DNA from: a virus | Virus record (IMG/VR): IMGVR_UViG_3300030333_000465 | Span: 12,349 to 42,090 of that record | DNA: 29,742 nucleotides | Strand: one strand, 5' to 3' | Part shown: one piece after another, positions 1 through 29,742 of the stretch | Position numbering within the stretch: the first letter of the stretch is position 1 | Layout: each line of letters opens with the position of its first letter | Program-made: the position numbers and the translations under genes | The notes under the pieces: generated by a model | The model's database searches: none | Told to the model about the DNA's origin: nothing | The model's input: the letters and a program-made list of their open reading frames with translations, nothing else

Positions 1-691
1 CGGCATAATTAACACCACTAATAGCGTTAGCATCTCTAAGTTTTTTAATGCCTGATCTAAGGGCTTTAGATTGTGCGAGGTTAGCAGCCAGTTTGGTTGA
101 ACCGAGTCTTGTTCCTGCAGCAATAACACCTGCTCCTGTTAAAGGAGTCATCATTACTGAGAGTAGATGTATTGGATCTGTAACAAAATCAATAAAGCCA
201 TCGGCAGTAGCTTTTACCATGTTAGAGAAACTACCCACATCTGCCTTGTCAAAAGCAGACCTAAGAAAAGCGTAGTCTTGTTTTTGTTGGTCTGTCCATG
301 AACCAGAATTAAACCCTCTATACAAAGCACTAGAAACTCTATAGTCTGAGTCTCTTAAGTATTCAAAAATATCGTCATCTTCGTCCATAGATTTTAAGAA
401 ACGAGCTGCTACTTCTTGGAAAGTCTCATCGTCTTCTAAATCATCTAGAGTATAGGAAGGAGTGTCTACTACTGATGTAGACCTAGTTTCATAAGCATTT
501 TTAAGAGCTTCTTCTTGTGTGTTATAAATAGGCTCATCAGTTTCTGCACTAGGAGACGGAACATCTGCTAGTTTTCTAAAGTCTACTAAATCAGGAGATA
601 CATTAGATTCAGAAGAACTTGGAACATAAAAAGGGCTTTGCTTATCTTTCCTTGAAACCCAATCGTTTACAAAGTTTAAGTCAAAAGACAT
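1..691 (-). CDS. Large internal virion-type protein, N-terminal 230 residues (cut by window edge)
   Basis: The reading frame starts at the ATG complement at 689-691, after an AAAGGA ribosome site, and stays open to the left edge, so only about 230 residues are seen. The N-terminus is polar and acidic. At about residues 115-160 there is a stretch containing FEYLRDSDYRVSSALYRGF, and then a more hydrophobic part (about residues 180-210) with small residues and Gly. I know no catalytic motif in this part. Its place at the end of the late block, after four other internal-virion-like genes, and its style resemble the very large ejected core proteins of podoviruses, whose N-terminus can carry a muralytic domain. 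The function is inferred from position, not from a recognised domain. Confidence 0.7.
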   Translation of the reverse strand, partial: MSFDLNFVNDWVSRKDKQSPFYVPSSSESNVSPDLVDFRKLADVPSPSAETDEPIYNTQEEALKNAYETRSTSVVDTPSYTLDDLEDDETFQEVAARFLKSMDEDDDIFEYLRDSDYRVSSALYRGFNSGSWTDQQKQDYAFLRSAFDKADVGSFSNMVKATADGFIDFVTDPIHLLSVMMTPLTGAGVIAAGTRLGSTKLAANLAQSKALRSGIKKLRDANAISGVNYA

Positions 692-703
692 ATATGTTTT
701 CCT

Positions 704-2641
704 TTAATCTATTTCTTTAAATTTACTTCTTAATCCGTACTGACCTTTAGACGCTAAGAAACCAAAATGTTTATCTATATCATTACCAAATAATCTTTGC
801 TGTAACTGAGCAGCTCTGTTTCCTTCTGATAGTTGACCATAAAGTTGAAAATGACTAGCTTGTTTTGCCCATAAAGGTTTCCACTCTTCGTATCCTTTTA
901 TAAACTCAGGAATAGAGCCGAACTGATCTGCAGCTATGTTGTCTATTAAACTTTTAAGTAAAGCTTCTTTTTGATCAGGACTAGCTTCGCTTTGTTGAAT
1001 TTCATCTACTTCTAAAAATAAAATATTGTTCTTTTGCTTTTGACTTAGATATTGCCATCCTGAACCTCTAGAATATCCTCCTGATTCAAATTCTAAAGCA
1101 GGTTTAAGTAAAGCTTTAACTCTGTTAGAATCGTAAGTATATCCATCAATATTAAAAGCGTCAAAAAATGTTTGTTTAAATCCGCTACCTCCAAACTTTT
1201 CAACAGCTCCTGCTCTTAAAGCAACTAACAAAGAAAATTTAGCTCTTTGATCTGCATAAGCAGGTTTTCTTATGTTGACTGCAAACTCTTTAACTCTGTT
1301 TCTAACATATTTTTCATAAGCATCAGTGCCTGCGTCTAGTCCTTGTCTTAAAGCTTCTGTGTGTGCTGATGACATATACAGTTGCTCTGCAAATTGTTGT
1401 TCTTTTTCTTCTGAAAGTCTTAAATAAATTCCTGCTGCATCTTGTGTTAAAGGTCTTGCTGCAATAGACTCTGGTGTTACTGTTCCTTTATTTTCATCAA
1501 AAATACTAGAATCCATTTCTTGTATTATTTCTTCCATGTCATCTGAAATAGCTAGAGCAGTTACAAACTCACCTAAATGAGGACTATTGTAATTTCCATC
1601 ATCTATATCACCTTCATTAATTATAGCACTTTTAATATTTGTAACTGCCATACCTTCTTTAGTGTCTGTATTATCTCCATTAGATGCTACAGCACTACTA
1701 TAATCTTCAGAAGAGTTAGCAACAATAGCGTCTTGTATAATAGGAATAATGTCTGTTTGTATTTTAGTAGCATCGAGCATCATTTGAAGAGTACCTTCAC
1801 CTAAGATACGATCTTCATCTTCTGCTCCTATTTTTTTAAATATATTTACAGATCCTTTTTTTCCAATACCTGTAAAATTAAGAAAATTATCAAGATTAAA
1901 AACACCGTCACTGTTTTGTAATTTACCTAAGTAATCAGCATACATTCTTTTTGTAGAAGCTTCAAAAGCTTCTGGTGTTAAATTAAAAGCAGTAGCAATT
2001 TTTTCTTCTTCTGTGCTTCCTTGAAACAGATCACTTCCTTTATATACTTTTTTTCCGTCTTTATCAACAATAGTATCATCACCAAACATTCTTCGTGAAA
2101 CACTTTCTAAACGACTAGATCCTTTATCGTCTTTTTTAAGTAGCTCTTCTAAAATATTTCTAGTAGCTCTGGTTTCTAATGAATCTACAAGCGTTGCAGG
2201 AAGTTCATTATATCTTTGCTCATTAAATCTAGATTTCATTTGCTCAGTTATTAAAGGTCTTAAAACTGATTTAGTATTATCAAAAACAGTAGGATCTGCT
2301 AAAATTTCTTCATAGCTTTTACCTCTTGTCATTTGCTCTAAAGAAGCTATAGTTTTTACAGCATTAGTTCTAGATTTAACATTTCCTAAACTAAAAGCTT
2401 GAGTATTTTCTAACTCTTGCGCTCTTTTAGCAGTCTGTCCTCTGTACATAGAAGCTCCAAAAGAAAGCAAACCTAAAGCTCCCATCATTTGCTGTTGCCT
2501 TTTATTTTTTTTCTCAACTCTAGAAGCATCAGCTTGTTTTTGTGCTAACAACGACTGACCTACAGATTCAAAACCACTACCACTGGTAGCAGCATTTACA
2601 TCTAAATTCATCATTGCTTTTTGAGGTGGTATGTATGCCAT
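704..2641 (-). CDS. Putative internal virion protein, 645 aa
   Basis: This long open frame starts 1 bp from the stop of the upstream gene, in the same leftward operon. No family motif was recognised. Near the N-terminus a charged segment (residues about 42-50, VEKKNKRQQQ) is followed by a short hydrophobic, small-residue stretch (MMGALGLLSFGASMYRG, about 51-67) that could insert in or lie on a membrane. The rest is mixed, mostly helical-looking and charged, with a KDGKKVYKG turn near residue 195. Location between other internal-virion-type genes and the lack of enzyme motifs suggest a structural protein carried in the head and ejected with DNA. This is inferred from context; detection by virion proteomics is untested. 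Confidence 0.6.
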   Translation of the reverse strand: MAYIPPQKAMMNLDVNAATSGSGFESVGQSLLAQKQADASRVEKKNKRQQQMMGALGLLSFGASMYRGQTAKRAQELENTQAFSLGNVKSRTNAVKTIASLEQMTRGKSYEEILADPTVFDNTKSVLRPLITEQMKSRFNEQRYNELPATLVDSLETRATRNILEELLKKDDKGSSRLESVSRRMFGDDTIVDKDGKKVYKGSDLFQGSTEEEKIATAFNLTPEAFEASTKRMYADYLGKLQNSDGVFNLDNFLNFTGIGKKGSVNIFKKIGAEDEDRILGEGTLQMMLDATKIQTDIIPIIQDAIVANSSEDYSSAVASNGDNTDTKEGMAVTNIKSAIINEGDIDDGNYNSPHLGEFVTALAISDDMEEIIQEMDSSIFDENKGTVTPESIAARPLTQDAAGIYLRLSEEKEQQFAEQLYMSSAHTEALRQGLDAGTDAYEKYVRNRVKEFAVNIRKPAYADQRAKFSLLVALRAGAVEKFGGSGFKQTFFDAFNIDGYTYDSNRVKALLKPALEFESGGYSRGSGWQYLSQKQKNNILFLEVDEIQQSEASPDQKEALLKSLIDNIAADQFGSIPEFIKGYEEWKPLWAKQASHFQLYGQLSEGNRAAQLQQRLFGNDIDKHFGFLASKGQYGLRSKFKEID

Positions 2642-2642
2642 G

Positions 2643-3233
2643 TTATTCTCCTGCTGCTAATAAGCTAGGTTGTTGCTCTGTTTCTCTAGCTAATAAACTT
2701 TGTAATTGTTCTGGTTCTATATCATCTAATCTTTCTTTTATATCAGAAGGTAAAGACTCTTCTCTAAGATTCTTAGGTTTTAAATCTTGAAAACTTAAAG
2801 ACTCTATTTCTTCTGCTACTTCGTCTTCTTCTTCTGGTGCAGCGTCTGCCATTTCATCTTCGTCTTCATAAACTACAGGATCTATTCCTGCTTTTTCAGC
2901 TAGAGCAATAAGGATATACATTACTGGCTCTAGTAACAAAGCCATTAATTGAGGAAGATATTTACCAGACTTGTAACCTTCTGTAAGGACTGTGCTTGCT
3001 ATTACCGATACAGGAACTTGATTGTCTAACAAAGTTAAAACACTTGGAAGCTTTTCAGGATCTGTAAGATACATAAATGTATCAGCTATACCTTCATCTA
3101 GGTCTACAATTTGTGGAGGAGTTTCCCACGGATTTCTAGAATCAACAGGCTCTGTAAGAGACTGTCCGGGAATTGGACCTGTGCCTAATGCTCCTGTTTG
3201 TATTAACTCTTCTCTTGTTATAGGTTGTTCCAT
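2643..3233 (-). CDS. Acidic virion-associated hypothetical protein, 196 aa
   Basis: I do not recognise this protein. It has Pro/Gly-rich N-terminal residues, a central hydrophobic helix (about residues 95-115, including QLMALLLEPVMYILIALAEKA), and a very acidic linker (YEDEDEMADAAPEEEDEVAEE, about 122-142). The C-terminal part is charged and helical. It sits 3 bp downstream of the basic 488-aa gene and 1 bp upstream of the 645-aa gene, so the three are almost certainly co-translated. The strong negative charge beside a strongly positive neighbour suggests they may bind each other in the particle, but that is inference only. Confidence 0.6.
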   Translation of the reverse strand: MEQPITREELIQTGALGTGPIPGQSLTEPVDSRNPWETPPQIVDLDEGIADTFMYLTDPEKLPSVLTLLDNQVPVSVIASTVLTEGYKSGKYLPQLMALLLEPVMYILIALAEKAGIDPVVYEDEDEMADAAPEEEDEVAEEIESLSFQDLKPKNLREESLPSDIKERLDDIEPEQLQSLLARETEQQPSLLAAGE

Positions 3234-3236
3234 TTT

Positions 3237-4703
3237 TTATCTCCCATATCCTGTAGCTAAAAATGAAGGAAGGTTTCCTCCGTATCCTGTATTTTCATAA
3301 TTATTGTAAGCGTCTATTTGAGCAAATCCTAAACCGGGAACTCTAGATATTGCTTGCATAAACATACTACCAGTATCTAAAGGATCATTTGAAGTTACTG
3401 CTTGTTTATTATATGGAGCATAAGTGTTTATTCCTTGAGGAGTAAAATTACTATCAGGACTTATCAAATCTACTATTTGATTTTGTATTCCTTTTTGTAC
3501 TCCTTTAGCTCCTACATCAGTAAGGTTGTCTTGACTAAATGCTTTAGTAGCTAATGATCTAAAGAATCCGGGATCTGACTCAGGAGTAACAATAGTCATA
3601 TCTTTAACAGCGTCCATGCCTGTTTTACCTGACTCTAATAAATCAGCATCTTGTTTAAAGTAAGCACCAGAGCTTGCATCTCTAGCATATCCTTTATAAG
3701 CACTTTCAAAAGTAACATCATCACCAAACATAGCTTGATATTGTCTATTAAGTTCTAAAGTTGCTTCATCAGGAGTCATTCCTTGTCTAATTAATTTTTC
3801 ATAATCAGACTGTACTTTGTACATTCCTTCGTCAACATTAAACTCTAAGTCTACTGTTTGTCCTTCTAGCCTTGCTCGTCTTACTTGTCCTATAACTTCT
3901 TTTTCAGAAGGTATGACATTGTATTCTGCTTGAGGTGTAAGTTCAGGAACTTCTACTACAGTTCCGTCTGATGTTATAGTTCTTTTTACAGATACGTCAT
4001 CGTTTAGTTCTAAGAATCTATCTGCTTCCATGTTATTTCTTTTTAAGAAATCATCAAAACTTTCATTTTTTCTAAGAGTATCAGTCTTACCAAAAGTTCC
4101 TGTTTCACTTAACTGACCTCCTTCGTTTAACATAGACTGGTAAAATTCTTTACCTTGTGTATTTATACTTTTAAACTGAGCATAGCTGTCAGACTGTTTC
4201 CATATTTCAAAATCTTTTAGACTTGCATCTGGACCTGCTATATTTTGAAACTCTTTAAACTCTAAACTGGCTTCTGAGTATAAAGCAGTAGGATCTTGTA
4301 TTCCTAGTTGCTGTTTAGTCCAATCCATAGCACTATTAAAAGTTTTACTTATAGCTTCTGATATATTACTAACTCCGGGAATTTTAGAAAGTGTTCCTGT
4401 AATTGCATTTGTAACAGTAGAATAAACTTTACCTCCAAGTTTTCCTGCGTGGTATATTCCTTTCATAGCATATCCTGCAGCTTTAGCAAATACACTTGAA
4501 GAAGCAGTTAGTCCTGAAGCAAAAGTACCTAAGTTTGTCCACAAGACAGGTACATATGGCATAACAAACATCATAGCAATAGTTCCTAGTACACCTAGTT
4601 TACCTATTCCTTTGACTATTCCTTTTAAGCCTTTCTTAATCTTTCGACCAAGTTTTCTAATTCCTTTGCCTATCTTCCTGCCTAATTTTCTTAAAAATCC
4701 CAT
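3237..4703 (-). CDS. Membrane-active internal virion-type protein with cationic amphipathic N-terminus, 488 aa
   Basis: The first 37 residues are a run of Lys/Arg, Gly and Leu/Ile in short repeats (GRKIGK, GIRKLGRKIKKG, LKGIVKGIGK), a pattern like cationic amphipathic helices. A hydrophobic segment follows at about 38-58 (LGVLGTIAMMFVMPYVPVLW). A second Gly/Ala-rich stretch runs to about residue 110. The remaining 370 residues are polar and acidic, with no known catalytic motif. This layout fits a protein stored in the head that enters or crosses the host membrane during DNA ejection. It lies between two other internal-virion-like genes in the leftward late operon. The membrane activity is a prediction from sequence character. 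Confidence 0.65.
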   Translation of the reverse strand: MGFLRKLGRKIGKGIRKLGRKIKKGLKGIVKGIGKLGVLGTIAMMFVMPYVPVLWTNLGTFASGLTASSSVFAKAAGYAMKGIYHAGKLGGKVYSTVTNAITGTLSKIPGVSNISEAISKTFNSAMDWTKQQLGIQDPTALYSEASLEFKEFQNIAGPDASLKDFEIWKQSDSYAQFKSINTQGKEFYQSMLNEGGQLSETGTFGKTDTLRKNESFDDFLKRNNMEADRFLELNDDVSVKRTITSDGTVVEVPELTPQAEYNVIPSEKEVIGQVRRARLEGQTVDLEFNVDEGMYKVQSDYEKLIRQGMTPDEATLELNRQYQAMFGDDVTFESAYKGYARDASSGAYFKQDADLLESGKTGMDAVKDMTIVTPESDPGFFRSLATKAFSQDNLTDVGAKGVQKGIQNQIVDLISPDSNFTPQGINTYAPYNKQAVTSNDPLDTGSMFMQAISRVPGLGFAQIDAYNNYENTGYGGNLPSFLATGYGR

Positions 4704-4718
4704 TCTGTAACTCCGTAA

Positions 4719-7484
4719 TTATGATAAAATATTTCCAAAAGCTTCCATGACTGATGCCCAGTTTGCGTCATTAGCTCTGTAAGTTGTAGATCCTAGAGCT
4801 GCTGCATATACTTGAGCAAGTCTTTCTCTTTCGTTGTTTGCAAATGTAGCGTCAAACTGTGCTTCGTCTCTAAGTTCTTGAGCTAAGAACGCAAGCTGCT
4901 GTGTTGTAAGTGTCATAGCATTTTGTGCATTCAAAGTTATAGCAGCATTTTTAGCTGCTGTGTCTGCTGTATTTGCTTTACGCATAAACTCTACGTTAGC
5001 TTGTTCTATTGCTGTCGCATTTTGTGCATTAAACTGATCTCTTAAAAATTGTTTCTGTGCTTTAGACTCACTAACTTGCGTAGCTATTTGTGCGTTGAAC
5101 TTAGCAACATCTGCTTCTCTTCCTACTCTTCTAGCTTCTGCAGCATTTTCGTTTGCAGCATTAAACTGTTTCATAGCGTTCATGCTTGCAACATTTTGCT
5201 GATTTATTTGCGCACCTAAATTTGTTAAAAACTGATTAGTTTGATTTTCAGATGTAGCATTAAACTGTCTAGCAGCATTTTCAGAAGCTTGATTACTTAG
5301 TAATCTTTGTTGTGTTAGCTGATCTTTTAATACTAAAGCTTGCTGTTCATTAGTTAAATTAGTCATATCCATTTGTAAAAATGACTGTGCGTTCTGAGCA
5401 GCTACTCTAGTTCTTTGATCTACTGCTGCTAAATCTAAAGAAGCAAGAGCTGTAGCTTGTTGCATAATACTTTGTTGTTCAGCAGTCATGTTAGTAATAT
5501 CTGCTGTAGCCATTAGTTTACTGTTAGCTAACTCTACTTGTTGCGCTGTAGTAAACTTAGTAAGGTCCATTTTAGAAACCATTGTTGCATTTTCTATAGC
5601 TCTTTGTTGGTCTACATTAAGCTGTGCTAAATTCATTTGTTGTGCTAACTCAGAACTTTTTAAGTTAGTTTGCATGCGAGCATTTAAGTTAGCTAATTCT
5701 GTAGCTTGAGCAGCACTAAGATTTTCAGAGCTTGCTTGGTTTTGTGCAGTTAAGTTAGCTAGTTGTATTTGTTGTTCTGTAGATAAATTAGCCCTTCGCA
5801 TTTCTTGTGTAAATGCAGCATTCTTAGCCATAAAATCAGCAGCAGTATTATATTGAGTTAATCTAGCTTGTTGTTCTGCAGACATGTTTTCTCTGTTTGT
5901 AGAATCCATTATCTGTAATTCAGCTAACTCTAACTGTGCTTCAATGCCTAACTCTTGTAAATTTAAAGCTTGTTGATTTGCAGCATTAGTTGTAGTAGCC
6001 TGCTGTAAGTTTTGTAGGTTTTGAAGTCTTGTTTGTTGTTGTTGTGTAGCTGTAGCAAGAGTAGCTTCTTGTCTAAACTGACCTTGCTGTACTCTTAACT
6101 GTTGTGCAAGTTGTGCTGTTTGACTTCCTGCAGCTTGACGGTTAGCTAAGTTCTGCATCCGTAACTGTTGTTCTTGTTGAGCTTCAAGTATGTTAGCTTG
6201 TTGTTCATTACTGAGATTTTGAGCAGCTCTTGCCTGTAAAGCTTGTGCGTTACTTTGTGCCATAGGTAAAGCACTTTGTATGATAGCATTAAAGAGTGCA
6301 TCTCTTCCTACAGTAGAAACTTCTAAACCTCTTGAAGCTAAGTTTTGTTGTATTGTATCAACAGCAGGTTTAGCCCAAGTAGGAATTTCACCATCTTGTA
6401 GCCCTCCAACTAATGACTCCATTTGAGAACTGACTAATGCTTCTGTAGGTAAAGCTGCAACTGCTGCTTGTACATCTACATCTTCACTTGCTATAGCAGC
6501 TTCAACACTAGCAGGATCTTCAACAATAGCTGATGAAATACTTTCAGGTATGTTTGCAGTTTGAGCCAACATACTAGCTGCATCACCTTTTGCTGCTGTA
6601 CCAGTTACTGCCTGTCTTTGTGCAGCTTCAAATCCTATACTGTTTATAATTTGTGCTTCTGAAGCTGTAGGAGCTGTACCAGTTATAGCTGCTCTTGTTT
6701 GTTTTTCTGCAGCTATTGAAGGAGATAGTTGTGCAGCTACTCCTATAACTTCAGGAACAAAAGCTCCTGCAGATATAACAGCTTCTACATTATCAGCTTT
6801 AGAAGATTCTATAGCTTGTGCGCTTATTTGAGCAGCTACGTTGTCTCCTGATAAAGTTCGTATTTCTTCTACTTGGGCAAGTGCTTGAGGAGATAGTTCA
6901 CCAACAGCTCCTGTAGTTGAGGTCATAGGACCTGCTTGAGCTGCTGTCATTGTAGCAGCATCGTAAGCTGTAGGTGCGTCTGCTTGTGCTGCAGTAGCAG
7001 AAGAAACTGTTTCAGGAGTTCCTGCGCCTGCTAATGAAGCTTCAGGATTTATTGTAGGCGCACCCATTTGACCAAACGTAGGATCTACAGTTAAATTTCT
7101 ATCTGCTCTTATGCCTACTCTATTGGCTGATCCTTGACTACCTATATTTACAACTTCAGCAGGATCTATTCTAGCTATACCTGTATCCTCACCTGTACCT
7201 ATTTGTCCTAAACTAAAATCTTCTATTTTAGGACCAGTTCTTTCTATTCGTTGTAATCTTTCAGAAGCTACTCGTTGTTTTGCAGCTTGATCTTCTTCTG
7301 TATTTCCTTGAACATCAGTAGTATTGCCAGTATGTCTAGGATCATTTTGCCATTGTTCTAAAGCTATTTCATACTCACCAGTTGAGTTATAGTCTCTACG
7401 AACAGGTCTACCTCCATGTTTCAAAGTAACTCTGCCACCTTTACGATAGTCTTCTCTTTTCTTTTTATATCTTTTCCTTGCCAT
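4719..7484 (-). CDS. Gln/Ala/Asn-rich repetitive internal virion-type protein, 921 aa
   Basis: The N-terminus is very basic (MARKRYKKKREDYRKGGRV). Residues about 120-360 are Ala-rich with low complexity. From about 400 to 860 the protein is a long series of degenerate repeats of the type NLTAQNQ, NLSAAQATELANLN, MTAEQQS and NLTNEQQALVL, rich in Gln, Asn, Ala and Leu, as expected for an extended helical rod or coiled coil. No enzyme motif was seen. The C-terminus ends in an ordinary mixed segment (residues about 880-921). Proteins of this style occur beside the internal core genes of marine podoviruses. A role in the internal core or as an ejected DNA-conduit component is inferred. Confidence 0.65.
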   Translation of the reverse strand: MARKRYKKKREDYRKGGRVTLKHGGRPVRRDYNSTGEYEIALEQWQNDPRHTGNTTDVQGNTEEDQAAKQRVASERLQRIERTGPKIEDFSLGQIGTGEDTGIARIDPAEVVNIGSQGSANRVGIRADRNLTVDPTFGQMGAPTINPEASLAGAGTPETVSSATAAQADAPTAYDAATMTAAQAGPMTSTTGAVGELSPQALAQVEEIRTLSGDNVAAQISAQAIESSKADNVEAVISAGAFVPEVIGVAAQLSPSIAAEKQTRAAITGTAPTASEAQIINSIGFEAAQRQAVTGTAAKGDAASMLAQTANIPESISSAIVEDPASVEAAIASEDVDVQAAVAALPTEALVSSQMESLVGGLQDGEIPTWAKPAVDTIQQNLASRGLEVSTVGRDALFNAIIQSALPMAQSNAQALQARAAQNLSNEQQANILEAQQEQQLRMQNLANRQAAGSQTAQLAQQLRVQQGQFRQEATLATATQQQQTRLQNLQNLQQATTTNAANQQALNLQELGIEAQLELAELQIMDSTNRENMSAEQQARLTQYNTAADFMAKNAAFTQEMRRANLSTEQQIQLANLTAQNQASSENLSAAQATELANLNARMQTNLKSSELAQQMNLAQLNVDQQRAIENATMVSKMDLTKFTTAQQVELANSKLMATADITNMTAEQQSIMQQATALASLDLAAVDQRTRVAAQNAQSFLQMDMTNLTNEQQALVLKDQLTQQRLLSNQASENAARQFNATSENQTNQFLTNLGAQINQQNVASMNAMKQFNAANENAAEARRVGREADVAKFNAQIATQVSESKAQKQFLRDQFNAQNATAIEQANVEFMRKANTADTAAKNAAITLNAQNAMTLTTQQLAFLAQELRDEAQFDATFANNERERLAQVYAAALGSTTYRANDANWASVMEAFGNILS

Positions 7485-7492
7485 AGTAATTC

Positions 7493-7732
7493 CTAATTAG
7501 TTTTAACCTCAAAAAGCTTGTCAAGTTTTGCTTCAAGTTTATTTAACATACGAATAACACGATCCGTACTTGTTTCCATTTCGTCTTTAGTAACATAGTT
7601 TTTAGCGACTTCTTCTCTAGTCTTGTTTAGAAGTACATCAATTCTTTTAAGCTCTATGAAGTTCTGTCGTATACTGTAAACTATTGGAGCTATAACAATA
7701 GTGAGTAATAAATTCCACATTTCTAAATCCAT
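7493..7732 (-). CDS. Small membrane-anchored coiled-coil protein, 79 aa
   Basis: There is one membrane segment at about residues 5-21 (MWNLLLTIVIAPIVYSI) at the very N-terminus, followed by a charged helical region with heptad spacing (residues about 27-75, including ELKRIDVLLNKTREEVAKN and IRMLNKLEAKLDKLFEV). The expected topology is an N-terminal anchor with a soluble coiled-coil tail. It lies between the oxygenase-like gene and the 921-aa protein, 8 bp from the latter. Such small proteins in late operons are often lysis accessory factors (holin- or spanin-like), but no diagnostic motif is visible and no endolysin is present in the window, so this is only a possibility. Confidence 0.65.
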   Translation of the reverse strand: MDLEMWNLLLTIVIAPIVYSIRQNFIELKRIDVLLNKTREEVAKNYVTKDEMETSTDRVIRMLNKLEAKLDKLFEVKTN

Positions 7733-7733
7733 A

Positions 7734-8417
7734 TTATACTACCTGCATATCCCAACAATTTAAATTAGCTGCTACTGTTCTACGTTCACCTTCACCTTGA
7801 AAAGGATAGACCATATGTTGTAACCAACTTGGGAACATATAAAGCTTTCCTACCTGTGGTTGTATTACAAAGCTTTGTGGAGGTTTTAAAATATCCACAT
7901 CTGTAACGTGTTGCTGTCCATAATTAAAAGCTAAATATCCATCACAATGACCACTAGAGTTATATAAATTATATTCAGATGTTCCTGCTGTAGGTTGATC
8001 TAATATTTGCTGTGGTACTTTTGTCCAAGTTGTGCAAGAAATACCCATCATTGTTTTAGTTCCGTGACTATGTATTGGGTTGTAGTCTCTTTCGTAACTG
8101 TGTACTGACCAAAGCTCATCCATTTCTACACGCTTGTTAGTTTTGTAAGCTGCACCAGTAGCTTTAGAAAAATGATTAATATATTCAGCTCCTAGTCCAC
8201 ACAACATATTAGTAAACTCTACAACTTTTTCATCATTATGATTCATTAACAGTTGTTGTCCGTGTTGTATCTGTCCAACAAGTGTGCTTGCTAGTGACTT
8301 ACGACCTTTTTCTTTTAGATAAGCATCTAAGTAGGTATTGAGATCTGTCACCATCTCTTCTGGTATGTCGTGTTCTAATACAAAAACACTAGGCATACCG
8401 TGCATTTGAGTAGCCAT
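7734..8417 (-). CDS. 2-oxoglutarate/Fe(II) dioxygenase-like protein, 227 aa
   Basis: Residues 113-118 read NPIHSH, giving the paired histidines H116 and H118. Near the C-terminus GKLYMFPSWLQHMVYPF (residues 190-206) places a third histidine at H201, followed by an arginine pair (R212/R213) ahead of the AANLN strand. This matches the pattern of phage-encoded double-stranded beta-helix 2OG-Fe(II) oxygenases: an HxH(D) facial metal site, a distal His after FPS, and an Arg that binds 2-oxoglutarate. The family hydroxylates proteins or small molecules; the substrate here is unknown. It lies among tail genes, 1 bp from the preceding small gene. The match is by motif, without a database search. Confidence 0.75.
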   Translation of the reverse strand: MATQMHGMPSVFVLEHDIPEEMVTDLNTYLDAYLKEKGRKSLASTLVGQIQHGQQLLMNHNDEKVVEFTNMLCGLGAEYINHFSKATGAAYKTNKRVEMDELWSVHSYERDYNPIHSHGTKTMMGISCTTWTKVPQQILDQPTAGTSEYNLYNSSGHCDGYLAFNYGQQHVTDVDILKPPQSFVIQPQVGKLYMFPSWLQHMVYPFQGEGERRTVAANLNCWDMQVV

Positions 8418-8418
8418 A

Positions 8419-8736
8419 TTAACTAGGTACTGAAAATGATTTGTCTGGTACAGGAGTTGTAGTTGGATTAGTAATAACTGAATCTACTTGACTAGCAAAT
8501 ACCGCATCCCAATGTGAAACAGGACAAAGTGCTGTCAAATCAGCTTTACTAAAAGTTCCTTTTGCTGCTGCGGTAAAATCACCATCGGCTGCTACTGCTC
8601 TGTGACTAAAAGTATTAGTATAGTAGGTTGCATCACCTTCGCTATCGTTCTCGTACTTTATCTCTAAATCCCATTCTTGCGCTTTACCTGATGTTTCATA
8701 AGGTGTAGCTTTCGTCATTGTTTTTGTTACTGCCAT
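8419..8736 (-). CDS. Small tail-fibre-adjacent hypothetical protein, 105 aa
   Basis: I do not recognise this protein. It has an N-terminal Thr-rich stretch (MAVTKTMTKATPYETSGKAQ) followed by a segment that looks beta-rich (EWDLEIKYENDSEGDATYY) and a Pro/Thr-rich C-terminal tail. It starts directly at the stop of the tail-fibre gene and ends 1 bp before the oxygenase-like gene, so it is co-translated with both. Position suggests a tail or fibre accessory such as an assembly factor, but no sequence motif supports this. Confidence 0.55.
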   Translation of the reverse strand: MAVTKTMTKATPYETSGKAQEWDLEIKYENDSEGDATYYTNTFSHRAVAADGDFTAAAKGTFSKADLTALCPVSHWDAVFASQVDSVITNPTTTPVPDKSFSVPS

Positions 8737-11700
8737 TTAATTTTCCTCACTAAGTTTTTTTTCTAATTCTTCAATTTTTGCTGAAAGTTCTTGTACTGCT
8801 TTTATTAATGGATGTATAAACATTTCTTGAGATACACCTTGTTGCGTGTGATCTCCAGTAGTTATAGAGTTCCAGCCACCAAAATCTGTAATGTTGTGTT
8901 TGTCCATAGCTGCTTTTACTTCTTGAGCAATTAATCCATATAGTTTTTCTGGATGATCAGCAGTAGTTTTTTCAGCATCATAATCTGGAAAACTAGGATC
9001 AAGTTCTGATTTCGCTTTCCATTTGAAAGTAACTGGTCTTAAATCATTTATAAAATCTAAACCACAATCTGTATTATCTTGTATTTCTTTTTTGTATCTT
9101 TCGTCTGACACCCTTGTCCAAGAAGCATCAGTTGTATATGGATTATAAACTCTATCGTTTCCAGAACCAGTTCCAAAAACAAAATAGTTTGAACCAACAC
9201 CTTTACACTCAAATCCTAAAACTATTTCTTTGCTTTCATTAGCTTGTTGTGCATCAGCGTTAGCACCAATAATAGTATTGTTACTTCCTATACTAGAAAG
9301 ATCACCAGCTAAATATCCAATACAAGTATTATTACTTGATCCTGTATTAGCTCCTAAAGCATCAGCACCGATTGCGGTATTTCCACTACCTGTCGTAGTT
9401 GCATCCGCAGCGTTTTGACCAACTGCTACATTTAACTGTCCTGTAGTAACTGCCTCTAATGCACTAACACCTAATCCTGTATTATAAGAACCTGTTGTTA
9501 CATTAAAACAAGCATTATGACCCATAGCTGTATTTTCAGTACCAGAAGTATTGCTATATAATGCTTGAAAGCCAACTGCTGTATTGTCGGAAGCGGTAGT
9601 TGCAGTAAATAATGCATCTTGTCCTATTGCTGTGTTGTCATCACCTGTTGTAATATCAATACCAGCTCCTTTACCCAATGCTGTATTATTAGTACCTGTT
9701 GTATTTGCTTCTAAAGCTCTAAAACCAACTGCGGTGTTATCAGATGCTGTTGTATTAGCTCCTAGAGCGTTGTAGCCTACTGAGGTATTATTAGCACCTG
9801 TGGTGTTTGATGCTAAAGCATAAGTTCCAAATGCTTGGTTTTCAGAACCTGTAGTGTTTAAATCGAGAGCGTGGTAACCAACACCAGTATTGTTACTTGC
9901 GGTAGTATTTGCAGATAAAGCTCCTTTTCCAACTGCTGTATTAGAAGCTCCAGTTGTATTTAATGTAAGAGCAACAAGACCTACAGCAGTATTGTCGTTT
10001 GCTGTTGTATTAGCTTCTAAGGCTTTTTGTCCTACTGCTACGTTTTGCGTTCCAGTTGTATTCGCTGATAAAGCATCGTATCCAACTGCAACATTATTAG
10101 ACGCTGTGGTGTTAGCATCTAAAGCATTAGCTCCGACTGCTACGTTTTGAGTACCTGTTGTGTTTACAGTTAAAGCATTTATACCAACTGCTGTATTGTT
10201 ATCTGCTGTTGTGTTAGCTCCTAAAGCACTTTGACCAATAGCAGTGTTATTGTCTCCTGTAGTATTAGCATCTAAAGAATAAGAACCTACTGCTACATTT
10301 TTTTCACCTGTTGTAGTTAATTTTCCAGAATTATAGCCAATGGTGACATTTTTCTGACCTGTGGTTATTGCTTCTCCAGCACCTCTTCCAAGAGCAGTAT
10401 TTTTAGTACCTGTGGTAATTGCTGCACCCGCATTAAACCCAACAACTGTATTATCATCACCCGTTGTCAAGGCTGCAAATACATCAACACCTACACCAGT
10501 ATTGTAGTTAGCAGCATCAATAGTTCCTGTAGCATTGTCTCCAATCATAATTGAAGAAGTACCAAAAGTTTTAGCATCTGATAAATCGTTTATTGAACTA
10601 GCTCCACCACTAGCAGCATTTTCCCAAGCTACTCCACTTCCTGTAGAAGTTAGTACTTGTCCATCACTACCTTGTGATCCACCAACTGTTAGGTTATCTG
10701 TTTCTAGTGTTCCATCAATATCTACGTCACCGCTTATGTCTAATGTGGCTGCGTCTAACTCACCTGTAATAGTTAAGTTTCTTAAGCCTGTGTAATCTTT
10801 ATTAGAATCGAGTATGACTGCTTTAGATGCTATTGCTGTGCCGACAGCCGTTGAACCTAAGTCTAATGCGTTTATTTCACCAACAACAACTGTTGCTCCG
10901 TCTAGGATATTTAGTTCTGCTGCAGTACTTGTAACACCATCAAGTATATTTAACTCTGCTGTAGTGCTTGTAACACCATCAAGTATATTTAACTCTGCTG
11001 CAGTACTTGTGACACCGTCTAAAATGTTTAACTCGGCTGCTGTAGAAGTAACTGCAGTTCCGTTAATTGATAAAGCGTCTGTTTCTAAAGTACCATCAAT
11101 ATCTGCATCACCTGAAATGTCTAGAGTTGCAGCGTCTAGTTCACCTGTAATAGTTAAGTTTCTAACACCTGTATAATCTTTGTTAGAATCTAGTATAACT
11201 GCTTTAGAAGCAATAGCTGTACCAACTGCTGTAGAACCTAAGTCTAGTGCGTTTATTTCTCCAACAACTACAGTAGCTCCATCAAGTATATTAAGTTCTT
11301 CTGGTGTAGAACTAATCTGAGTAGTTGAAGCTGCAGCTAATACTGGAATTGTACCAGATACATTAGGAAGATTTATTGTTCTATCTCCTGTAGGATCAAC
11401 AATGCTTAGTGTAGTTTCGTGTGCATCTGCTGTAGCACCTTCAAAAATAATAGCATTTGAAGCTTCCATTGTAACGGTATCTACAGTTGTTGTTGTTCCT
11501 GATACACTTAAATTAGGAACAAGAAGTGTTCCTGAACTTGGATTGTATCTTAATGCTCCTGTATCATCAAGTAAAGCATTTGACTCGTCATGGAAAACAA
11601 CAGGAAAATTTGTATTTGCTGTGCTGTCAGATACTGTAACTGTTGAAGCTAGTGTTACTGTAGTTCCTGCAATAACACTTGATAAAGCTGTACCATTAAC

Positions 11701-13089
11701 TGTAATTGCATCAGCTTCAAGAGTACCGTCTATGTCTGCGTTACCACTAATATCTAAAGTAGCAGCATCAAGTTCTCCAGAGATTGTAATGTTTCTACCA
11801 CCGCTTATATCTTTATTAGAATCTGTAATAATTGCTTTACTTGCAATAACTGTACCGTTAGTAATGCCATCAATAAGATTAATATCCGAAGCACTTGCTG
11901 TAACTCCATCAAGTATATTGAGTTCTGCTGTGGTGCTAGTTACACCATCTAAAATGTTTAATTCTGATGCAGTACTTGTAACACCGTCTAATATATTTAA
12001 CTCTGCAGCAGTTGAAGTAACTCCGTCTAAAATATTTAATTCTGCAGTAGTTAATGTAGCTCCGTCAAGAATGTTAAGTTCTGCTGCAGTTGATGTTGTA
12101 GCTAAACTTACTGCTCCACTAGAAACTGTAAAATCATCTGAACTAAATGAAGCTACACCTTTGTTAGATGTGCTTGCATCTTCACCTGCAATAGTAATTG
12201 TATTGCTAGATGCAGAAGTATCAATACCTTCTCCACCTGCTATAGTCAATGTTTCACTATCTAAGTCAATAGCTATTGTACCACTATCTGTAGTAGCATC
12301 TAAATCTTGTGCTGTTACTTGAGAGTCTACATAAGCTTTAATAGACTGTTGAGATGCAATACCTGTAGCACTATCAGAAGACAAATCATCTTCATCAAGA
12401 AATGCTTTACCATCTAGAATGTTTAACTCTGCTGCTGTAGAGGTTACTCCATCCAATATGTTTAGTTCTGCAACAGTAGATGTAATTCCGTCTAGCGCAT
12501 TAATCTCTGCTGCGGTAGCTGTAACTCCATCAAGGATATTAAGTTCTGCAACAGTAGAAGTAATTCCATCAAGTGCGTTTATTTCAGCAGCAGTAGCAGT
12601 AACACCGTCCATTATGTTTAATTCTGCTGTAGTTGCAGTAACTCCGTCTAGTATATTTAGTTCGGCTGCGGTAGCACTTATAGCAGTTCCATTAAAGTTT
12701 ATTGCATCTGCATAAAGTGTTCCATCAAAATAACCATCTTTAAACTCTAAAGAACTTGTGCCTAAATCAATATCGTTATCTGTAACAGGAACAATAGCTC
12801 CATCTTGAACTCTAATTTGTTCTACAGCAGCACTAGAAACTTCTACAAAAAAACCAACTCTATTATTAGTTCCATCAACAACAACTTTATTTAAAAAGTC
12901 TAAGTCTCCTATTTGTGGAACATTACCACCTTGTCCTGCGCTTCCATCATGTCTGTGTCCTGTAGAAGATGCGCTACTTGAAGAATAGCTAAAAGCGTTT
13001 AATAGTTGATTGTATTCGTTATTAAAAAGCGCAGCAGTTATAGTATCTCCGTCTGCTATTGTACTTTGTCTGGTGTATGATTGAGCCAT
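8737..13089 (-). CDS. Repeat-rich tail fibre with C-terminal peptidase S74 chaperone domain, 1450 aa
   Basis: Four parts can be seen. Residues about 1-140 form a non-repetitive N-terminal region, the likely tail attachment part. Residues about 145-730 carry many copies of a [12 protein letters not shown] unit, mixed with longer duplicated blocks ([14 protein letters not shown] and [20 protein letters not shown] each occur more than once). Residues about 850-1285 carry roughly 25 units of about 15-17 residues with the pattern NTAVGxxAL-xxNTTG. From about 1320 to the end is an S74-type intramolecular chaperone: SDERYKKEI has the Ser and Lys expected of the autocleavage dyad, followed by [11 protein letters not shown] and a final coiled coil ([16 protein letters not shown]). 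By family, the chaperone trimerises the fibre and then cuts itself off. Host recognition is inferred. Confidence 0.9.
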
Positions 13090-13110
13090 AATTTTAATCT
13101 CTCTTTATTG

Positions 13111-14727
13111 TTATTGTCTTCCCGATGGTCTATAATTTATATATAATCCGTTTATTGTATAAGGAGCATTTGTATCATCACTAAATATTTTAAAAAAATT
13201 ACTGTGACCACTTCCTGTTAATGTAGCTCGTACTAAAGGTTGTTCTGGCGCACCAAAAGTACTTGTACCAAATATTGATAATGAATCTCCAAATATAGAA
13301 GGAGTTGCTGATATTATTCCTACATCTGTTGGTTGAAGCCTGTCTGTACTATCATAATCAAACCTAACTCTAAGTGTAGGCTCTACAGCTCCTTCTGGAA
13401 ATAAAGAAACTTTAATGTGATCTAAAGTTTTTAAAGTTCCAAAGTCTCCATAATCATAGTCTGGAGATTGGTATTCTGCTTCTATACTTGTTTCAGTTCC
13501 TGCAGGATTAAAACTGTTTCCTGTATCATGATTATAAATATATCCGTCTCTATCTCCATGATATTTTTTTTCTTTTCCTGCTGAATTAAAACCAGAAGTT
13601 ATTGCAGCAGCTTGTATTTCAGATATTTCAGACCATTCAAAACCTCTTTGAGTTAAAGTTCCTATAATTCCTTTTGAATTAACTGTTGAAGCAGTAGAAG
13701 TACTATAAAACATTCTATATTGAGATTTATTTCTAAGAACTATACTACTAAATTCAAATGTTGAAGTTCCTCCAACAATTTCGTTTATTATAGGTTGAAT
13801 AGCTTTACTAATTGTTCCTAACTCTACGTCACCAATTCTTGCTGTACCTGCAATAGTTCTAAAACCATCAGGAGCAAGAAATATTAGATCACCTGCAAAT
13901 TCTTGTATAGTTTTACCATCTACACAACCTACATTTTTTGTAACTGGTACTACAGCTATTGTACTTGAATTATTTATATTTTGTAACTTGTATATTGAGT
14001 TTTTACAAAATATAAATAGCTCATTACGGAAAGATTTAAGTCCTACTACTTGATCATCTAGTACAATACTTCCTGATCCTGAACTTGTAAAATCATCTAT
14101 GTCACTTGTACCACTATAAAAGATTGTGTTTTTTGCTGTAGCTGCACCTGCAACTACTAAGTGTTTATCGTGTATTACACAAAACTTTGGATAATGTGTT
14201 CCACTTACTGTAATTTCTTTTGCAAAAAAAGTTCTGCTAGTTAATGCATCTCCTGTGCCTGTCATTTTAAAGTAAAAAGGTTTTACTCCAGAGCCTTCAT
14301 CAGTAACAATTAATTCTCCGTAATCTGTATTACCTTCAAAAATTGCAAAGTGTGTTTTGTTTTGATTTGTTCTAGTTAATGTACTACGACCTGTAAAAGT
14401 GCTGTAATTATCTCCACCACCTGCTACACTATCTTTATTAATTTGTAACCAACTGTTTCCGTCTTTACTAAAATAAATATTTGTTCCTGATGACGCAACT
14501 AATCCGTCAGCATAAACTTGAAGACCTAATATTTCATTACTACTGTTTGGTCTTGTTCCGTCACCAAACAAAGAGTATCCATTTATTCTTCTATATCCTC
14601 CTTTTGTAGAAACTTCAAAATTTCTTAATTTTGTTGCTTTTCCGGGAGTTTGTAAAAGTTCTAATGAATTACTAGATTTATCTAGTCCTCCTTGCAAAGG
14701 TACTGAAAACGGCTGAGAAGCTGCCAT
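13111..14727 (-). CDS. Tail nozzle/stopper-like structural protein, 538 aa
   Basis: The N-terminus (VPLQGGLDKSS, then LRNFEVSTKGGYRRINGY at about residues 34-51) matches the style of podovirus head-completion or nozzle proteins that describe a 'GGL..PG...L.NFE....G.RRI.GY' opening. The body is beta-rich with many Ser/Thr/Gly turns, in keeping with a propeller-like fold. It overlaps the upstream adaptor gene by 1 bp (ATG reuse at 14,727) and is followed after 21 bp by the fibre. Expected role: a ring at the end of the short tail that closes the DNA channel and carries the fibre. The assignment rests on motif style and gene order. Confidence 0.7.
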   Translation of the reverse strand: MAASQPFSVPLQGGLDKSSNSLELLQTPGKATKLRNFEVSTKGGYRRINGYSLFGDGTRPNSSNEILGLQVYADGLVASSGTNIYFSKDGNSWLQINKDSVAGGGDNYSTFTGRSTLTRTNQNKTHFAIFEGNTDYGELIVTDEGSGVKPFYFKMTGTGDALTSRTFFAKEITVSGTHYPKFCVIHDKHLVVAGAATAKNTIFYSGTSDIDDFTSSGSGSIVLDDQVVGLKSFRNELFIFCKNSIYKLQNINNSSTIAVVPVTKNVGCVDGKTIQEFAGDLIFLAPDGFRTIAGTARIGDVELGTISKAIQPIINEIVGGTSTFEFSSIVLRNKSQYRMFYSTSTASTVNSKGIIGTLTQRGFEWSEISEIQAAAITSGFNSAGKEKKYHGDRDGYIYNHDTGNSFNPAGTETSIEAEYQSPDYDYGDFGTLKTLDHIKVSLFPEGAVEPTLRVRFDYDSTDRLQPTDVGIISATPSIFGDSLSIFGTSTFGAPEQPLVRATLTGSGHSNFFKIFSDDTNAPYTINGLYINYRPSGRQ

Positions 14728-15500
14728 TAGAAATAAATCCTATCGTCTGATATATTTTTAGGTTGAGGATTCATTAAATTAGACTTCATATGTTTCATAC
14801 TTTTTTTATAATCATCTAAAGCAAAAGCAGCTTGTTGTAAATTTTCTTTAAATTGATGAACATAGTAACGTGTTCTAGCTAAAATAACAGGACCATATTG
14901 ATCAGGAAGAACCATAGCATCTCCATGAGCTGATAAAGCAGTTGGTTTAGTGTAAGCATAAAAATGTACATTATATACTTTATCAGGTATAGGACTAAGA
15001 CCAAACTTACGATGATCTGGACTTCTAATTACATATCTAGGTTCTCCATGACTTGCATCTGAACCTTTAGCATCGTCTGCATTTTCTGCGTCTCTTAAAT
15101 ATCTTCTCCAGTCTGATAAAGATACAAATTTTAAACCTTTTGATACATAAGGAGAAGATTCTCCTGATACTCCTATTGTTGTAATATAAAAATCATCCCA
15201 ATCTATAGAAGAATAATCTGTAGTTATACCAGAACTATCTGACTTAAGTAAATACCATCTTGTTCCTTCTACGGTTGCTATAGTTACATTACCATAAAAA
15301 GGATCTGTTCCTCCACTGGCTGCAGCAGCAAAAAAAGGAAGTTGAGGTTCTTCGTTTGCAATATCATTTAATGATCTATTAATTGATTCTTTAACAAAAG
15401 CTTGTATTCCTACAGCATCTGAAAAATTAGAAGAAGTTAATTGTACTTCGTTTAATTCTCTAAGAACTTCATTAGTTAATGTTAAATAAGTCGTAGCCAT
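14727..15500 (-). CDS. Head-tail adaptor (connector) protein, 257 aa
   Basis: The N-terminus (LTLTNEVLRELNEVQLTSSNFSDAVGIQAFVKESINRSLNDIAN) is a helical segment typical of gp6/gp4-like head-tail adaptors, in which the first helices bind the portal. A mid-protein beta part and a C-terminal helix (LQQAAFALDDYKKSMKHMKS) follow. Gene order (capsid, decoration, small ORF, adaptor, nozzle) agrees. The start overlaps the stop of the 55-aa gene by one base (TAATG), which implies translational coupling. The expected site of action is the portal vertex, between portal and nozzle. Confidence 0.75.
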   Translation of the reverse strand: MATTYLTLTNEVLRELNEVQLTSSNFSDAVGIQAFVKESINRSLNDIANEEPQLPFFAAAASGGTDPFYGNVTIATVEGTRWYLLKSDSSGITTDYSSIDWDDFYITTIGVSGESSPYVSKGLKFVSLSDWRRYLRDAENADDAKGSDASHGEPRYVIRSPDHRKFGLSPIPDKVYNVHFYAYTKPTALSAHGDAMVLPDQYGPVILARTRYYVHQFKENLQQAAFALDDYKKSMKHMKSNLMNPQPKNISDDRIYF

Positions 15501-15667
15501 TATTTATCCTTTTTCTTTGTACCAAATATTCTATCGTAATTATCCAGATAGTTTTGTTTTGCTGTGCCAGAATATGCGCTACCTAACAATCCTAAGACTC
15601 TAGTGCTTTTAGGCTTACTAGAGCCATTTAGGATTATAGGATTTTTATCGTTACCTAACTGTGGCAT
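15500..15667 (-). CDS. Small basic protein, 55 aa
   Basis: The ATG complement lies at 15,665-15,667, two bases after the stop of the 196-aa gene, and the frame ends at a TAA whose last base is the first base of the adaptor ATG. The product begins MPQLGNDKNPIILNGSS, is rich in Lys (KPKSTR, then a KKKDK end) and Gly/Ser, and has no hydrophobic segment. Tight coupling on both sides makes it very likely a real gene. A minor head or connector component is possible, but I do not recognise the sequence. Confidence 0.7.
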   Translation of the reverse strand: MPQLGNDKNPIILNGSSKPKSTRVLGLLGSAYSGTAKQNYLDNYDRIFGTKKKDK

Positions 15668-15669
15668 TT

Positions 15670-16260
15670 CTACTGATCAGGAGTAGAACCTAAGTGTAGG
15701 AACTCAACTAAATAAGTAACAGTTGTAGCTGCCGTAGCAAGATCGTTTGCTAGTGGCTTAAGACGAGCATAAAGTGTACGAGCAGAAGCACTGTACAACG
15801 TAGATGCTATAACAATAGCTTCTGATGTTGCAGGTCCTCCTACAACACCTGCTGTTACAGATGTGCTTACAAAAGCGTTAGCTCCGTGTCCGTGTGAGTC
15901 TTGAATAATATACAAAGGTGCATTTGCTGTCCAAGTTACTGCTGATCCACCATCATCAAGGATAGCTTCTTCATCAATAATTTGTCCACCACCTGCTGAA
16001 GTACCTAAATCAAAATCAACATCATCACCTGAAGCTCCTGCTGTAACAATGTTACCTGCAGGGATAGCAATGAGATTTCTTATGATAGTGTCGGCAGGCT
16101 GCGTAAATGAAACATCGTAAGTAGCGTCAGCAGTAACTGCAATAGTTCCTGTTGTAGCTGATGTCCAAGAAGTACAAATATTATCACAAAGATCTTGTAC
16201 ATCTAAAACGCTTGCTGAGTTGCGCCCTGTATCTCTTATTTTAAATACTGGGTTTGACAT
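15670..16260 (-). CDS. Probable capsid decoration protein, 196 aa
   Basis: The protein is Ala/Thr/Ser/Gly-rich and looks almost entirely beta-stranded (for example TGTIAVTADATYDVSFTQPA at about residues 39-58). It contains a HGHGANAFV turn and ends in TTVTYLVEFLHLGSTPDQ. It immediately follows the major capsid gene and its terminator, the usual place of head decoration or cement proteins, and the composition agrees. A short palindrome (16,272-16,288) lies between the terminator and its AAGGAG ribosome site. A specific family was not recognised, so the role is inferred from position and character. Confidence 0.55.
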   Translation of the reverse strand: MSNPVFKIRDTGRNSASVLDVQDLCDNICTSWTSATTGTIAVTADATYDVSFTQPADTIIRNLIAIPAGNIVTAGASGDDVDFDLGTSAGGGQIIDEEAILDDGGSAVTWTANAPLYIIQDSHGHGANAFVSTSVTAGVVGGPATSEAIVIASTLYSASARTLYARLKPLANDLATAATTVTYLVEFLHLGSTPDQ

Positions 16261-16271
16261 TTTTTTCTCCT

Positions 16272-16288
16272 TTATCTTTTAAAGATAA
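16272..16288 (-). promoter_or_regulatory. Hairpin just upstream of the decoration gene ribosome site
   Basis: TTATCTTT-T-AAAGATAA is a near-perfect palindrome ending directly beside the AAAGGAG site of the 196-aa gene. In the leftward RNA it would form a 7-bp A/U stem. It lies downstream of the capsid terminator and could be a processing or stability element for the message that continues past it. Function is a guess. Confidence 0.4.
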
Positions 16289-16313
16289 GTTAGTGTTAAT
16301 AAAATTTTTACTC

Positions 16314-16350
16314 TAAAAAAAGATTGGGAGGTTTTTACACCTCCCGAATC
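16314..16350 (-). terminator. Strong intrinsic terminator after the major capsid gene
   Basis: Read leftward, GATT-C-GGGAGGT, loop GTAAAA, ACCTCCC-AATC form an 11-bp stem with one bulged C, followed directly by seven U residues. It begins 3 bp after the capsid stop codon. This is a textbook rho-independent terminator. Because the connector, tail and internal genes lie beyond it, it probably works as a partial terminator that raises capsid RNA relative to downstream genes. Confidence 0.9.
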
Positions 16351-16353
16351 CTA

Positions 16354-17343
16354 TTAGTCGATACCGTAGAAAGCAGAAACTAATGCTTCGCTTCGTAGTA
16401 CTTTAGAACCATATACATGTAGTCCTCGTACTATGTCACCAAAGCTATCAGGATCACGCAATACTTCAGTACTTGTAATCGTCTGAGCAGTAGCTGTAGA
16501 TGAAATATGACCTGCAATACATTTGCCTGCAGCATTAGATGTGCTTGCAATGTTGTTTGATTTGTACATACTAAATCCACGCAACTTACCAGAAGTTACT
16601 AGACCGTTTCTTATAGAACCTTGACCTGCGTTGTAATCAACAGACAAAAGTTTTGAAGATGAACTTGCTAGTACTTCATAGAAGTCAGGAGATGCTAAGA
16701 ACCATCTTCCTTCTTCTGGTACGTTTTGTTCATCAAGAAGACGAGCCATGTGCGAAAGCACATCAATAGGATCGTGTTCGTTTGCTGCAAAACCTATGTC
16801 AAGATTACCAGTTCCATCAAATGTGCCTGCTGCTAGGTCAGTAGCGTTATCAGATCCTAATACATGGTTAGGACTTGATGCAGAAACACCTGCGAACATA
16901 GTAGCAATTACACCTTCATCATAAGCGTCTCTGATTGCATACGCTGCAGAAGAACTAGCTACTTCTTTAAAGTTAACGTGAGACATTGAAGTTTCGATGT
17001 CATCAACGATGAATTTAAATGCGTTAGCTGTGTCAACTACGAGTGTAAGTTCTTGGTCAGTTAGCTTAGTAGCTGTAACGTCTTGTCCACGTTCATACTG
17101 GTACACAGTGATTTCTGGTTCTTTTATAATCTTTACAGAATCTCCGAAAGCGGATATTTCACCTGCATAATCTGTGTTGGTGATCGCTTCTACAACCGAA
17201 GCCTTTCTAAAGAAGTTAAGAACCTTTTTAGAGTAGACTGCAGGAAGGAAAAACGAGTTAGTTTGTCCACTAACGGAGTTCGCAAAGTTGGCATTAGTAT
17301 CCGTGCTAGGCTCGAAATACTGATCTGATTGGTTATAAGCCAT
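16354..17343 (-). CDS. Major capsid protein, 329 aa
   Basis: The gene lies directly after the scaffold gene and before the terminator, the standard place of the coat protein. The sequence has the usual look of a HK97-fold capsid: an N-terminal flexible arm (residues 1-30), FFLPAVYSKKVLNFFRKASVVE at about 31-52 as a spine-helix-like start, VKIIKEPEITVYQYERGQDV in the E-loop/strand region, and a central part with ASPDFYEVLASSS. The length of 329 residues is normal for podovirus coats. No separate protease gene is visible, so assembly is probably scaffold-dependent without a dedicated maturation protease in this window. Confidence 0.85.
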   Translation of the reverse strand: MAYNQSDQYFEPSTDTNANFANSVSGQTNSFFLPAVYSKKVLNFFRKASVVEAITNTDYAGEISAFGDSVKIIKEPEITVYQYERGQDVTATKLTDQELTLVVDTANAFKFIVDDIETSMSHVNFKEVASSSAAYAIRDAYDEGVIATMFAGVSASSPNHVLGSDNATDLAAGTFDGTGNLDIGFAANEHDPIDVLSHMARLLDEQNVPEEGRWFLASPDFYEVLASSSSKLLSVDYNAGQGSIRNGLVTSGKLRGFSMYKSNNIASTSNAAGKCIAGHISSTATAQTITSTEVLRDPDSFGDIVRGLHVYGSKVLRSEALVSAFYGID

Positions 17344-17368
17344 TTTACTTACTCCTTAAGTTTTATAG

Positions 17369-18211
17369 TTATCGTTTTACTACTCTGCCTTCGTGAATTG
17401 CTCGTCCGATTTCTTCTTCGTACTTATCAAATTCAGCAATAGACATAGCAGCAATTTCCTGTTCAGTCCAAATTTTATCTTGCTTTGGTTCAACTGCAGT
17501 TGTTTTAGTTGAAACCATATCAGCAGCAGATTTATTGGACCTTTTAATTTTAGGCTTACTAGCTTCTAAAGCTACACCCATGTCACGTTTGTATAAATCT
17601 AAAGCACGACTTGCAAGATCTCCATCATTAGCATTCTTATATATCCAGTCTTGAATAGATTGTGGTTGTGCTTTTGCCCAACTATGAAACTCATCACTGT
17701 TTCTGATATCTTCAAAATCAGGATGATTTTCTAACAATTTACTCTGTGCTTCTTTAGCAATTAATTCTGTTTCACGTTCTTGTAGTTTAGCTAGTCTTTC
17801 TTCTAAAACTTTTGTTTGTTCTGAACTACGCAAATGCGCTACAGTTTCAACTACTTCGTACACATCTGGATATTGTTTTTTAAACTCTTCTAAGTCTTCA
17901 GCAGATTTTGGAGCTTTATATTCAGGCATATTTTCAGCAGCCTGTTTTAAAAGTTCTTCTTCTCTAGCTTTAAACTCATTAAGCTTAGAATCGTAATGTG
18001 ATTTTAAATCATCGTATCTTTTTTTATAATCAGGTTTACTATAAGGTTTTTCTTTAGTTTCCTTCTTAGTTTGCTTTGGTTCTTCTTTTTCTTCTGAACT
18101 TTTAGGTTCTTCAAAAAATGCACCATCAGCAGATACAAATGGTTTTTCTTTTTGGTTGTGCCATTCCTTATTAGCGTTATAAGGATTTGCTTCTTTCGCT
18201 TGTGTTGCCAT
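17369..18211 (-). CDS. Capsid scaffolding protein, 280 aa
   Basis: The product is highly charged (Glu/Lys/Asp-rich) with a disordered N-terminus (EEPKQTKKETKEKPYSKPDY) and a long coiled coil at about residues 60-165. The C-terminus (WTEQEIAAMSIAEFDKYEEEIGRAIHEGRVVKR) is a charged helical end of the kind that binds coat protein. It lies immediately upstream of the capsid gene, 25 bp away. By family, such proteins drive procapsid assembly and then leave the shell. No protease motif is seen within it. Confidence 0.85.
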   Translation of the reverse strand: MATQAKEANPYNANKEWHNQKEKPFVSADGAFFEEPKSSEEKEEPKQTKKETKEKPYSKPDYKKRYDDLKSHYDSKLNEFKAREEELLKQAAENMPEYKAPKSAEDLEEFKKQYPDVYEVVETVAHLRSSEQTKVLEERLAKLQERETELIAKEAQSKLLENHPDFEDIRNSDEFHSWAKAQPQSIQDWIYKNANDGDLASRALDLYKRDMGVALEASKPKIKRSNKSAADMVSTKTTAVEPKQDKIWTEQEIAAMSIAEFDKYEEEIGRAIHEGRVVKR

Positions 18212-18340
18212 ATCTTACTCCTACTCAGGGCTTTCTAAACAAAGTAGCTGCTTATGCGCATAGCAGGGTTTGTTTTGTAAAGGTAGCCTTTCGGTTAATG
18301 TTGTGATAAAGGGCTTAATATATTAAGGTAGCTTTATCGT
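18212..18340 (-). promoter_or_regulatory. Structured intergenic spacer upstream of the scaffold gene
   Basis: This is the longest gap in the leftward block. At 18,305-18,338 it holds GATAAAG ... CTTTATC arms around a perfect 14-base palindrome CTTAATATATTAAG (18,314-18,327). A second element, CTGCTTATGCGCATAGCAG, lies near 18,250-18,268, and a small AAAGG-TAG-CCTTT hairpin near 18,278-18,290. No good sigma70 promoter or U-tract terminator was seen. It could be an RNA-processing site or operator ahead of the scaffold/capsid pair, which need high expression. Function unknown. Confidence 0.4.
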
Positions 18341-19243
18341 TTATTGCATTCGTGGATTGGTAGACATCATACCTTTTTTAATTTCATCTTCAGCTATGTC
18401 TTTATCAACAGGCTTTCCAAATCTATCAACTTTAGTTTCTTCTACTTCACCACCTACTTGCATATCTTGTCTTCCTGCATCAGCTTGCATTTCGGCATCA
18501 TCCATCATACGTTGTAATCTATCTGCGCCTATTTGCTCTGTAGCTTTTGCTGTAAAGACAAACTCACCATCCGATAACCTTGCAGGTATCGAATCGGAGA
18601 CTCCAGAACCCGGACCTTCAACTGGTCCTGATCCTGCGAATTCTGTTGCTGTATCCATAACTTTGTCAAATACGACACTAAGTTCTGGTTCAGACTCTAA
18701 TTTATTCATTAAAAATTTTTGTTCTTCTGGAGAAAGAGATTGTTCTACAATGAAGTCTACATATCCATCTTCCATTTCTTCATCTGACTCCATCTCTGCA
18801 GTTATTGGAGATACGGAAATACCTAGACCTACCATTTGTTTATCTACATCTCCACCTTTTGCTAATAAACCTCTTGCTTCTTCTTCTGAAACACCTTCCT
18901 CTAACATTTTTATGTCAGTTTCTAATTCATCTATATATGATTCTAAAAATTCTTCTTTATCAATTTGACTATCGTCAACTGAAGTCTTTTTTAAATCTTG
19001 TAAATCTCTTTCAGCTTTTACTAAATCTTCTTTCATTCTATCTAATTTAATTTTATCTTTATTTGTTAAACCAGATTCGTTTGCAATTTTTCTTTTAGTA
19101 GATTTAGACATAGCTTTTTTTGTAGCTTTTGCTAAAGCACCACCGACAGCTTTTCTTTCTCTAACTCCTCTACCTATAAGTACATCAGCAAAAGTTGTTT
19201 TACCGTCTTTATTAAGGTCTGGAAATTCTTTTTTCTTTGCCAT
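18341..19243 (-). CDS. Portal-adjacent virion structural protein, 300 aa
   Basis: The opening contains an EF-hand/dockerin-like loop (DLNKDGKTTFADVL, residues 9-22). Residues about 70-125 are a charged coiled coil. Around residues 205-250, GPGSGVSDSIPARLSDGEFVFTA followed by ATEQIGADRLQRMMDD is the widespread phage motif 'GPG.G.SDSIPA.LSDGEFV..A' seen in many head and tail structural proteins of marine phages. It lies between portal and scaffold. A structural role at the head or portal vertex is likely; the exact function is not known to me. Confidence 0.7.
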   Translation of the reverse strand: MAKKKEFPDLNKDGKTTFADVLIGRGVRERKAVGGALAKATKKAMSKSTKRKIANESGLTNKDKIKLDRMKEDLVKAERDLQDLKKTSVDDSQIDKEEFLESYIDELETDIKMLEEGVSEEEARGLLAKGGDVDKQMVGLGISVSPITAEMESDEEMEDGYVDFIVEQSLSPEEQKFLMNKLESEPELSVVFDKVMDTATEFAGSGPVEGPGSGVSDSIPARLSDGEFVFTAKATEQIGADRLQRMMDDAEMQADAGRQDMQVGGEVEETKVDRFGKPVDKDIAEDEIKKGMMSTNPRMQ

Positions 19244-19275
19244 ATTATCTCTCTTTAAGTGTTTGTCTGACTACG

Positions 19276-21471
19276 CTAGGCAGGTTCTCTAAGCGTACCA
19301 GAGAATTGATCTTCCCCTGACTGCGGAATATTTCCTGTTCCGATGTTGCCACCGCCAGTACCTGTAACTCCAATGTCTTGAGGTGGTTGAGGTACTCCTG
19401 CATTGGCTGCCATTGCTTGCTGTTGATTAATGGGTTGAGTTTCTTCGCTTGGGTTTTGTCCAACATTTTGCATACCTATTATCTGTGCCATAATAGCTGC
19501 TTCTTCAGGATCATTGAGTATTTCATCAGGATCTAAATCTAAGCTATAGGCTAGTTCACTTACAAGTTTAGAAATTTTAACAAACGGTGCAATAGCAGGA
19601 CTTTGTGCAGTTTGTAAGAACATAGTCAATCTTTGACTTCTTACTTCTTTTTGCATCAAGCTATTTGTACCAGTAGCTTTAACTTCTAAATCACCATTTA
19701 CATCAATAGAATCTTCTAAAAATTGCATGTTCCATTGAAAGTACGATTCCCCAAGTGGTCGTAACAAAAAGTCATCAAGGTTTTTGACAACTGTTTTTAT
19801 ATTTAAACTAGAAGCACCTAATAGCATTGACATTCCAGAAGCTGTTCTTGTCATGCTTTGAACACCTGTTTGTCCATGACTGTAGCTAGGTATTCCAGTT
19901 TGTTCGTCTGCAAGTTGTCTAAACCTGTCAAACATCATCATGTTTTCGTTAGCTGTGTTTGGAAACTTTAAACCATAAATAGATTGTCCGGGCATTCCAG
20001 ACTGTCTACGGAATATTTTTCCGGGATATATATCCATTGATTGTCCACCAACAAGGGCAGACTCATCTACATCAAAAACTATAGAACCTGCTAAAGCTAA
20101 GTTATCTATAGCCATTCTAGCATGTCCATTCATTATCTGCTGACTGTCATCCATGTTTTCAGCAACTCCAATACCAAAGAAGTTATATGGGTTTCTTTCG
20201 TATGGGAAAGCATTATACGGAATACGATATGGAGTAAATGGATTTATTACTGCTCTAAGAAGTTTACCTCCTGTAATCCAAGCATTGATTTGTACTTCGT
20301 CTAAATCATCTACTTCTTCAGGTAAATCAATGCCAACTTCTCTAGCATACTCAGCATCCATGATTCCCCAATATTCTAAAACTTCATAGTTTGAATCTAT
20401 TGTTTCTTCTTCTGAATACGCATTATCTTTTAATTCGTTTTCAAAATCTTTTTCTTCGTAGTTCGGACCCATTTGTAAACATTCACGAATAGCTTCTTCA
20501 TCAAAGTAAGGCATATTGCGTAATTGTCTAAACTGACTACGATTCATCTTATGACGATGAACAACATATTCACACTCTTCAATATTAGTTGCTGCAGGAT
20601 CTGGATAAAAATCCCAACAGCTTACAAATTCTATTCTAGGTACTCTAACTTCTAAAGGATTGTAAGAACGCTCACCTTCTTCGTTTTCATCCCACTTGTG
20701 TAATTTTTTATTAAAATTAAAAGGACCTTTAACAATTCCTGTACCAAGTAAAGATGCTTCTAGTAAAGCATTTCTTATTTCTGAAGATCCGTTAGATTCG
20801 TCTATTTGGTCATGGATAAGTTTTTCCATTCGTCTAGCAGCTCTTTGTGCAGGAGAAAGCTCTGGCATTTGAGGTGACGGAGCTTGTCCTTCTACTAACA
20901 TTCCTTTTTCTTCTGCTTGATCTACAAGAGAGTCTTCAAACATACCACTACCGAAAGTAGCTCCTGCTTTAAGAGTGCGCCCATCTCCTTCGTATCCAAC
21001 ATCGTAAGGATTTTCTTGAGGAGGATCTTCAAGCCTGTTTCCAATGTTATCAGGTATTTCAATACTAGGTGTTGGATTTTGAGTATCTAGATAAGCGTTT
21101 GCTTTTTCACCTTCAGGTACTTTAGTTTCTGATATACCTATAGGAAATTTACCAGTTCCGAATATAACATCAACTAATTGACCAAACGCAGCCAATACTT
21201 TTGTTTTTGTAACTTTTACAAAGACTCTAGATTTTTCAGATTCTCTAAACTTAACATTCTTTTTATAAAGACCTCTGTAGTTTTCATAAGCTGTAAGCCA
21301 TCTTTTTTCATCTACACTACGAGATTCTTCTGCAGCAAAAAAACGACTTTCAATAATACCCACTAAATTAGATTTTTGAGTTTCTTCTAATTTTAATGTT
21401 TTACCTGTTTCACCTTCAACATCTTCGTAAATGTTGTCTGCTGATAAAAAAGTGTTTTCGTTGTCTGCCAT
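19276..21471 (-). CDS. Portal protein, 731 aa
   Basis: The gene follows terL by 3 bp and has the length and look of a podovirus portal. There is an N-terminal helical part (RWLTAYENYRGLYKK, about 58-72), a SRVFVKVTKTKVLAAFGQLVDVIF helix, a central stem region with GTGIVKGPFNFNKKLHKW, and a SYSHGQTGVQSMTRTASGMSMLLGASS segment near residues 535-562 that resembles the portal tunnel-loop/crown transition. The C-terminal 80 residues are Gln/Pro/Gly-rich and probably disordered. By family it forms the dodecameric ring through which DNA enters and leaves. A short overlapping frame at 19,245-19,466 is treated as a shadow. Confidence 0.85.
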   Translation of the reverse strand: MADNENTFLSADNIYEDVEGETGKTLKLEETQKSNLVGIIESRFFAAEESRSVDEKRWLTAYENYRGLYKKNVKFRESEKSRVFVKVTKTKVLAAFGQLVDVIFGTGKFPIGISETKVPEGEKANAYLDTQNPTPSIEIPDNIGNRLEDPPQENPYDVGYEGDGRTLKAGATFGSGMFEDSLVDQAEEKGMLVEGQAPSPQMPELSPAQRAARRMEKLIHDQIDESNGSSEIRNALLEASLLGTGIVKGPFNFNKKLHKWDENEEGERSYNPLEVRVPRIEFVSCWDFYPDPAATNIEECEYVVHRHKMNRSQFRQLRNMPYFDEEAIRECLQMGPNYEEKDFENELKDNAYSEEETIDSNYEVLEYWGIMDAEYAREVGIDLPEEVDDLDEVQINAWITGGKLLRAVINPFTPYRIPYNAFPYERNPYNFFGIGVAENMDDSQQIMNGHARMAIDNLALAGSIVFDVDESALVGGQSMDIYPGKIFRRQSGMPGQSIYGLKFPNTANENMMMFDRFRQLADEQTGIPSYSHGQTGVQSMTRTASGMSMLLGASSLNIKTVVKNLDDFLLRPLGESYFQWNMQFLEDSIDVNGDLEVKATGTNSLMQKEVRSQRLTMFLQTAQSPAIAPFVKISKLVSELAYSLDLDPDEILNDPEEAAIMAQIIGMQNVGQNPSEETQPINQQQAMAANAGVPQPPQDIGVTGTGGGNIGTGNIPQSGEDQFSGTLREPA

Positions 21472-21474
21472 GTA

Positions 21475-23112
21475 TTAATATCCAAATGTTGAGTCAGCAG
21501 GTTGATATATATCTGATTTAATGCGTAACATTCTATCATATGGATGGTCTAACTTTGGTCTACTCATCAACATATAACGCAACGCATCATAAGCATGATC
21601 CGAAGCTTTTGTATCAACATCTTCTGAATTAGTCTTAGATAAAGGCAAGCTTTGTAGCTCTCGAATTAAATTTTGACAGTTGCTAAATATTTGTAACCTC
21701 GGTCTACCTGTCTTCGCACTTTTTCTAAGATATTCGTGTATCTGTATTTTACCTGCTATTCTATTCTTATCAGCTCGTCTTAGTTTGTGTCCTTTTTGAT
21801 TTAGGACTTCACCAATAGTAGGACCAGAATAACCTGTTCTAGCCCAAGCTGCTGTATCCAATACTCCATAAATAGAGCGTACTTCACTTTGTTCCATCTC
21901 TGTTATTTTAGAAGCCAATGCTAAACCTGTAAGACCTTTCTGGTATAGTTCTCTATATATTATGATGGTCTTGTCTTCAGGATCAACAGCAGCCCATAAA
22001 CAACAACTTTCAGCAGCATATCCGTAATCAACTCCTTTAAATCTTTCCCACCAAGTAGGAATATCAAAAGGTGTAACAACATGGTCAGCTACATCAAATT
22101 CTGCAAATGCTGCTCCTTCCGCAATATTCCAATTACCTTCAAGTAACTGTTTGCGTTGAACAGCAGGTAAAGAAGAAAGCATACGCTCATATTCACCGTC
22201 TTCTGCTAGGTAAGGATTGTCTTGAAGTTTAGCAGGAATAAATTTCCTAGTTAAACCGTCTTTACCTATAAAAGATGTGTTATACTCACAAGCATCAACA
22301 TATCTTTTCTTTACCCAATGCGCACCAACACCTCCGGGGTTTGCTGTGCATCTTAAATAAGTTTTTAAGTCAGGATCAGTAGTTCTTAGTCGTGATGCTA
22401 AATAGTTCCAACCAAACTCTGTTGGAAGATGTGTTATCTCGTCAAAGCCTATCCAACTGTATGCTTGTCCTTGATAACGATATACGTCTGCATCTTTTTC
22501 TAAAAAGCCAAACTCTATCTTTGCTCCGCTAGGAAAGTTCCAGAGTTTTTCTACTTCTCTAAACTTACATCCCGGAAACGCTTTAGGATAAAGTTCTCTT
22601 GACTTATCTATTAATTCTCTTAATTCAGGCATTGACCTTCTAAGTATCAATGCTCTATGTGCAGGATTATGGCAAGAGCGCAATGGATCAATTAACATTG
22701 CAAAGCTTTTACCACCTCCTGCTGCTCCACCGTATAAGACATCCTTTTCTGGTGCAGCTAAAAAATCTGTCTGTGGTCCATCGTTCGGCATGAAAGCAAC
22801 ATATGAACCTGTTTTATCTAAGTGTTCTTGTATAGCATCGGGAAGAGCTTTACTTTCTTCCTTTGTTATAACATTAGATGTTAAAACTTTTGTTTCTTTT
22901 TCAAGTTCTTTTTGAACTCTAGCCAACTTCCTTGTCAGCTTTTTAGCTTTTACTTTTTTTCTTCTTAACTTTTTTTCAGCTTGTTTAACTGCTTGATCTT
23001 TAGAAAGTTGAGAATTTTTAGGTCTACCTGCTCTTAATCTAGGTGAACCATCTTTCTTAAGTATATAGTTCCCTTCAGAATCTGTCAAGTATTTTTTATT
23101 TTTTTCTACCAT
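21475..23112 (-). CDS. terL: Terminase large subunit (packaging ATPase/nuclease), 545 aa
   Basis: The ATPase domain shows Walker A GGAAGGGKS at about residues 128-136 and a Walker B-type WIGFDEI near residue 220. The RNase H-like nuclease domain shows the expected acidic positions: GVDYGYAAESC, then VLDTAAWARTG, then a final SDHAYDALRYM. Residues 1-80 form an unusual Lys/Arg-rich extension with an AT-hook-like RAGRPK (about 27-32) and a basic coiled coil (about 40-78). The start overlaps the 88-aa gene by 17 bp. By family it pumps DNA into the procapsid through the portal and cuts the concatemer. Confidence 0.95.
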   Translation of the reverse strand: MVEKNKKYLTDSEGNYILKKDGSPRLRAGRPKNSQLSKDQAVKQAEKKLRRKKVKAKKLTRKLARVQKELEKETKVLTSNVITKEESKALPDAIQEHLDKTGSYVAFMPNDGPQTDFLAAPEKDVLYGGAAGGGKSFAMLIDPLRSCHNPAHRALILRRSMPELRELIDKSRELYPKAFPGCKFREVEKLWNFPSGAKIEFGFLEKDADVYRYQGQAYSWIGFDEITHLPTEFGWNYLASRLRTTDPDLKTYLRCTANPGGVGAHWVKKRYVDACEYNTSFIGKDGLTRKFIPAKLQDNPYLAEDGEYERMLSSLPAVQRKQLLEGNWNIAEGAAFAEFDVADHVVTPFDIPTWWERFKGVDYGYAAESCCLWAAVDPEDKTIIIYRELYQKGLTGLALASKITEMEQSEVRSIYGVLDTAAWARTGYSGPTIGEVLNQKGHKLRRADKNRIAGKIQIHEYLRKSAKTGRPRLQIFSNCQNLIRELQSLPLSKTNSEDVDTKASDHAYDALRYMLMSRPKLDHPYDRMLRIKSDIYQPADSTFGY

Positions 23113-23362
23113 ATACTTTGTCTACATGCTTTTTTAAGCCTGCTCTACTCATACTTTTACCAGTTTTATACTCTAACCAGTCTACACCGACACCTAAACT
23201 TATTTCTCCTGCGTAAACAGATTCTGATACTTCTTTTAAAAGATCTACTTCTTCGTGGTTAGGTTTTAAATAACCTTCTATGTTTTCGTCTATCTCGTAT
23301 CCAAAAGGAATGGTAGAAGTTCTTCTTTTAATGTATCCGTCTGGTATTAAGTTTAACTCCAT
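23096..23362 (-). CDS. Small HTH-like packaging-cluster protein, 88 aa
   Basis: The sequence has a PDGYIKRRTSTIPFGYEID start and a C-terminal part (SLGVGVDWLEYKTGKSMSRAGLKKHVDKVYGRKK) whose spacing looks like a helix-turn-helix with a basic recognition helix ending in GLKKHV. Similar short proteins often precede terL in marine phages. It overlaps terL by 17 bp and the 37-aa membrane gene by 10 bp, so expression is coupled. A DNA-binding role in packaging or late control is plausible but not proven. Confidence 0.65.
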   Translation of the reverse strand: MELNLIPDGYIKRRTSTIPFGYEIDENIEGYLKPNHEEVDLLKEVSESVYAGEISLGVGVDWLEYKTGKSMSRAGLKKHVDKVYGRKK

Positions 23363-23466
23363 TTATTAAACTTCTCCATGAATTTTGACCATAGTTCAGG
23401 TTTGTATCTTTTAACTACTATAGCAACTACTACAACTGCAAAACCTACCATAATTATCGTATCCAT
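23353..23466 (-). CDS. Single-span membrane peptide, 37 aa
   Basis: This short frame fills the gap between terS and the 88-aa gene. The ATG complement is at 23,464-23,466, one base after the terS stop, with GGAGAAGAG just upstream as ribosome site. It overlaps the start of the next gene by 10 bp. Residues 3-18 are wholly hydrophobic (TIIMVGFAVVVVAIVV), followed by KRYK and a basic amphipathic tail (SKFMEKFNKW). This is a type III-like topology seen in minimal holins and small phage membrane proteins. Tight coupling on both sides makes it very likely real; a lysis role is speculation. Confidence 0.7.
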   Translation of the reverse strand: MDTIIMVGFAVVVVAIVVKRYKPELWSKFMEKFNKWS

Positions 23467-23467
23467 A

Positions 23468-23896
23468 TTACTCTTCTCCTATATTTACTTCTGTGTATTC
23501 TGCCTTAATAGGCTCTTTATCAGGCATTAGAAATATTCCTCCTGATGCTTTATGTGTTACATCTAGCTTATCTACTTTAGAAACTCCTACTCTATCTAAT
23601 AAAGTTTGAGCAGCAGCTAGTTTATTGTTAGCTTGTATTACTGGACGGTCTGCTTCCATAATTTCTACAACTTTAAAAGCTGCTTTAGGCGCAGAGTTTG
23701 CTAGAATCTCTTGAGTTATCTCTAGTATCTCTGTTTTTAAAGCCCTTACTATTTGAGAATAGTGTCCAGTATAGCCTGCAAGCTTTGCTGCTTTCTTAGC
23801 ATCTCCTTGCGTATCTACTAAGTTCTGTAAAAAAGATTGTTGTTTCTCTGTAAGTGTTTTAGTTTTGTTGTTTTGATTATTTGGAAGTAAAGACAT
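23468..23896 (-). CDS. terS: Terminase small subunit, 142 aa
   Basis: The N-terminal part (LTEKQQSFLQNLVDTQGDAKKAAKLAGYTG, residues about 15-44) is the HTH-type DNA-binding region usual in small terminases. The middle (NKLAAAQTLLDRVGVSKVDKLDVTHKASGG, about 91-120) is the classical oligomerisation and linker segment. The acidic tail may contact terL. By family it recognises the packaging site and regulates terL. It is the first gene of the leftward block, about 33 bases from the predicted start of transcription. No Shine-Dalgarno sequence is visible before the ATG (the preceding bases are AAACTTTTAAT). Confidence 0.9.
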   Translation of the reverse strand: MSLLPNNQNNKTKTLTEKQQSFLQNLVDTQGDAKKAAKLAGYTGHYSQIVRALKTEILEITQEILANSAPKAAFKVVEIMEADRPVIQANNKLAAAQTLLDRVGVSKVDKLDVTHKASGGIFLMPDKEPIKAEYTEVNIGEE

Positions 23897-23935
23897 ATTA
23901 AAAGTTTATAAAGTATTTATTAAAGACACCATTAA

Positions 23936-23964
23936 AGTATATAGTCAAATAAGTATCTTGTCAA
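23936..23964 (-). promoter_or_regulatory. Leftward sigma70 promoter for the late block
   Basis: Read leftward, TTGACA (23,959-23,964) and TATACT (23,936-23,941) are separated by 17 bp. The predicted start is near 23,929, giving a leader of about 33 bases before terS. Its -35 box is 18 bp from that of the opposing promoter. Confidence 0.85.
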
Positions 23965-23982
23965 ATTTATTTTGTTCAGGAC

Positions 23983-24011
23983 TTGACAAACTTAAAAATA
24001 AACTATATAAT
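23983..24011 (+). promoter_or_regulatory. Rightward consensus sigma70 promoter
   Basis: TTGACA (23,983-23,988) and TATAAT (24,006-24,011) with a 17-bp spacer are a perfect consensus. The predicted start is near 24,018, where a hairpin begins (TGTGCC at 24,018-24,023 pairing with GG-CACA up to 24,035, one bulged T). No protein gene starts within the next kilobase, so its first product is RNA from the left palindrome arm. Confidence 0.9.
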
Positions 24012-24222
24012 AAATTATGTGCCGAGCAGGTCACATATGTAATACTCCATAGTCCTTTAAAGTCCGCAGATATACCAGTTTACATCTGGTTAACTACTAA
24101 AACTTCTAAAAATGTATAATCAATACATAGATATCTAGTGGCATGGGTATGGTCTTCTGCCCACCCTCTAAAAAGAATCTGCTCATCAGCAATCCACCTA
24201 TCAGTAGATCCCTTCGTTTATT

Positions 24223-24841
24223 GAGAGCTTAATTTAGTATTAAACAATAATTTTTTATTACTTCTTTCCAGTATTTATCACTCTATAATTCTAATTATTA
24301 CTCTGAAGATTTCTAAAATCACCATAATTCTGCTTTATTGGCTTTAGAATTCTTCTTATCTGTTGTCATGCTTCAGAATCTTCAGAGTAATAATCTAATT
24401 ACTCTATAGATTTTAAAAGTTTGTTATGTAATAAAAAATTATACAAGCTTCTGATGTATTACCGAGGATGAATATAAAAACTTATAGCTACTTTCCAAGT
24501 CAATGTTTGCTATTGGCAAAAAGCTTGTCGTTTAATACTGTCTGCCTGATAATTTGTCTGGGCGTTAAAATAAACTGAGCCTACTTTTTGTGTCAATGAA
24601 ATCATTTAAAAAGCAGTTTTCAGTATCATTGACTCTCTAGAACACTTGACTTTATTAAATTGTAGATTGCTTTCTTGAAAATACTAGAGGCTGATGAGCA
24701 TCTGAATACTATCTGTGAATCTTGGCTTCTATCGAAAACAATTTCACGACCTTTTTAACGAATATCTAAGAGCTTATTACTGTTTCGTCGTAACGAGACT
24801 GATAGATTACAATTACGTCAGGGTTAATTCCTCTGTGATTT
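24223..24841 (-). pseudogene. Decayed inverted copy of the 64-aa and 133-aa genes
   Basis: Read leftward, this stretch aligns throughout with 25,013-25,657. The AGAGGAAT ribosome site of the first gene is kept, but the ATG is CTG, the third codon is TAA, and a 2-base indel shifts the frame within 14 codons. At the second gene the ATG is again CTG (about 24,616-24,618) and an insertion leads to a stop after five codons. The terminator at the far end has also lost its stem: AAGCTCTC is kept, but the second half reads GGGATC instead of GGGAGCTT. The copy cannot make either protein. It may be a simple relic, or kept for its pairing with the intact arm. Confidence 0.75.
24247..24442. repeat. 196-bp palindrome nested in the left arm
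   Basis: Perfect arms ATAATTTTTTATTAC (24,247-24,261 with 24,428-24,442) and an 18-base ATTATTACTCTGAAGATT (24,294-24,311 with 24,377-24,394) share one centre near 24,344. The intervening part aligns loosely. The right arm of the large palindrome has no equivalent, so it arose or was kept separately. Confidence 0.8.
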
Positions 24842-24849
24842 GAGAAGGG

Positions 24850-24889
24850 AACTAGAAAAAACATTTAAACTTTTAAAGTTTTTCTAGTT
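24850..24889. repeat. 40-bp hairpin insert near the palindrome centre
   Basis: AACTAGAAAAA (24,850-24,860) and TTTTTCTAGTT (24,879-24,889) form an 11-bp perfect A/T-rich stem. The right arm lacks this stretch: flanking sequence on both sides aligns without it. It has no U-tract outside the stem, so it is a poor intrinsic terminator. Confidence 0.65.
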
Positions 24890-24908
24890 AACGATAACTA
24901 CAAGATTA

Positions 24909-24983
24909 TAATATGCAAGTGTTTTGCATTAAAATGAAAAAAATTGTAATTTATTTAGAACAATTTCAAGCACTTGCATATTA
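24909..24983. repeat. Central 13-bp inverted repeat of the large palindrome
   Basis: TAATATGCAAGTG (24,909-24,921) and CACTTGCATATTA (24,971-24,983) are perfect complements 49 bp apart. Within the loop, AAATTGT (24,941-24,947) pairs with ACAATTT (24,960-24,966). It lies 50 bp upstream of the first rightward gene and could be an operator for a regulator, or simply the hinge of the inverted duplication. A TATAAT at 24,907-24,912 overlaps its left half but has no good -35 box. Confidence 0.75.
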
Positions 24984-25032
24984 GAATCTTTCCGCTAATC
25001 AATTCCTTCTTTAAATCACAGAGGAATATAAC

Positions 25033-25227
25033 ATGACAGAAATTCTAATAACATTCTCTAACAACGAAACAGTAATAATTCAAAAATATTCTTTGGTTAA
25101 AAAGGTCGTGAAATCTTATTTAGATAGAAACTTTTTAATCACAGGATTCAGATGCTCATCAGCTTCTGATTTTCTACGGCTTCAATCTAAAATTGAAGAA
25201 ACTCAACCAACCTATAGAGGTAAATAA
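25033..25227 (+). CDS. Early-type hypothetical protein, 64 aa
   Basis: The ATG follows an AGAGGA site by 8 bases. The product begins MTEILITFSNNETVIIQKYS, then a basic part (LVKKVVKSYLDRNFLITGF) and ends in KIEETQPTYRGK. A mixed alpha/beta small domain is likely; no family was recognised. It is the first gene of the rightward block, and its start lies in the right arm of the large palindrome, so its ribosome site (25,020-25,027) can pair with the left-arm block at 24,827-24,841. A decayed inverted copy lies in the left arm. The reading frame is kept intact here, which suggests selection for the protein. Confidence 0.7.
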   Translation: MTEILITFSNNETVIIQKYSLVKKVVKSYLDRNFLITGFRCSSASDFLRLQSKIEETQPTYRGK

Positions 25228-25230
25228 CAC

Positions 25231-25632
25231 ATGAAAACATTAAATGATTTCATTGACACAAAAAGTGCAGACAAGTCTGCCGGTTTTAACGCTAACAAAT
25301 TATCAGGCAGACCTTGCACTCGCAAGCAAGCTTATTGTGTAGCAAACTTCACATTGGAAAGTTTCATTTCCAAGGTTTTTAATTCTGATCCTCGTGAGAA
25401 TGCATCAGATGCTCTCAAAAAATCTTTTGATAATCGAATCAAAGCTCGAATTTCTAAAGTTATTTTAGATGATAAGAAATTTGATTCTGATGCATGCCAA
25501 CCATACTTCGAGGATAATTCTAAAGCTCTTCCTAAGAGAATTATGGTTAAAGTAACTAAATCTTTTAAGGAACATAATCAACAGAAAACTCCAGTTGATA
25601 ATTTCCTTATGGAAGTTGAGACTAAATTATAA
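25231..25632 (+). CDS. Early-type hypothetical protein, 133 aa
   Basis: Starts 3 bp after the previous stop, with AGAGG inside the end of that gene as ribosome site, so the two are coupled. The protein is basic and polar: a DKSAGFNANKLSGRPCTRKQAYCVANFTLESF region (about 14-45) and a C-terminal part with KALPKRIMVKVTKSFKEHNQQ. KLSGRPCTRKQAYCVA may be a helical DNA- or RNA-binding segment, but this is a guess and I know no family. It ends just before a strong terminator. A frameshifted inverted copy lies at about 24.22-24.62 kb. Confidence 0.7.
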   Translation: MKTLNDFIDTKSADKSAGFNANKLSGRPCTRKQAYCVANFTLESFISKVFNSDPRENASDALKKSFDNRIKARISKVILDDKKFDSDACQPYFEDNSKALPKRIMVKVTKSFKEHNQQKTPVDNFLMEVETKL

Positions 25633-25649
25633 GATTTAGTTACTAAATT

Positions 25650-25683
25650 AAGCTCTCTTTAGAAATAAAGGGAGCTTTTTTTA
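25650..25683 (+). terminator. Intrinsic terminator with GAAA tetraloop
   Basis: AAGCTCTCTTTA (25,650-25,661) pairs over 12 positions (one G-U) with TAAAGGGAGCTT (25,666-25,677), enclosing a GAAA loop and followed by a T-run to 25,682. It closes the two-gene unit. The matching place in the left arm keeps the first eight bases of the stem but not the second half. Confidence 0.9.
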
Positions 25684-26104
25684 TGTTTATATTAGAGCAG
25701 ATTCTTTTTAATAATTTTCTATGGAAAATTCTGGTGGGCAATGTAAATGAGTAAAACTCAGCTCTTTATATGACCATACCCATGCTTAAATTTAAATATA
25801 TGAGTCAATAACGGCTTTTAAAAACCGCCTGAGTACTGAACGATTTGCCTGTTAGTAACCTGTTTTATTACTGTGGATAACTCTGTATAAGTTGTGGATA
25901 ACTTATTTTTACTTACAATTTAGCCCTAATATTATTAAAGTTTTAGAAGTTTTAGAAGTTTAAAAACAACTACCACTAAATACTCAATCCCTAACATTTA
26001 ACTTTCTTAAACTCCGTAGATTATACAGGCAATCCTAATATCGTGTCAAGTGTTTTCTCTATTTTATTATTTTAATTAGTGTCTTCGGCTATTGTTATTC
26101 GTGC
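25684..26104 (+). other. Gene-free AT-rich segment, candidate replication origin region
   Basis: No reading frame is supported here. From left to right it holds the outer end of the palindrome's right arm (to 25,785), two local perfect hairpins absent from the left arm (AATTTTC-TATG-GAAAATT near 25,714 and TGAGT-AAA-ACTCA near 25,748), a CGG...CCG hairpin near 25,812, a GTAACCTGTT at 25,855-25,864 (also seen beside the 26.1-kb promoter), two DnaA boxes, and then a strongly AT-rich stretch with tandem GTTTTAGAA units at about 25,940-25,960. Confidence 0.6.
25872..25901 (+). other. Two perfect DnaA boxes 21 bp apart
   Basis: TGTGGATAA occurs at 25,872-25,880 and again at 25,893-25,901, the reverse complement of the consensus TTATCCACA. 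The 21-bp step puts both on the same helix face. An AT-rich tract with short tandem repeats follows, as in DnaA-dependent unwinding regions. A weaker TGTATAAG lies between them. Origin function is a prediction. Confidence 0.65.
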
Positions 26105-26142
26105 GCGTAACCTGTTGCAAAAACCAAATTCCGTGGTAAAAT
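26105..26142 (+). promoter_or_regulatory. Rightward promoter with upstream GCGTAACC box
   Basis: GCGTAACC (26,105-26,112) is 2 bp upstream of the -35 box TTGCAA (26,115-26,120); the -10 box TAAAAT (26,137-26,142) follows after 16 bp. The predicted start is near 26,149, and a perfect hairpin CCCAGA-CCTT-TCTGGG begins at 26,150. It serves the genes from 26,199 on. Confidence 0.75.
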
Positions 26143-26178
26143 TTCTGCACCCAGACCTTTCTGGGCTTAAATAAAATC

Positions 26179-26196
26179 TTTACCTAAGGAGGTAAA
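26179..26196 (+). promoter_or_regulatory. Hairpin sequestering a Shine-Dalgarno site
   Basis: TTTACCT (26,179-26,185) and AGGTAAA (26,190-26,196) form a 7-bp stem with loop AAGG; the GGAGG ribosome site lies inside it, two bases before the ATG at 26,199. Translation of the 50-aa gene is likely to depend on opening this stem. The leader of the 27,077 gene shares TTTACCTAA and an SD in the same order. Confidence 0.55.
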
Positions 26197-26198
26197 CT

Positions 26199-26351
26199 AT
26201 GGAAATACTTTTCTTTATTTTTATTGCAGTCTTTATTATAATGTGCCGTAAGATATCAAGCCTTACTTTACAGAAAGAACTGTTAGAGCTTGAGGTTCAG
26301 ATATTACAAAGTCATCCTTTTACAACGACATTAGGAGAGTCTAATGAATAA
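26199..26351 (+). CDS. Single-span membrane protein, 50 aa
   Basis: ATG at 26,199-26,201 after a strong AAGGAGG site. Residues 3-15 are hydrophobic (ILFFIFIAVFIIM), followed by CRKIS and an amphipathic helical tail (LQKELLELEVQILQSHPF). The topology is one N-terminal anchor with a short coiled-coil-like cytoplasmic part. It overlaps the next gene by 8 bases, so it is coupled to it. No family recognised; small early membrane proteins of phages often act on host functions, but nothing specific is visible. Confidence 0.7.
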   Translation: MEILFFIFIAVFIIMCRKISSLTLQKELLELEVQILQSHPFTTTLGESNE

Positions 26352-26631
26352 TCAACATTGTTGCCTTTATCATACACCTCGCAATCAACTAACTGATGCA
26401 CAAGCAGAGGTCAGGAGATTTTTAAGTTTCGAGACAGCTCAAAAATACTTATGGTCTTTTAAAGTAAAGTGTAAGAACAGAAGTCTTGCTTCTAAAGACA
26501 AAGTGTTTTTATTTGAGAATCGTTCTAAAAGCTTTTATGTCTTTAGAACTTGGTGTCATACATATGAAAAATACATTTGGAATGTTCAACCATTACCTAA
26601 CAACTTTAAAAGGAGATACTACAATGGATAG
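26344..26631 (+). CDS. Early-type hypothetical protein, 95 aa
   Basis: ATG at 26,344 with GGAGAG upstream, inside the end of the 50-aa gene. The protein is rich in aromatic and basic residues: CCLYHTPRNQLTDAQAEVRRFLSFETAQKYLW, then KVKCKNRSLASKDKVF and a SKSFYVFRTWCHTYEKYIW segment. Two cysteines at 6-7 and others at about 43 and 76 are visible, but no clear zinc motif. It overlaps the next gene by 8 bases. Function unknown. Confidence 0.65.
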   Translation: MNNQHCCLYHTPRNQLTDAQAEVRRFLSFETAQKYLWSFKVKCKNRSLASKDKVFLFENRSKSFYVFRTWCHTYEKYIWNVQPLPNNFKRRYYNG

Positions 26632-26953
26632 TTCTAACTTTAGTCTTAAAGGTGGTCAAGGTTTTCAGATTACATTTGAAAATGGGTATACTGTATCTGT
26701 ACAGTTTGGTGAGTATCACTACTGTTCAAATAGAAATCTTGGCTCTCCAACTTGTGAAGAAACTGTACATGATTGTGCTAATGCTGAAACAGCTATTTTT
26801 TATAAAGGTGATAAATTCCTTGAATATAAAGGCGGTGATGTTCAGAGTTATCAAAGTCCTAAAGAAGTTTTAGAAACTTTAAAATATGCAGAAAGTTTAC
26901 CTAATCCTGAGTGTGTTGAAAAAGGATGTAATTGTTATGAAAAGGAGGAATAA
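26624..26953 (+). CDS. Early-type hypothetical protein with FENGYTVSVQFG motif, 109 aa
   Basis: The start at 26,624 is chosen over upstream in-frame ATGs because AAAGGAG lies 7 bases before it and it overlaps the previous stop by 8 bases. The N-terminal part (GGQGFQITFENGYTVSVQFGEYHYC) resembles a short beta domain found in small phage proteins of unknown role ('F.NG.TVSVQFG...YC'). Cysteines in the middle (SPTCEETVHDC) and near the end (NPECVEKGCNC) could bind metal. No catalytic motif is visible. Confidence 0.7.
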   Translation: MDSSNFSLKGGQGFQITFENGYTVSVQFGEYHYCSNRNLGSPTCEETVHDCANAETAIFYKGDKFLEYKGGDVQSYQSPKEVLETLKYAESLPNPECVEKGCNCYEKEE

Positions 26954-26982
26954 ATATGGATACATTTTAATCTTAAACGCGT

Positions 26983-27021
26983 GCGTAACCACTTGACAAC
27001 AACTTTGGCTTTTGCCATAAT
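26983..27021 (+). promoter_or_regulatory. Rightward promoter with upstream GCGTAACC box
   Basis: GCGTAACC (26,983-26,990) is again 2 bp upstream of the -35 box TTGACA (26,993-26,998), with -10 CATAAT (27,016-27,021) after 17 bp. The predicted start is 27,028, where the hairpin GTCGGC-ACTT-GCTGAC (27,028-27,043, one G-U pair) begins. It serves the 133-aa gene and probably the structured RNA region beyond it. Confidence 0.8.
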
Positions 27022-27076
27022 ATATGGGTCGGCACTTGCTGACTTTAATTTAACTTTTACCTAAAGAGGAGGGCTT

Positions 27077-27478
27077 ATGGCTCACGTTACTTCAAAAAAC
27101 TTTATTACTTATTCTGCTCGTGGCAGTAAAACTACAACTTCAATTAAAGATGCACCTTTATCAGTGCAAAACTTATGGTTTGCAGGTTCTAGAATTGGTG
27201 CAAGTATTATACGAGTTCGTTCTAGCAAAAACAGACAAGGTTACTCACAAGGTAACACTTTTCATGCTTACCACAAAGACAGAACTTCTGTATACATTCC
27301 TAAATCAGATCCTAAACCTAGTGATAGACTTAGTTTCAAAAAGACTGTTGGTCTTAATCAAACTAATCCTTCAATGCAGATTTTGGAGATGCCACTTAGT
27401 TGTGATATACAGCCTTGCTTTGATGCTGTTAGAGAAGCAGACGCAGGTAACAAACTGCATACTGCAATCTTCAGTTAA
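27077..27478 (+). CDS. Early-type hypothetical protein, 133 aa
   Basis: ATG at 27,077 after AGAGGAGGG. The product is basic, Ser/Thr-rich and likely beta-rich: AHVTSKNFITYSARGSKTTT, then NLWFAGSRIGASIIRVRSSKNRQGY and FHAYHKDRTSVYIPKSDPKPSDRLSF. The mixture of aromatic and basic residues could suit RNA or DNA binding, but no family was recognised. It is the first gene behind a strong promoter, and the structured RNA region begins 16 bases after its stop. An overlapping frame at 27,120-27,497 is a shadow. Confidence 0.7.
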   Translation: MAHVTSKNFITYSARGSKTTTSIKDAPLSVQNLWFAGSRIGASIIRVRSSKNRQGYSQGNTFHAYHKDRTSVYIPKSDPKPSDRLSFKKTVGLNQTNPSMQILEMPLSCDIQPCFDAVREADAGNKLHTAIFS

Positions 27479-27847
27479 TACTGAGGAGGAAATTTAAATA
27501 GGTGTGTTCTGGTAGTGCTAGCACAAACACTTAATGAGGACTAAACAAACGCCACCAAATCCTCGCCTATTTAATCAGTCTGCCTAACAATGTAATGTAG
27601 AGTTGTTAGGGTGACTATAAAAGCGCATCTACTGCAGGAGACGGACTGGGTAAACCACGGTATAAGATAGTCAAGCGGAGCCGTCAGAGGAAGTTGGTAG
27701 TTACTTCGTGACTAAAAAACTACTTTTTTAAAAGGGTTTCACATATAAATCTGACGACTAATGTGTGTAATCAAATAGTCTAGACAGTTAGCTACTGTGA
27801 TAAACATTGTTCCCTTATCTTTTAATACACTAACAAAGGAGTACCTT
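27479..27847 (+). ncRNA. Candidate structured RNA with pseudoknot (369-bp gene-free stretch)
   Basis: No frame is supported. Stems found by hand: TTAAATAGGTG/CGCCTATTTAA (27,494-27,504/27,564-27,574) closing a junction with GTGCTAGCAC (27,515-27,524) and AGGA/TCCT (27,537-27,540/27,560-27,563); CAGTCTG/CGGACTG (27,576-27,582/27,642-27,648) around CCTAACAA/TTGTTAGG (27,583-27,590/27,603-27,610); GACTAT/ATAGTC (27,613-27,618/27,667-27,672), which crosses the previous stem as a pseudoknot; CGTCAGA/TCTGACG (27,682-27,688/27,750-27,756) around TAGTTAC-TTC-GTGACTA (27,698-27,714); and ACAGT/ACTGT (27,784-27,798). TAAGATAGTC resembles a group I intron core strand, but P4-P6 cannot be found. It has no own promoter and would be cut or read from the 27,028 transcript. 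Confidence 0.55.
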
Positions 27848-28204
27848 ATGAAAGGCTATCTTATTGATCCGTTCGATCAAACAATTAAACCAGTTACATT
27901 ACAAAAAGACAATACACTAGGACAAATTTATGTTTTATGCCAGTGTGAGCGTATTGATGGAGTTTACAGTATAGATGGTCATACTATATTTGTAGATGAT
28001 GAAGGTTTGTTTGTTGAAAACCAAAGATATTTTAAATACAATGGTCAATCTTTAGCAGGTAGAGCTTTAGTATTAGGAGCAACTGAAGAAGGTGATAGCT
28101 CTGATGCTGAAGAATGGGTTTTAGAACACTTACAACAATATGTTGAATGGAAACCTAAGGGCTTTTCACTTCAACCTCGTATGGACTTTATAGCTTGGGA
28201 GTAA
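27848..28204 (+). CDS. Early-type hypothetical acidic protein, 118 aa
   Basis: The frame is open from 27,797, but the start at 27,848 is chosen because AAAGGAG lies 7 bases before it and the upstream codons fall in the structured RNA. The product begins MKGYLIDPFDQTIKPVTLQ and is acidic with a CQCERIDGVYSIDGHTIFVDDEG part that looks beta-rich, and a C-terminal EEWVLEHLQQYVEWKP segment. The DP(F/Y)...I..V...L..I...L..... pattern is common in small phage proteins of unknown role. It ends 4 bp before the Gp88-like gene. Confidence 0.7.
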   Translation: MKGYLIDPFDQTIKPVTLQKDNTLGQIYVLCQCERIDGVYSIDGHTIFVDDEGLFVENQRYFKYNGQSLAGRALVLGATEEGDSSDAEEWVLEHLQQYVEWKPKGFSLQPRMDFIAWE

Positions 28205-28208
28205 ACAA

Positions 28209-28916
28209 ATGTTTAAATTATTATCAGCACCTGACAGCAATCCTAAAGTTGCTAAAGGTAATAATGAATTGAGTGAGTACATATCTACTATTATGCACTT
28301 GAGTCCTTCCTCAACTAAGATATGTCCGTTTCAAATTATAGCTAAGTGTAAAGGTCCTTGTCTTAATAACACTGGTATGGCTAAAGTATTTCCTAGCATA
28401 CATAAAGCCAGAGAAAGAAAGACTGCTTTGTTTTTAAATGACAGACCACAGTTTATGGCACTATTAGTATTAGATATTATAAAGTTTATAGGTTACTGTA
28501 CACGAAGAGGTAAAAAGCCTGCTATTAGATTGAACGGAACATCAGATATACAATGGGAAACTATTGAGGTTGAGTGTGGTCAAAACATATTTCAAATGTT
28601 TCCAGAAGTACAATTCTACGACTACACGAAGATACCTAATCGTAAAGTATCACACATACCTAACTATCATCTAACTTGGTCATACTCAGAAGCCAACAAG
28701 AAGTATGCAGATTACTTTGACAGTATTAAATACAATGTAGCAGTTGTATTCAAAGAAGGATTACCTAAGACTTTCAAAGGTTTACGTGTCATTGATGGTG
28801 ATAAGACAGACATGAGATTCCTTGACGGCAATAAGCGTGTCGTGGTAGGATTGAAAGCTAAAGGTGATGCTAAGACAGACACCAGTGGATTTGTAATTAA
28901 TTGGAGAACAGCATGA
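28209..28916 (+). CDS. Gene product 88 (Gp88)-family protein, 235 aa
   Basis: Matches the Gp88 family known from actinophages and many marine phages: IMHLSPS at 28-34, a cysteine cluster C39-x7-C47-x3-C51 in ICPFQIIAKCKGPCLNNTG, KARERKTALF at 67-76, RLNGTSDI at 107-114, FPEVQFYDYTKI at 131-142 and NYHLTWSYSE at 152-161. The three cysteines are suited to binding a metal or Fe-S cluster, and the order of motifs recalls a barrel-type enzyme; the biochemical activity is not known. It overlaps the next gene by 4 bases (ATGA). Confidence 0.85.
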   Translation: MFKLLSAPDSNPKVAKGNNELSEYISTIMHLSPSSTKICPFQIIAKCKGPCLNNTGMAKVFPSIHKARERKTALFLNDRPQFMALLVLDIIKFIGYCTRRGKKPAIRLNGTSDIQWETIEVECGQNIFQMFPEVQFYDYTKIPNRKVSHIPNYHLTWSYSEANKKYADYFDSIKYNVAVVFKEGLPKTFKGLRVIDGDKTDMRFLDGNKRVVVGLKAKGDAKTDTSGFVINWRTA

Positions 28917-29062
28917 CATTTGAAGACGCAGCAAAGATTGTACACCCTGACCAGTTTGATTCTTGGTGGAAGGGTATTGACAAAGACAAAGACTATCAAA
29001 AAGAAACAGACAAAACTTTAGAGGAGAAGACTGATGGAAAGAGTATACGAAGCGACATTTAA
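28913..29062 (+). CDS. Small acidic/basic hypothetical protein, 49 aa
   Basis: The ATG at 28,913 overlaps the Gp88 stop as ATGA, and the frame ends at 29,062 inside the next gene. The product begins MTFEDAAKIVHPDQFDSWWKG and continues with alternating Lys/Asp/Glu (KDKDYQKETDKTLEEK). Tight coupling on both sides supports a real gene. No family recognised. Confidence 0.65.
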   Translation: MTFEDAAKIVHPDQFDSWWKGIDKDKDYQKETDKTLEEKTDGKSIRSDI

Positions 29063-29276
29063 AGTAGTTGTAGCAGTAACTGCAGAGTCAGAACAACAGG
29101 CAAAAGATATTGCTTGTTTAGATGTAACTAGAGGAGTGTTTAACGAAGACGCAGAGTTTGATAGAGCAGAGTTTGTAACGATAGAAGAATACACAGGTGA
29201 AGTACCTTATAGTTATAAAAGTATGGTAGACAAGCCACAAGCTAAAGATGATAAAGCAATGTCACTAATAGACTAA
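29034..29276 (+). CDS. Early-type hypothetical protein, 80 aa
   Basis: ATG at 29,034 after GAGGAG, overlapping the 49-aa gene by 29 bases. The N-terminal half (YEATFKVVVAVTAESEQQAKDIACLDV) has the beta-strand then AES..QAKD helix pattern of many small phage proteins of the ferredoxin-like type. The rest is acidic. Function unknown. Confidence 0.65.
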   Translation: MERVYEATFKVVVAVTAESEQQAKDIACLDVTRGVFNEDAEFDRAEFVTIEEYTGEVPYSYKSMVDKPQAKDDKAMSLID

Positions 29277-29286
29277 GGAGATAGAC

Positions 29287-29595
29287 ATGATAAATAAAAG
29301 TGATTTACTAAAAGTGTTTTATGCTTTCACAGAAGATAACGCTGAGTTAGTATTTAACTATGAAGATAAACATGGTAACGAAACAACAGATAGAAGATTT
29401 AAACCTTTTAAGATAGAGTATGCAGGAGATTATCCAGAAGAAGTTGATGAAGTATTGCTTACAGGACTTTCTCAAGAGGTTGATTCTAAAACAGGTTTTA
29501 GATATGAAACCAAAAAGTTTTACTTATATAAAATGTCTTGCATTAGAATATACAAACAGGTACGAACTCAAGAAATGTTAGAACTTTGGAGATAA
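29287..29595 (+). CDS. Early-type hypothetical protein, 102 aa (weak WYL-like pattern)
   Basis: ATG at 29,287 after AAGGAGA. LVFNYEDKHGNETTDRRFKPF at about 21-41 followed by VLLTGLSQ and KKFYLYKMSCIRIYKQ near the end loosely recalls the strand order of a WYL ligand-binding domain ('I.Y....G....R...P ... L..... R.F....I'). The Trp-Tyr-Leu signature itself is absent, so this is only a suggestion. It is 10 bp from the previous gene. Confidence 0.6.
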   Translation: MINKSDLLKVFYAFTEDNAELVFNYEDKHGNETTDRRFKPFKIEYAGDYPEEVDEVLLTGLSQEVDSKTGFRYETKKFYLYKMSCIRIYKQVRTQEMLELWR

Positions 29596-29597
29596 CT

Positions 29598-29742
29598 ATG
29601 AATATATTTTACTTTTATGATTGTCCTGTTAAATCAGCACAAGCACAACCTGACAAGATGCTAGTGAAGATGCCACTGGAAACAGCACAGATGTTATGTA
29701 CAGCACACAGAGAATTAGATGGTGACGAGTATGCAGATGAGG
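29598..29742 (+). CDS. Conserved phage protein, N-terminal 48 residues (cut by window edge)
   Basis: ATG at 29,598, two bases after the previous stop, with GGAGATAAC as ribosome site. The visible part contains MNIFYFYDCP, then PDKMLVKMPLETAQMLCTAHRE. It matches a pattern I know from cyanophage and other marine phage proteins ('MNIF..D..P...A....DK...KM..E..Q.L.TAHR') whose activity is not established. The frame is open at the right edge. Confidence 0.65.
   Translation, partial: MNIFYFYDCPVKSAQAQPDKMLVKMPLETAQMLCTAHRELDGDEYADE

Follow-up and report, generated by a model that had tools for sequence, protein, structure and literature searches.

A giant palindrome with covarying arms in uncultured marine phages, inferred to form a hairpin on the strand antisense to a two-gene unit

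We found that a family of uncultured marine viruses of bacteria, from a lineage related to SAR11 phages, carries a palindrome as long as a two-gene operon, which is kept and re-matched base by base across the lineage. Long palindromes are normally lost from DNA genomes. One arm of this palindrome encodes two small orphan proteins, P1 and P2, and the other repeats the same unit in inverted orientation with its reading frames broken. Across the family the mismatches in the stem are of the kinds that favour pairing of the antisense strand. We infer that a giant hairpin is formed by the antisense strand, most likely as RNA, and this hairpin appears to be undescribed so far.

The stretch of DNA analysed here (the window) comprises 29,742 nucleotides and is part of a 42,090-base IMG/VR record (IMGVR_UViG_3300030333_000465, positions 12,349 to 42,090). 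Its leftward genes include terS, terL, the portal gene and other structural genes, and its rightward genes begin beyond the palindrome. The features at the locus are given below with their strand; all promoters are sequence matches only.

23936..23964, - strand: leftward promoter TTGACA-N17-TATACT, back-to-back with PR, in front of terS
23983..24011, + strand: PR, a rightward promoter of sigma-70 consensus type, TTGACA-N17-TATAAT; the family conserves it upstream of the left arm
24012..24165, + strand: leader (head), conserved and structured, between PR and the left arm; also in relatives, in L094 at 2512-2770
24000..24942 (approximate), - strand: left arm, non-coding, the P1-P2 unit copied in inverted orientation with broken frames; strong core 24141-24924
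24925..24967: centre of the palindrome, apical loop, with inverted repeat arms at 24902-24924/24968-24990
24951..25943 (approximate), + strand: right arm, coding; strong core 24968-25785
25033..25227, + strand: P1, orphan protein of 64 aa, ORF in the right arm
25231..25632, + strand: P2, orphan protein of 133 aa, ORF in the right arm
25650..25677, + strand: intrinsic terminator closing the P1-P2 unit, mirrored in the left arm (perfect block 24223-24239/25641-25657)
25872..25901, - strand: two perfect DnaA boxes, TTATCCACA, by the right arm; putative replication origin
26020..26049, - strand: leftward consensus promoter TTGACA-N18-TATAAT, right of the palindrome

The limits of the arms were obtained by self-alignment, and the core is at 24141-25785. 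A preliminary description of this DNA had taken that span for the palindrome as a whole; it stands as the core, but similarity reaches somewhat further. All of the perfect blocks which the same description had listed between the arms were present and colinear, including those of 27 nt (24583-24609/25240-25266), 18 nt (24540-24557/25295-25312), 17 nt (at the terminator), 16 nt (24169-24184/25695-25710) and 14 nt (24141-24154/25772-25785). When the reverse complement of the left arm was aligned with the right arm with gaps, the check it had proposed, we found 686 identities, 139 mismatches and 98 gap openings. The self-alignment score was 608, compared with 281 for the best of 100 mononucleotide shuffles. 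The claim that a whole two-gene unit had been duplicated holds in part, as the inverted copy is present but only the right arm has the genes and the terminator intact. The stem matches the extent of the P1-P2 transcription unit, terminator included. A perfect 18-bp hairpin at 24294-24394 is found in the left arm only and is without a mirror in the coding arm.

With a P2 homologue from one relative (L034) as query we recovered 61 loci, 60 of which had enough flanking sequence to judge. The giant palindrome was kept in all 60 of these complete P2-bearing relatives, at protein identities of 48-100%. The palindromic locus measured 0.7-1.9 kb across the family and adjoined terS in every locus where terS was found. 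A screen with blastn only missed the palindrome in six loci, and sensitive self-alignment recovered all of them but L142, where the contig is cut. One group of near-identical contigs (L005-L009) has approximately 82% DNA identity to the window and also keeps the palindrome. The preliminary description had reasoned that relatives with the right arm alone would point to a neutral relic and that a foldback junction would point to an assembly artefact. We found no right-arm-only relative among the 60. The structure is present in approximately 65 independent metagenomic contigs with diverged and frame-broken arms, and a foldback assembly artefact is therefore excluded.

Additional, more distant contigs found by a terminase search also had giant palindromes in this position. 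Three more distant contigs (L024, L043 and L047) have shorter palindromes upstream of terS, and their gene pairs, though different, resemble P1 and P2 in size, order and look; homology was judged only by eye. The isolates nearest by terminase are the Pelagibacter phages HTVC115P, HTVC104P and HTVC103P (65-68% identity). HTVC103P-type pelagiphages such as HTVC115P share the terS-terL block and have a consensus promoter where PR lies, but HTVC115P has neither the giant palindrome nor P2. P2 was absent from all phage isolates in the collection searched, and a search for bacterial genomes with P2 found none.

The left arm of the window contains no ORF of 50 aa or more on the strand matching the genes (- strand). 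Among the 60 relatives, at least 13 frame-breaking indels separate the left arm from the coding arm in every locus (median 25), and despite these indels approximately 83% of the aligned arm positions are complementary. Since the left arm is frame-broken in every locus and yet remains complementary to this extent, this indicates that its conservation is that of a pairing partner, not of a gene. The reading of the left arm as a second gene copy was rejected, as the frame is broken in 60 of 60 loci.

Across the family P1 and P2 are proteins of 60-150 aa, and neither gave a significant match in Pfam, PHROG or PDB folds. P2 is under purifying selection, with dN/dS of approximately 0.06-0.28 in relatives (for the window and its relative L008, dN 0.09 and dS 0.49). 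P1 evolves much faster than P2, with dN/dS up to approximately 1, as expected for a protein in an arms race. The relatives of P1 were predicted with high confidence to fold as beta-beta-alpha-beta-alpha (pLDDT 92), and those of P2 were predicted to be helical (pLDDT 82). A Foldseek likeness of P1 to T7 Gp2 was weak and not significant (E 2.5), and was discarded.

The preliminary description had suggested that selection acts on pairing or on the arrangement, and had proposed that the arms be examined for covariation. In the L005-L009 group the two arms of a genome match each other over approximately 1.57 kb (E ~1e-105), while an arm of the window matches a relative's opposite arm at E ~1e-9 or weaker. 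Similarity within a genome is thus far greater than similarity across genomes, which indicates that the arms change together inside each genome. Double substitutions at paired positions were 2- to 20-fold above independence in 16 of 16 pairwise comparisons, with, for example, 25 observed vs 5.3 expected, 23 vs 4.5 and, for the window and L008, 38 vs 14.6. Most doubles restored Watson-Crick pairs (28 of 38 for the window and L008); the comparison of lowest divergence, L125 and L130, had one double only, which was uncompensated. Of 146 doubles leading from one Watson-Crick pair to another, 113 were isolated single pairs. In an alignment of 12 sequences (A6), 114 of 502 pairs had changed on both sides, and covariation was 0.195 vs 0.128 +/- 0.003 when shuffled and 0.058-0.076 when slid, the structure having been taken from one member, which favours the true register over slid versions. 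The covariation beyond shuffled and slid controls that a hairpin should show was thus found, and the changes in the arms respect pairing, which supports the earlier inference of selection. Template switching is known to create hairpins and to mimic compensatory change (PMC8794818). As it gives the same pattern, covariation alone is no proof of selection, and in the window alone selection on pairing cannot be separated from homogenisation by template switching.

We then counted isolated mismatches in the stem, only where they were flanked by Watson-Crick pairs. Read on the gene strand, A/C opposite A/C occurred 483 times (CA 173, AC 116, AA 105, CC 89) vs 134 times for G/T opposite G/T (TT 47, GT 37, TG 34, GG 16). 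A/C mismatches were favoured in 31 lineages vs 4 with the opposite preference; because the lineages are related, these counts are not independent. On the complementary (-) strand the A/C mismatches read as G-U, U-U and G-G, which are the best tolerated kinds; on the + strand the same positions bear the kinds tolerated worst. The bias was also present in the non-coding stem, at 22:5 beyond the P2 stop codon and 47:14 between and upstream of the genes, and along the genes it was spread with no concentration at start codons. This suggests that more than avoidance of structure at start codons is involved, and accessibility of translation starts as the sole cause is unsupported. Mutational skew as the cause was rejected by neutral sites, as fourfold sites of neighbouring genes have an A+C content of 0.48-0.52.

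Predicted folding also differed between the strands. For the large G-U-rich clade to which L090, L094, L122 and L133 belong, the predicted fold of the - strand was more stable than that of the + strand by 92-237 kcal/mol, vs a difference of -17 +/- 16 kcal/mol in control stretches. The + strand too folds far below control stretches, and this was found in all lineages. The strand bias of the window itself is weak (13:9), and its fold difference of 33 kcal/mol is within the range of its own controls. The bias is likewise weak in L008 (17:10) and several other lineages, and is absent or slightly reversed in L102, L110, L143 and L144. L096 is nearly perfectly paired on both strands. The family is split between members with many G-U pairs on the - strand (30-60; L090, L094, L122, L133 and relatives) and members with almost none (L096, L102 and L110).

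The explanation that we tentatively prefer is that a - strand transcript is under selection for pairing and that, once folded, its mirror copy would sequester the antisense RNA of P1-P2. Transcription running leftward through P1-P2 would yield RNA antisense to the entire P1-P2 message. Within the same - transcript, the left arm would be a mimic of that message, and by folding back it would close the antisense over its full length, from 5' UTR to terminator, into a giant rod-like hairpin. Closure would keep the antisense off the P1-P2 mRNA, or would make its release regulable, and the + strand mRNA would stay less structured and translatable. Several observations weigh against this explanation. 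The strand bias of the window is weak and some lineages show none or a slight reverse. No leftward promoter is conserved in the right flank across the family, whereas the rightward PR is conserved; the leftward promoter at 26020..26049, from which the antisense strand would be transcribed, has a perfect sequence in the window and L008 alone. Furthermore, a single-stranded DNA hairpin of the - strand would also be consistent with the mismatch preference.

With rather more reserve, we suggest that the locus may represent a new class, a giant (0.7-1.9 kb) self-sequestering antisense hairpin RNA of dsDNA phages with a continuously updated full-length mimic of its target, possibly acting with P1/P2. 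If the RNA reading is true, the stem would be among the longest covarying helices known to us, and would provide a new way of antisense regulation.

Homogenisation by template switching, in which replication copies arm onto arm, is an unlikely alternative. The compensation would then be mutational, the inverted copy would have little function, and the strand bias would reflect selection for an unstructured P1-P2 mRNA. Such a process would account for the covariation that is also seen in lineages without strand bias, and for the nearly perfect pairing on both strands in lineages such as L096. However, all 60 genomes, widely diverged as they are, retain an inverted copy that is costly and deletable, the A/C bias extends past the stop codon into the non-coding stem, and the doubles are mostly isolated pairs and not tracts. 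If template switching were the true cause, the locus would be a natural system in which to measure concerted palindrome evolution and strand-specific selection.

The palindrome could instead act as DNA, as a hairpin or cruciform in which, for example, the - strand is exposed as the lagging-strand template when a fork leaves a neighbouring DnaA-box origin, with a role in replication, priming or packaging near terS. We regard this as rather improbable. In 27 of 50 loci a cluster of perfect DnaA boxes lies just to the right of the right arm; almost all of the boxes are on the - strand, and their density there is 1.5 per kb vs roughly 0.04 per kb elsewhere. In relatives the clusters lie about 0.5-0.7 kb right of the P2 start. 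These clusters, as a putative replication origin, and the constant position beside terS are consistent with a DNA role. DNA, too, tolerates G-T, G-G and T-T mismatches well. However, many members retain the palindrome but lack the boxes, among them much of the G-U-rich clade, and a DNA role leaves unexplained the exact match of the stem to the P1-P2 transcription unit.

Equally, a structure acting in cis within the + transcript seems improbable to us. A single RNA started at PR would run through the head, the left arm and P1-P2, and its hairpin would control translation of P1-P2, for instance by opening only when ribosomes follow the polymerase. Among the promoters of the locus PR is the strongest and best conserved, and it reads in that direction; in nearly all loci in which the full-length stem was delimited, it precedes the left arm by approximately 160-390 bp (mostly 280-306). 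The stable folding of the + strand in all lineages would also agree with such a structure. Yet it predicts G-U pairs on the + strand, where A-C, A-A and C-C predominate.

A decaying inverted duplication or an assembly chimera would account for the frame-broken left arm but is highly improbable, since the arms covary, the contigs are independent and no P2 gene was found without the palindrome; a neutral relic was rejected on the covariation and on this last finding.

We compared the locus with known systems and found no description of a comparable locus in the open-licence literature. A search of Rfam 15, which includes GOLLD and ROOL, with the window and eight relatives gave no match at the gathering score, and a permissive search with L094 gave a chance-level match only. 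GOLLD, ROOL and OLE of bacteria and phages are likewise very large structured RNAs, some of them phage-encoded (PMC12286853). They are, however, compact and multi-branched with curated Rfam models, whereas the phage locus would form one very long rod, and unlike in these RNAs the opposite strand of the phage hairpin codes for two proteins. Obelisks and viroid-like rods also combine a self-pairing rod of approximately 1 kb with small orphan proteins and are abundant in the sea (PMC11922315, PMC13096302), and the phage locus shares a rod-like predicted secondary structure of approximately 1 kb. In contrast, Obelisks are circular RNA replicons without a DNA counterpart that encode Oblins, while the phage locus lies in the dsDNA genomes of tailed phages, between the terminase and early genes, and encodes two small proteins. 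The locus is internal with conserved flanks, unlike the inverted repeats of DNA telomeres or transposons, and ORFs inside or beside the palindrome had no transposase or protelomerase match. Type I toxin-antitoxin systems and RNAI/RNAII share with the locus the idea of an antisense to a small gene unit, with possible regulation by an RNA duplex. To our knowledge, known cis-antisense RNAs are short and none carries a full-length mimic of its target on the same molecule.

The leader between PR and the left arm contains a hairpin (GTTAACTAG...CTGGTTAA) and the motif TATGGTCTCCTGCC, and parts of it are carried by HTVC115P. It gave no Rfam match and is possibly a small RNA of its own. Elsewhere in the window, positions 8737-13089 encode a large protein resembling a tail spike, which has many repeats in tandem and carries an S74 peptidase chaperone domain at its C terminus.

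Follow-up and report, generated by a model that had tools for sequence, protein, structure and literature searches.

Genomic context of the structured stretch

The window, the whole stretch of DNA analysed here (29,742 nucleotides), comprises bases 12,349–42,090 of a 42,090-base virus record, IMGVR_UViG_3300030333_000465. The terminase encoded in the window shares 65–68% identity with those of the Pelagibacter phages HTVC103P, HTVC104P and HTVC115P and ~49% with that of HMO-2011, and on the basis of these identities we assign the virus to the HMO-2011-type phages. The phage has a G+C content of 35.4%; its early genes lie on the + strand and its late genes on the − strand, and the record ends inside the early region. 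On the − strand, the window also contains a gene for a probable tail fibre (8737–13089, 1450 aa) with many repeats and a second, NTAVG-rich repeat region, and a gene near the tail genes (7734–8417) whose 227-aa product looks by eye like a 2OG-Fe(II) oxygenase.

The stretch at 27,479–27,847 is a conserved RNA of exchangeable knotted modules located between two early genes. Its layout consists of four modules, named P, A, T and B in order. The main features of the locus are as follows.

26993–27021, + strand: sigma-70-like promoter TTGACA-17-CATAAT, a consensus match only (11/12), with TG before the second hexamer
27077–27478, + strand: upstream gene, 133 aa, family unknown, with orthologues in relatives L002–L006
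27490–27575, + strand: module P, also present in L051 and L053
27577–27688, + strand: module A, pseudoknotted, 19 distinct copies
27690–27724, + strand: module T, an H-type pseudoknot, found by blind grammar scans
27732–27816, + strand: module B
27848–28204, + strand: downstream gene, 118 aa, DUF3846 (PF12957, E 6.9e-10)
28209–28916, + strand: Gp88 family gene, 235 aa (PF17338)

Judging from its sequence, the promoter at 26993–27021 could drive both the upstream gene and the RNA; a promoter scan found no strong promoter inside 27,479–27,847.

The stretch is non-coding and matches no known RNA family

An earlier sequence-only reading described this stretch as a pseudoknotted RNA, and the stems it named are present, including both crossing ones: 27,576–27,582/27,642–27,648 forms seven pairs, one of them G-U, and 27,613–27,618/27,667–27,672 forms six. 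There is no internal gene, as every + strand open reading frame of at least 40 aa in the stretch is a flanking gene read in another frame or in extended form. The indels between relatives have lengths that are not multiples of three, and conserved coding was not found in the relatives. Folded as a single sequence, the whole stretch is no more stable than chance (MFE −79.2 versus a shuffle mean of −82.5, z +0.60). When the modules were folded alone, only P stood out, with MFE z values of −2.65 for P, −0.34 for A, −1.31 for T and −0.05 for B.

The window gave no Rfam match at the gathering score and no meaningful one at E ≤ 10, which leaves the known ribozymes without a match, and ARAGORN found no tRNA or tmRNA in it. 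Nothing was found by BLASTN of the stretch and of the module array of relative L138 against annotated phages, or by a protein search with the upstream gene, and no report of these RNAs was found in the open-licence literature searched. Among the relatives' loci, an Rfam scan gave matches only in cyanophage loci. Additionally, we observed a conserved ~36 nt element (AGTCTCGGGATGACTATAAAAGCGCACTGGTCGGGA and variants) in cyanomyoviruses (L132, L135, L141, L168, L171, L186 and L218–L225), which often lies beside tRNA genes or wcaG RNA and is covered by no Rfam family in the loci scanned.

The two crossing helices follow the order of P3 and P7 in the core of group I introns, and a reduced intron had been proposed for this reason. 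We consider a reduced group I intron, or another known ribozyme, extremely improbable. P4–P6 is absent, with only the hairpin H2 between the P3-like and P7-like 5′ strands; no intron family or other Rfam family matches; and there are no exons and no split gene. The stretch lies between complete genes and its modules are lost independently in relatives, which does not fit one removable unit.

Module A contains conserved, covarying helices

Related loci were collected with the Gp88 family gene as query, yielding 26, and further loci came from exact matches to parts of A and B or, without use of the RNA sequence, from a search with the gene that lies downstream of the RNA in some relatives. The 19 distinct copies of module A share five helices.

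27578–27581/27643–27646: H1, part of the 27,576 stem of the earlier reading, overlapping H5
27583–27590/27603–27610: H2
27597–27601/27628–27632: H3, pairing the H2 hairpin loop with a downstream strand
27613–27618/27667–27672: H4, the 27,613 stem of the earlier reading
27640–27644/27681–27685: H5

In a manual helix-anchored count, H3, H4 and H5 are fully paired in 19/19 copies, and H2 keeps 7/8 pairs. Comparison gives strong evidence for the fold: the paired cells of H3, H4 and H5 amount to 100% across the 19 distinct copies, versus 93.5% in shuffled and 24–48% in slid controls. On alignment A3, 24 cells changed on both sides versus 8.4 in controls; H2 was excluded from this formal count, since the alignment places its 3′ strand one column off. 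Support is strongest for H3, which shows compensatory changes in 3/5 pairs and occurs as GTAGA/TCTAC, GCATG/CATGC and GTATG/CATAC, while H5 has one compensatory pair. In H4 the only changes are of the kinds G-C/G-U and U-A/U-G. H1 is kept in the copies, with just two G-U-type changes and no two-sided change, and for it the shuffle control is uninformative. Covariation is present for H2, H3 and H5, whereas H1 and H4 show only G-U-type changes; since the copies fall into few subtypes, these represent few independent events. The stems originally listed are correct, but other helices have better support than the two crossing stems taken as the core, and H3 was absent from that list. The suggestion of a pseudoknotted riboregulator or new RNA class agrees with the conserved, covarying helices and the lack of an Rfam match.

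The unpaired parts of A within GACTATAAAAGCGCA are invariant in 19/19 copies. This sequence served as the search string for some of the copies, and those fetched via the neighbouring gene alone keep it too. A scan of genome contigs for module A returned two matches, neither of which looks like module A. We also observed a 15-nt match between module A and a conserved element of Synechococcus phages; these elements have AGTCT...GACTATAAAAGCGCA in common with A, but the search seed makes up most of that string, and the nucleotides conserved in the elements differ from those of A.

Module T is a pseudoknot positioned before start codons

Module T consists of two stems and an A-rich third loop, and is followed by a U-run.

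27690–27694/27703–27707: S1
27696–27702/27718–27724: S2
27708–27717: third loop, A-rich

The blind scans used a grammar of a 5-bp S1, a short first loop, a 7-bp S2 and an A-rich third loop. The strict form gave 22 unique matches in 1.18 Mb (both strands), ~20 of them alike, versus 1 per 119 kb in randomised sequence. With a looser form, in which a U-run and a tail of Shine-Dalgarno-like sequence were additionally demanded, there were 37 unique matches in 1.55 Mb, of which roughly 27 were T-like, versus 2 per 135 kb. This background is not negligible, and a few of the matches are chance. The stem sequences are wholly different between copies and the fold is kept; because the scans demand pairing, a table of T stems is circular on its own, and the independent support for T comes from its position before genes.

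Specifically, T-type knots on the coding strand precede at least 12 gene families, mostly with 24–36 nt from the end of S2 to the start codon. Four different sets of T stems occur before the orthologous c15 gene, all at 29–33 nt. The exceptions are L018 (65 nt) and L012, L015 and L016 (94–95 nt), and T copies that have another module after them, as in the window, lie 123–124 nt from the start codon. Modules in the interior of an array are likewise distant from start codons. A U-run and a Shine-Dalgarno sequence lie between the T-type knot and the start codon. The tails 3′ of T are U-/A-rich (e.g. CCGAATTTTTAAAA and ACATTTTTTAACAA), and regular UUAAA/UAAA repeats are not evident in them. No T-type pseudoknot was found in the first 12 kb of cultivated HTVC104P and HTVC115P, so the element is not universal.

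The location between co-directional genes, together with T stems that can change fully while the fold is kept, would suit elements of mRNA stability or processing between early-operon cistrons that act without a specific ligand. The non-helical parts of A are more invariant than a stable fold needs, and we regard this explanation as very unlikely.

Where it adjoins A, T can also form a nested hairpin. In the window this hairpin has 7 pairs, is the structure of predicted MFE and is mutually exclusive with S2; in some relatives (compare L036) it shows compensatory change. A two-state switch between pseudoknot and nested hairpin is thus possible at T, as judged from structure prediction. Such switch-like behaviour, and the U-run that follows S2 in nearly all leader copies, would also fit a transcription attenuator, in which S2 plus the U-run would form a terminator ahead of each gene under some conditions only, depending on the upstream modules. 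We consider attenuation unlikely: a terminator scan of the + strand from 26500 to 28300, covering loops of 3–8 nt, found none; the gap between S2 and the U-run varies from 0 to ~5 nt instead of being short and constant; and the loop is long, with an A/U-rich stem.

Modules are shuffled among relatives

The two outer modules of the window contain the following helices.

27494–27502/27566–27574: closing stem of P
27536–27540/27560–27564: inner hairpin of P, GAGGA/TCCTC
27732–27736/27812–27816: closing stem of B
27740–27744/27761–27765 with 27756–27760/27776–27780: pseudoknot of B
27784–27788/27794–27798: hairpin of B

Module P is swapped for another module in L002–L005. In the window, 31 nt separate the end of B from the start codon, and in L006 the place of B before the orthologue of the DUF3846 gene is taken by T, likewise 31 nt before the start codon. 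B is known in two sequence versions, in which the 3′ hairpin is exchanged and most of the rest is kept: ACAGT-TAGCT-ACTGT is replaced in L052 by the unrelated AAATAGGT-AGC-ACCTATTT. In L002–L005 the region is ~79% identical overall, and 57 nt of A and ~100 nt of B are identical.

P, A, T and B, along with the further modules C, D, E, F and G, occur singly or serially, in varying order and between different genes. A is found without B in L035 and L036, B without A in L007 and both in L032, and mixed arrangements occur in L005, L006 and L030. Because the modules adjoin many genes, we dropped the idea that they are tied to a single upstream gene family or to the c15 gene on the downstream side. 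The further modules in the same gaps (C in L043 2369–2480, L045, L051 and L053; E in L064, L053 and L197; F in L071, L128 and L138; G in L138 and L197) are structured, several of them having a closing stem of their own and likely pseudoknots; the differences between the C copies of L051 and L053 look compensatory.

This shuffling is independent of the neighbouring gene. Together with modules that are near-identical between phages whose flanks are ~79% alike, and with closing stems of their own in several modules, it could point to an array of small trans-acting pseudoknotted RNAs, swapped like accessory genes, that would inhibit host factors or defence or act as decoys for them. Such an array would hardly explain why the last module holds a preferred distance to the start codon, and neither a strong promoter inside the stretch nor an Rfam match to known decoy or antitoxin RNAs was found; we judge this reading quite unlikely.

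T-type pseudoknots in leaders of single-stranded DNA-binding protein (SSB) genes

In the relatives, T-type pseudoknots are present in 15/15 distinct leaders of SSB subtype 1 and in 4/4 of subtype 2 among those listed, with differing stems, compared with a chance rate of ~4 per 301 kb. Both diverged subtypes match PHROG 112, the gp2.5-like SSB, and the isolates HTVC103P, HTVC104P and HTVC115P have homologous SSB genes. The primase-helicase gene of L128 is also preceded by a T-type pseudoknot, and in L053 a promoter, TTGACT-17-TATAAT, lies directly before the SSB leader. The search for an SSB gene in the record of the window, which is a fragment, found none, and the next gene after the RNA is that of the DUF3846 protein.

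The SSB leaders (L049 1899–2038, L053 4040–4178 and others) also contain a long hairpin, ACAAACAAGAT/ATCTTGTTTGT. The loop sequence, GCCCTCATGTATCACCTTCCTT, hardly varies and is similar to the anti-Shine-Dalgarno at the 3′ end of 16S rRNA; it may pair with ribosome-binding sites.

Proposed role and comparison with known systems

We propose that the stretch is a cis-acting intercistronic leader RNA, a translational operator composed of exchangeable pseudoknot modules, and give this reading close to an even chance. The spacing to the start codon supports action in cis. As the general unit we envisage a compact module (T or its substitutes B and C) followed by a U-rich single strand, a Shine-Dalgarno sequence and a start codon ~30 nt on. 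The pseudoknot would be bound by a protein of the phage, with its own gp2.5-like SSB as the most likely candidate; this protein would spread over the U-rich stretch and stop ribosome entry, such that the early genes would be turned down when there is more SSB than DNA for it to bind. P and A, the larger 5′ modules, may serve to adjust or switch the T pseudoknot. By analogy, SSB is a possible but doubtful ligand, and the translational repression that we ascribe to it likewise follows the example of T4 gene 32. More doubtful still is a broader picture in which HMO-2011-type phages would carry a spreadable pseudoknot cassette that places many early genes, including those of SSB and the primase-helicase, under shared control of the phage SSB, as an RNA-based regulon whose modules are swapped between phages and genes by recombination.

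If true, the same layout with an unrelated SSB family, modular and placed before a dozen other early genes, would imply that such control has more than one origin and is able to spread in cassette form. The modules would also represent several RNA families that Rfam lacks, from a dominant ocean phage group, and the idea lends itself to direct testing in a simple system in vitro.

Type III antitoxin RNAs (ToxI) are small H-type pseudoknots upstream of a gene, and the modules described here resemble them in this respect. They differ in that there are no tandem identical repeats and no toxin gene, and in that many unrelated genes lie downstream.

A pseudoknot operator for a phage SSB is the textbook case from T4-like phages, and to our knowledge no autoregulation of gp2.5-like proteins has been described. 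The T4 gene 32 operator comprises a ~28 nt pseudoknot and a less structured A/U-rich stretch with the ribosome-binding site; the pseudoknot nucleates cooperative binding of gp32 across the A/U-rich stretch, and SSB bound to the pseudoknot and the A/U-rich leader represses translation (PMC535899; PMC3014915). Like the gene 32 operators of T4, T2 and RB69, the T-type element is an H-type pseudoknot 5′ of an A/U-rich unstructured stretch and a ribosome-binding site, it occurs in SSB gene leaders (here those of relatives), and its sequence diverges while the fold is kept. Unlike in those operators, the pseudoknot precedes at least 10 other gene families and is itself preceded or replaced by the pseudoknotted modules A, B, C and P. 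The SSB is gp2.5-like (PHROG 112) rather than of the gp32 family, and we therefore do not file the element as a member of the gene 32 type, although it may work alike.
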